From: Phycisphaerales bacterium
Lineage (GTDB): Bacteria > Planctomycetota > Phycisphaerae > Phycisphaerales > SM1A02
Assembly (NCBI GenBank): GCA_022446905.1
Contig: JAKVBT010000013.1
Location: 1 to 44,074, forward strand
DNA length: 44,074 nt
Direction of reading: 5' to 3'
Under the pieces are notes generated by a model, which saw only the letters and a program-made list of their open reading frames with translations, was not told the origin of the DNA and did not search any database. The position numbers were made by a program, and so were the translations under genes. Positions 1 through 44,074 of this stretch are shown here, piece by piece (position 1 is the stretch's first letter; each line of letters starts with the position of its first letter).

Positions 1-2
1 AA

Positions 3-1109
3 ACAAACCGAATACGCGCGACCGCAACCGAAGAACTGCGTGAGTTGTCCAGCGATCAAATCCGTACTGAAGCAACAGCGCTTGTCAGACGCAGCCACAT
101 TCGAGATCAGGTCAGCGCCATCTTTGGAGGACTGGTCGGCGATGGGTGGACCAGCACCTTCTGGGCGGCCATCTTCATGTTCCTTACGATTCTGGTGATC
201 GCTACTGGGGTCGGCAACGGGATTGAGCGTGCGTGCCGCATCCTGATGCCATTATTGATCTTGAGCATTGTGGGCTTAGTGATCTACGGGATCTTCCAAC
301 CTGGATTTGGCCGCGCAGTCTCATTTGTCTTCAGTCCCGATCCAACCTCTTTGGAGGCCCGTGGTGTTTTGGAGGCATTGGGCCATGCCTTCTTCACACT
401 TTCACTGGGCATGGGCGCAATGATGACCTACGGGTCCTACCAACGCCGTGCGAGTGGTGGCTTGCTGGGCGAGTCGGTGGCAATCGCCGTGCTTGATACG
501 GCCATTGCGTTATTAGCCTGCTTGATGATGTTCCCAATCATCTTCTCGTACGGTCAAGACCCCTCTGGAGGCCCCGGCTTGGTCTTTATGAGCATGCCGC
601 TGGCATTCGCTGAAATGGGCAAATTCGGCATGCTGCTGGGCATCGTCTTCTTCGGCTTGCTGGTCTTTGCCGCTTTGACCAGCGCTATTTCACTTCTTGA
701 AGTCGTTGCCTCCTATCTCATTGACGCCCACGAATGGACCAGAGCCCGCGCTGCGTGGACGATGGGCAGCGTCATCATGGTCTTCGGAATCATTACTGCT
801 TTTTCATCGAGCAAGGGCTTCCTGATGGCGTCTTGGCTCCCTGGATACGGCCAATCCTTCTTTGACACGATGGATGTCCTATCGAGCAATTGGATGCTCC
901 CATTGGGTGGACTCTTCATTGCCATCTATGCCGGCTGGATCATGCCCGAACGACTCCGTGACGCGGAGATCTCGGATATGAATGGTTTGATTGCCAGCAG
1001 CTGGCTGGTCTTGGTTCGGTTTGTAGCACCGGTCATGGTTGTTATCGTCCTCTTGGACAAGATCGGCCTGATCGACGTGAACGAAATCGCCTTCCAACTC
1101 ATGCACTGA
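3..1109 (+). CDS. Sodium-dependent amino-acid/neurotransmitter symporter family (NSS/SNF), 5' truncated
   Basis: The frame is open to the window edge, so the N-terminal part lies outside. The visible 369 or so residues hold many membrane helices and the C-terminal half of an NSS (SLC6-like, LeuT-fold) carrier. Recognisable parts are the helix with GNGIERACRILMPLL, the stretch LGHAFFTLSLGMGAMMTYGSY (the TM6-7 region of the family) and LTSAISLLEVVASYLID, which matches the Na+-site helix TM8. NSS proteins import amino acids with sodium across the inner membrane; the substrate cannot be told from the sequence. The next gene, another sodium-coupled amino-acid carrier, starts 28 bp downstream on the same strand, so the two are probably co-transcribed. 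Family assignment is firm; specificity is unknown. Confidence 0.9.
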   Translation, partial: TNRIRATATEELRELSSDQIRTEATALVRRSHIRDQVSAIFGGLVGDGWTSTFWAAIFMFLTILVIATGVGNGIERACRILMPLLILSIVGLVIYGIFQPGFGRAVSFVFSPDPTSLEARGVLEALGHAFFTLSLGMGAMMTYGSYQRRASGGLLGESVAIAVLDTAIALLACLMMFPIIFSYGQDPSGGPGLVFMSMPLAFAEMGKFGMLLGIVFFGLLVFAALTSAISLLEVVASYLIDAHEWTRARAAWTMGSVIMVFGIITAFSSSKGFLMASWLPGYGQSFFDTMDVLSSNWMLPLGGLFIAIYAGWIMPERLRDAEISDMNGLIASSWLVLVRFVAPVMVVIVLLDKIGLIDVNEIAFQLMH

Positions 1110-1137
1110 TCACGACATCACCGGAGTGGAGAAATCC

Positions 1138-2985
1138 ATGGAAACGCTCAACAGCGCAGTGGAAACAATCAACGGCTTTATCTGGACGAACTGGATGCTC
1201 TACATCCTGCTGGGCACCGGTGTGCTCTTCACCTTCTGGAGTGGATTCTGCCAATTCAAGTCGTTAACTCACGGAGTTGCCGTCACTACAGGCAAGTATG
1301 ACGACCCTGAAGACCCAGGCGCGATCAGCCATTTCCAAGCCCTGTCTGCTGCCCTCTCGGCCACCGTCGGCCTTGGCAATATTGGTGGTGTGGCCATTGC
1401 AATTGCGCTCGGTGGTCCAGGCGCAGTCTTCTGGATGTGGATTATTGGCATTGTGGGTATGGCGCTCAAGAGCATGGAAGTTACTCAGTCCATGTTGTTC
1501 CGCGATACGGACGACCCCGACAATCCGCACGGCGGCCCAATGTTTGTCGTTGCGCGGGGCATGAAGCGATGGGGCCTTGGCACACTTGGACAATTCATCG
1601 GTGTCTTGTTCTGTCTGACACTGCTCATTTCTGCTGTGACTGGTGGCAACATGTTCCAGGCTTGGAATGTGGGAGATATCACCCGAGAAACCACTGCTAT
1701 TCCGACGTGGACGACTGGCCTGATTCTGGCCGTGGTGGTCGCGATGGTCATCATCGGCGGCATCAAGCGCATCGGCAGCGTGGCAGGTGTGTTGGTTCCG
1801 TTCATGTGCATTCTCTATGTCGTCATCGTGCTCGTTGTATTGGCATTCAACATTGGCGCTATCCCGGATGTCTTTGCATCCATCTTTACATGTGCCTTCA
1901 ATCCATCTGAAGCCAGCGGCGCCTTTATTGGAGGCGCCACAGGAACTGCATTCCTCTGGGGCATGAAACGGGCACTGTTTTCCAGCGAATCTGGGCAAGG
2001 CTCTTCCCCAATTGCGCACTCTGCGGCCCAAACCAAAGAGCCCGTCAGCGAAGGTGTGGTTGCTGGCCTCGAACCATTTATCGACACGATTATCGTCTGC
2101 ACACTGACAGCAGTGGTGATTCTCTCCACTGGTGCGTTGACTAGAGGAGCTGGTATCGAAGGTGCTGATGCGACATTTGCAAATACCCCCGCAGTCTCAT
2201 TGCACGAGTATGAAGAGGATGGTGCAACCCAGCGAAGCTGGACAGTTGGAGAACCAACCGAATTCCTCATTGACAAGGAGACGGTTGTCATGGGCCGCAC
2301 TCTGCTCCCAGAGCGGACACAGCGCGGCATTGAACTGGGTGGCCAGTGGAGAGATGGAGACTCTGTCTTTGTCATCGCTCAGGGTGGTGGCGACAATGAG
2401 GCCACGGCATCGAACCGAGTCATGATGGCTGGCAACATCATCATCCCCGCTGAGAAAACCACTGCGCCGTACATTCGATGGAAGTTGGTTCCAAGCGATA
2501 AATCCAGCGTCGCCCACTGGCAGGACATGGCATCCAATGGAGAGATGCCGACATTGGTCGAACCCGCTTTGTACGAGGACTACAAAGGAGCCACGCTGAC
2601 AGCTCATGCCATCAATCGCCAGTTTCCGGGCGTTGGCAACTGGCTCATTCTGATTGCATCTTGGCTGTTCGCCATCAGCACCATGATTTCTTGGTCCTAT
2701 TACGGCGAGCAAGGCATCATCTTCCTACTTGGGGAATGGGCCGTCAGTGCATACAAGATCGTCTATTGCCTTTTGATCGTGGTCGCAACCTCCGGAATCG
2801 TCACATCGACCACGGAGATTGGCAATCTCTCCGATCTTGGCACTGGCATGATGTTGTGGGTCAACATTCCCATCATGCTCATCTTCTCAGTCATTGCGAT
2901 GAGTGCTTGGCACAACTACTTCAAGCGACTCAAAGCTGGCGAGATTGGACCCAATAGCCCAAGTGGAGATGATGGGAACGGCTGA
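1138..2985 (+). CDS. Sodium:alanine symporter family (AGCS) carrier with large inserted domain
   Basis: Import of alanine or glycine with Na+ is the usual role of this family. Family landmarks are QALSAALSATVGLGNIGG near residue 70, GGIKRIGSVAGVLVPFM, GMKRALFSSESGQGSSPIAHSAA, the helix DTIIVCTLTAVVILSTG and the C-terminal WSYYGEQG. The start ATG has GGAG six bases upstream; an in-frame GTG at 1126 is less likely because that GGAG would lie inside the gene. At 615 residues it is longer than the usual 450-540. The excess is a hydrophilic segment of roughly 120-150 residues (about nt 2140-2590) between the STG helix and the helix starting GNWLILIASWLF. It lies at an extramembrane loop. The downstream gene overlaps the stop, indicating one operon. 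Confidence 0.93.
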   Translation: METLNSAVETINGFIWTNWMLYILLGTGVLFTFWSGFCQFKSLTHGVAVTTGKYDDPEDPGAISHFQALSAALSATVGLGNIGGVAIAIALGGPGAVFWMWIIGIVGMALKSMEVTQSMLFRDTDDPDNPHGGPMFVVARGMKRWGLGTLGQFIGVLFCLTLLISAVTGGNMFQAWNVGDITRETTAIPTWTTGLILAVVVAMVIIGGIKRIGSVAGVLVPFMCILYVVIVLVVLAFNIGAIPDVFASIFTCAFNPSEASGAFIGGATGTAFLWGMKRALFSSESGQGSSPIAHSAAQTKEPVSEGVVAGLEPFIDTIIVCTLTAVVILSTGALTRGAGIEGADATFANTPAVSLHEYEEDGATQRSWTVGEPTEFLIDKETVVMGRTLLPERTQRGIELGGQWRDGDSVFVIAQGGGDNEATASNRVMMAGNIIIPAEKTTAPYIRWKLVPSDKSSVAHWQDMASNGEMPTLVEPALYEDYKGATLTAHAINRQFPGVGNWLILIASWLFAISTMISWSYYGEQGIIFLLGEWAVSAYKIVYCLLIVVATSGIVTSTTEIGNLSDLGTGMMLWVNIPIMLIFSVIAMSAWHNYFKRLKAGEIGPNSPSGDDGNG

Positions 2986-3658
2986 AGTGCCATGTCACCC
3001 GGCTGATTTAGCAGACGCGCTTGCGAAGGGGCTAGATGCGCTTGAAAGTGCGTATGCAACGGAACAAGCCGTCACTGGACTCGATGCACTTGATGAGGTT
3101 GCCTTGCACCCACTGCTTGCTGAGGTACTGACCAAAGCGGGCTATGGTGTGCACCGGGAACAGCGCTACATCTCACAACGCTCGAAGCGAAAAGCCTCCG
3201 CGGGCCGCCGATGTGATCTCGTAATCACTCCAGAGGGCCGAGCACTCCAAGATCCCGAAGCGTCAAAGACGCTCTTTGAAGATCCGAACGCAACACCGCT
3301 GAGTGAAGCCTATTGGCTTGAAGTCAAAACGGTCGCCCAGTTCACATCCTCTGGACCCAACCGTGCTTGGGCAAGTGAACTGCTTAGTACTGTGTCCAAA
3401 GATGTAGCCAAACTGGCACGCGACCAACGCATCTTTCATGCTGGACTACTCATCCTATTGTGGACGGCTGATATTGAAACGGCGCAACACGATCTCAGCG
3501 TGTGGGAGGAGCGATGCCTCTTGCGCAACCTTCCAATTGGAATGCCTGCACAGCGCCACATCAAGATTCAGGACCGACTTGGAAATGCCTGCGGCGTTAT
3601 CAGCCTCTACCCGGTGCGCCACTCGTCACCGCGACCTATTGGCCAACCAGATCAGTGA
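2969..3658 (+). CDS. Unknown protein with PD-(D/E)XK nuclease-like motif
   Basis: A soluble protein of about 229 residues. The central part has GRRCDLVIT followed about 40 residues later by YWLEVKTV, an arrangement (Asp, then Glu-x-Lys on a beta strand) typical of the PD-(D/E)XK nuclease fold. The N-terminal third is helical and acidic, with LHPLLAEVLTKAGYGVHREQRY resembling the helix before the catalytic core in that fold. No specific family was recognised, so nuclease activity is an inference from the motif. The first of two adjacent ATG codons overlaps the end of the AGCS gene, with GGAG just upstream. Its 3' end overlaps the convergent lpxB by 23 bp. No methylase or other defence partner is adjacent. 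Confidence 0.75.
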   Translation: MMGTAEVPCHPADLADALAKGLDALESAYATEQAVTGLDALDEVALHPLLAEVLTKAGYGVHREQRYISQRSKRKASAGRRCDLVITPEGRALQDPEASKTLFEDPNATPLSEAYWLEVKTVAQFTSSGPNRAWASELLSTVSKDVAKLARDQRIFHAGLLILLWTADIETAQHDLSVWEERCLLRNLPIGMPAQRHIKIQDRLGNACGVISLYPVRHSSPRPIGQPDQ

Positions 3659-4781
3659 TCGCGTGCACACACTCATCGGCGAACCGATGCCCCTTGTACT
3701 GCGCCAAATTCTGACGGAGCCCCTGTCGCTGAGCAGCCATCCGCCGCGAATCGTCGATCAGCCACATGGCCTGATCTACCAACGGGCCGGGGCCTCGGCA
3801 ATATGGCACGAACTCTGGCACGATTCGTTGTCCTGCAATCAGGTTGGGAAGCAAGCGGTGCTTGCTGCGAATCAACACCTTTGCCGCCAAATAGGTTGGC
3901 GTCGACACTTTGTAGACACCGATCATCGGGGCACACTGCCGCATCAGGTCGAGTGTCACCGTCCCTGAGACCGCCACATTGAAGTCCGCCCATGTAATGG
4001 CCTCATCACGCATACCAGTGACCATGCTCAGTCCATGAGGAAACTCGCCGAGGAAGCGCTGCACACGCTCAGCGGCAAGATCCGATGCTGCCACAATAAG
4101 ACCGGCGGCACCACTGTGTCGCTGTCGAAACTGCTCAAAGAAATCAGCCATCAGACCAAGATTGCGACGAACCTCCTGAGTTCGCGATCCTGGAAAGAGC
4201 GCAACCCGAGGTGCTCCTTGAGGAAGACCGTGCAATCTTGACTTGAGGTCATCAATGTCGACCTCACGATTGATCGCAGGATGGCCCACGAAACGACAGT
4301 TCACACCACGTTGACCGAACCAATCCGGCTCAAAGGGAAGTAGACACAAGACGAGATCCGTAAGCCGACGAAGTTTCTTCACGCGCCACCCCCCCCACGC
4401 CCACATCTGCGGGGCGGCGAGATGAACAACCTTGGCACCGATCTTTTTGCTGGTGGCGCAGAGCGGGAAATTCGCAGCTGGTGAATCCACTGGCACATGC
4501 AGCATCAGCCGACAGTTCTTCATCCATCGCTGGATGGCCTTGACTTGCCCACGAACTTCACGCGCTTTGAGCAAGGCCCCAAGGCCCATGGCTCCATCTG
4601 CCGATGTCTCTCCAGCCATCTTCGCCCCGGCCGCGGCCATCTTCGGGCCACCCCAGGCATAAACATCCCAATCACTACGGGCGGCTCGAATTGCCTTGAT
4701 CACCGGGGCTGCCAACGCATCGCCACTGGGCTCAAAGGCCGTGAACAAAACGGCTGGCTTGGATGAGGGGCTGTCAGCCAT
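3636..4781 (-). CDS. lpxB: Lipid-A-disaccharide synthase
   Basis: Condenses UDP-2,3-diacylglucosamine with lipid X to give the lipid A disaccharide at the inner face of the cytoplasmic membrane. The GT-B family pattern is visible: N-terminal FTAFEPSGDALAAPVI (the usual AGExSGD region, here EPSGD), PQMWAWGGWRVKKL (family PQVWAWR), LPFEPDWF, FVGHPAI, LFPGSRTQEVRRN (the donor-site GSR) and ALVSGTVTLD-like AVSGTVTLDLM near the C-terminus. With the chosen start it has 381 residues, the normal length. An ATG 30 bp further upstream is possible but adds residues the family lacks. Divergent from aspS across about 120 bp. A TATCCT hexamer lies 9 bp before the start. With gmhA it shows that the organism makes an outer membrane with lipid A. 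Confidence 0.93.
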   Translation of the reverse strand: MADSPSSKPAVLFTAFEPSGDALAAPVIKAIRAARSDWDVYAWGGPKMAAAGAKMAGETSADGAMGLGALLKAREVRGQVKAIQRWMKNCRLMLHVPVDSPAANFPLCATSKKIGAKVVHLAAPQMWAWGGWRVKKLRRLTDLVLCLLPFEPDWFGQRGVNCRFVGHPAINREVDIDDLKSRLHGLPQGAPRVALFPGSRTQEVRRNLGLMADFFEQFRQRHSGAAGLIVAASDLAAERVQRFLGEFPHGLSMVTGMRDEAITWADFNVAVSGTVTLDLMRQCAPMIGVYKVSTPTYLAAKVLIRSKHRLLPNLIAGQRIVPEFVPYCRGPGPLVDQAMWLIDDSRRMAAQRQGLRQNLAQYKGHRFADECVHAITDLVGQ

Positions 4782-4901
4782 GGGATGCGCAGGATACGGC
4801 CGCTTGCCCATGCATGCTGATGCTCCCGTCGCAGTGGTATCATGCCTCGTTCTGGTGTCTCCGGGCTCGACACACCCAACCTCCGAGGAGCTCGTCTTGA
4901 C

Positions 4902-6686
4902 ATGGCCATGCGAACCCATACTTGTGGTGACCTCAGACTCAACGATAAAGACCAGACCGCAACACTGTGTGGCTGGGTCAACACCTTTCGAGATCAGGGG
5001 CGAGGCCTTGTCTTCATTGATCTGCGAGATCGCAAGGGACTGACACAGATCGTCTTTGATCAGGAGGACTGTGATTCAGCAGTCATGGATCTCGCCCGAT
5101 CACTTCGGCGCGAAGACGTCGTAGCTGTAACTGGCGTTGTCGAGACCCGCGCTGGCGGAGCCAATCAGAAATTGCCTACTGGCGAAATCGAGATTCGTGG
5201 GACAAGCCTCAAGGTCTTCTCGCGAGCATCCAATCCACCCATCCTCCCTGACGACCATGACGCAGACCGAATCTCTGAAGAAGTTCGACTACGCCATCGC
5301 TACATCGATCTTCGGCGGCCCACCATGCAGCAGGCGCTGCAGGTACGTCATGACCTCGCTGCCTTGGCACGCGACTACTTCCACAACATGGGATTTCTCG
5401 AAGTTGAAACCCCACTGCTGATCAAGAGCACACCGGAGGGTGCTCGGGACTTCGTGGTCCCCTCACGCATCTACCCAGGAAAGTGGTACGCCCTGCCACA
5501 AAGTCCACAGATCTTCAAACAAATTCTGATGATCGCCGGGTGTGACCGCTATATGCAGATCTGCAAGTGCCTGCGCGATGAAGATCCACGTGCGGACCGT
5601 CAGGCTGAATTCACACAAATTGACCTTGAGATGTCCTTTGTTGACCGAGATGAAGTGCTGCGAATCATGACCGGCTTCATTCGGCGCGTGTTCAAGCACA
5701 TCGTCGGGGTTGATCTTGGACAGATCCCCCAAATGCCATGGCAAGAAGCAATTGACGTATGGGGCTCAGATCGACCTGACTTGCGAATCGACCTTCCCCT
5801 TCAGGATGTGACAGACATCGCTGCGAAGACCGACTTCAAGGTCTTCCAAGAAGCACTGAAGAAGGACAAAGGGGTCGTCAAGGCCATCAGAATTCCAGAT
5901 TCCTCCAAGGAACTAACCCGCAAGATGCTTGATGCGTTGCAGGAGACGGCGAAGTTGCACGGTGCTGGGGGTATGCCGTGGACGAAAGTCACTGAGAATG
6001 GCCTTGAAGGTGGGATTGCTAAATTCCTTGGTAGTGTTGAAGAAGACTTCTGTGCCGAACTTGGGGCTGAGCCTGGCGACACCATCCTGATGAGCTGTGA
6101 CCGCTGGCTGACAGCCTGTGAGTCCCTTGGACAGGTACGACTTCACGTAGCCAATGTCCTCAATCGAATTGACACCTCATTGTGGCGTGCACTCTGGGTT
6201 GTAGATTTTCCCATGTTCCGCTGGAGCGATACCAAAGATCGCTGGCTGGCAGAACATCATCCGTTCACAGCGCCGAATGAAGAGTGTTTGGAAATGCTCG
6301 AGTCTGACCCAGGTTCGGTCGTCTCAGCAGGCTATGACATGGTGCTCAATGGCTCTGAGATTGGCGGCGGATCTTTGAGAATCCACGACCCGGAAATCCA
6401 AGATCGGGTCTTCAAGATCCTTGGTCTGACTGAAGATGAAATGCGAGTCAAATTTGGCTTCCTCTTAGATGCGCTCAAACAAGGTGCACCACCTCATGGC
6501 GGCGTCGCCTTTGGTTTTGACCGGCTCGTCATGCTGCTCACCGGCACAGACAACATTCGTGATGTCATCGCCTTCCCGAAGACGCAAAACGGCAGTGATT
6601 TGATGACTGAAGCCCCAGGGCCGATTGACCAGGAACAGCTCGAAGAACTCCAAATCACCGTCGAAACTGCGGATGAATCCGATTGA
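4902..6686 (+). CDS. aspS: Aspartate--tRNA ligase
   Basis: Charges tRNA-Asp in the cytoplasm. The class II core is complete. It has the N-terminal OB anticodon-binding domain ([22 protein letters not shown]), motif 1 region ([26 protein letters not shown]), motif 2 ([24 protein letters not shown]), a bacterial GAD insertion in the middle, and motif 3 with [14 protein letters not shown] followed by [11 protein letters not shown]. At 594 residues it has the length of bacterial AspRS. The start ATGGCCATGCGA is preceded by GAGGAG about 11 bases upstream; longer in-frame readings upstream have no family match. Whether it also charges tRNA-Asn cannot be decided here. A symporter gene follows 49 bp later. 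Confidence 0.98.
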
Positions 6687-6735
6687 CCTTGGACAACATG
6701 CCGCTCTGATCAACTCAGTGCAGTAGGCTCCCCGC

Positions 6736-8049
6736 ATGAAAGCAACCACGATCCTGACGATTCTGATCGTTGCCGCGATGATTCTCGGCGCTCTTGTCGG
6801 CGAATTCGTGCTATACGACCCGACAGGCGCAACTGATCTTTCAGGGTGGAAGCGATTCGGTGACCTCATTCTGATACGCCCACTGAAGATGCTCGTGATT
6901 CCCCTAGTGCTCTTCAGTGTGGTCGCTGGCATCACTCGAATTGGCGATCCCCGAAAACTTGGAACCGTTGGCGGCGCCACGCTTTTGTACTACTTCGTCA
7001 CGATGTTGATCGCTGTCACCATCGGCGCCTTGCTCGTGACCGCGATCCAACCGGGCGACCTCCCACAGGAGGTCCGTGACTCCGTCCGTCAGACGGGCGA
7101 GTCCGCATTCATGGCCAATGAAACATTGCAGAAACGCGTCTCTGGGAACATGAGCGAATCTGGCGCTTGGACGAACCTGCTCTATCAGATGATCCCATCC
7201 AATGTGATTGAAGAGATGTCTGCAAGCCGACCGCTTGGCATCATCCTTTTCAGTATTGGACTGGGACTTGCCCTTGCCGCCGGAGGCAACCGGACCCGCG
7301 CCGCTCGTGACTTTTTCAACGCCGGATTTGAGGGTCTGATGATCTTCGTGCAGTGGATCATTTGGCTGACACCCCCTGGGGTGTTCTTTCTGGTCGCATG
7401 GACCGTCGGTCGGATCGGACTGCACAATCTGACGGGCCCCTTGGGCGCTTACATGGGAACGGTCGTGCTCGGCCTGCTGATTCATGGCCTGATCATTCTG
7501 CCGCTGATTCTGCTGCTGACCACACGGATCAACCCATGGCGTTTTATGACGAAGATGAAGCCTGCACTGCTCACTGCGTTTGGAACCGACTCAAGCAGCG
7601 CGACATTGCCTGTCACGCTGGAAACCTCGATTGACCAGGGTGGATGCTCCGAGAAATCCAGCAACTTCGTGCTGCCGCTGGGCTCGACGATCAACATGGA
7701 TGGAACGGCGCTCTATGAGGCCGTCGCAGTGGTTTTCTTGTTCCAGCTCTATGGCATCGACCTTGGCGGGGCCGAATTGGTCTTGGTGATTCTCACCGCG
7801 ACCTTGGCAGCTGTTGGTGCAGCAGGAATCCCATCAGCCGGTTTGGTCACCATGGTCATCGTCATTGGCGCTGTCAATGGCAGCCTGGAATCCACTGGTG
7901 GACCGCTGCTTCCAGTCGCAGCCATTGGCGTGATTCTCGGTGTTGACAGAATCTTGGATATGTGCCGTACGACCGTCAATGTGTGGGGAGATGCTGTCGG
8001 AGCGCGCATCATGACGCGGCTGGCACCGGATGATCCGGCTGATCAGTAG
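6736..8049 (+). CDS. Dicarboxylate/amino acid:cation symporter (DAACS family)
   Basis: Imports glutamate, aspartate or C4-dicarboxylates with Na+ or H+. The family re-entrant loop HP1 with the serine-rich FGTDSSSATLPVTLET, the TM7 motif STINMDGTALYEAVAVVF (NMDGT) and the HP2 loop VGAAGIPSAGLVTM are all present, followed by the TM8 segment DRILDMCRTTVNVWGD with the substrate-binding Asp and Asn. Length is 437 residues, normal for GltP/DctA-like carriers. No Shine-Dalgarno sequence precedes the ATG; instead TAGGCT lies exactly 6 nt before it, suggesting a promoter -10 and a leaderless message. The stop is 2 bp from the convergent trxB stop. Confidence 0.95.
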   Translation: MKATTILTILIVAAMILGALVGEFVLYDPTGATDLSGWKRFGDLILIRPLKMLVIPLVLFSVVAGITRIGDPRKLGTVGGATLLYYFVTMLIAVTIGALLVTAIQPGDLPQEVRDSVRQTGESAFMANETLQKRVSGNMSESGAWTNLLYQMIPSNVIEEMSASRPLGIILFSIGLGLALAAGGNRTRAARDFFNAGFEGLMIFVQWIIWLTPPGVFFLVAWTVGRIGLHNLTGPLGAYMGTVVLGLLIHGLIILPLILLLTTRINPWRFMTKMKPALLTAFGTDSSSATLPVTLETSIDQGGCSEKSSNFVLPLGSTINMDGTALYEAVAVVFLFQLYGIDLGGAELVLVILTATLAAVGAAGIPSAGLVTMVIVIGAVNGSLESTGGPLLPVAAIGVILGVDRILDMCRTTVNVWGDAVGARIMTRLAPDDPADQ

Positions 8050-8051
8050 CC

Positions 8052-9026
8052 CTACTCCTGCTCAGCCAGCCAACGTTCGGCATCCAGTGCGGCCCGGCAC
8101 CCCATACCAGCAGCAGTAATGGCCTGACGATAGATGGAATCGGCGACATCCCCGGCAGCAAAGACACCGTCGATGTTGGTGGCGCTGGAAGGACCATCCA
8201 GTCGTACATACTGCTTGTCATCCAAGGCCACGCCACTGTCCTTCAAGAAGGCTGTCGCTGGCGTATGTCCGATGGCGATGAACAGGCCACCCACTGGCAG
8301 CGTGGATACATCGCCAGTCACGGTATCAGTCAATTCGATGGACTCGATTTTGTCCTGACCGATGACATCACTGACAGCCTTGTTCCAGCACACTTCAATT
8401 TTCTCATGCTCGAGAACACGGGCCTGCATCGCCTTGGAGGCGCGAAGTTCGTCACGACGATGGATGATGTAGACCTTGGAAGCAAACTTAGCAAGGTATG
8501 AGGCCTCCTCCATCGCGCTGTCGCCACCACCAACCACCGCCAGTGGCTGATCACGAAAAACTGGGAGTGCCCCATCACACACGGCACACGCACTGACACC
8601 ACCGCCAGATGTTGCTAGGCGTAGTTCGTTCTCCAAACCGATCCAGTTGGCAGTGGCCCCAGTCGCAAGGATCACGGTCTCGGCCTTAACGACATCACCT
8701 TCACTTGTTGTCAATGCAAATGGCCGACTTGAGAAATCGCAATGCGTTACATCGACCATGCGGCTTCTGGTCTCAAAACGCTCCGCCTGCTTCTGCAAAC
8801 TGGCCATGAGATCGGGGCCTGTGACACCTTCTGGAAATCCTGGGTAATTCTCGACCTCGGTTGTCAACATCAACTGTCCCCCGGGCAAGACAGGCGCTGG
8901 ATTGGAACGTGGAACTCCAATCAGACAGAGTGGTTGTAGCTCCGCCCTGGCTGCATAGATGGCAGCAGTCCAACCAGCAGGGCCACTGCCAATGATCACA
9001 ACACGTTCTACGGATGTCTCAGACAC
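8052..9026 (-). CDS. trxB: Thioredoxin-disulfide reductase
   Basis: FAD enzyme that passes electrons from NADPH to thioredoxin. The N-terminal FAD motif is GSGPAGWTAAIYAARA. The redox centre is CAVCD at residues 147-151 (the family usually has CATCD), the NADPH motif is GGGDSAMEEASYLAKF followed by IHRRDELRASK, and the second FAD motif is GVFAAGDVADSIYRQAITA. At 324 residues it is full length. Translation starts at GTG with GGGAG seven bases upstream. It is downstream of an unknown exported protein on the same strand with a 45 bp gap, so co-transcription is possible. Substitution of Thr by Val between the cysteines is mild and also seen in relatives; activity is expected. Confidence 0.96.
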   Translation of the reverse strand: MSETSVERVVIIGSGPAGWTAAIYAARAELQPLCLIGVPRSNPAPVLPGGQLMLTTEVENYPGFPEGVTGPDLMASLQKQAERFETRSRMVDVTHCDFSSRPFALTTSEGDVVKAETVILATGATANWIGLENELRLATSGGGVSACAVCDGALPVFRDQPLAVVGGGDSAMEEASYLAKFASKVYIIHRRDELRASKAMQARVLEHEKIEVCWNKAVSDVIGQDKIESIELTDTVTGDVSTLPVGGLFIAIGHTPATAFLKDSGVALDDKQYVRLDGPSSATNIDGVFAAGDVADSIYRQAITAAGMGCRAALDAERWLAEQE

Positions 9027-9071
9027 AGGACGGCTCCCTTGGATTGAGTCGGTTTCCTAGATCAAATGAGG

Positions 9072-10532
9072 TCAGGGGGCAGCCTTCAGGTGCTCGCGAA
9101 CAAGTGTCTGTGGTGGTGGCCAGAGCACCAAATCACCTCCGGACTCCACATCCAGATGGCGTGCAGCAAGGCCATCTACTCCATCACGGCCCACGCTGTA
9201 AAGAAGGCCCATCCCCGGTTCAATCCAAACACGTGTTCTTCCAACATCAATTGACTTACGCACTTTTGGTACGCGATACACAAACCCGCGGTAGTCGAGA
9301 TCGTGAATGTCCTTGTCATGATCCTTCGAGCCAGTAATGCCGTAGATAAACCGCATGTCTGCAGGGTAGACATCACGGTCCTGCACATAACTGGCAAGGG
9401 CTGCTGATGTTGCCGTTGCATTGACTGCGAGCACAAGATCATCGCGCAAATCGAACAACCCCTGCATGTCCTGAATCGCAACGAGCATCGCGGCAAATCG
9501 GGCCTGATTCATGATTTCAAACTGTGAGAGTTTGGCCAGAATCATCTGCCCCATATCTGAGGTTGGATTCACCCGCCAGCGGCGCCACCAGTCGTCATAC
9601 ACCTGATCTAATCGATCAAGACTCGACCTTAAAGCATCGTGTCCATCACGCAAAGACTCCCATCGACGTCGAGCTCCAAATCGAGAGAGCGGCTCTGCAT
9701 TAGCCTGAAGCTCGGTATAAACCCGCGGAAACTTCTCCGCATCTGCACCATAAATTTCATCAAATGCATTTTCCAGAAACGTGCGACATACCAGACGATC
9801 ATGCTCTGGAATAAAGAGCCTAGCTCGATCGGGGCGAACCGCGGGCATGTCCTTCAGGCTGATCCGGCGAAGAAGTTCTGCGGGCATCTGATCCTGATTG
9901 CGATACATCACATCGCGCAGAACCTCCAGCATCCCAATGAGCCTGTCCATGGCCCATGATTTCTCATCAAGAAACTCTCGATCAGCTAACAGGCGCATCA
10001 GAAAAACGCCATCGATGAGAAGATCCACACCTTGCTCTACCTCACCCGCATCGATCATCCGATTGGCTTCAACAACGATCCACTGGAGAAGTCGGTCGAT
10101 CTGTTTCAGGTAGATAAACTGAGGACGGATGATCTGGTCCGAATCCCCGAGGTCGACTAAGAGGCCAGCCGCAATCTCATCGGATGTCATTGCTTCACGG
10201 CCATACGCGAGTCCGAACTTAATTCGATCTGAAGCCTCTGCGACTGCTTCAGCCAAACCGTCTTGACTGGCAGACCAAGCGGTGGCCTGTTCCCACGAAT
10301 CCATACCGGGCCAGAGATTCTGGTACGAAGCAGCGGCACGATCTGGCATCGGCTCCAGGCGTTGCAGGGGCCCAGAGAGCACTGCCCATGCTTTCTCTTC
10401 GTCTGGCCCACGCACCGAACGATGATCGTTCAATGTGGATGCCAGTTCCGCAGGCGTGGTCGCAGCCTCGGATGCACACGGAAATCCAAGCACGCATGTC
10501 AGCAGAAGCGGGATGATTCGTGTCATCAGCAT
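9072..10532 (-). CDS. Unknown exported protein with C-terminal pseudopilin-like tail motif
   Basis: Begins with a signal peptide (basic MLMTRI, hydrophobic IPLLLTCVLGF, cleavage near ASEA-A), then about 460 residues with alternating helices and no family I can name. Near the C-terminus are IEPGMGLLYSVGRDGVDG and DLVLWPP; a tail of the form LYSxGxDGxDxG-DLVLW is common at the end of planctomycete secreted proteins related to type II secretion pseudopilins, though no N-terminal prepilin methylation site is present here. The ATG with GGAG eight bases upstream fixes the start. Upstream 196 bp separate it from the divergent gmhA, with a TACACT about 25 nt before its start as possible -10. Exported location is supported; function unknown. 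Confidence 0.85.
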   Translation of the reverse strand: MLMTRIIPLLLTCVLGFPCASEAATTPAELASTLNDHRSVRGPDEEKAWAVLSGPLQRLEPMPDRAAASYQNLWPGMDSWEQATAWSASQDGLAEAVAEASDRIKFGLAYGREAMTSDEIAAGLLVDLGDSDQIIRPQFIYLKQIDRLLQWIVVEANRMIDAGEVEQGVDLLIDGVFLMRLLADREFLDEKSWAMDRLIGMLEVLRDVMYRNQDQMPAELLRRISLKDMPAVRPDRARLFIPEHDRLVCRTFLENAFDEIYGADAEKFPRVYTELQANAEPLSRFGARRRWESLRDGHDALRSSLDRLDQVYDDWWRRWRVNPTSDMGQMILAKLSQFEIMNQARFAAMLVAIQDMQGLFDLRDDLVLAVNATATSAALASYVQDRDVYPADMRFIYGITGSKDHDKDIHDLDYRGFVYRVPKVRKSIDVGRTRVWIEPGMGLLYSVGRDGVDGLAARHLDVESGGDLVLWPPPQTLVREHLKAAP

Positions 10533-10728
10533 GAAAAAGTCTCCGTCAGTCGCTCGAGTGTAGCACCCCCCGTAAGCATCCGCCCAGACTCAGAACTGCC
10601 GAATTGCTGCTCCTTCGGCCAGCCATGGTGGGTGGTGACTATACTTTTGCCCCTCGCCGTGGCCTGCTCAACCTCCCGTCTCGGAAGGCAGTCGTGCGGC
10701 TCAGATGCTCTGAAACGGTAGGCAGGCC

Positions 10729-11322
10729 ATGACGCTCGAGACCGATCTGCTCAGTTCACGAATCGACGCGTCTCTGGAGACAACCTCCCGGGTGCGTGAC
10801 TGCTTGCCTCAGATTGAGTCAGCGACGCATCACATGATCGAAGCTCTCCAACGCGGTGGCACAGTGTGGACCGCCGGCAATGGTGGCTCCGCCGCTCAAG
10901 CCATGCACATTTCAGAAGAGCTGGTTGGACGTTACCGGAGAACCCGACGTGGCCTGTCAGCAGCAAGCCTTGTTGCAGATCCAACCGCTCTGACATGCAT
11001 TGCAAACGACTTCGGATTCGAGCACGTCTTTTCACGACAGGTCGAGGGGCTCGCAAGATCTGGAGACCTATTACTGGTCCTTTCAACCTCTGGAAATAGT
11101 GACAACATCGTCAATGCACTGCAGGTGGCTCGTCAGCAAGGCGTATCGACGATCGGTCTTCTCGGTGGGGATGGTGGACAGTGCAAGCCATTGTGTGACG
11201 TTTCGATCTGCATTCCCAACAACGATTCCGCCCTCATTCAAGATGCGCATCAATTGGTTCTGCACCTGATCTGTGAAGCTATTGACGCTTGGGCAGAGGA
11301 GACTGACAAACGCCATGAGTGA
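10729..11322 (+). CDS. gmhA: Phosphoheptose isomerase (sedoheptulose 7-phosphate isomerase)
   Basis: Converts sedoheptulose 7-phosphate to D-glycero-D-manno-heptose 7-phosphate, the first step towards ADP-heptose for the lipopolysaccharide inner core. It is a single SIS domain of 197 residues. Seen are WTAGNGGSAAQAMHISEELVGRY (phosphate-binding GNGGSA and the catalytic Glu region), FSRQVEGLARSGDLLLVLSTSGNSDNIV and the C-terminal SALIQDAHQLVLHLICEAID with the conserved Gln and His. The gene opens a four-gene run on this strand; its stop overlaps the next start in ATGAGTGA. Only a weak AGG precedes the ATG. A TATACT 84 bp upstream is a possible -10, without a good -35. Confidence 0.96.
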   Translation: MTLETDLLSSRIDASLETTSRVRDCLPQIESATHHMIEALQRGGTVWTAGNGGSAAQAMHISEELVGRYRRTRRGLSAASLVADPTALTCIANDFGFEHVFSRQVEGLARSGDLLLVLSTSGNSDNIVNALQVARQQGVSTIGLLGGDGGQCKPLCDVSICIPNNDSALIQDAHQLVLHLICEAIDAWAEETDKRHE

Positions 11323-12376
11323 TGCGCATCAGCCCGGAACCGCTTCGCCCAACAACATGGCCGGACTAATTGGACTCTGGCTCGTTCGCGTCGTGGTGCC
11401 ACTTTGGATCACAGTCGGAGCGACGACCAAACTGGTCAGCCGCAGCCCAAAGCTACTCCCAGATCATCTCCGGGGCATGCTTCTGGACGCAGGCATAGAC
11501 CTTCACTTCGCCCTCGCAGCCTTCATCACCATTGAGTTCGCAGCAGTCGCGCTGATGGTCTGCATTCCACGCCTGGCCCGCCCAATCGCTGCCTCAATGC
11601 TGATCGTGTTCTGCCTTGTCCTGCTGTGGGAGATGTTCAATGGCAACATGACCAATTGTGGCTGCCTGGGCAATGTCACCCCGCCGCCATGGGCCATGCT
11701 AGCTATCGACGCATTCCTTCTGGTATTGATCGCAGCCCTACCTGTTCGACCAATCCGCAAAGCAACTGCTCGCAGTGCATGGGCTCTGGCAAGTTTCCTG
11801 GCACTTGGACTCGGCGTGCTGACATTTACTCGCGTTCAGAGCATCGCATCAGGAACGGCCATCACAATTCCATCCCCTCAGCAGACCACGCCTACCGAAC
11901 CTGCACTCAACCAAGATCCACAAATGCAAAATGCAACGACCGAGCCAACCACCACGATATCCCTACCAGCGTATTACGCGCTTGATACGGATCAGTGGGT
12001 TGACCAGCCGCTTCAAGACATCGAGCTTTTTCAGTGGATCCCAGGCTTGATGAACCGCGTAGGCACTGGACAGCATTACATCGTGTTGTACAGTCGCACC
12101 TGCGAACATTGTCAGGAGTTGCTGCTCGAGCACTTTTCAATGGCGCTTCCAGCCCCCACTACTCTGATCGCGATTCCCGAGCGAACTGACGGTTTCAACA
12201 CTGAAGGTGAACTTGAGAATCCATGTATCGATTGTGCAGAAATGGAATTACCTGTGGGTGTTGACTGGCTCATGACACCGCCGATTGTCGTGGCAGTAGA
12301 TGAAGGCCGCGTCGTGTGCGCACAGGAAGCCGAAGATACCTTTGACCCTCAGTGCTTACCTTGGCACGGATTCTGA
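11315..12376 (+). CDS. DoxX/MauE-like membrane protein fused to a thioredoxin-like domain
   Basis: The N-terminal half has about five membrane segments. Between TM3 and TM4 it carries NCGCLG (Cys115, Cys117), the CGCxG pair typical of MauE/DoxX-type redox-associated membrane proteins. A proline-threonine-rich linker of about 45 residues follows, then a soluble domain with YIVLYSRTCEHCQELLL (CEHC, Cys263 and Cys266) and a cis-Pro-like TPPIVVA, matching a thioredoxin fold. Further cysteines occur in PCIDCAE and near the C-terminus. The arrangement suggests that electrons or disulfides pass from the membrane pair to the periplasmic CxxC, but the direction and partner are unknown. Its start overlaps the gmhA stop; the dipeptidase begins 7 bp after its end. 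Confidence 0.85.
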   Translation: MSDAHQPGTASPNNMAGLIGLWLVRVVVPLWITVGATTKLVSRSPKLLPDHLRGMLLDAGIDLHFALAAFITIEFAAVALMVCIPRLARPIAASMLIVFCLVLLWEMFNGNMTNCGCLGNVTPPPWAMLAIDAFLLVLIAALPVRPIRKATARSAWALASFLALGLGVLTFTRVQSIASGTAITIPSPQQTTPTEPALNQDPQMQNATTEPTTTISLPAYYALDTDQWVDQPLQDIELFQWIPGLMNRVGTGQHYIVLYSRTCEHCQELLLEHFSMALPAPTTLIAIPERTDGFNTEGELENPCIDCAEMELPVGVDWLMTPPIVVAVDEGRVVCAQEAEDTFDPQCLPWHGF

Positions 12377-12383
12377 ATCACTC

Positions 12384-13796
12384 ATGACACACGCCCTTAT
12401 GACCGATCAACTTCAAGCCGTACTCGATCATCTTGACCTCAATCGGGACGAACGCATCCAACGGCTTGACTCCCTTCTGAGGCTTCCGAGCATCAGTACG
12501 GATCCTGCGCATAACGCTGATGTACGTGCAGCGGCGGAATGTTGTGCTGAAATGCTCAATGCATCTGGCATCGCAACTGAAATCCGCAACACAACCGGCC
12601 ACCCAATGGTCGTTGGACACGCCGATGGCCCTGAAGGAGCGCCGCATGTCCTGTACTACGGTCACTACGACGTGCAGCCACCGGATCCTCTTGAACTTTG
12701 GGACAGCGGCCCGTTTGAGCCCGTCATTATTGAAGGCGAGAACGGCCCCAAGATCGTGGCTCGTGGTGCTGCTGATGACAAAGGTCAATTGATGATGTTC
12801 GTCGAGGCTCTTCGCGCCTGGCATGACATCCATGGATCATTTCCGATTCGAATCACTGTTCTGCTTGAAGGCGAAGAAGAAAGCGGAAGTCCTAGTCTCG
12901 ACCCGTTCCTGAAGGCCAATGCAGACGAACTTCGACCAGATGTCTGCATCGTCTCTGATACAGGTATGTGGGATCCCAAGACACCTGCAATCACCACCAT
13001 GCTGCGCGGGCTTGTCTATCTCGACGTCACCTTGCACGGCCCTTCCCACGATCTGCACTCCGGCATGTATGGCGGCGCGGTCGTCAATCCCTTGAATGAA
13101 CTGGCGCAGATCCTAGGATCACTGCATGATGCTGATGGACGTGTCACCATTCCTGGGTTCTACGATGATGTTCTTGAAACTGACAGCGAGCAGTTAGCAC
13201 AATGGGATTCACTTGATTTTGATGAAGCTGCCTTTCTTGGCAGCGCTGGGCTGAAAAAGAGCACAGGTGAAGTTGGACGAACCGTACTGGAACGCATCTG
13301 GTCGCGGCCAACACTGGATATCAACGGAATTACTGGCGGCTACGGCGGGGAAGGTGCCAAGACAGTGATCGCTGCCGAAGCGAGTGCGAAGTTCAGTTGC
13401 CGACTCGTTGCCAATCAATGCCCGGAGACCATTGAACGCAACCTGAAGGACTGGCTCGAGGCACGCACACCCGAAGGGTGCCACTGGACGATCCACGGAC
13501 ATGGTTGCAATCCTGCAATTCACGTCCCATCCGAATCTCCTTGGCTGGCAGCAGCCCAGCAAGGCTTGGAAAAGATCTGGAATCAACCCGGCATGCTGAT
13601 TGGATGTGGTGGCTCTATTCCCGTCGTGGGTTCCTTCCAGACCATCCTCGGCGCCGATTCTCTGCTTATTGGATTCGGACTCGATGATGACCGGGTGCAC
13701 TCGCCCAATGAGAAATTCGATCTGTCCTGCTACCACGGCGGCACAAGATCTCACGCAGCGGTCATGGCTGCCATCGCCGGAGTTTCAGGCGGGTGA
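12384..13796 (+). CDS. M20 family metallopeptidase (dipeptidase/carboxypeptidase type)
   Basis: A zinc peptidase of the M20 clan, 470 residues. The metal and catalytic positions are readable: YYGHYDVQPPDP (His and catalytic Asp), GAADDKGQ (bridging Asp), EGEEESGSPS (general base Glu and metal Glu), VSDTGMW (metal Asp) and a late His near GFGLDDDRVHSPNEKF. The dimerisation domain with HDLHSGMYGGAVVNPLNEL is typical of the CNDP-like dipeptidase group. No signal peptide, so probably cytoplasmic and used for peptide turnover. Start ATG lies 7 bp after the previous stop; an alternative ATG is 18 bp on. The stop overlaps the next start by GTGA, so translation is likely coupled. Confidence 0.94.
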   Translation: MTHALMTDQLQAVLDHLDLNRDERIQRLDSLLRLPSISTDPAHNADVRAAAECCAEMLNASGIATEIRNTTGHPMVVGHADGPEGAPHVLYYGHYDVQPPDPLELWDSGPFEPVIIEGENGPKIVARGAADDKGQLMMFVEALRAWHDIHGSFPIRITVLLEGEEESGSPSLDPFLKANADELRPDVCIVSDTGMWDPKTPAITTMLRGLVYLDVTLHGPSHDLHSGMYGGAVVNPLNELAQILGSLHDADGRVTIPGFYDDVLETDSEQLAQWDSLDFDEAAFLGSAGLKKSTGEVGRTVLERIWSRPTLDINGITGGYGGEGAKTVIAAEASAKFSCRLVANQCPETIERNLKDWLEARTPEGCHWTIHGHGCNPAIHVPSESPWLAAAQQGLEKIWNQPGMLIGCGGSIPVVGSFQTILGADSLLIGFGLDDDRVHSPNEKFDLSCYHGGTRSHAAVMAAIAGVSGG

Positions 13797-16111
13797 TTCG
13801 GTGCTGCCTGTGCCTCTGCGTGGCACTGCTTGGACTGCACTCAACAAGTGCTGCTGCGCCGAGCCTGACACTTCGCAGCCTTGGACCCGGCAACTTGGCC
13901 CGATTTGACTCAGCTACAGCCCTGCAAATTGATATTGATCCTACGGGACTTCCATCCGAAACCTACCTCTTGCAATGGCGTTTGCCAACACCTGATGGTG
14001 ACCCACTGCTGATTCAACGGCGCATTCCACTGGCGGAAATGCCGACGACGGCGTGGCTCTATGGCATGCTCCCCCACCATGGGCAATCCCTTGGCCAGGT
14101 TCAGTTGCGCACACTGGACGATGATCAAGCATTGGCCTCAATAGAACTCGGCAGTCCCGCCGCTGCTGGTCCAGAAGCCTCAGATACACACTTGATCCTG
14201 GTGGTGGGCCCCAGTCTTGCTGGATTGGATCACTATCAGCAGGGTATCGGTGGACCAATCTGGTCGGTCGGTCCGACAACTGTCAAAAACATGACAGCCG
14301 AAGACCTCCCCGACCGACCTGAAGGCCTACAGGCCATCGACACCATCGTGTGGACTGGGAACACTGATGGACTTGACGGTGCTCGTCGCAATGCACTCAG
14401 GCAATGGATTGACTCTGGCGGCCATCTCATTGTTTCGTTGCCAGATAGCGGAGATCCATGGCAACTCACTCAACAAACCGGACCACTTGCCGATGTGATG
14501 ACGATCCGCGGACAAACATCGGAAGTGAGCGCACCGATCTGGGCAGATTTGATTTCATCCGAGCCACTTCTTGGTGTTCCAGGTCGCCAGAGCATCCGCA
14601 CCATTGAGCCAACTGAACGCAGCATGTGGCAGTCAATGCTTGAACTTCCAAGCGGTCAGCCTGTAGCTGCCGCCAGAGCCGTGGGACTTGGCCGATTGAC
14701 CGTTGTAGGCATCGATGTCACCTCACCCTCCTTTGATGCAATGCGTACCACACAGAGCACAGTTCCAACTGCGATACCAGATGCGGCAACCTTCTGGAAT
14801 CCCTTGCTTGGTCGCCGCGACGATGCGCCTACAGCCGCGTTTCAAATGGCCAGTGGAGCAGCGATCAGCAGCCCTATTGCTAGCCGTCAGATGACGGTGA
14901 ACGACCAAATGATCGCCCAGCAGATTGCCAGTACCACCAATGCAGGCGGCAGATTGATGCTCGTGATGTTTCTGCTTGTGATTTACTGGTTGGTGGCGGT
15001 TCCCGGGGTGTGGATGCTCACCAAGAATGCAGGACGCCGGGATTTCGCTTGGCCAGGCTTTCTGGTGGTTGGCCTTGGTGCTGCAGGTCTCACGACCCTG
15101 TGGTCGATGAGCGGGCAATTTGAACCGCCTCGCATCAGCCATCTGACAGTGGTTGATCAGGTTGCAGGCCATCCCAATCAACACGTGCAATCCTGGATGA
15201 ACCTCACTATGCAGGGCAGTAGCGTGCATCAGGTAGAGGTCGAATCCGACGATGATCAACGTCCAACCATGTACCACTGGGAAGCCAAGGGGCCATCTGA
15301 ACTTGGATTTGCCAGCGTACGCACACTTGAACGCGCGATCGACACACCATGGCTGATGCCTATCCAAGCACGAGACACATCTACAGGCCTTCGGCTTGAC
15401 TGGACTGGGGTCATTGACCCATTGATCTGGACAGGGATGCTGCGCATTGAGCAGCCCATTTCTCTAACGCGAGGCGCCAATGATCAGCCTCAATTGAGTG
15501 GTCGTGTACAGAGTGAGCTTTCACAACCACTGGAGGACGTGTCGGTTGTGCTGATTGAAGCAACGCACCAGCCACGGCGCTGGCCGCCACCTCCTTGGAA
15601 TGGCATGACAGAGGCGGGTTTCATGCCAGTTCGTGGGGCTTGGTGGAAGTTGCCGGAAAGTTGGGCGCCAGGCGCATCACTCGACCTCAGCACACTTGTC
15701 AATACTGATGGAGACATGGATCTCGCCGCCCAGATCGCTGCAGTGTCAGAGTCACTTTCCATTGGAATCTGGAGCACAGCAGATTCAACCAGAGTCTCGG
15801 AGCGCTTACTGATGCGACTGCTTGAAATGGCAAGTCTTGCCACACTCTGGCCCCCACCGCCCTGGCGTGGCGAGACAGATGCCACGGAATCAACACATAT
15901 CTCGATGAAGCGACCCTTTGGCATTGAACTTGATCTGGGCCCCCATCTGGCGAGTCCTGTGTTGTTGATCATGGGCGTGGTCAAACAAACGAACCTACCA
16001 GTGTCCGTTCAGGTTGACGGACGCGACGTTCAGGACACCACAGGTGATGTCTTGCTCCGCTGGCGAGTACCACTCTCCGACCAGCCCATCATCACGACCT
16101 TTGGGCCGTGA
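13793..16111 (+). CDS. Large exported membrane protein of unknown function next to an ABC ATPase
   Basis: A protein of 772 residues starting at GTG in a GTGA overlap with the M20 gene; GGAG lies ten bases upstream. A signal peptide (cysteine-rich, ending TSAAA) precedes a region that resembles a class I glutamine-amidotransferase-like Rossmann fold: LILVVGPSLAG, IDTIVWTGNTDGLDG, ALRQWIDSGGHLIVSLP, GLGRLTVVGID. No catalytic Cys-His-Glu triad is obvious. Two membrane helices lie near residues 387-409 and 419-440, leaving a large C-terminal soluble part of some 330 residues rich in beta strands. Such Rossmann-like plus membrane proteins are often found beside ABC transporters of the gliding/Gld type, and an ABC ATPase follows 39 bp later. 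The link is contextual. Confidence 0.8.
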   Translation: MIRCCLCLCVALLGLHSTSAAAPSLTLRSLGPGNLARFDSATALQIDIDPTGLPSETYLLQWRLPTPDGDPLLIQRRIPLAEMPTTAWLYGMLPHHGQSLGQVQLRTLDDDQALASIELGSPAAAGPEASDTHLILVVGPSLAGLDHYQQGIGGPIWSVGPTTVKNMTAEDLPDRPEGLQAIDTIVWTGNTDGLDGARRNALRQWIDSGGHLIVSLPDSGDPWQLTQQTGPLADVMTIRGQTSEVSAPIWADLISSEPLLGVPGRQSIRTIEPTERSMWQSMLELPSGQPVAAARAVGLGRLTVVGIDVTSPSFDAMRTTQSTVPTAIPDAATFWNPLLGRRDDAPTAAFQMASGAAISSPIASRQMTVNDQMIAQQIASTTNAGGRLMLVMFLLVIYWLVAVPGVWMLTKNAGRRDFAWPGFLVVGLGAAGLTTLWSMSGQFEPPRISHLTVVDQVAGHPNQHVQSWMNLTMQGSSVHQVEVESDDDQRPTMYHWEAKGPSELGFASVRTLERAIDTPWLMPIQARDTSTGLRLDWTGVIDPLIWTGMLRIEQPISLTRGANDQPQLSGRVQSELSQPLEDVSVVLIEATHQPRRWPPPPWNGMTEAGFMPVRGAWWKLPESWAPGASLDLSTLVNTDGDMDLAAQIAAVSESLSIGIWSTADSTRVSERLLMRLLEMASLATLWPPPPWRGETDATESTHISMKRPFGIELDLGPHLASPVLLIMGVVKQTNLPVSVQVDGRDVQDTTGDVLLRWRVPLSDQPIITTFGP

Positions 16112-16150
16112 TGGCACGAGCAAGCCTGTTATAAGAGACGCATCGTGGCC

Positions 16151-17092
16151 ATGATCGAGACCATCAAATTGACCCGGAAGTATGGCGATCTCGTCGCGCT
16201 GGACAATCTTGACCTGCAGGTTGAGTCGGGGTCGTGCTTCGGCTTCATTGGACCCAATGGCGCCGGAAAAACAACCACAATCCGGATTCTGGCAACACTA
16301 CTCAAGCCGACCTGGGGCGAGGCACGAATCGATGGCTTGACCATCGGATACCAGAACGCACTGATTCGACCAATCATCGGATATGTCCCCGATTTCATCG
16401 GCACCTACGATGACATGCTTGTATCTGAATATCTTGAGTTCTTCGCAGCCTGCTATGACCTTCACGGCTCAAAGCGACGTCAGGTGGTGGCAGATGTGCT
16501 TGATCTCACTGATTTGCACCACAAGGTTGATGCCCAAGTTGCTGGACTCAGCCGAGGCATGAGCCAACGCCTCTCAATTGCACGCGTCTTACTTCATGAC
16601 CCACGCGTTCTGCTGATGGATGAACCGGCATCTGGACTGGATCCACGTGCCCGGATTGAGATACGAGAACTCCTACGTGAGCTACGCAGAATTGGAAAGA
16701 CCATCCTGATTTCATCTCACATCCTCAGCGAACTGGCCGAATTGTGCGACAGCGTTGGCATCATTGAACAGGGAAAGTTGCTGTTCTCTGGATCAACCAG
16801 CGAAGCAATACGGCGCGCTGACAGTGGGCTTCATTATGAAATCATGGTGTCAGATCGCGCTCGAGAAGCTGGACAATTGCTGTCCGAACTGCGGGGCGTC
16901 AAGAAAGTCACGTTGACACCCCGTGGAGATACCAAGGTGCTCATCGTCGAGTTAGATGGGCAACAGAAACTCGATCCAAGCGAAATCCCAGCTCGTTTGA
17001 TTACAGCCGGATTCCGCTTGGTGGAGTTCAAACGGGGCGAGGTGGATCTTGAGACCGCGTTCATGAGGCTCACGGACGGAATCGTCAGTTAA
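16151..17092 (+). CDS. ABC transporter ATP-binding protein
   Basis: Cytoplasmic ATPase subunit of an exporter of the CcmA/DrrA type, 313 residues. Walker A is GPNGAGKTTT, the signature is GLSRGMSQRLSIARVLL, Walker B is VLLMDEPASGLDP and the H-loop is ISSHILSEL. The C-terminal 90 residues (from SGLHYEIMV) form the extra domain common in this group. A GTG 6 bp upstream is an alternative start. A TATAAG hexamer lies 15 bp before the ATG and could be a -10. No permease gene is beside it, which is unusual for this family; the preceding 772-residue protein has only two internal helices. NAD kinase follows after 38 bp. Confidence 0.95.
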   Translation: MIETIKLTRKYGDLVALDNLDLQVESGSCFGFIGPNGAGKTTTIRILATLLKPTWGEARIDGLTIGYQNALIRPIIGYVPDFIGTYDDMLVSEYLEFFAACYDLHGSKRRQVVADVLDLTDLHHKVDAQVAGLSRGMSQRLSIARVLLHDPRVLLMDEPASGLDPRARIEIRELLRELRRIGKTILISSHILSELAELCDSVGIIEQGKLLFSGSTSEAIRRADSGLHYEIMVSDRAREAGQLLSELRGVKKVTLTPRGDTKVLIVELDGQQKLDPSEIPARLITAGFRLVEFKRGEVDLETAFMRLTDGIVS

Positions 17093-17130
17093 GCCACCCG
17101 CGGCAAGCCTCGATAAGCGATACTTCCGAC

Positions 17131-17985
17131 ATGGATCGCCCCGCCCTTGACAACTTGCTTGTACTCGCTGATCGCAGCCGTCCAGAAGTTGATGTGACTT
17201 TCCGCGAAATCCAATCGGATCTGCCAACTTGGGCTCATGAAGTCACGATTCTTGATGCAGATGACAGCGAATTGCCTGCTGGTCTCGTCGCGGACCGGGC
17301 GATCGTCATCGGGGGTGATGGATCGATGATCGCGCAAGCACGACGCCTCGTCGGCCAAGACATCCCATTAATTGGAGTCAACTGTGGCCGCTTGGGGTTT
17401 CTCGCTGCCTTTGACCCCATGTCACTTCGACAGTTTGAAGCGAAAGTTTTTGGAGCGGCGCCACCAATGCAGCGTCATTTGCTCCTAACCGTAGAACATC
17501 ACACCAGCGAGGGGCTCTCTGGTCGCTACCTCGCGGTCAATGATGCGGTGATTCGATCTGGGCCCCCATGGAGAATGCTTGAATTAGCAATGTTCATTGG
17601 CGGTGTTCCCGGGCCTCACCTCCGTGGCGACGGTCTCGTGATCGCCTCACCCACAGGCTCGACTGCCCACAACCTGTCTGCAGGCGGTCCAATCATCGGC
17701 CCTGGTGTCGACGCACTGGTCGTCTCACCGCTGGCGCCCCAATCGCTGGCCTTTCGTCCAACCGTATTGGCTGCCCAGGAAGGCGTTGAAGTGGAAGTCA
17801 TCCACGGCAATACTGGAACCACCCTAATCCTCGATGGGCAGCAGGATGTCGCTCTGGCACCATCTGATCGGGTCACCGTACATCGGGCCGATCAGAGCAT
17901 CGCCTTCGTGACCAGACCCGATGAGCCCTTCTGGCAGATTCTGCTGGACCGAATGCGATGGGCCGCGCCACCGGTATACCGCTGA
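17131..17985 (+). CDS. nadK: NAD kinase
   Basis: Phosphorylates NAD to NADP in the cytoplasm. Family hallmarks are IGGDGSMIAQARR (GGDG at residues 61-64, the Asp being catalytic), GVNCGRLGFLAAF, LAVNDAVI (the NE/D motif at 137-138), GDGLVIASPTGSTAHNLSAGGPII and SPLAPQSLAFRP. At 284 residues it is a normal bacterial NadK. No Shine-Dalgarno is visible; GATACT ends 6 nt before the ATG, again compatible with a leaderless message. It sits between an ABC ATPase and serS on the same strand with short gaps of 38 and 22 bp. Confidence 0.96.
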   Translation: MDRPALDNLLVLADRSRPEVDVTFREIQSDLPTWAHEVTILDADDSELPAGLVADRAIVIGGDGSMIAQARRLVGQDIPLIGVNCGRLGFLAAFDPMSLRQFEAKVFGAAPPMQRHLLLTVEHHTSEGLSGRYLAVNDAVIRSGPPWRMLELAMFIGGVPGPHLRGDGLVIASPTGSTAHNLSAGGPIIGPGVDALVVSPLAPQSLAFRPTVLAAQEGVEVEVIHGNTGTTLILDGQQDVALAPSDRVTVHRADQSIAFVTRPDEPFWQILLDRMRWAAPPVYR

Positions 17986-18007
17986 CCGCTCCACTACACT
18001 TCCATGC

Positions 18008-19411
18008 ATGATCGACCTCAAGGCGCTCCGAGATGACCCGCAGCGATTCATTGACGGCGCGCGGGACAAAAACATCGACGTTGATATTGAGCAATTGCTC
18101 GAACTCGATGCTGCGCGTCGAGCGGCGTTGTCGACTCAGGAACAAACCCGCGCTGAACAGAAGCGCGTTTCCAAGGAGTTGGGCCCAAAAATTGGTGCGC
18201 TCAAGGGTCAGCTCAAGAGCGCTGACGAATCCACCAAAGCAAAACTCGAACGTGAGCTTGCCGAGTTGGAAGCAGTGCCTGGCGCACTCAAGAAGACAGT
18301 TCAGGAGGCCGAGGCGGCGGTTGCAGAACTCGACCAGCCGATGCGCGAATTGCTCCTACATATACCACTTCCGGCAGATGACGATGTTCCGCGCGGCGGA
18401 GGTGCTGAGGATAATGTTGAGATTCGCAGGTGGTCCACAGAAAGTTTCGACCCTGCAGCAACGTTTGAATCACAACGAGGCTTTCAACCAAAGACACATC
18501 TTGAACTTGTCAATGCGCACAATTTGGTCGACTTTGAGCGTGCGGTAAAGGTCGGCGGAACCCGGCACTACAGTCTTATTGGTGATGGCATGCGTCTGCA
18601 CCAAGCCGTCCTTCGCATGGCCTTTGACATCATTACAGAGGAACATGACTTCACCCCAGTCTCGGTCCCAGTCATCGTGCGTGAAGAGTGCATGCTCGGC
18701 ACCGGCTTTTTCCCAGAAGGGCGTGAGCAGGCGTATCACATCGAGGAGTCAAACCGGGGTGCCGGACAGGATTTGTACCTCACAGGTACCGGAGAAGTTG
18801 GACTCATGGGCCTGCACGCAGATGAGATTCTTGAAGAAGCTGACCTCCCCCTGCGACTCGCAACCCTATCGACTTGCTTCCGTCGTGAAGCTGGCGCTGC
18901 TGGGCGAGACACCGCAGGGCTCTATCGAATACACCAATTTGACAAAGTGGAACAAGTGGTCATCTGCCGCGCCGATGCAGATGAAGAACGGCAACATCAT
19001 GCTGCCATGATTGCAGTCGCTGAGGAGATTTTGCAACGACTGGAACTGCCCTATCGGCTTCTGCAGTGCTGCACAGGAGACCTCGGGCCCAAGAACGCTG
19101 ACATGATTGACATTGAGTGCTGGATGCCTGGACGCGGCATCTTGAATGACCAGCAGCAACCTGAAGGTGACTGGGGCGAAACACACAGTGCCTCAAGGTT
19201 GCACGACTTTCAGTGCCGTCGCCTCAACTTGAGATACCGAGACGCCGATCGCAAAACAGTATTTTGCTGGTCGCTCAATAACACCGTGCTTGCCAGCCCT
19301 CGCATCTTGGTACCTCTGCTAGAAATGCACCAACAATCAGATGGCAGCGTGGCCATCCCCGAAGCACTGCAACCATGGATGGGCAACCGCACGTCCATTG
19401 GCAGTAGTTAA
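18008..19411 (+). CDS. serS: Serine--tRNA ligase
   Basis: Charges tRNA-Ser (and tRNA-Sec if present). The N-terminal 110 residues form the tRNA-binding coiled-coil arm, rich in Lys, Glu and Ala (MIDLKALRDDPQRF to about AELDQPM). The class II core follows with the TGTGEVGLMG region, motif 2 LSTCFRREAGAAGRDTAGLYR-IHQFDKVE and motif 3 FCWSLNNTVLASPRILVPLLE. Length 467 is slightly long for the family. No Shine-Dalgarno; TACACT lies 7 nt before the ATG, matching a possible leaderless start. The stop is 6 bp from the convergent tilS stop, with no hairpin between them. Confidence 0.98.
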   Translation: MIDLKALRDDPQRFIDGARDKNIDVDIEQLLELDAARRAALSTQEQTRAEQKRVSKELGPKIGALKGQLKSADESTKAKLERELAELEAVPGALKKTVQEAEAAVAELDQPMRELLLHIPLPADDDVPRGGGAEDNVEIRRWSTESFDPAATFESQRGFQPKTHLELVNAHNLVDFERAVKVGGTRHYSLIGDGMRLHQAVLRMAFDIITEEHDFTPVSVPVIVREECMLGTGFFPEGREQAYHIEESNRGAGQDLYLTGTGEVGLMGLHADEILEEADLPLRLATLSTCFRREAGAAGRDTAGLYRIHQFDKVEQVVICRADADEERQHHAAMIAVAEEILQRLELPYRLLQCCTGDLGPKNADMIDIECWMPGRGILNDQQQPEGDWGETHSASRLHDFQCRRLNLRYRDADRKTVFCWSLNNTVLASPRILVPLLEMHQQSDGSVAIPEALQPWMGNRTSIGSS

Positions 19412-19417
19412 TCTGAC

Positions 19418-20452
19418 TTACGAGGTCGCTTGAGTGATCTGGACGTCCTCGGCCTGGACTGTCAGCAACACATTTCCCCCAAGCTCAAAGCGACGTTGGT
19501 GCATCTTTTCATCGCCTACTGCTTCCGCCGCTGACTGCATCGCTGCACTTGACAGTCGATCAACATGATCCGTCAGTTCCACAGCTGCTGCATAAATTGC
19601 AGCTCGTCGAAGTGGTGAACTCACTGCAGATAATGCATTCCTAAACCATCGTCCATCTTCCGGCACTGGAACCGAATTTCGCAGTGCCTCAGCCGCAGCC
19701 TGCTGCAGTTCCGCCCCTGCAGCAACACGACGAGAAACGCCAGGACGCAGTGACTCAAGTACCGGCAGTACGTCCTGACGAAGACGACCACGCAATGAAT
19801 CCGGCGACTCGTTGCCTGGATCGTCACACCAGTCGACTCCAGCAAGACCACACAAAGCCGCAGCCTCTTCCCGTTGGCATTGCAACATGGGCCGAATCAA
19901 CGCAATCTCATCATCAAGTGGACGCGAGCAAGCCATGCCACCAAGGCCCACTGGGCCTGCCCCCCTGACCAGCGACAAGAGGATGGTTTCTAACTGGTCC
20001 TGGGCGTGGTGCCCAGTTGCCACCGCCTTGGCTTTCCATGCGCGTGCCATGGTGGCCAACGCCTCGTAGCGCATTGCACGGAGCTGGGTCGGTCGCCGAT
20101 CTACATCAAGTGGTAAATGTGACTCTGCGACAGGGATGCCAATCCGCTCACCCAAGTCACGAACATGCGCAGCTTCTTGGTCGGCCTCCACACGCACATG
20201 GTGATTCACATGTCCAATAACCAAGGAGCCAAGATCACCACGTCTGACCAAAGCAGTCAGTGCCAACGCAAGCGCCAATGAATCCCGCCCGCCACTGACT
20301 GCAGCCAGAATCACATCATTGGATCCATAGCCAGCCTGCGCCATCACGACTCCAACCTGGGTCACCAGTGGATGTCGCCGCACATCAAGGGAAATCAGCC
20401 TTCCGTCGGTGTCAGACATCTGCCAACCAATGGCCTGCCCGTTGTGGTTCAT
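19418..20452 (-). CDS. tilS: tRNA(Ile)-lysidine synthase
   Basis: Adds lysine to C34 of the CAU-anticodon tRNA-Ile using ATP. The PP-loop ATPase motif SGGRDS is at residues 53-58, followed by GHVNHHVR, LRAMRYEAL and ATGHHAQDQLETILLSLVRGAG, all family-specific. Length is 344 residues, close to the short type of TilS that has the N-terminal domain and a helical linker but lacks the C-terminal domain of the E. coli enzyme. The start used is the first ATG; an ATG 33 bp in is an alternative. TAGGAT, 18 nt upstream of the first ATG, may be its -10, so it can have its own promoter in addition to read-through from the upstream genes. Confidence 0.93.
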   Translation of the reverse strand: MNHNGQAIGWQMSDTDGRLISLDVRRHPLVTQVGVVMAQAGYGSNDVILAAVSGGRDSLALALALTALVRRGDLGSLVIGHVNHHVRVEADQEAAHVRDLGERIGIPVAESHLPLDVDRRPTQLRAMRYEALATMARAWKAKAVATGHHAQDQLETILLSLVRGAGPVGLGGMACSRPLDDEIALIRPMLQCQREEAAALCGLAGVDWCDDPGNESPDSLRGRLRQDVLPVLESLRPGVSRRVAAGAELQQAAAEALRNSVPVPEDGRWFRNALSAVSSPLRRAAIYAAAVELTDHVDRLSSAAMQSAAEAVGDEKMHQRRFELGGNVLLTVQAEDVQITQATS

Positions 20453-20615
20453 CGAGATTGGTGGCCAGCAATCCTACCCAAGCTGGTGCCGGCCGAAGCG
20501 TCGTAATGTTGATGCTGTCGGCCGCGATGGTGTCAAATTCGACACCGATCGCCGTCTGCAACAAACGTGCGGGCAAGACCATGACACCATGGTAACGAGT
20601 CCCTTGCGGACTACA

Positions 20616-21695
20616 TCAAGCGCGGAAACCCAGATGCTCCCATTGGCCTCGATCCGCCGAACCACGACATGCTTCCAGCCGCCGCCGATCAGGACAACCA
20701 ATCAGACACGCATTTGTTGCAGTCTGTTCACCATCCTCAGGCCAACGATTAATGCTATCAACACCGTCATCACGATCCGTCATCAATACACGAATCATGT
20801 CCTCATCAACGTCATGACGACCCAACAGATCAGTGGCCCGAGCAAATCGCGCCAGACTGCTTGGGGTGGGCTGCTCAGCCTCGGAAGGAATGTGCCGAGC
20901 ATCAAGACAATGATTGGTGCGCACCATGGGCTCGGACCGCATCTCACGCCGAACGGTCGTTAAAGCGCTGCACTCTAACTCGATGGCACCACCAGCATCT
21001 GCCACGAGAAATGTATGAGCCGCTGAACGTGGCGCAGACTGCACACGCAGCGCTGCGTCTTCTCTTGCCCTACACCGAATTGCACGATGCAACACATTGA
21101 GATAACCCACACCATCCTGCACACCATCAATCTGAATATTGGTAGTTCCTACCCATAAACCATGTTCATTCATGCCGATCAATGTCGGACCACCAGCAAC
21201 CGTGACACTCCAAGTCTCTGGTTGTTCGGCAGGTAATCTGTGAACAGCAACGACCGTCTCAAGATCCAGCAGATGAAGATCCCACGTCTGCCCAACCAGC
21301 ACCATGCCCGATTTGGTTCTATTCCCAGGCACGGCAACAGATGTACAGCCTTCGTCAGCCGGATTGTTGATTGGGCGGCAGCACACAAGATCACGCATAT
21401 CGGTGTAGTTGGCCGCCGCATGGAGTACCTCCGGCGCGACATCTGCACCCTTGGCCGTCGCAACGAATTCCTCCCATCCCTTGAAATCCCACGACTCAAG
21501 ACAATCGAGGCTCGCAGCACCATGGCGTAACAGATCCTCAACCGCCCCTTGGCCTTGCTCTTTAAAGAAATCATGCGCAACTTCTAAACGTCGCGCAATC
21601 ATGGCCTCAATACGGTCACGCGCTGCGACTCCGAGCGCTTCGCCCATCTGAGTCGGCGTCCCTTCAACATCAAAGCAAGTCAGTTCAAGCTTCAC
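20616..21695 (-). CDS. C45 family Ntn-hydrolase (acyl-CoA:6-APA acyltransferase-like)
   Basis: Resembles the penicillin acyltransferase (AAT) and phospholipase-B-like group, whose members mature by self-cleavage before a Cys that becomes the N-terminal nucleophile. The likely cleavage site is ADEGCTSVAV, with Cys117 as nucleophile. Supporting segments are GQTWDLHL, PTLIGMNEHGLWVGTTNI and the late RTNHCLD, all in family order. At 359 residues the length is typical. No signal peptide, so probably cytoplasmic. The substrate is unknown; members hydrolyse amides. Translation starts at GTG inside a GTGA overlap with dapF, so its expression is coupled to DapF. Confidence 0.88.
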   Translation of the reverse strand: MKLELTCFDVEGTPTQMGEALGVAARDRIEAMIARRLEVAHDFFKEQGQGAVEDLLRHGAASLDCLESWDFKGWEEFVATAKGADVAPEVLHAAANYTDMRDLVCCRPINNPADEGCTSVAVPGNRTKSGMVLVGQTWDLHLLDLETVVAVHRLPAEQPETWSVTVAGGPTLIGMNEHGLWVGTTNIQIDGVQDGVGYLNVLHRAIRCRAREDAALRVQSAPRSAAHTFLVADAGGAIELECSALTTVRREMRSEPMVRTNHCLDARHIPSEAEQPTPSSLARFARATDLLGRHDVDEDMIRVLMTDRDDGVDSINRWPEDGEQTATNACLIGCPDRRRLEACRGSADRGQWEHLGFRA

Positions 21696-22510
21696 ACATC
21701 AATGCTAGCACACCACTGCATGGAGGCGATCCAATCGACATCGCCAGTGACCTGTACAGCTGCATCTGGATTCGTAGCATCGACATGAAGATCGCCCCCA
21801 GGAAGGTGGACCGCAATCGGCCCCTGGCATCGATCCGCATGATGGGCTGCAGCAGCAACCGCAGCAGCTCCTGTCGCGCATGCTCTTGTTGGGCCTGCGC
21901 CTCGCTCCCACGTACACATCTTGATTTCATTCGTAGATTGAATGACCGCAAGATGCACATTGACACCATCTTCAAACTGCGGCATCAGTTGCAGCGCATC
22001 AAAAGCATCTTCGAGAAAGCCCCCAGAGAATACATCATCAATAAAAATAACCGCATGTGGATTACCAACGACGATGTGATGCACTTCAACTTCCAGATCA
22101 CGCACACGAAAGTCAAAAAAACCATGATCAATGGCAAGAGTTAGTGGCCCCCCGACGCGCCATCTGTGACTTGCAAGTCTGTGGACTTCCAGATCATGTT
22201 GCGCAACAGCCGAACGAATGGAAACAAGTGGGGCATCCTTATGTCGCATGGAAAGCAAGGCTGCCGCACATCTCAGTCCGTTTCCACACAACTCAGCTTG
22301 CGAACCATCTGCGTTGTAGATGGAAAAAGGAGTTGGCAAATCACCCCATGGGCCCAACGTGATGATGCCGTCTCCCCCTAGGCCTGTGTGCCGATTGCAG
22401 GCGATCTGCGCGAGTGTTTCTAGATTGAGATTGCACACATCGACTTGATCGAAAATGACATAGTCATTGCCAAGTCCATGCAGTCGAGAGCATGTCAGTT
22501 CGATAGTCAC
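21692..22510 (-). CDS. dapF: Diaminopimelate epimerase
   Basis: Converts LL- to meso-diaminopimelate for lysine and peptidoglycan synthesis. Both catalytic cysteines are present: Cys75 in YNADGSQAELCGNGLRC and Cys211 in WERGAGPTRACATGAAA. In the second motif Pro replaces the Glu of the more common GxGET, as also occurs in some other phyla. The N-terminal HGLGNDYVIFD and GGDGII are classic. Length 272 is normal. The gene starts at GTG in a GTGA overlap with the upstream lipoprotein gene and ends in a GTGA overlap with the C45 hydrolase, so three genes are translated as a chain. Presence of dapF with ftsW and murG shows meso-DAP peptidoglycan synthesis. Confidence 0.95.
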   Translation of the reverse strand: MTIELTCSRLHGLGNDYVIFDQVDVCNLNLETLAQIACNRHTGLGGDGIITLGPWGDLPTPFSIYNADGSQAELCGNGLRCAAALLSMRHKDAPLVSIRSAVAQHDLEVHRLASHRWRVGGPLTLAIDHGFFDFRVRDLEVEVHHIVVGNPHAVIFIDDVFSGGFLEDAFDALQLMPQFEDGVNVHLAVIQSTNEIKMCTWERGAGPTRACATGAAAVAAAAHHADRCQGPIAVHLPGGDLHVDATNPDAAVQVTGDVDWIASMQWCASIDV

Positions 22511-23946
22511 GTCTGAACAGAAGCTATGCCGGGTCGCCGAATCACCCCAAGGTCAACGAGCACGCCATCATGCCGATAGAAATCGACATTGAGTGTGTTC
22601 TCATCCACATAGGTCAGAACCAAACAATTCGCCCGAGTTGCATTCGCATAGTTCATATCACCCAGCCCCGGTCCAGCATGAGCCTTGTTCCGGTATTTTT
22701 GAGTGTGATAGTGGAAGTGAAACAGTGCCGTATACCCAGCATCAAACATCGCTTGGGGAGCTTCAAAGCGAAGATCATGCACTCGGAAACGTGGCGGGAA
22801 CTCCAGAATTTCAAATCGCCCCTGCTCATCAAGTGCGACGACACCCCCATACTCCGTACCTTCATCGAGTCGATCACGCTCGGCATAATCAAAGAGATGG
22901 TGCCGGACATTTGCTATCTCCATGGCATCAAGCGCGATTGACATCGCTGCCAAATCACCCCACGTAAGCTTGTTGTGATGCGCGGCAAGGTCATGAGATG
23001 GCTCTTGCCCGGGCAAAAAGCCCCCATTTTGTTCCTTGTACTGAGGTCGCCCGGCAAGTCGGCTTTGCAAGCTGGCGAAGATCTCCATGTCCTCCGCTAT
23101 CAACAGCTCAGGATGATGTCGGGCAGAAGCAACAGCAACTGGAAGATCACGTAACTCCAAGCAGCGACGCCGGTCGTGCGACAACTTAGTCGTGGCTTGC
23201 TGAGCATCCTGCCAGAAAATCTGCCGAGTTGGTTCGGTCAACTTGTGCACCCAAAGAAGTTCTTCCCGATTCCACGGAATGGTGCCAAAGTCGACTGCTG
23301 CCTCATGCACACTACGCAAGGTTGGATGTTCACTTCCCGTGGCGTTTTCAGCGATCACTAATTCGATCAATTCATTACGCGCGCCGAGGCGATGCAGCAA
23401 ATCCCAGCATCGATAGCGCAAGCCATTCTCTGATGGCTTCACAGCACCCAAGAATGTGGTCCAGACTGCATCCACGGCACCAGATGGACCGAGCATGCGG
23501 GTCAGCGCCAGATACTCGGGACGCTGTACTTCGGGCAGATTGCCACTCCAAGGCCGACCCCAACTACTGACTAGAGCGACATCCAGTTCCTTCAGATCGT
23601 AGTCGGCTACAAACTGACACAGCGCCCGCAACCATGCATGATCCGTCACACGTGGCAAGCGTTGGCGAATGGTCCTTTTCAGTTTTGTCGGATCTTGCTG
23701 CAGCAGAAACCGCATGCCTTCCAACCGGGTTTCCGTGTCATAGCCGGGCCGGTAGACCAGTCCTTGCAACGCATCGATCGTGGCCTTCTCTGGTGCGTGC
23801 TGCGATGCCATAATCATGCGAAGCGACTCTTCATGAACCTTCCGACTATTGGAGGAGTCACGAAGCGAGGCCGCGGGGTCAGTCACGACGGTCTGACATG
23901 AGGCCAAGATCAGAGTCGCCAATATGGCCACAAAAGTACGATTCAT
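22507..23946 (-). CDS. Unknown lipoprotein
   Basis: The N-terminus is a lipoprotein signal: basic MNRT, a hydrophobic run and lipobox LASC with Cys17 as the predicted lipidated residue. Ser-Gln would not retain... the residue after Cys is Gln, compatible with outer-membrane sorting under the E. coli rule, which may not hold here. The remaining 460 residues are mixed helix and strand, with tryptophan-rich helical pairs in the first half suggesting HEAT-like repeats (for example WLRALCQFVADYDLKELDVAL) and a beta-rich C-terminus (YGGVVALDEQGRFEILEFPPRF, LVLTYVDENTLNVDFYR). No family recognised. TAGGAT lies 6 nt before the ATG. First gene of the run leading into dapF. Confidence 0.85.
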   Translation of the reverse strand: MNRTFVAILATLILASCQTVVTDPAASLRDSSNSRKVHEESLRMIMASQHAPEKATIDALQGLVYRPGYDTETRLEGMRFLLQQDPTKLKRTIRQRLPRVTDHAWLRALCQFVADYDLKELDVALVSSWGRPWSGNLPEVQRPEYLALTRMLGPSGAVDAVWTTFLGAVKPSENGLRYRCWDLLHRLGARNELIELVIAENATGSEHPTLRSVHEAAVDFGTIPWNREELLWVHKLTEPTRQIFWQDAQQATTKLSHDRRRCLELRDLPVAVASARHHPELLIAEDMEIFASLQSRLAGRPQYKEQNGGFLPGQEPSHDLAAHHNKLTWGDLAAMSIALDAMEIANVRHHLFDYAERDRLDEGTEYGGVVALDEQGRFEILEFPPRFRVHDLRFEAPQAMFDAGYTALFHFHYHTQKYRNKAHAGPGLGDMNYANATRANCLVLTYVDENTLNVDFYRHDGVLVDLGVIRRPGIASVQT

Positions 23947-24013
23947 GCCCGCATCCTACGTGGAAAGTCTTCTTGAATTGCCCGAGACCACACTGCTGGG
24001 GTAGGCTATAGAC
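23947..24013. promoter_or_regulatory. Divergent promoter region between lipoprotein gene and nfu-type gene
   Basis: Only 67 bp separate the two starts. On the + strand TAGGCT (24002-24007) lies 6 nt before the ATG, with TTGCCC 18 nt further up as a poor -35. On the - strand TAGGAT (complement of 23953-23958) lies 6 nt before the lipoprotein ATG. Placement this close would give transcripts starting at or next to the start codon. Inferred from sequence only. Confidence 0.45.
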
Positions 24014-24268
24014 ATGAATGCCGCCAAAAGTAATCAGGATTCCCTGCACGGCCGTGTGGAAGCCGTCCTTGAAGCTATTCGTCCGGCCATTCAGGCCGAC
24101 GGCGGCGATGTTGAGTTGATCGATGTCACTACCGACGGAGTGGTCCAGATCCGCTTTCTGCAAGCCTGCATTGGATGCCCCTCGGCACAGATCACCCTCA
24201 AGCACGGTATTGAATCCAACCTCAAGGCCCAGGTAGCTGGTGTGACTGAGGTTGTTGCCGTCGATTGA
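24014..24268 (+). CDS. NifU C-terminal domain (Nfu-type) iron-sulfur scaffold
   Basis: A protein of 84 residues consisting of a single Nfu domain. It has VEAVLEAIRPAIQADGGDVELIDV, then the cluster-binding CIGCPSA with Cys52 and Cys55, and TLKHGIESNLKAQVAGVTEVVAV. Nfu dimers bind a 4Fe-4S cluster between the CxxC pairs and hand it to client enzymes. A likely client in this window is MiaB, and the YgfZ-like protein acts in the same process; these links are inferred. The gene is monocistronic in appearance, divergent from the lipoprotein gene. A GGTCC/GGACC hairpin with an inner GAGAG/CTCTC stem (about 24271-24299) follows the stop but has no T-tract. Confidence 0.95.
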   Translation: MNAAKSNQDSLHGRVEAVLEAIRPAIQADGGDVELIDVTTDGVVQIRFLQACIGCPSAQITLKHGIESNLKAQVAGVTEVVAVD

Positions 24269-24332
24269 GGTCCTTTGAGAGCCTCTCTGGGGTGGGACCT
24301 GGTCAATTCTCAATAGATCCCCTCGACAGACG

Positions 24333-24361
24333 TTGGTGCCGCCCTTCTGGCGCGGTATTCT
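24333..24361 (+). promoter_or_regulatory. Candidate csrA promoter
   Basis: TTGGTG, a 17 bp spacer and TATTCT form a moderate sigma-70-like promoter. It would give a csrA leader of about 70 nt that contains a GCGGG/CCCGC hairpin and three GGA motifs. Confidence 0.4.
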
Positions 24362-24436
24362 GTGGAATGGTGGGTCGGGCGGGCCATCTCCCGCACGATG
24401 TCAGGACGGCGCCCAGTGTGGCAGGAGGGCCGAAGG

Positions 24437-24649
24437 ATGCTCGTGATCACGAGAAGAGAAGGTGAAGAAGTAGTGATTGGTGACCCCACAAACCCTGTTG
24501 GGGTGGTGCGTGTTGCCTCAGTGAAGGGTGACCGGGTCCGTCTCGCAATGGACTTCCCGCGTGAGGTCGAAGTCCATCGACGCGAGGTGGCCGACCAAAT
24601 CATGTCGGAGAAACCCCCAATCGCTGGCAAGATCCGCCCAGGCGGCTGA
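24437..24649 (+). CDS. csrA: Carbon storage regulator, RNA-binding protein
   Basis: A 70-residue homodimeric RNA-binding protein that blocks or stabilises mRNAs at GGA motifs. The family sequence is clear: MLVITRREGEEVVIGD, VRVASVKGDRVRLAMD and PREVEVHRREV with the RNA-binding Arg and the final helix. The extra PTNPVG loop lengthens the second strand region by a few residues. An excellent AGGAGGG lies seven bases before the ATG. GGA triplets at 24404-24406, in the Shine-Dalgarno (24424-24426) and at the start codon (24435-24437) make self-repression plausible. No CsrA antagonist such as fliW is adjacent. Confidence 0.96.
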   Translation: MLVITRREGEEVVIGDPTNPVGVVRVASVKGDRVRLAMDFPREVEVHRREVADQIMSEKPPIAGKIRPGG

Positions 24650-24669
24650 TCCCCCCACCTCCGATCAAT

Positions 24670-24740
24670 ATCGCAATGCGGTGCGCTTCTGAGCCGAACG
24701 CTCTAGGCCATCAAATGGCTCAGTGCGGATGCATTGCGAT
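24670..24740. repeat. Long interrupted inverted repeat downstream of csrA
   Basis: ATCGCAATGC (24670-24679) pairs perfectly with GCATTGCGAT (24731-24740). Inside, TGAGC (24690-24694) pairs with GCTCA (24718-24722) and the intervening GCGC/GTGCG segments pair partly. The loop is about 23 nt. There is no T-tract, so it is not a standard terminator. It may be a structured csrA 3' end, a small RNA or a protein-binding site. Confidence 0.6.
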
Positions 24741-24760
24741 CCAAACGGTCCTATCAAAGA

Positions 24761-24792
24761 AACACCCCCGCAGACTCAACTGCGGGGGTGTT
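24761..24792 (-). terminator. Intrinsic terminator of the first PEP-CTERM gene, possibly bidirectional
   Basis: A perfect 13 bp stem, AACACCCCCGCAG with CTGCGGGGGTGTT, around a 6 nt loop. On the - strand it is followed by TTTCTTTG, a T-rich tail. It lies between the convergent csrA and PEP-CTERM genes and may stop both. Confidence 0.85.
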
Positions 24793-24856
24793 CAATATTG
24801 CGTGGGCTGAACCGTATTGACCAGATCAGATCAAACGTCTGATGATCAGGTCAAGA

Positions 24857-25528
24857 TCAGCGTCGACGACGTCGACCAGCGACGCCAGCGATGCCAAGCA
24901 GAGCCAGCGCACCAGGCGCTGGAATCCAGTTGAGCCCGTAGTTCTGGAAGGTCTCACCGTTGGCATCAGAACCTTGGATATTCAGCAAACCAGTCAGGTC
25001 AGCATAGCCATCGCCACTGCCACCGACGACGGTGAACTGTCCGATGAGTACGCGGCCGTCGATCGGGTTGCCCTGATCATCGGCTGGAGTGACAAACCAA
25101 GAACCGTTGTCGGTCTCAATTCCGCCGCCCGCTTCGAAGCCTGAAAAGTCAATGCCGATGTCCAACAAGTTGTTCGACCCATAAGGGTTGCCTGAGGCAT
25201 CCAGTGCGCCGATGGTTACGAACGAGTCGTACTCAAGTGATGGCGCCAGTGGGTAGAACATCGGATTGTTACCAGTCGACAAGGCATTGCCATAGACGTT
25301 CTGATAGAACGACATGCTTGCATCGGCCAGGCCGATACTCAGAGTGCCCTGCGAGTTGCCGAACAAGGCGTCAATTCGAGTGCCTTCATCCACAACTGCA
25401 TACATTTGGTAGGTAATGCCGTTTCCAGTGTCCCCGAGACTATCAATCTCGATTGACACAACATCTGCTGTAGCAGATGCGGCTGCGACAAAGGCGCTTG
25501 CAGCGCCAAGAACAATGAGGGTCTTCAT
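24857..25528 (-). CDS. Secreted PEP-CTERM-type surface protein, paralogue 1
   Basis: A protein of 223 residues. It has a signal peptide (MKTLIVLGAASAFVAAAS, cleavage near ATA-D), a beta-rich acidic body with glycine- and aspartate-rich segments, and a C-terminal IPAPGALALLGIAGVAGRRRRR, that is a PEP-CTERM-like tripartite signal of Pro motif, hydrophobic helix and Arg cluster. In related bacteria an exosortase recognises and removes such tails during export; none is in this window. The ATG is chosen because GAGGAG lies ten bases upstream and the signal peptide begins there; the open frame continues 64 codons further up but without secretion features. The body aligns with the next upstream protein (PLAPSLEYDSFVTIGAL, DIGIDFSGFEAGG, FVTPADDQGNPIDGRVLIG). 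Function unknown. Confidence 0.92.
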   Translation of the reverse strand: MKTLIVLGAASAFVAAASATADVVSIEIDSLGDTGNGITYQMYAVVDEGTRIDALFGNSQGTLSIGLADASMSFYQNVYGNALSTGNNPMFYPLAPSLEYDSFVTIGALDASGNPYGSNNLLDIGIDFSGFEAGGGIETDNGSWFVTPADDQGNPIDGRVLIGQFTVVGGSGDGYADLTGLLNIQGSDANGETFQNYGLNWIPAPGALALLGIAGVAGRRRRR

Positions 25529-26127
25529 TTCCGATCTTCTCCTCGTTGAGCCAACAAGAAGGCCCAACTCGTTGTTAGTCCACGGCGTGGCGACCGCAGC
25601 GTTCGGTTCTCCCAATGGCCCAACAATTCCATTTCCTTCCTTCTCCATGGCTCCAAGTCGCACCACCGACTCATCACCGTTCGAAATGGGGGCTCTGCTT
25701 CCGAGGGCAATGTACCCCAAGTCCTCCCCGGGTCAAGCCTGACTCTGGTGACAAAAGGTGCTGTTTTGACGGTTGTTCCGTTTCGAACGGCAGATCTTGC
25801 GCGATGCCTGAGAGGACCGATAGAACGGTGGTTTTTGCCATGCCAGCGAGGCTTTCCAGGGGTGGACCCAGCGCAAAGAGCCTCTAGGAACTCAGCGAAG
25901 CCTGAAATCTACATCTACCCAAACGCAGCTGCTAGCGGCTGGAGGATTTGAGTGGCTTCTAGGACAAGTCATTGCGAAAGAAGCACTTGCTGCTCACTGC
26001 ATGCCAGACCAGGTTGCCCAATGCAGTCAATTCTGAATGAGGCTCCCTTCTGGGGCCCTTACTGCATCACTTCAACCCTGATTGCGGGGCCTAAAACGCC
26101 CCATACCCCTTCGCATGGCAAAAAGAA
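25529..26127. other. Non-coding stretch with leader and upstream region of PEP-CTERM gene 1
   Basis: About 600 bp without a credible gene. On the - strand a promoter at 25709-25736 gives a leader of about 175 nt that contains weak stems (ACCG/CGGT near 25590-25605, CCACG/CGTGG at 25580-25590) and a direct repeat GGCCCAAC at about 25562 and 25617. The part from about 25750 to 26127 holds nothing I can assign. Open frames in this region lack start signals and family resemblance. Confidence 0.5.
25709..25736 (-). promoter_or_regulatory. Candidate promoter of PEP-CTERM gene 1
   Basis: Reading the - strand: TTGACC, 16 bp spacer, TACATT. The -35 is identical to, and the spacing the same as, that before the second PEP-CTERM gene. 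Transcription would begin near 25702. Confidence 0.55.
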
Positions 26128-26160
26128 CGCCCGCCGCTGTGTGGGGCACAGCGGCGGGCG
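26128..26160 (-). terminator. Strong intrinsic terminator of the second PEP-CTERM gene
   Basis: A perfect 14 bp GC-rich stem, CGCCCGCCGCTGTG with CACAGCGGCGGGCG, around TGGGG. On the - strand it is followed by TTCTTTTTG. The + strand side has CTTTTTG a few bases on, so it could work both ways. It separates the two PEP-CTERM genes into independent transcripts. Confidence 0.9.
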
Positions 26161-26230
26161 GATGCTTTTTGAGCAAGGACTGGGCAGTGAACTATCCCGA
26201 GTTCAGACCAGTCCAGTCACCATCGAGCCC

Positions 26231-26923
26231 TCAGGCGCGACGACGACGACGACCGGCCAAACCAGCCAGCCCGAGAAGGGCAATGGCGCCTGGCGCGGGG
26301 ATCGCATCAATGAAGATGCTGTGCTGCTCTTGGAAGGTGTTGCCACCGGAGCTGCCTTGGAAGCCTGCAGTAAAGTAGGCATCAGCAACGCCGTCAAGGT
26401 CACCGTAGATCGTCAACTGAGCAACGAGGACACGGCCGTCAACAGCTTCACCCTGCGCATCGGCAGGAGTGATGAAGAACGTACCGTTGTCGACTACACC
26501 AGAAGCGGGCAGGTTGCCACCGGCTTCCCAGTTGGACCAATCGATACCGATGTCCTGCAGGGAGTTATCGGAGCTGTAGAGAGCACCGATGGTGAAGTAG
26601 CTGTCCCATTCCATCGACGGGGCCAGCGGGAAGAAGGCCTGGTTGATGGATGTACTGGTGGGGCCACCGAGGGAGTTCTGGTAGCCAGTAGCACCATTCA
26701 GGTACTCGAGCTGAAGGCCATAACTCGAATTGCCGAAGACGGCATCGAGACGATCGCCAGAACCGTCGAACTCGGCATACACACGAGCGGTGTATGTACC
26801 GGCGACCACTCCGTCACCAGTCTGCTCGACAATGTCGTAGCTCAGACCAGTCATGGCGGCCATCGCAGAACCGGCGACCATAAGGCCAGCAGCGCCTGCG
26901 AGGATGGAAGTATTCGTGTTCAT
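26231..26923 (-). CDS. Secreted PEP-CTERM-type surface protein, paralogue 2
   Basis: A protein of 230 residues built like its downstream neighbour: signal peptide (MNTNTSILAGAAGLMVAGSAMA), beta-rich acidic body and C-terminal IPAPGAIALLGLAGLAGRRRRRA. Matching segments with paralogue 1 include DAVFGNS, FFPLAPSMEWDSYFTIGAL, DIGIDWSNWEAGG and FITPADAQGEAVDGRVLVAQ, so the pair arose by tandem duplication. The family is not one I can name; a role at the cell surface or outside the cell is inferred from the sorting signal. AAAGG precedes the ATG at about 11 bases. The gene has an unusually long structured leader of about 280 nt and its own terminator. Confidence 0.92.
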   Translation of the reverse strand: MNTNTSILAGAAGLMVAGSAMAAMTGLSYDIVEQTGDGVVAGTYTARVYAEFDGSGDRLDAVFGNSSYGLQLEYLNGATGYQNSLGGPTSTSINQAFFPLAPSMEWDSYFTIGALYSSDNSLQDIGIDWSNWEAGGNLPASGVVDNGTFFITPADAQGEAVDGRVLVAQLTIYGDLDGVADAYFTAGFQGSSGGNTFQEQHSIFIDAIPAPGAIALLGLAGLAGRRRRRA

Positions 26924-27207
26924 ATCTTTGAACCTTTCTCTTCTCTATTCTTGAGGACCACAAATCTAGATCTAGATCTCGCTCCACCCGGCACACACCG
27001 GTCATCAGGGTCGCGTTCCCTGCCGTGGAGATCGATCAACAAGACCAGTCACGCACTGGTCGAAATAACTGCTTTAAGGGTGTCTGTGAGCACTGTGTGA
27101 GTCTGGCGAAAGCCGACTCCTCCTAAGTCCTTTGGCCCCCCGGGGACACCGAAGGATCTTTCTTCCCTATTCCTGACGCTCCGAAAAACGCCGTAAACAC
27201 CACGACG
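26924..27207 (-). ncRNA. Structured leader RNA of PEP-CTERM gene 2 (unclassified)
   Basis: Predicted from the promoter at 27208-27235 to the start codon, about 280 nt. Four stems can be read by eye. (1) TCCTT/AAGGA plus UGG/CCG and CCCC/GGGG, 27128-27156. (2) GAGTC/GACTC plus GGC/GCC, 27099-27119. (3) A perfect 7 bp GACCAGT/ACTGGTC with a 5 nt loop, 27043-27061. (4) CTCCAC/GTGGAG plus GGCA/TGCC closing a further hairpin, 26982-27030. A self-complementary AGATCTAGATCT follows. It does not match the c-di-GMP, cobalamin, SAM, glycine or fluoride riboswitch consensus as I know them. Function as a regulator is inferred; it could be only a stabilising leader. Confidence 0.5.
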
Positions 27208-27235
27208 ACCATACCTTCCGTCGCCTTGAGGTCAA
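27208..27235 (-). promoter_or_regulatory. Candidate promoter of PEP-CTERM gene 2
   Basis: Reading the - strand: TTGACC, 16 bp spacer, TATGGT. The -35 lies within the inverted repeat CCTTGA-GG-TCAAGG (27224-27237), which could be an operator overlapping the promoter. Confidence 0.55.
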
Positions 27236-27335
27236 GGGGACATCAAGGTAGGTGCCCACTTTTTTACGGCCCCGGCGGATGGTGGATCCGTCCCAGGCCG
27301 CAATATTCCATTGATTCTTTCACACCAAAGATCCC
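27236..27335. other. Spacer between miaB and the PEP-CTERM promoter
   Basis: About 100 bp after the miaB stop. It contains an imperfect hairpin GGCGGAT/ATCCGTCC near 27276-27296 and, on the - strand, an A-run after it rather than a T-tract, so it is not a clear terminator. No gene seen. Confidence 0.4.
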
Positions 27336-28943
27336 TCACACTGGATTCAGAGCACCCTCGAGGCTGCCACGAAGCAGCCTAGGAGCCGCAGAATGGACCC
27401 TGACGGGCACAATCTCCCCAATCAGGGACTCAGCCGACTGCGTTGGCGGCACATCAAAGACCGTGATGAGGTCCCCTGGCGTTCTCCCAGAAAGTTGGGC
27501 TTGTGGCCCCACAGGTGTTTCCCAGCCCAGTTCTACCCGGCCAGCCGGGGCCTGCTGAGCCCCACCCGTCCCTAACTTCTCAACAAATACCTCATGGAGA
27601 TGGCCAATCTCACGCTCATGCACGGTCCGGCTCACCTCGGACTGAATCGCCAACAAGGTATTGAGCCGTGACCGCTTCACCGCTTCAGGAACATCGTCCT
27701 CAAAGCGGTTGATCGCGGCCGTTCCCGGCCGTGGGGAGTACTTAAAGACGAAGTTGTTTTTAAAGGGCACCGATCTGATCAGATCACAAGTCTGATCAAA
27801 GTCTTCATCCGTTTCAGTAGGAAATCCAACAATGATGTCCCCTGCAATAGAAACATCTGGCATGGCCGAACACACACGATCAATGAACTCTCGATACTGA
27901 CTCACCGAATAGCCACGATTCATGCGTGAGAGAATGCGATCGGATCCAGATTGGGCTGGCACATGCAGATACCGACAAATGCGGGGGCACTGCTGCATGA
28001 CCTGCAGAATGTCGTCGCCAAAATCTCGTGGGTAGCTTGTGACAAATCGAAGCCGTTTGATTTCCGGCACTTCATCATGAATGCGAGCCAGAAGATCTGC
28101 GAAACTCGTCTTACGAGAACCGGGGCCTCCAGCTGTTCCGTTGCGGAATGCTGACAATCCAGGTCCAACCTGCGGCAGTTCGTCTCCACAGCTAGACACC
28201 GCCGCCCCATGCACGTAGACATAGTGGTTCACAGTCTGCCCAAGCAGGGTGATTTCAATCACACCCTGATCTGCCAAGGCTCGACACTCTTGGACAATGG
28301 CATCAGGTGGGCGGTGCACCTCTGCGCCACGGGTATTGGGAACCACACAGTAGGTACAGAATTTGTTGCACCCCCGTGTGATGCGCACATAGGCCGCTCG
28401 CCCACCAATCGCCCCACCATCTGGATCAAAAGCACGGGAGAGGTCCAACACTTCCAAGGAATCCTCTGCTGCAGACAAGGCTGCAGACCGCCTCGAGTTT
28501 GACCCCTGCAAAGCGACCCGGTCCGCAGCTTCGACGGCCTGACCCTTCAGAATGTTGTCTAGCAGCATGGGGAGATGATCGAGTTCGCCAGGACCACAGA
28601 GCAGATCAATCTCTGGCCGTCGCTGTAGAAGTCCAGAACCCTCTCGCTCAGCAAGACAGCCCAGCAAGCCAACAACTACTTCACGCCCCTTGTCTTTCTC
28701 CTGTCGCAAGCGACCCACGCGGCTGAACACTTTGTTTTCCGCTTGCTCCCGGACCGAACAGGTGTTGAATAGCACTACATCGGCAGTGCCAGGCTGATCG
28801 ACAAACTGATAGCCAAGCGCCTGCAGGTGACCGGTGACCAACTCGCTATCGAGTTCGTTCATCTGGCACCCAAAGGTCTCCAAATAGATCGCTGGACCGA
28901 TCGGCTGATTATGAATGGTTGGCGTCACCATGGAACCTCGCAT
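27336..28943 (-). CDS. miaB: tRNA-2-methylthio-N6-isopentenyladenosine synthase
   Basis: Radical-SAM methylthiotransferase acting on A37 of tRNAs. The N-terminal UPF0004 domain carries the three auxiliary-cluster cysteines in ETFGCQMNELDSE, FNTCSVRE and GLLGCLAERE. The radical-SAM motif is RGCNKFCTYCVVP. Later come VGFPTETDEDF and FKYSPRPGT, which is MiaB-specific, and a C-terminal TRAM domain. An insertion of some 25 residues after the VNHYVY segment is not in the E. coli enzyme. Length is about 535 residues. The chosen ATG has GAGGG eight bases upstream; another ATG 12 bp in, with AGG, is possible. The open frame extends far upstream across the divergent ftsW gene, but that part has no family match. 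Confidence 0.96.
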   Translation of the reverse strand: MRGSMVTPTIHNQPIGPAIYLETFGCQMNELDSELVTGHLQALGYQFVDQPGTADVVLFNTCSVREQAENKVFSRVGRLRQEKDKGREVVVGLLGCLAEREGSGLLQRRPEIDLLCGPGELDHLPMLLDNILKGQAVEAADRVALQGSNSRRSAALSAAEDSLEVLDLSRAFDPDGGAIGGRAAYVRITRGCNKFCTYCVVPNTRGAEVHRPPDAIVQECRALADQGVIEITLLGQTVNHYVYVHGAAVSSCGDELPQVGPGLSAFRNGTAGGPGSRKTSFADLLARIHDEVPEIKRLRFVTSYPRDFGDDILQVMQQCPRICRYLHVPAQSGSDRILSRMNRGYSVSQYREFIDRVCSAMPDVSIAGDIIVGFPTETDEDFDQTCDLIRSVPFKNNFVFKYSPRPGTAAINRFEDDVPEAVKRSRLNTLLAIQSEVSRTVHEREIGHLHEVFVEKLGTGGAQQAPAGRVELGWETPVGPQAQLSGRTPGDLITVFDVPPTQSAESLIGEIVPVRVHSAAPRLLRGSLEGALNPV

Positions 28944-29006
28944 GATAGAGGCCCTCGGTGTTGCTGCCACAGTCATTTGGAGGCCCCATAGCCGCATCGA
29001 GGTGGT

Positions 29007-30191
29007 ATGGGAAGGCCTTCCGAGTTGATGACGACGAGGCCAGCAGACCGATATCTCCAGTGCATGCGTCCTCGAGCATTGCTTTTGGTCATTGTGACGG
29101 CCATGTTGGCGTTGGGCATCGTCGCGGTTCAATCCGCCGGCATGGTTGTGCCCCGGAGTGCCAGTTTCAGTGAACTGTTGACCAGTCGAACCACCCAATT
29201 GGGTTTGGCCGCCGTGATTGCCTTTCTGATCGCACGTCGCATCCCTCCTCGGTGGACGACCAATCAGTGGGTCGCCCGTGGGGCCATGGTCATTGCCGGC
29301 ATCCTGCTCCTCTTGGTCTTTGTGCCCGGCATTGGGCGTGAGGTCAACGGAGCACGCCGGTGGATCGAGATCGGCCCCTTGGGCTTTCAGCCAAGCGAGG
29401 TGGCAAAATGGGCCGCCGTGCTTTGGGTCGCTGCATGGGGAGGTCAGCGCGGCGCGAAACTTGGCACATTCTGGAAAGGACTGGCCCCAGCCTTGCTCAT
29501 TGTGGGCATCGCCAGCGGGCTTGTCCTGTTGGAAGATCTTGGGACCGCCCTGTTGATTGGTGCTGTGGCTGCAATTTTGCTGCTCGCTGCTGGAGCTCGC
29601 CTCTGGCATCTCATATTGATTGGCTTGCCGGCACTGGGGGTTGTTACTGCCGCGATCATCAGCACGCCTTACCGACTGACTCGCCTGCGAGCATTTCTCG
29701 ACCCGTGGGCGGACCCATCGGGCGATGGATATCACGTCGTGCAGTCCATGACAGCCTTGGCTGGTGGTGGCATCGGTGGCCGCGGGCTCGGCAATGGAGT
29801 GCAGAAGTTTGGGTACTTGCCCGAGGACACGACCGATTTCATCTTCTCAGTGATCTGTGAGGAGTTTGGTGTTCTTGGTGGGATCGTGGTGGTATCTCTG
29901 CTGCTGGCCTTGGCATGGACTGGCTGGGCGATCATTCAAAGGCAATCTGCCCCGCACCGCCAATTGTTAGCCATGGGCATCATATTGACCGTCACACTTC
30001 AAGCGATCATGAATCTGATGGTGGTGACCGCCATGGCGCCTACCAAAGGCATCGCACTACCGCTGATCTCATCTGGTGGAACGGGGTGGATCATGACAGC
30101 ATTCATGATCGGCCTGCTCGCATCGCTGGACAACGACCGCAACTCCTCACTCGACTGCGCACCGCGCACCATGCCACAAGCCGCCACATGA
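29007..30191 (+). CDS. ftsW: FtsW/RodA-type SEDS peptidoglycan polymerase
   Basis: A polytopic membrane protein of about 394 residues that polymerises lipid II glycan strands with a partner PBP. SEDS landmarks are GREVNGARRWIEIGPLGFQPSEVAKWAAV, LVLLEDLGTALLI (with the catalytic Asp region), ALAGGGIGGRGLGNGVQKFGYLPEDTTDFIFSVICEEFG and the final PLISSGGTGW. The direct overlap with murG, in the order found in division clusters, favours FtsW over RodA. The N-terminus is uncertain: ATG codons at 29007, 29028 and 29064 are all in frame; GAGG precedes the first. The -strand miaB starts 63 bp away. Confidence 0.93.
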   Translation: MGRPSELMTTRPADRYLQCMRPRALLLVIVTAMLALGIVAVQSAGMVVPRSASFSELLTSRTTQLGLAAVIAFLIARRIPPRWTTNQWVARGAMVIAGILLLLVFVPGIGREVNGARRWIEIGPLGFQPSEVAKWAAVLWVAAWGGQRGAKLGTFWKGLAPALLIVGIASGLVLLEDLGTALLIGAVAAILLLAAGARLWHLILIGLPALGVVTAAIISTPYRLTRLRAFLDPWADPSGDGYHVVQSMTALAGGGIGGRGLGNGVQKFGYLPEDTTDFIFSVICEEFGVLGGIVVVSLLLALAWTGWAIIQRQSAPHRQLLAMGIILTVTLQAIMNLMVVTAMAPTKGIALPLISSGGTGWIMTAFMIGLLASLDNDRNSSLDCAPRTMPQAAT

Positions 30192-31285
30192 CCACTCCCA
30201 CTGTGGTGCTTGCAGGCGGCGGCTCCGGTGGACATATCAGTCCCGGATTGGCCATTGCCGAAGCCCTTCAAGATGTCGCCAATGATCTGGCTTCACACTT
30301 TGCGTGTTCAACACGACCCATCGATGCGCACATGCTCCGCACCGCTGATCGCACCTGGACCGCACTCCCAGCAGCACCTCCAACGATCCGGCCAATTGGA
30401 GCATGGAAGTTTGCCAGTGGATTTGTGCGGAGTACCAGCCGCGCACAAGAGATGTTCAAAGAGCACCACGTGCGCGCTGTCGTGCTGCTGGGCGGATACG
30501 TCTCTGTGCCGGTGGCCCACGCTGCTAGGAAGCGTGGTATTCCGACCATCCTGCTCAACCTTGATTGTGTCCCTGGCCGGGCCAATCGATGGCTACAACC
30601 ACGCGCTGACACCGTCCTTTCGGCAGTACCAACCATCACTCCAATGGCAGAGACCACAACCGGCATGCCTATCCGTCGACAGGCGCAACCACCTGCACCG
30701 CCGGACCAATGTCGTCGAATGCTTGGTTTAGACCCCGATCGACCGACCCTCGTCATTACTGGCGCATCACAAGGTGCCACAACCATCAATCAGTTGGCCA
30801 GTGACATTGCACGGCACAAGAGGTCAATGCTGCAAGGCTGGCAAGTGATTCACATCACAGGACAACACATGGTTGACGACATGACCCATCAATGGGCTGA
30901 CAGTGGCATACCAGCGGTTGTCGAGTCCTTCCGGAATGAGATGGGCATGGTCTGGGGTGCTGCAGATCTGGTCATCAGTCGGGCGGGGGCATGTTCGGTG
31001 GCGGAAATTACCTTTGCTGGTGTTCCTGCGATCTACCTGCCATACCCCCATCACCGCGATCAGCACCAACGGCATAATGCCACTGCAGCCGTAGAGGCTG
31101 GAGCAGCTGCCTTGGTCGAAGATCAGGTGGAACCCACTCGAACCCTGCCCGAATTGCTTCAGGTCCTTGAGCCCCTCCTGCGCGACGCGGCCCTGCTGCA
31201 ACCCCTCCAGAAAGCGGCCCAAGACCGCTGCGGTGGCGATGCAGCCCATGCTGTGGCATCTCAGGTCATAAATTGCCTCAAGTAG
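30188..31285 (+). CDS. murG: UDP-N-acetylglucosamine--lipid I GlcNAc transferase
   Basis: Makes lipid II from lipid I at the inner face of the membrane. GT-B fold with N-terminal GGGSGGHISPGLAIAE (residues 10-16 are the glycine-rich loop), VLLGGYVSVPVAHAARKRGIPTIL, then VPGRANRWL, ITGASQGATTIN (donor loop), the AADLVISRAGACSVAEITFAGVPAIYLPYPHHRDQHQRHNA segment characteristic of MurG, and the late ALVED. Length 365 is normal. Start and ftsW stop overlap in ATGA. The position before AVPGRANR is normally an E-Q-N; here it is LDCVPGR, a mild departure. Confidence 0.95.
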   Translation: MTTPTVVLAGGGSGGHISPGLAIAEALQDVANDLASHFACSTRPIDAHMLRTADRTWTALPAAPPTIRPIGAWKFASGFVRSTSRAQEMFKEHHVRAVVLLGGYVSVPVAHAARKRGIPTILLNLDCVPGRANRWLQPRADTVLSAVPTITPMAETTTGMPIRRQAQPPAPPDQCRRMLGLDPDRPTLVITGASQGATTINQLASDIARHKRSMLQGWQVIHITGQHMVDDMTHQWADSGIPAVVESFRNEMGMVWGAADLVISRAGACSVAEITFAGVPAIYLPYPHHRDQHQRHNATAAVEAGAAALVEDQVEPTRTLPELLQVLEPLLRDAALLQPLQKAAQDRCGGDAAHAVASQVINCLK

Positions 31286-31405
31286 GCCCCTGGCAGAGAC
31301 TTGCGGTAGATTCCCATGGTTCTCTGAGAGGGTCGATATACACTGAGGGGACCCGATCTACGTGCCATTGGAGACGCTCACGCAGATCAAGCCGGAACAG
31401 CCAAC

Positions 31406-31915
31406 ATGAGTGGACCAAAGCCCAAGCCGCCCACCAAGTCGCCTCAGACGCCCCGCGTCCGGCGGCCATGTGTCGTATTGGCTCCGGCAGCACAGGTGCT
31501 TGATCGTGTCCTATTGGCCACGCTTGATGAACGTGGGTGGACACCCCGGCTGGAACATCACCCTGAAATGGCGATGGCAGAAGTCTGCCTACTGCGTCGT
31601 GAAGTGGTGCAACGATCGGCACATCTTGGAGACCCAGAGGATGTCCCCCCACTGATTGTCACCAACCCATCTGATCCACACACCACAGCGCTCATCGAAG
31701 CACTGGCTCAGCACCTTTCTGACATTCCGGTGTATGAAACCAATGACGATGGCATGCTGGTGATGGTGCATGGTGAGCCCACAACTCAGGCATCCGATCC
31801 AGTGGATCCACCGATGGTGGTCCATCCCGCGCGGCAGACAGAAGTCAATGACGATGAACTGTCTGCACTGCTGGGGGAACCATCGGCCACACCACACACT
31901 GGAGTGGATCCGTGA
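31406..31915 (+). CDS. Unknown small protein coupled to a diguanylate cyclase
   Basis: A soluble protein of 169 residues with a basic, proline-rich N-terminus (MSGPKPKPPTKSPQTPRVRR) and an acidic C-terminus. The middle has alternating hydrophobic strands and helices (CVVLAPAAQVLDRVLLATLDERG, AEVCLLRREVV, PPLIVTNPSDPHTTALIEAL, DIPVYET) reminiscent of a response-regulator receiver fold without its acidic pocket. That resemblance is weak and by eye only. Its stop overlaps the start of the GGDEF gene in GTGA, so the two proteins are likely made together. A 120 bp gap separates it from murG and may contain its own promoter. Confidence 0.75.
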   Translation: MSGPKPKPPTKSPQTPRVRRPCVVLAPAAQVLDRVLLATLDERGWTPRLEHHPEMAMAEVCLLRREVVQRSAHLGDPEDVPPLIVTNPSDPHTTALIEALAQHLSDIPVYETNDDGMLVMVHGEPTTQASDPVDPPMVVHPARQTEVNDDELSALLGEPSATPHTGVDP

Positions 31916-33147
31916 GCGCTACAGCACCACGTCGAAGACGTAGACGCGTCCTGACACTTGGGCCGGTTCCACCAATCAAGGGAAGCGGTATTGATTTGGT
32001 ATCTGTTTCCTCAATTTTTGAAGCGCTTGGCCTGATCGCAAGCAGTCCTGCACGTCAACCCATCGAAGCAATCCTGATCGCGCCAAGTTCCCCCATGGCT
32101 TTGCTCGAGGTGGTGCGCCACGCTCAAGCCATTCGACGCGTGGATCCCACCGTACAGATCTGTTTGATCGGTGAAGATGGCGTCACACAGACCATCAAGG
32201 ACCACATCGATCATCATCTCGATGAATCACTAACCGCCGAATCGTTACAAAGACAATTGGACGGCGCAGCCAAGGACGTACCTGCGGCACCACCTCCCAC
32301 ACTCAAGATCAAGCCCCCAGCACCGATCACATCCCAACAGGTCATCGGCGATACGGATCTTCTCGAAGCCCTACTCAGTGACCCAGAGCAACTCGTTCCA
32401 CTCGCGATTCGGGCGATTGAACAACGGATGGGTGTGCCAGAAATCACCTTCACCCGCGAGGGAGGTGGCGGGCCATCGGCAGCACCGGTTCGGCGTGACA
32501 TGACGACCTGGGGCCACCTTACTGGCGCTACTCCCTCGGCACTAGAACCTTGGTCGGCGTGGCTGGCCAAATGGCTGGCTGTGAATGACATGATCGCCAA
32601 CCTGAAGGAAGATGCATGGCGTGATCCGCTGACAGGCGCGTGGAATCGCCGCGCTTTTGAACAGATCATGAAGACATCGATGGAGCAGGCTCGGACGCTT
32701 CGACGAGAACTAACTGTGTTTGTCTTCGACATTGATGGCTTCAAACCCTTCAACGATCGGTTTGGCCATGAAGCCGGCGACTCAATCCTCCGCGCCATGG
32801 TGGTCGTACTGTCATCAGTCATCCGCCAAGGCGACCATGTCTGCAGACTCGGCGGTGATGAATTCGCCGTGGTCTTCTCGGATCTTGGTGAGATTCGACA
32901 ACCCGGATCACGTCACCCAGAAACTGTTGAAGGATTGGCGGCCAGAATTCAGAAGCAGATCAATGAATTGCACATTCCAGAACTTGGCGTTGAAGCACCA
33001 GGACAGCTGAGCATTTCAGGTGGACTGGCGACTTTCCCTTGGGATGGTGATGAACCCACATCGCTTCTGCGCATAGCGGATCATCGGGCGCTTCAGTCCA
33101 AACGTCGCGGCAAGAACTGTTTGACCATCGGTCCACGTCAAGATTGA
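31912..33147 (+). CDS. Diguanylate cyclase (GGDEF) with N-terminal pseudo-receiver
   Basis: Synthesises c-di-GMP from GTP. The C-terminal domain has LKEDAWRDPLTGAWNRRAF, VFDIDGFKPFNDRFGHEAGDSILR and the intact active site RLGGDEFAVVF (GGDEF at 314-318). An RQGD inhibitory I-site lies five residues upstream (305-308), so product feedback is expected. The N-terminal 120 residues look like a receiver domain (ILIAPSSPMALLEVVRHAQAIRRVDPTVQICLIGED) but the phospho-acceptor Asp position is Ala57 and there is no DD pair, so it should not be phosphorylated. A central helical linker follows. No membrane segment. It overlaps the preceding gene by GTGA and the convergent HMG-CoA lyase gene by 10 bp. Confidence 0.93.
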   Translation: MSATAPRRRRRRVLTLGPVPPIKGSGIDLVSVSSIFEALGLIASSPARQPIEAILIAPSSPMALLEVVRHAQAIRRVDPTVQICLIGEDGVTQTIKDHIDHHLDESLTAESLQRQLDGAAKDVPAAPPPTLKIKPPAPITSQQVIGDTDLLEALLSDPEQLVPLAIRAIEQRMGVPEITFTREGGGGPSAAPVRRDMTTWGHLTGATPSALEPWSAWLAKWLAVNDMIANLKEDAWRDPLTGAWNRRAFEQIMKTSMEQARTLRRELTVFVFDIDGFKPFNDRFGHEAGDSILRAMVVVLSSVIRQGDHVCRLGGDEFAVVFSDLGEIRQPGSRHPETVEGLAARIQKQINELHIPELGVEAPGQLSISGGLATFPWDGDEPTSLLRIADHRALQSKRRGKNCLTIGPRQD

Positions 33148-34004
33148 CGACCCTTGATCATGCGATCCTGAACCCAGCAACTTGTCTGCTCAAGCGCCAC
33201 AAGATCAAGACCGTGCTCAAAACCAACTTCCTCACACAATTCAGCAATCGCTTCAGTGGCCACGTTGCCCGGAGATCCCGGCGCATAGGGGCAACCTCCA
33301 AGACCGGCGATGGCGGCATCAAATCGCCTCACGCCCAATTCAAGGCACCGACGGGCGACTTCGATCGCGCGACCTTGCGTATCGTGCAGGTGCATCACAA
33401 TGCGATCGCGAGGACACAGGCCATCAACTGCTGACAACAGAGGCTCCATGTCTTCGGGGGATGCCGCTCCGATCGTGTCGCCAAGGTCAATTTCAATCGG
33501 CCCTAAGTCCATCAGGGCCGAAATGACTCGGCGGACCTGATCTGGGTGAGTCGGACCGTCATAAGGGCACCGAACTGCACAGCTGACGTATCCACGGACT
33601 GGTATTTCGGCGTGTCCAGCAGCCTCGATGACGGGTGCAAAACGCTCGATTGATCCAGCTATCGATGTATTGATGTTCTGCTGGCAAAAGGTCTCACTGG
33701 CAGCGGTAAAGACGGCGATCTTGTCAACTTTGGCCGCGATCGCCCGCTCCAAACCCTGTTGATTGGGCACCAAGGCTGAGTACTGAACCGATGGCTGGCG
33801 GGTGATTGAACTGAAGAGTTCCTTGGCATCAGCTAATTGCGGAATCCACTTGGGACTTACAAAGGCACTGGCTTCAATCTCCTGAAACCCAATCTGAGCC
33901 AATTGATTCACCAGGTCGACCTTGTCCGCAAGCGGAACGATGCGCTGCTCATTTTGGAGTCCATCTCGGGGACCGACTTCGGTAATCACGACCCGCTGGC
34001 TCAC
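33138..34004 (-). CDS. mvaB: Hydroxymethylglutaryl-CoA lyase
   Basis: Cleaves HMG-CoA to acetoacetate and acetyl-CoA, the last step of leucine breakdown. TIM-barrel family with TEVGPRDGLQNE (catalytic Arg13 and Asp14), ASAFVSPKWIPQLAD, LDLG-DTIG, MHLHDTQGRA (metal His pair) and IAGLGGCPYAPGSPGNVATE containing the signature active-site Cys. Length 288 is normal. The start is GTG, because an in-frame TGA lies four codons upstream; this GTG overlaps the stop of a 43-residue membrane ORF in GTGA. The enoyl-CoA hydratase genes near the right end could serve the same acyl-CoA catabolism. Confidence 0.95.
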   Translation of the reverse strand: MSQRVVITEVGPRDGLQNEQRIVPLADKVDLVNQLAQIGFQEIEASAFVSPKWIPQLADAKELFSSITRQPSVQYSALVPNQQGLERAIAAKVDKIAVFTAASETFCQQNINTSIAGSIERFAPVIEAAGHAEIPVRGYVSCAVRCPYDGPTHPDQVRRVISALMDLGPIEIDLGDTIGAASPEDMEPLLSAVDGLCPRDRIVMHLHDTQGRAIEVARRCLELGVRRFDAAIAGLGGCPYAPGSPGNVATEAIAELCEEVGFEHGLDLVALEQTSCWVQDRMIKGRQS

Positions 34005-34132
34005 GACTCATCCCGATCATGCATTTCACGCCGCTGCGCACGAATGAAGAAGGTCAACATGGCCACGGCGACCACCAGCGTCAGCAGGCCACCGACGATC
34101 AAAAGCATCCACTCCGCAGCACTCATCGACAT
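34001..34132 (-). CDS. Small single-TM protein, 43 residues, upstream of HMG-CoA lyase
   Basis: MSMSAAEW, then a hydrophobic helix of about 23 residues (MLLIVGGLLTLVVAVAMLT plus FFI), then a charged tail RAQRREMHDRDES. The positive-inside rule places the tail in the cytoplasm. It fills the gap between the YgfZ-like gene (ending 11 bp upstream) and the HMG-CoA lyase gene, and its TGA overlaps the lyase GTG. A second ATG is 6 bp in. The Shine-Dalgarno is weak. It is not recognised as any named family; the exact coupling, the clean hydrophobic helix and the lack of other content in the gap argue that it is a real gene. Confidence 0.65.
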   Translation of the reverse strand: MSMSAAEWMLLIVGGLLTLVVAVAMLTFFIRAQRREMHDRDES

Positions 34133-34143
34133 CGATTGTGCAC

Positions 34144-35334
34144 TCAGCACTCTTCACCCTCCCGACAAAGTTCCAGCGGCACGGCCCATCGATGTGTTCC
34201 AGCTTGAAAATCGACCGAGGTTCCCGGCGCGGCATAGGCCCACTTCACCATCGCCAGGCACACGGATTGCGAACCACGCATGGGCGATGGTGCGCTCGAA
34301 GTCACCACCCCAATGGGCGCATCAGTCAAGTCCGCATCGCAGGCAAGCACATGACCACCTGCAACCGGAAGATGTTCACAGCCCATGGCTGCAAATCGCA
34401 CGATTTGTTTGGGATGACCAAGATGCTCCATCCGAGCCACCACTTCTTGGCCCGGATAGCAGCCCTTGGTAAAGCTCACTCTTGAATTCAAAAGCCCCGT
34501 TTCATGCGGCAAACTGGTCAGCCCAAAGTCGACATGAAATAGTGGTGTCTTCGACTCCATTCTGGCCATATTCAAGGCGTACCAACCCAAAGGACGCACT
34601 GGATGCTGAAACTCTGTGTTGAGTAGTGATGTCCATACGCTCAAAGCATCCGTTTGGTCGACAAAGATCGAGACGCCTGGCACCACAAGCAATTCAGAGT
34701 GCATCACACGCACCGGTATTCCATTGACCGCTCCGGTCAGACTGCGGCCAACCTCTGGCACAGAAAGATTCCAAGTCTCAAGAAGAGCATTCACCTCGGC
34801 CCCATACAACTCCAATCGATGCGCCGTCGTTTCAATCTTGACCACCGCCTCTTCTGTAAAGATGCTGGAGTCAATCATGGATGCAACGCGATCTAGATCA
34901 TGGACATCCATGTCCAACAGAACATCGTGGCCGACAATGGTCAGCCTGAGGTCCGATTGGATACGGCCCTTTCGATTGAGCAGAAAGGCGCTCACAACCT
35001 CACCGTCAGACAATCCGGTCACCTTGTTGGTGACCAGACGATCCATGAGTTCAATGGCATCAGCACCCGTAACCCGGATGGTTCCACGGTGTGGCGCATC
35101 CAGAATGCCTACCCCCCGCTGCAAGGCGGCATACTCCAACTCAACAGAGCCAAGCGTAGCCAGGATCTCACATGGTGCTGCCCCATCTCCCTCCGCATCA
35201 CCCCAGGGAAGAAACTCTACTTCCAGTGGCGGTGGTGTTCCAACTGCAGCGCCAGGGCGTTCAGCAGCAGTTTGATCCAGCGTTTGGCTACGCCGCTGCT
35301 GCGCCAACTCAACAAGATGATCATGAATGGACAT
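34144..35334 (-). CDS. YgfZ/GcvT-like folate-binding protein (Fe-S maturation)
   Basis: Related to the glycine cleavage T-protein fold but with the YgfZ/CAF17 signature KGCYPGQEVVARMEHLGHPKQ around residue 310, which T-proteins lack. Earlier segments match the family: HRGTIRVTGADAIELMDRLVTNKV, LLNRKGRIQSDLRLT. YgfZ-type proteins bind tetrahydrofolate and support assembly or repair of certain Fe-S enzymes, MiaB being a known client in E. coli; a miaB gene lies 6 kb away. Length about 396 residues, longer than E. coli YgfZ, with an N-terminal extension of about 60 residues. Its start lies within the end of the upstream amidotransferase-like gene, so they are co-translated. ATG at 35343 is an alternative start. 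Confidence 0.88.
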   Translation of the reverse strand: MSIHDHLVELAQQRRSQTLDQTAAERPGAAVGTPPPLEVEFLPWGDAEGDGAAPCEILATLGSVELEYAALQRGVGILDAPHRGTIRVTGADAIELMDRLVTNKVTGLSDGEVVSAFLLNRKGRIQSDLRLTIVGHDVLLDMDVHDLDRVASMIDSSIFTEEAVVKIETTAHRLELYGAEVNALLETWNLSVPEVGRSLTGAVNGIPVRVMHSELLVVPGVSIFVDQTDALSVWTSLLNTEFQHPVRPLGWYALNMARMESKTPLFHVDFGLTSLPHETGLLNSRVSFTKGCYPGQEVVARMEHLGHPKQIVRFAAMGCEHLPVAGGHVLACDADLTDAPIGVVTSSAPSPMRGSQSVCLAMVKWAYAAPGTSVDFQAGTHRWAVPLELCREGEEC

Positions 35335-36013
35335 CGTGCACATGGTCGCTCAATTCACTCTGTCGTGTCGCCGCCGCCTGCACCAGCGCTCGAAACACAT
35401 CAAGCCCCAATGCCCCATCCCCGGAACGTTCTGGATGCCACTGCACACCTAACCAGAAGGCGCGGGTTTCATCTCGTATGGCTTCAATGACCCCATCTGG
35501 TGCTTCCGCCACCACCGACAGATGACCTGCAGATGTCATGGCCTGATGATGGCGGCTATGTACCGATCCATCACCAAGTGCCCCCACAATGTCATGTTCG
35601 CTGCCACCGGCGTGCAAGTCTGCACTGGCATGATCATCGGGCAGATGCTGGTTGAGCACCCCGCCAGCCTCAAGGCCCATGAACTGCATCCCCAGACAGA
35701 CACCGAGGACCGGAAGATTCACGTTTGCTGCGGCCCGCAGCAGCGCGAGGTCACGGGCCTGGCGATCGGGATCGATCATCTTGGCAGCCAAATGGGTCTT
35801 TTCCCCCCATGACTCCATGATGGGATCATCTCCACCTGTAAGCACCAACCCGTGACACATCCGCAAGGAGGCGACTGCTGCTGAGGGCTGACCAGCAAGA
35901 ATCAAAGGAACCCCTCCTGCAGCCTCAACGGCCTGAATGTAAGAGGCTCCAACCATCAACCGCGATTCCTGCTGATCCGGCGCGATTCCAATGATGGGTC
36001 GATCTACTGGCAC
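35321..36013 (-). CDS. Class I glutamine amidotransferase-like hydrolase (peptidase C26, PuuD-like)
   Basis: Resembles gamma-glutamyl-gamma-aminobutyrate hydrolases. Seen are RPIIGIAPD at the N-terminus, YIQAVEAAGGVPLIL, CHGLVLTGGDDP, the nucleophile elbow PVLGVCLGMQFM, HSRHHQAM and the catalytic FWLGVQWHPE with His and Glu. About 230 residues, the usual length. The start is taken as GTG with AAAGGA eight bases upstream; reading further up gives no family similarity and would cross the rpsR promoter. It is head of a - strand run with the YgfZ-like gene, the 43-residue ORF and HMG-CoA lyase. Substrate unknown: polyamine-derived gamma-glutamyl compounds are the known type. Confidence 0.9.
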   Translation of the reverse strand: MPVDRPIIGIAPDQQESRLMVGASYIQAVEAAGGVPLILAGQPSAAVASLRMCHGLVLTGGDDPIMESWGEKTHLAAKMIDPDRQARDLALLRAAANVNLPVLGVCLGMQFMGLEAGGVLNQHLPDDHASADLHAGGSEHDIVGALGDGSVHSRHHQAMTSAGHLSVVAEAPDGVIEAIRDETRAFWLGVQWHPERSGDGALGLDVFRALVQAAATRQSELSDHVHDVHS

Positions 36014-36025
36014 GACATTGGGTCC

Positions 36026-36054
36026 TTTCACTGCCTTGAAGGGTGCGTTATACT
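36026..36054 (+). promoter_or_regulatory. Candidate rpsR promoter
   Basis: TTTCAC, 17 bp spacer, TATACT. It lies between the divergent amidotransferase-like gene and rpsR and gives a leader of about 70 nt. Confidence 0.5.
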
Positions 36055-36066
36055 GGCCGATTCGTC

Positions 36067-36092
36067 GCGGAGGACGCCACGTAAGCCTCCGC
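36067..36092 (+). promoter_or_regulatory. Hairpin in the rpsR leader
   Basis: GCGGAGG (36067-36073) and CCTCCGC (36086-36092) form a perfect 7 bp stem with a 12 nt loop, about 38 nt before the rpsR ATG. It is a candidate binding site for autogenous control; no T-tract follows, so it is not a terminator. Confidence 0.5.
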
Positions 36093-36129
36093 TGCTGACA
36101 AAGTACCCATGACGAGGATTTTCTGACCG

Positions 36130-36369
36130 ATGCCCCCCCAACCACAGACTCGATCACGACGCACCAAGATCGTTCTCCGAGACCACAAGGACAATCCTTG
36201 GGTCGATTACAAGAACGTCGATGAATTGCGTCGCATGATGACCCCAAACGGCAAGATCTACTCCCGCAAGCGGCTGGGGACCTCCGCTGTAGAGCAGCGA
36301 CGCGTCGCTCAGGCCGTTAAGCGTGCCCGATTCATGGGCTTGCTCCCCTACACCAGCGGCACCCTCTAG
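36130..36369 (+). CDS. rpsR: Small ribosomal subunit protein bS18
   Basis: Component of the 30S platform, binding bS6 and the central domain of 16S rRNA. The 79 residues include IVLRDHKDNPWVDYKNVDELRRMMTPNGKIYSRKRLGTSAVEQRRVAQAVKRARFMGLLPYT-type content with the family core NGKIYSRKRLGTSA and the terminal RARFMGLLPYT. There are no zinc-binding cysteines. It stands alone, without rpsF, ssb or rplI, whereas in many bacteria these form one operon. It has a promoter, a leader hairpin and a terminator of its own. Confidence 0.97.
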   Translation: MPPQPQTRSRRTKIVLRDHKDNPWVDYKNVDELRRMMTPNGKIYSRKRLGTSAVEQRRVAQAVKRARFMGLLPYTSGTL

Positions 36370-36405
36370 TCAGCACAAGGCCAATTGGTCAACCGATACA
36401 TCTTT

Positions 36406-36438
36406 CAACCACCGCGCAGTACAGCCTCGCGGTGGTTG
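36406..36438 (+). terminator. Terminator after rpsR, also at the 3' end of the TPR gene
   Basis: A perfect 11 bp stem CAACCACCGCG with CGCGGTGGTTG and an 11 nt loop, followed on the + strand by TTGTTCCC. It lies between two convergent genes, so it may act in both directions; the T-tract is short. Confidence 0.7.
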
Positions 36439-36449
36439 TTGTTCCCACC

Positions 36450-37823
36450 TCAGGATGATGTTGAATCACTGCGAAGCCCAAGTAGGCAGCGACCCCACCG
36501 TAGGCATCTGGCCGTGAGAAGCCTCACTCTCAGTTGCCGCAGGCCTTCGTCACGTCGGTCAATGGAACGACCCCGCGCAATCCATCCAGCGGCCTCGTCA
36601 AGTCGGTGTTCTAACAAGGAGACCAATGCCAAGTTGTGGATCGATGCCATACAGTTTGGCTCATGCCGAAGCACGCGGCGGCTGGCGGCACGACCACCCT
36701 TGAGGTCACCGGCACGAAACCTTGCCTCTGCCAGATTGCGTAGCCGATCAAGTCCACCATCAGCATCATTGCGTACAAGGATGTCAAGCAGGCGTGCGGC
36801 ATCGGACGCAAGATCGGCACGCAGCAAAAGTTCCGACAGTCGCGTGAGCATCTCCCGGCCGTGGACGGACTCAGTTATCTCCCGAGTGGACCCCATCCGT
36901 CTGGATGCAGAAGCCAGCAAGGTGCGGGCATCGCCTGTCTGACCGAGACGAAGCATGGCTTCACCCAAAGCTGCATCTACTGTGAAGTGATTTGGGTCTA
37001 GTCGACGCACCAACTGAAATGCCAAAGCCGCCTGTTGGTACTGGCCTCCACGCATTGCAAGACGACCAAACTGATAGTGCGCCGCGACATTCGTAGGGTC
37101 AAGTTGCATGACCCGCTGTAGGACCTCAATTGCAGACTTGTGCCGACCAGTCTGCTCCAACAACTCCGCATGGGCCAAAGCGACATCTGGATCGACAATC
37201 TGCGCAGGCTCAAGTCGGTCGAAGATGGCTAGTGCATCAGCCTCGCGGCCCAACTCGAGGTACACCGCCGCCAATCGCGCACAGGCGCGACCACGCTTTG
37301 GGCCATGACGAAGCGCCTCTTCGAGACACCACGCAGCCTTCTTCCACATCCCACGCATTGCCAAACTGATTCCCATCTCTTGGAGGCACAGTCCGGACGA
37401 GTGTTTTAGATAGGTCTCTGCCATGTAGAAATGCGTCTCGGCGTCTTCATGCCGCCCAGCAGCAGAGCACGCCTCAATCAACCCAGCCCAGGCGGTTTCG
37501 GAATCTGATTCCAACTTGGTCACAGCGATGAAATGGTCAATCGATCGTGACAGATCTCCGGTGCGACGCAATGCCGATGCCGCAGAGAGATGTGGCTCGA
37601 CATCATCAGGTGCATGGTGAGTCGCCAATTCGAACGACTCGACCGCTTCAACATCGCGCCCAGTCAGTTCAAGGATGATGCCTAGCTGGTGATGCCAGTG
37701 TGGCTGCTCATCATCAATATCAAGGGCACGCCGGAGCGATGCCTCTGCCTCCGCCCAGCGGCCACTTTCAAAATGGTCCTGCGCGTTATTGGCGTGTTGT
37801 TCGGCGTCAATCCAATCAGCCAT
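36450..37823 (-). CDS. Tetratricopeptide repeat protein
   Basis: A protein of 457 residues made largely of TPR units, for example AEASLRRALDIDDEQPHWHHQL, AVESFELATHHAPDDVEPHLSAA, CLEEALRHGPKRGRACARLAAVY, AIEVLQRVMQLDPTNVAAHYQFG and AALAFQLVRRLDPNHFTVDAA, each with the small-aromatic-Ala-Pro pattern. It has no signal peptide, so it is cytoplasmic and likely a scaffold for partner proteins, which the sequence does not identify. The start ATG has AAGGA seven bases upstream; an open reading frame upstream reaches 37988 but would overlap the divergent lipoprotein gene. Confidence 0.9.
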   Translation of the reverse strand: MADWIDAEQHANNAQDHFESGRWAEAEASLRRALDIDDEQPHWHHQLGIILELTGRDVEAVESFELATHHAPDDVEPHLSAASALRRTGDLSRSIDHFIAVTKLESDSETAWAGLIEACSAAGRHEDAETHFYMAETYLKHSSGLCLQEMGISLAMRGMWKKAAWCLEEALRHGPKRGRACARLAAVYLELGREADALAIFDRLEPAQIVDPDVALAHAELLEQTGRHKSAIEVLQRVMQLDPTNVAAHYQFGRLAMRGGQYQQAALAFQLVRRLDPNHFTVDAALGEAMLRLGQTGDARTLLASASRRMGSTREITESVHGREMLTRLSELLLRADLASDAARLLDILVRNDADGGLDRLRNLAEARFRAGDLKGGRAASRRVLRHEPNCMASIHNLALVSLLEHRLDEAAGWIARGRSIDRRDEGLRQLRVRLLTARCLRWGRCLLGLRSDSTSS

Positions 37824-37957
37824 ACGGCAATCCTTCTCAGGCCTCGCCTCGCCACACCGGCAACCCGAAGCGAGGACCAAGCCATTGTACCGCCCAAATA
37901 CAGACTGATCGTGAGTGGATGGCGTAGACTGTGACTTGAGGCGACGCAAGACGACAA

Positions 37958-40048
37958 ATGCACAGAATCGCATCCATTCTGATTCCACTGATGATCATCG
38001 GGAGTTGTGCCCCAAGCCCACCCGAGACACGAACCTCGGTGGCCATGGCTGACACAGCGCCTCCGCTGGACGATGTCACTGCCCGACGTCTGCAGATTAG
38101 TGCAGCACTGCTTTCCAGCGACGCGGACAACATTGAAAGCGACGTCCGTGTGTCTGCAGCCCGTGAACTGCTCGATTTGAACCGAGCCGAGGCTCGCGCG
38201 GTGCTTGATGAAGCACTTCGAAGCGGCCAGATTGAACCAACCCGAGCCGTTTTAGATGCCATGAGGCTTGGTTCGACCACACATGCAGCGTTGATTGACA
38301 CGGTCATCGAGATCATGCCGGAGTTCGATCCCTCCCTGAGGGAAACAACCGGCGCCCTCTTGTCCCGATTCAGCCAGCGTTATCCCAAGGTGGTCGTTCG
38401 TGTGGGAGCACAAGCACTTGACCAGTCACAGCCGGCGGAGCGACGTCTGGCAGCCCTCGTTGCCCTCGGGGGATTCAGACACACCCCCGCCCCGGCTGCG
38501 GCCGAACTGATGACCATTCTGGATCGAGCCAACGAAGAACCGCCCATCATTGTTACTGAATCCATGACACAGCTCTCCCGGTTAACAGGACTACCGCCGA
38601 ATGACAATCGCGAATTGTGGTTGACTTGGTGGCGGAACAACCGCAATCGACCAGCTGAACTTTGGCTGGAGGACATGGTGGAAGCACTGACTCGGCAGGT
38701 GGCCGAAACACAGCAAGCCCTCAATGCCAGTCGAGTCAGCGAGGCTCGGATGAGCAAGCGGTTGCTTGAGACGTACAGCGGTTTCTGGCCCTTGTTACCC
38801 GTGGAACGCCAACAAGAAGGTTTGCCAGCACTGCTTTCCGATGAATTGCCGGACGTCCGCGCCTTTGGCGTCGAGCGCCTGGCCATTCTGCTCCGCGATG
38901 GGCACGCCACAACAGATGGCCAACTCGCAGCACTAGAACTTCTCAGTGATGACCGCCCAGAGGTACGCACCCGAGTTGCAGCGTTGCTTGCAGAATTTGA
39001 CCCAACGCTTGTCGCCGAAGCCATCCCACGAGCTCTGGTACGTGAAACCGACGCTGCTGTCTTGAATCAACTCTTGCTGCGGACCGTCAATCTTGAGCAG
39101 TTGGATATCGACGCAACCGTACTGGCATCCAGACTGGAAGACCCAACCACCAGCGAGGCAGCAGCTGCGGCTTTGTGGGCGATGGCCCGCCGCGATCAAC
39201 TCAACGATGCCCAGCGTGAGTCCATCGCTCCGGCTGTTACGCAGGCCTGGCAAACAACCCGCACACCATCCATGGCAGCCCTTCTACTACTGGCAGCTCC
39301 AAATTCTTCTGACGGTGTGATGTCCCACCTCGATGATGAAGACCGCGCCTGGAAGGAACCCATTGCCGAAGCCATGCTTCGCTCGGGTCGCCATGAAGCA
39401 CTTCTTGAAAGAGCAGATGATGAAGTGATCTATCCCTTCGCACTCTCCGCGACCGAACAACAGCCAACTGGGTCGACGCTTGCTCGCGTGCTTGCATTGA
39501 CTCCGCCAGAGTCGCAGACGCGACGCTGGCATGAGTCTGTGCAGAGAGCTGCTGAGGCAGTGCCACTGCAGGATCGCCTCGAGGCTGACAATCTGCTCAA
39601 CCAACACCCCTCGATCAACGAGACTGATCGCATCGCCTTACTCCAAGCGGCGATCAGCAGTGACACCGTTCCAGATTCACTGCGTGCAGATATGGTGGGA
39701 CGTGCGGGACCCCTGGTACTGCGAACCGGAGACCCCCGAGTGGTCGTCTCCATGGTGGATGGGCTTCCAGAGTCAAGTGTGAGCCCCTCGCTGACAGATA
39801 TGAAGTTTGAGGCAGCACTCCGAGGTCGACTCTTCGATGAAGCAGCTGGTGTCTATCCGGAACCCGTGGCTTGGGTGGCCGCCTTTGAGCGATTGGAAAC
39901 CACCCAGCCCGAGGCGGCTGACCTAGTTCGCAGTGAGATCGTTCGACGATACGGTGAGGCACTCGATGGTGACCTTCGCAAGCGACTCGGTCTTGCGGCA
40001 GACCCGATGATGGGCGATGCCGATTCAGACACCCCATCAACGAACTGA
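37958..40048 (+). CDS. Lipoprotein with HEAT-like repeats, unknown function
   Basis: A protein of 696 residues. The signal is MHRIASILIPLMIIGSC, lipobox IGSC with Cys17 as predicted lipidated residue. The rest is almost all helical, with repeated units ending in patterns such as DVRVSAARELLDL, PAERRLAALVALGGF, DVRAFGVERLAILLRDG and EVRTRVAALLAEFD, typical of HEAT or ARM-like repeats, which bind proteins. Location is the periplasm, anchored to a membrane. The start lies 134 bp from the divergent TPR gene. TAGACT about 30 nt upstream may be a -10. No family name is known to me; it is followed by fumC after 77 bp with no obvious functional link. Confidence 0.88.
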   Translation: MHRIASILIPLMIIGSCAPSPPETRTSVAMADTAPPLDDVTARRLQISAALLSSDADNIESDVRVSAARELLDLNRAEARAVLDEALRSGQIEPTRAVLDAMRLGSTTHAALIDTVIEIMPEFDPSLRETTGALLSRFSQRYPKVVVRVGAQALDQSQPAERRLAALVALGGFRHTPAPAAAELMTILDRANEEPPIIVTESMTQLSRLTGLPPNDNRELWLTWWRNNRNRPAELWLEDMVEALTRQVAETQQALNASRVSEARMSKRLLETYSGFWPLLPVERQQEGLPALLSDELPDVRAFGVERLAILLRDGHATTDGQLAALELLSDDRPEVRTRVAALLAEFDPTLVAEAIPRALVRETDAAVLNQLLLRTVNLEQLDIDATVLASRLEDPTTSEAAAAALWAMARRDQLNDAQRESIAPAVTQAWQTTRTPSMAALLLLAAPNSSDGVMSHLDDEDRAWKEPIAEAMLRSGRHEALLERADDEVIYPFALSATEQQPTGSTLARVLALTPPESQTRRWHESVQRAAEAVPLQDRLEADNLLNQHPSINETDRIALLQAAISSDTVPDSLRADMVGRAGPLVLRTGDPRVVVSMVDGLPESSVSPSLTDMKFEAALRGRLFDEAAGVYPEPVAWVAAFERLETTQPEAADLVRSEIVRRYGEALDGDLRKRLGLAADPMMGDADSDTPSTN

Positions 40049-40125
40049 ATTCGGGCCATTGCCGGATCGATTGAACTGACGCCCTCGGGCGGATACGGTC
40101 CCCGTGAATCAGGAGACAACAGCAG

Positions 40126-41568
40126 ATGGCCGCCAAGCGAACGACCAAGACCCGCAAAGAACATGATGCCATGGGCGAGATGACTGTTCCCGCCGATGTC
40201 CTGTATGGCGCCAGTACCCAGCGTGCCGTACTGAACTTTCCGATTTCCGGCGAGCCAGTTGGATGGGAGGTCATTTACTCCTTTGCGCTGCTCAAGCGCG
40301 CTGCCGCGAATACCAATCATGAACTCGGCCGATTGGACGCCCGCCGACGCAGATTGATTGTGAAAGCCTGTACCAAGATCATTGATGGCTTGGAGGATCC
40401 AGATACCCGCGATGACATGATGCGCCACTTCCCAGTGGATACGTATCAAACCGGTTCGGGAACATCAAGCAATATGAATGTGAACGAGGTGATTGCCAAT
40501 ATGGCGTGCCTCGATGTAGGTCGGAAGATCGGCGAGCAGGACCCGATCCATCCGAACAACCACGTCAACATGGGACAGTCATCCAATGACACGTTCCCCA
40601 CTGCGATGGAGGTCGCCTCTGCGGTCCGAATCAAACGACTACTCCTGCCGAGTCTCAAAACGCTTGCGAAGACGCTGCACAGCAAAGCCAAGCAATTCGA
40701 CTCCGTCGTCAAGATCGGACGCACGCATCTCCAAGATGCCACCCCCATTCGTCTGGGACAGGAGTTCAGTGGATATGCAGCCCAAGCGGACTACGCGATT
40801 CGTCGAGCCACCGATGCGCTAACTGCGCTATCCACCAATCTGCCCATCGGCGGCACGGCTGTAGGCACCGGCATCAATACGCACCCGAAGTTTGGCCGAA
40901 CGGTTGCCAAGTACCTGTCCAAGGACACTGGCATTCGCTTCAAAGAGGCTGCCAACCACTTTGAAGCCCAAGCCGCCAAAGATAGCTGCGTTGAAGCACA
41001 TGGATGCCTGCGGACCATTGGTGTCAGTCTCTCCAAGATTGCCACCGATATTCGTCTCATGGGCTGCGGACCGCGTGTGGGTATCTTCGAAATTGAACTG
41101 CCGGAACTGCAGCCCGGATCATCCATCATGCCGGGCAAGGTCAACCCTGTACTGGTTGAATCCGTCATGCAGGTGGCTATGCGTGTAGCGGGCAACGACG
41201 TGACGGTCACAATGGGCGGCTTTGGCGGAACAGGTTCAATGATGGAACTCAACGTCGCTATGCCAATGATGTCTCGCTGCATGCTTGAGAGCATCAGCCT
41301 GCTTGGACACGTCTCGGATCAATTTGCTCGTCATTGTGTGAAAGGCATCAAAGCCAATCGCAAGGTAATCAATCGGCATGTTGAAGCCAGTTTGATGCTC
41401 GGCACCGCCTTGGCACCAGTCATTGGCTACAACAAGGCCTCTGACATTGCCCATGCCTGTTTCCATTCAGGACAGACGATTCGAGAGTACTGCCTCGAAC
41501 ACGACATACTGCCCAAGGAACAGCTTGATGAACTGCTTGATGTTAGGTCGATGACCCACCCGAACTGA
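40126..41568 (+). CDS. fumC: Class II fumarate hydratase
   Basis: Interconverts fumarate and L-malate in the TCA cycle. The superfamily signature GSSIMPGKVNP, the fumarase TGSGTSSNMNVNEVIAN, NHVNMGQSSNDTFPTAM and GRTHLQDATPIRLGQEFSGYA are all present, with the usual catalytic Ser in the signature loop. Length is 480 residues. An AGGAG lies ten bases before the ATG. The final 26 bp overlap the convergent RidA gene. Aspartase shares much of this pattern, but the fumarase-type loops and the spacing favour FumC; aspartase remains a minor alternative. Confidence 0.93.
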   Translation: MAAKRTTKTRKEHDAMGEMTVPADVLYGASTQRAVLNFPISGEPVGWEVIYSFALLKRAAANTNHELGRLDARRRRLIVKACTKIIDGLEDPDTRDDMMRHFPVDTYQTGSGTSSNMNVNEVIANMACLDVGRKIGEQDPIHPNNHVNMGQSSNDTFPTAMEVASAVRIKRLLLPSLKTLAKTLHSKAKQFDSVVKIGRTHLQDATPIRLGQEFSGYAAQADYAIRRATDALTALSTNLPIGGTAVGTGINTHPKFGRTVAKYLSKDTGIRFKEAANHFEAQAAKDSCVEAHGCLRTIGVSLSKIATDIRLMGCGPRVGIFEIELPELQPGSSIMPGKVNPVLVESVMQVAMRVAGNDVTVTMGGFGGTGSMMELNVAMPMMSRCMLESISLLGHVSDQFARHCVKGIKANRKVINRHVEASLMLGTALAPVIGYNKASDIAHACFHSGQTIREYCLEHDILPKEQLDELLDVRSMTHPN

Positions 41569-41944
41569 CAGCATCAGCCTCGATTTCAACCACACTGCCA
41601 TCGCCAAAGAGCGCTGATACCACCACCATCGTTGTTGCTGGTCGGATCTCACCCAGTAGCTCCCGATGAGCTCTTCCAACATCAGACGCGTGTGCCATGT
41701 CGGTGATGTAGATGCGCACGCGCACAACATCCGACAATGTAGACCCCGCCTCCTCTAACGCGCACTCAATCTTCTTCAGCACATGGATGGTCTGTTCATA
41801 CCCGTCTCCAGGAGCATGAATTGCACCATCATCACCAGCTGCGACGGTTCCAGTGACATACACATGGCAACCAACACGCACCGCGCGCGAGTAGCCAACT
41901 TCTTCTTCCCAGATCGTGCCCGATGAGATGTGCTGCCGCTCCAT
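41543..41944 (-). CDS. RidA family (YjgF/YER057c/UK114) protein
   Basis: A protein of 133 residues with the trimeric RidA fold: VGYSRAVRVGCHVYVTGTVAAG, YEQTIHVLKKIECALEEAGSTLSDVVRVRIYITDM and VVEIEADAV. In true RidA imine deaminases the segment before the last strands reads P-A-R; here it is PATT (Thr104 in place of the key Arg), so classical 2-aminoacrylate deaminase activity is not expected and it more likely belongs to one of the Rid subgroups lacking that Arg. The ATG follows an exceptionally long Shine-Dalgarno. Overlaps the fumC end by 26 bp; the upstream hydrolase-like gene ends inside its Shine-Dalgarno. Confidence 0.93.
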   Translation of the reverse strand: MERQHISSGTIWEEEVGYSRAVRVGCHVYVTGTVAAGDDGAIHAPGDGYEQTIHVLKKIECALEEAGSTLSDVVRVRIYITDMAHASDVGRAHRELLGEIRPATTMVVVSALFGDGSVVEIEADAVSSGGSST

Positions 41945-41955
41945 GGATCACCTCC
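41945..41955 (-). promoter_or_regulatory. Extended Shine-Dalgarno of the RidA-family gene
   Basis: On the - strand GGAGGTGATCC directly precedes ATG. It is complementary over 11 contiguous bases to the usual 16S rRNA 3' tail. The stop codon of the upstream gene (41948-41950) lies inside it. Confidence 0.85.
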
Positions 41956-42586
41956 CATGCATAAAGAGCATCGTAAGTGGCACAATTGGCCAAGCTGGAA
42001 AACCGCGTGCCGCCATGATTCTGATCAAACCATCCCGCGGATCACGCCAAGGATCTTCAGACATGACCGACGCGATCTTCTCCCTGGCGTTGACACCCTC
42101 AACGATGTATCCACCCATCCCCCTGCCTTCGACAGCGACAGGCTCATCCAGATGGTCGATGAGCAGTTTCAGATCGTTGCGTTCTGCTCGCCCGAGTCGA
42201 CACCGCCCCGAACCAGGACAATGGCCACGCAGGCATGGCACGATGATTCGGCTGCAGGTCGCAGTCAATTGATTTGCACGATTCAACAGTGCCAGCGGCG
42301 CCTCCCCCCAGTCATGGATCAAGACCGTGGCGGGCCCTCTGCCTGTGCCCTCGATATCCCACACTGGAACCGACACGCAAGCTTCCAATTCAAGGGTCCA
42401 GGTTTCAAACACCAAACCAGCCTCCCCGGGGTCCAGTGGACACCCCTGTGCCAACGCCTGACCGACCTGACCACCGGGCGGGCGGCCCGCAATCAAGTGA
42501 AGCAAGGCGACGCCAAGCACACACCAGAGGAGGATTGCCAGCAGTAGCAGCATCAAGAGCGGCATCCACCCATGGTACGCATACAC
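41948..42586 (-). CDS. Membrane-anchored degenerate alpha/beta-hydrolase
   Basis: Up to 212 residues. An N-terminal membrane segment (LLMLLLLAILLWCVLGVALLHLI) is followed by a shortened alpha/beta-hydrolase core: TVLIHDWGEAPL, IIVPCLRGH and RNDLKLLIDHL keep the fold pattern of that superfamily. The nucleophile elbow, normally G-x-S-x-G, reads GRGMG at residues 154-158, so no Ser nucleophile is present, and the C-terminal catalytic acid and His region is missing. It is probably not an enzyme of the standard type, or a decayed gene still open. The start is GTG or the ATG at 42565; the latter leaves more room for the divergent thioesterase promoter. Confidence 0.72.
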   Translation of the reverse strand: MYAYHGWMPLLMLLLLAILLWCVLGVALLHLIAGRPPGGQVGQALAQGCPLDPGEAGLVFETWTLELEACVSVPVWDIEGTGRGPATVLIHDWGEAPLALLNRANQLTATCSRIIVPCLRGHCPGSGRCRLGRAERNDLKLLIDHLDEPVAVEGRGMGGYIVEGVNAREKIASVMSEDPWRDPRDGLIRIMAARGFPAWPIVPLTMLFMHGR

Positions 42587-42596
42587 TGCACGACCA

Positions 42597-43022
42597 ATGA
42601 AGTCCAGCCTTCAGACAGGCCAGATCGCCCATGTCAACATTGTGGTCACACTCGATATGTGTCCTGCATTTGACGGCGTGGTCGTGCACCGGGTGTACTC
42701 AACTTGGTCGATGGCTCACCATATGGAACTTGCAGCGCGCAAGGTACTGGCACCGCACCTGGATGACGAGGAAGAGGGCATTGGTGGACACCTGTCCATT
42801 GACCATATGGCCCCAGCTCCAGTCGGCGCGCATGTGCGTGTGACTGCACAAGCAATTGAATTGGAAGATGGCCGACTGACCTGTGAAGTCACGGCCTGGG
42901 ACGGTGATACGCTGCTCGGACGCGGGCGTCAGGTACAACGCGTGCTTCCCAAGACTGTCCTGAGCAAGATCATTGATCGCGCCGCACGGCGCCATGCAAA
43001 TTCCAAGGAATGCACAGAATGA
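42597..43022 (+). CDS. FlK-like (fluoroacetyl-CoA thioesterase family) hotdog thioesterase
   Basis: A hotdog-fold protein of 141 residues. The pattern VYSTWSMAHHMELAARKVLAPHLDD-EEGIGGHLSIDHMAPAPVGAHVRVTA matches the FlK family, with the conserved Thr, Glu and His of its acyl-CoA thioesterase site (Thr in YSTW, Glu in MELAAR, His in SIDHM). The true acyl-CoA substrate is unknown; the neighbouring crotonase-type genes suggest a short-chain acyl-CoA. Divergent from the hydrolase-like gene by only 10 bp; TACACT lies 9 nt before the ATG. Its stop overlaps the next start in ATGA. Confidence 0.88.
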   Translation: MKSSLQTGQIAHVNIVVTLDMCPAFDGVVVHRVYSTWSMAHHMELAARKVLAPHLDDEEEGIGGHLSIDHMAPAPVGAHVRVTAQAIELEDGRLTCEVTAWDGDTLLGRGRQVQRVLPKTVLSKIIDRAARRHANSKECTE

Positions 43023-43795
43023 CAGACGAACCACATCTGCTGACTGAAGTCGACGGGCATGTCGCCGTCATTCGCCTCAATCGTCCCAAGGTGCTCAATG
43101 CGCTGAACCTATCACTGATGCAGGATCTTGCAGGCCTGATGGAACAGTACGACGCAGATGCGCACATCCGAGTCATTCTTTTGGCTGGAGGCGAACGGGC
43201 ATGGGCCGCCGGCGCCGACATTGGCGACATGGCTACTGCCACCCGTGCGGAGATGGAGCAGCGAGATCAGTTCACGCAATGGGAACGCATCAAAGCAATC
43301 AAGAAGCCGATCGTGGCCGCAGTAAGTGGGTTTGCACTTGGTGGCGGATGCGAGTTAATGATGCATTGTGACATCGTCATCTGCAGCGAGAACGCCAAGA
43401 TCGGCCAGCCGGAAATCAACATCGGCGTAATGCCTGGAGCAGGCGGTACGCAGCGGCTCACGCGTGCTGTTGGCAAGGCTGTCGCCATGGATATCGTGCT
43501 TTCTGGCCGCTTCCTCTCCGCCAAAGAGGCGTTGAGTTATGGACTGGTCAGTCGCGTAGTCCCACGAGAGCACTGGCTCGATGAAGCGCGACGGGTTGCC
43601 AAGGATGTTGCCAAGAAGGCGCCCATCTCGCTGCGCCATGCCAAAGAGAGCGTCCTCAATGCCGAAGAGAAGACCTTGAGTGATGGGCTGGTGCGTGAGC
43701 GGCAGTTGTTCTACGACTTGTTCGATACTGAAGACCAGAAGGAAGGCATGGCGGCGTTTATTGAGAAGCGACGACCAACCTTCAGCGGAAAGTGA
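43019..43795 (+). CDS. Enoyl-CoA hydratase
   Basis: Hydrates trans-2-enoyl-CoA in fatty or branched-acid breakdown. Crotonase fold, 258 residues. The oxyanion-hole loops are RAWAAGADIGDM and FALGGGCEL. Both catalytic glutamates of the hydratase type are present: Glu112 in GGGCEL and Glu132 in IGQPEINIGVMPGAGGTQRL. The start is the ATG overlapping the thioesterase stop (ATGA), with AAGGA ten bases upstream. The chain length preferred is unknown; it resembles the short-chain (EchA/FadB-like) hydratases. Confidence 0.94.
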   Translation: MTDEPHLLTEVDGHVAVIRLNRPKVLNALNLSLMQDLAGLMEQYDADAHIRVILLAGGERAWAAGADIGDMATATRAEMEQRDQFTQWERIKAIKKPIVAAVSGFALGGGCELMMHCDIVICSENAKIGQPEINIGVMPGAGGTQRLTRAVGKAVAMDIVLSGRFLSAKEALSYGLVSRVVPREHWLDEARRVAKDVAKKAPISLRHAKESVLNAEEKTLSDGLVRERQLFYDLFDTEDQKEGMAAFIEKRRPTFSGK

Positions 43796-43802
43796 ATCAC
43801 CC

Positions 43803-44074
43803 ATGACAACTACTACCGAGTTCACCTGCATCACCATGTCGTGCGACAATCATGTCGGCACCATCACCATCAACCGCCCCGACGTACTCAATGCCTTCAA
43901 CGATGCATTTAGTGGTGAGTTCATTGCAGCGCTCAAACAAGCGGCACGCGATCCAGATGTTCGCGTAGTGGTGATCACCGGAGCTGGCCGCGCATTCAGC
44001 AGTGGTCAGGATCTGGGTGATCTAGAGGCCAAGTACGTGCCAGGGCATGTGCCGGCCCTCGGTGCCGATCTCAA
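43803..44074 (+). CDS. Enoyl-CoA hydratase/isomerase family (PaaG-like), 3' truncated
   Basis: Ninety residues are visible before the window ends. It begins MTTTTEFTCITMSCDNHVG, then TITINRPDVLNAFNDAF and the oxyanion-hole segment GAGRAFSSGQDLGDLE. The SSGQDL form is typical of the isomerase-like 2-(1,2-epoxyphenylacetyl)-CoA isomerase group (PaaG), rather than the AGADI of the hydratase upstream. It starts 7 bp after the preceding stop, so the three acyl-CoA genes form one unit. Catalytic residues lie beyond the window; the exact activity cannot be judged. Confidence 0.85.
   Translation, partial: MTTTTEFTCITMSCDNHVGTITINRPDVLNAFNDAFSGEFIAALKQAARDPDVRVVVITGAGRAFSSGQDLGDLEAKYVPGHVPALGADL

Follow-up and report, generated by a model that had tools for sequence, protein, structure and literature searches.

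The mRNA of the E. coli ompA gene carries a 5' stem-loop in a stabilising leader. Protective 5' stem-loops, SD sequences and ompA are discussed in a review (PMC7509114), and the leader of the S-layer gene slpA of Lactobacillus acidophilus is described as stabilising its mRNA (PMC6482533), both mRNAs encoding abundant surface proteins. c-di-GMP riboswitches adjoin PEP-CTERM genes in M. nitratireducenticrescens GP59 (PMC12530212), and single-gene cis-regulatory leader motifs with a narrow phylogenetic range and covariation are described in PMC2864571, whose main text makes no mention of PEP-CTERM or exosortase. Among the papers listed in a literature search there was no cis-acting RNA for planctomycete PEP-CTERM genes, a thin negative. 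The leader presented here resembles those of ompA and slpA (PMC6482533), by description, in the association of leader stem-loops with a surface-protein gene. What sets it apart from ompA and slpA is a hairpin with covariation about a GCGT(G) loop, together with the conservation of a palindrome and of a 13-nt purine block at the ribosome-binding site (RBS). It shares with the GP59 case the presence of structured RNA beside PEP-CTERM genes, and with the motifs of PMC2864571 the narrow range and the covariation. Unlike both, it had no Rfam match, and the c-di-GMP-I riboswitch (RF01051) was found in none of nine genomes, a search in which 14 control genomes gave no match either.

The window, the whole stretch of DNA analysed, comprises 44,074 nucleotides of contig JAKVBT010000013.1 (assembly GCA_022446905.1, Phycisphaerales bacterium), and the features given below lie on its minus strand unless otherwise stated. 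The gene at 26231-26923 encodes a PEP-CTERM-type surface protein of 230 aa with the C-terminus PAPGAIALLGLAGLAGRRRRRA. Its PEP-CTERM-like tail scored below the curated cut-offs (PF07589, 14.2 bits vs 20.7; TIGR02595, 14.1 vs 16), and the string PAPGAxALLGxAGxAGRRRRR was invariant in 17 cases. Exosortase (PF09721) was found over its cut-off in seven of the nine genomes of the genus, including that of the window. Upstream of the gene lies the promoter TTGACC-N16-TATGGT (27208-27235), with TTGACC at 27235-27230 and TATGGT at 27213-27208. Between it and the ATG at 26923 there are 284 nt, in agreement with a preliminary description of this locus, which had placed the promoter here with a gap of about 280 nt. 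The leader RNA, deduced from the sequence and its comparison, was assigned to 26924-27207, and its predicted 5' end near 27201 would give it a length of about 278 nt. A block located 5' of the promoter (27260-27289), composed of GGATCC (27289-27284) and CGTAAAAAA (27268-27260), showed few changes in all nine genomes of the genus and may function as an UP-element. When the window sequence was considered alone, promoter-like sites were at chance level (2 per 3-kb stretch vs 1.1 expected) and the fold energy of the leader was unexceptional (z +0.35, with a fold as good or better in 124 of 200 shuffles), so that neither promoter nor fold went beyond chance; it was the homologues that indicated that both are real.

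Close homologues of the PEP-CTERM protein were found in the same genus by protein search, and the named hits were mostly marine Phycisphaerales or planctomycete MAGs. The upstream regions of nine genomes of the genus were alignable, with an invariant GGAAGGTATGGTC round the -10 hexamer, CTTGACY at -35, an A-tract block farther up and a conserved leader end, from which conservation continued directly into the RBS. A BLAST search of 61 genomes with the leader DNA aligned, within the genus, hardly more than the promoter portion and the end at the RBS, and its matches outside the genus look like chance. A covariance model (R1), built from the nine sequences over their last 136 positions, was then run over 181 genomes of the family and gave matches at E<=1 in 24 of them, nine of which were its own source genomes. 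Nine further genomes, three of genus g50 (E 2e-6, 9e-4 and 0.62) and six of genus g61 (E 6e-5 to 3e-3), had the match directly before the start of the homologous gene, the start codon reading ATC in G099; this genome (E 0.62) scored no better than chance matches and was counted solely for its position. Six weak matches (G130, G026, G093, G171, G030 and G087; E 0.097-0.72) were set aside as chance, there being no PEP-CTERM gene behind them. On 35 named loci the model gave 16 matches at E<=1, including those of the uninspected loci L141 (E 0.15) and L131 (E 0.21). The window genome was an outlier among the nine, scoring 100 bits vs 145-168 for the others.

The pattern GAGAAGAGAAAGGT-N4-12-ATGAA, which describes the purine block and its spacing to the start codon, occurred at 23 places in 22 of the 181 family genomes, belonging to five of 45 genera (the reversed-pattern control gave 0). 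A sample of 397 genomes from across the class gave four with the pattern, every one of them from this family. So far, the leader RNA has been seen in only a few marine genera, all belonging to one family, and the R1 matches and the purine-block pattern agreed in their consistent position preceding homologous genes. The pattern matches together with G099 gave a set of 24 leaders (23 distinct, five genera), 237-363 nt in length, one copy per genome preceding the homologous gene. The exception is G174, in which two contigs carry the same letters; its loci L082 and L090 have an identical leader and gene start, probably because a contig was duplicated or mis-binned. In G007 the contig ends within the gene. 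All 24 leaders had TTGAC[CT]-N16-TAnnnT at the corresponding place, each with a 16-nt spacer even though 15-18 nt were allowed, whereas shuffled upstream stretches matched this pattern in 63 of 9600 cases (0.7%). A transcription start close to the ATG, which the preliminary description had named as evidence against a long leader, is not what the sequence scan predicts, because no good promoter was seen near the start codon: the best site there had nine of 12 matches in one leader (G173), and the others had eight or fewer.

No Rfam family matched the window at the gathering threshold. At E<=10, seven sub-threshold matches appeared in 25400-27400, none of them inside this leader, and no match was obtained at E<=1 in 20 related loci, which bears out the earlier remark that the leader is unlike the known riboswitch classes. 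As judged from the sequence comparison, the leader is a real RNA family with no Rfam match and with one hairpin supported by covariation. This hairpin, GACCAGT-GCGTG-ACTGGTC (27043-27061), contains the perfect 7 bp stem seen beforehand (GACCAGT/ACTGGTC, 27061-27043). Among the nine leader ends, two-sided changes affected five of its seven stem pairs, and seven of nine in the extended helix; in twelve sequences of two genera, compared in the best register, there were 11 distinct stems, nine with 7/7 pairs and three with 6/7. The loop read GCGTG in the window's genus, g1, and either GCGT or ACGT in g50. The full leader alignment was also scanned without bias for pairs of 4-column windows, with 80% or more occupancy of the columns, 90% pairing and two or more two-sided pairs required; this returned five windows, all in the GCGTG hairpin, which was the only helix recovered. 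The same scan found no convincing helix in the alignments A5 (one window) and A6 (five windows), giving a rough background for the method. The covariation among homologous leaders that had been proposed as a check was therefore present, for the GCGTG hairpin only.

A branched element is predicted at 26982-27030, with the closing helix CTCCAC (27030-27025)/GTGGAG (26987-26982) and inner hairpins at 27022-27006 and 27001-26988. It has a counterpart in the other eight genomes of the genus, so that the element first described is present and conserved; its closing helix, itself conserved, showed no two-sided changes, however, and was missed by the scan. An inner helix had one two-sided pair, in one sequence; in this part of the alignment, G003 and G005 appear to be one base out of register. 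When the 24 proposed pairs were evaluated over the nine leader ends, 92.1% of the cells were formed vs 85.3% in shuffles (0 of 500 as high) and 25-49% in a slid-partner control, and eight pairs were changed on both sides vs 4.2 in shuffles (0 of 500 as high). The further pair types, one of five measures, were at shuffle level (16 vs 15.7; 285 of 500 shuffles). Taken together, the comparison gives good support to one helix, that of the GCGTG hairpin, and is consistent with the branched element; the other members of the at least four stem-loops initially proposed are predictions of folding. Consensus folds from RNAalifold were not relied on, either for the whole genus leader (two-sided changes in eight of 35 pairs) or for g61 (eight of 45) and g5/g8 (14 of 50); in g61 and g5/g8 the covariation term was unfavourable. 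A pairing that would sequester the RBS in g5/g8 was not seen in the genus of the window.

Sliding windows of 50 nt, scored against mononucleotide shuffles in 23 leaders, showed an excess of folding that peaked at the predicted 5' end (mean z -2.08, 17 leaders below -1) and thus agreed with the predicted start. Moving the window upstream of this end by 25 and 50 nt gave a mean z of 0.01 and -0.40, and at +25 it was -1.17. Around the GCGTG hairpin, 150 nt ahead of the ATG, the value was intermediate (-1.47), and windows whose first base lay 50 and 75 nt ahead of the start codon scored +0.15 and -0.10; for whole leaders the mean over all 24 was -1.41. The corresponding 5'-terminal stem-loop of the window leader is predicted at 27168-27199 and is weak (z -0.30, vs a mean of -2.05 over the 24 leaders). 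In all 24 leaders the first paired base came no more than 11 nt from the predicted 5' end, but this was also so in 91% of shuffles and is no evidence. Near the other end lies the palindrome ATCTAGATCTAGAT (26964-26977). Of the 24 leaders, 22 have an equivalent of at least 8 nt in the 62 nt preceding the RBS block, and 19 reach p<0.05 against shuffles; the palindromes sit 9-36 nt before the purine block and have letters that differ between genera, those of G001 and G008 being only imperfect. The purine-rich ribosome-binding region GAGAAGAGAAAGG (26933-26945) is the 13-nt block kept in five genera, and no second or antisense copy of this 13-mer was found on either strand of the genome. In the nine leaders of the genus, the block was predicted to be 0.42-0.71 unpaired vs 0.36-0.43 for the whole leader.

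The explanation that we tentatively favour, and to which we give slightly less than an even chance, is that the leader is a cis-acting element that protects the mRNA and presents the RBS. A promoter that we infer to be strong would produce an mRNA with a structured 5' leader, whose 5'-terminal stem-loop, covarying GCGTG-loop hairpin and branched element would shield the message, presumably against an RNase, while the last 50-75 nt, with the palindrome and the long purine-rich RBS region, would remain comparatively unstructured. Acting in cis, the leader would then make the mRNA long-lived and well translated, its product being a surface protein that is sorted by exosortase and probably abundant. 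The comparison of sequences supports the promoter, the position of the leader, the covariation of the hairpin, the folding excess at the 5' end and the lack of such excess at the RBS. The core of a ligand-binding switch is normally kept across genera, and here much of the leader diverges between genera while the 5' stem-loop stays, which fits a protective role more than a ligand-binding one. A conserved promoter, 5' folding, a structured middle part, a less structured purine RBS and a largely drifting sequence suggest that a leader of the ompA/slpA type fits better than a switch. Against this explanation, the conserved loop, the palindrome and the 13-nt purine block exceed what simple shielding would need, the 5' stem-loop of the window leader is weak and its whole fold average (see above), and the predicted accessibility of the RBS at 37 C varies widely between leaders (0.30-0.81 over 24).

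The main competitor is a switch that would bind a metabolite or a protein and alter translation of the surface protein without a terminator, which we consider unlikely though worth serious attention. The covarying hairpin with its conserved loop and the kissing loop in the leader of the adjoining gene (see below) would suit it, as would the ability of the CCAC of the branched element to pair, in our reading, with either of two GTGG segments. A block resembling CCCGAG-Y-GAGGAGTGGGG points the same way, since it occurs in eight of the nine genus leaders and in a changed form in three g50 leaders, but it is missing from the window's own leader. By eye, no aptamer-like core was kept over five genera, and the RBS was not consistently sequestered in the predicted folds. 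The c-di-GMP riboswitches that flank PEP-CTERM genes in GP59 (PMC12530212) offer a precedent, against which stand the lack of any Rfam match and the negative RF01051 search, itself accompanied by silent controls. Of the new cis-regulator suggested in the preliminary description, a long, conserved and covarying leader unlike Rfam families is supported, and its regulatory reading ranks below the protective one. Improbable in our view is that the palindrome is a DNA operator at which a dimeric repressor acts as a roadblock, the long leader being a mere spacer: the persistence of the palindrome although its letters change between genera speaks for this, but its position is some 190 nt or more into the transcript, and the covariation of the hairpin and the 5' folding peak would go unexplained.

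Other readings appear less probable still. An upstream ORF or an independent small RNA conserved in the intergenic region is very unlikely, because the open frame common to some genus leaders (e.g. G003, G004, G005 and G007) is, in our reading, shifted or closed by indels in G000, G001, G002 and G006, only weak terminator-like sites were found in the window leader, the one scanned, and conservation runs straight into the RBS. Binding of CsrA, as earlier suggested, has no better prospects and was not supported. A csrA gene is present 1.6 kb downstream (24437-24649, plus strand; PF02599, E 3.5e-15), converging on the PEP-CTERM pair, three ANGGA motifs occur in the window leader vs 1.5 expected, and g50 leaders have GGA directly before the start codon; yet an excess of GGA (p<0.05) was seen in only one of 24 leaders, and the conserved purine block GAGAAGAGAAAGG has no GGA. 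Least credible of all is an RNA thermosensor, another early suggestion, which has nothing beyond the long leader in its favour and which the predictions do not support, since the mean accessibility of the RBS in the 24 leaders changed little with temperature (0.50, 0.50, 0.54 and 0.60 at 10, 20, 37 and 50 C).

The adjoining gene (24857-25528) encodes a second PEP-CTERM-type protein of 223 aa, which also scored below the cut-offs of the family models (PF07589, TIGR02595). It is preceded by the promoter TTGACC-N16-TACATT (25709-25736) and by a second leader RNA (25529-25702), different from the first and indicated by covariation; the genome search with the first leader did not retrieve it. In seven sequences, two-sided changes were found in 17 of 34 pairs (0 of 500 shuffles as high), the structure having been obtained by RNAalifold from the same alignment used for the pair test, and the pair types showed no clear excess (36 vs 33.2; 63 of 500 shuffles). 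The loop GTGGTG (25666-25661) can kiss the loop CGCCAC (25592-25587) through six pairs, all six of which can form in nine of nine sequences; four are invariant and two are compensated, both in G008. A covariance model from the seven sequences (R2) recovered two copies that had been held out, one from G008 (E 2.7e-16) and one from G100 of g50 (E 5.3e-13). Each stops at the ATG of a homologue, which on the G008 contig is present for its first 62 residues only. Weak R2 matches in G079, G010, G196, G157, G147 and G150 were taken as chance, a tally that leaves aside the uninspected matches in G189 and G204.

That adjoining surface-protein genes both have structured leaders would suggest that the cell surface is commonly controlled at the post-transcriptional level in these uncultured marine bacteria; both leaders provide alignments and covariance models open to direct testing. 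It could even be, although we hold this doubtful, that each PEP-CTERM paralogue of these marine Phycisphaerales has its own control RNA, one leader with the GCGTG hairpin, palindrome and purine RBS and the other with the covarying kissing loop, which would then represent new classes of cis-acting sensors that determine the composition of the cell surface.

Between the two PEP-CTERM units there is a terminator-like hairpin on both strands (26128-26160; 15 and 14 pairs, with T-rich tails). Nine loci were inspected for their neighbouring genes (L111, L112, L113, L115, L116, L118, L123, L120 and L117), some of them on short stretches. A MiaB-like radical SAM gene, recognised by our own motif test, was located 5' of the leader in all nine, a second PEP-CTERM gene was found downstream in four, within the stretch available, and a CsrA-like ORF behind the gene in one (L111), a point that would also favour CsrA. 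Among other homologues, that of L093 (G026, genus g19) lacks the purine RBS block and has a 14-nt palindrome, TTCTAGATCTAGAA, close 5' of the start codon. A third group of PEP-CTERM homologues (L098, L099, L100, L102, L104 and L106) has, by eye, a stretch resembling GGAAGCGGCG downstream of the promoter region, as well as a hairpin near the ribosome site, and looks like another leader family.
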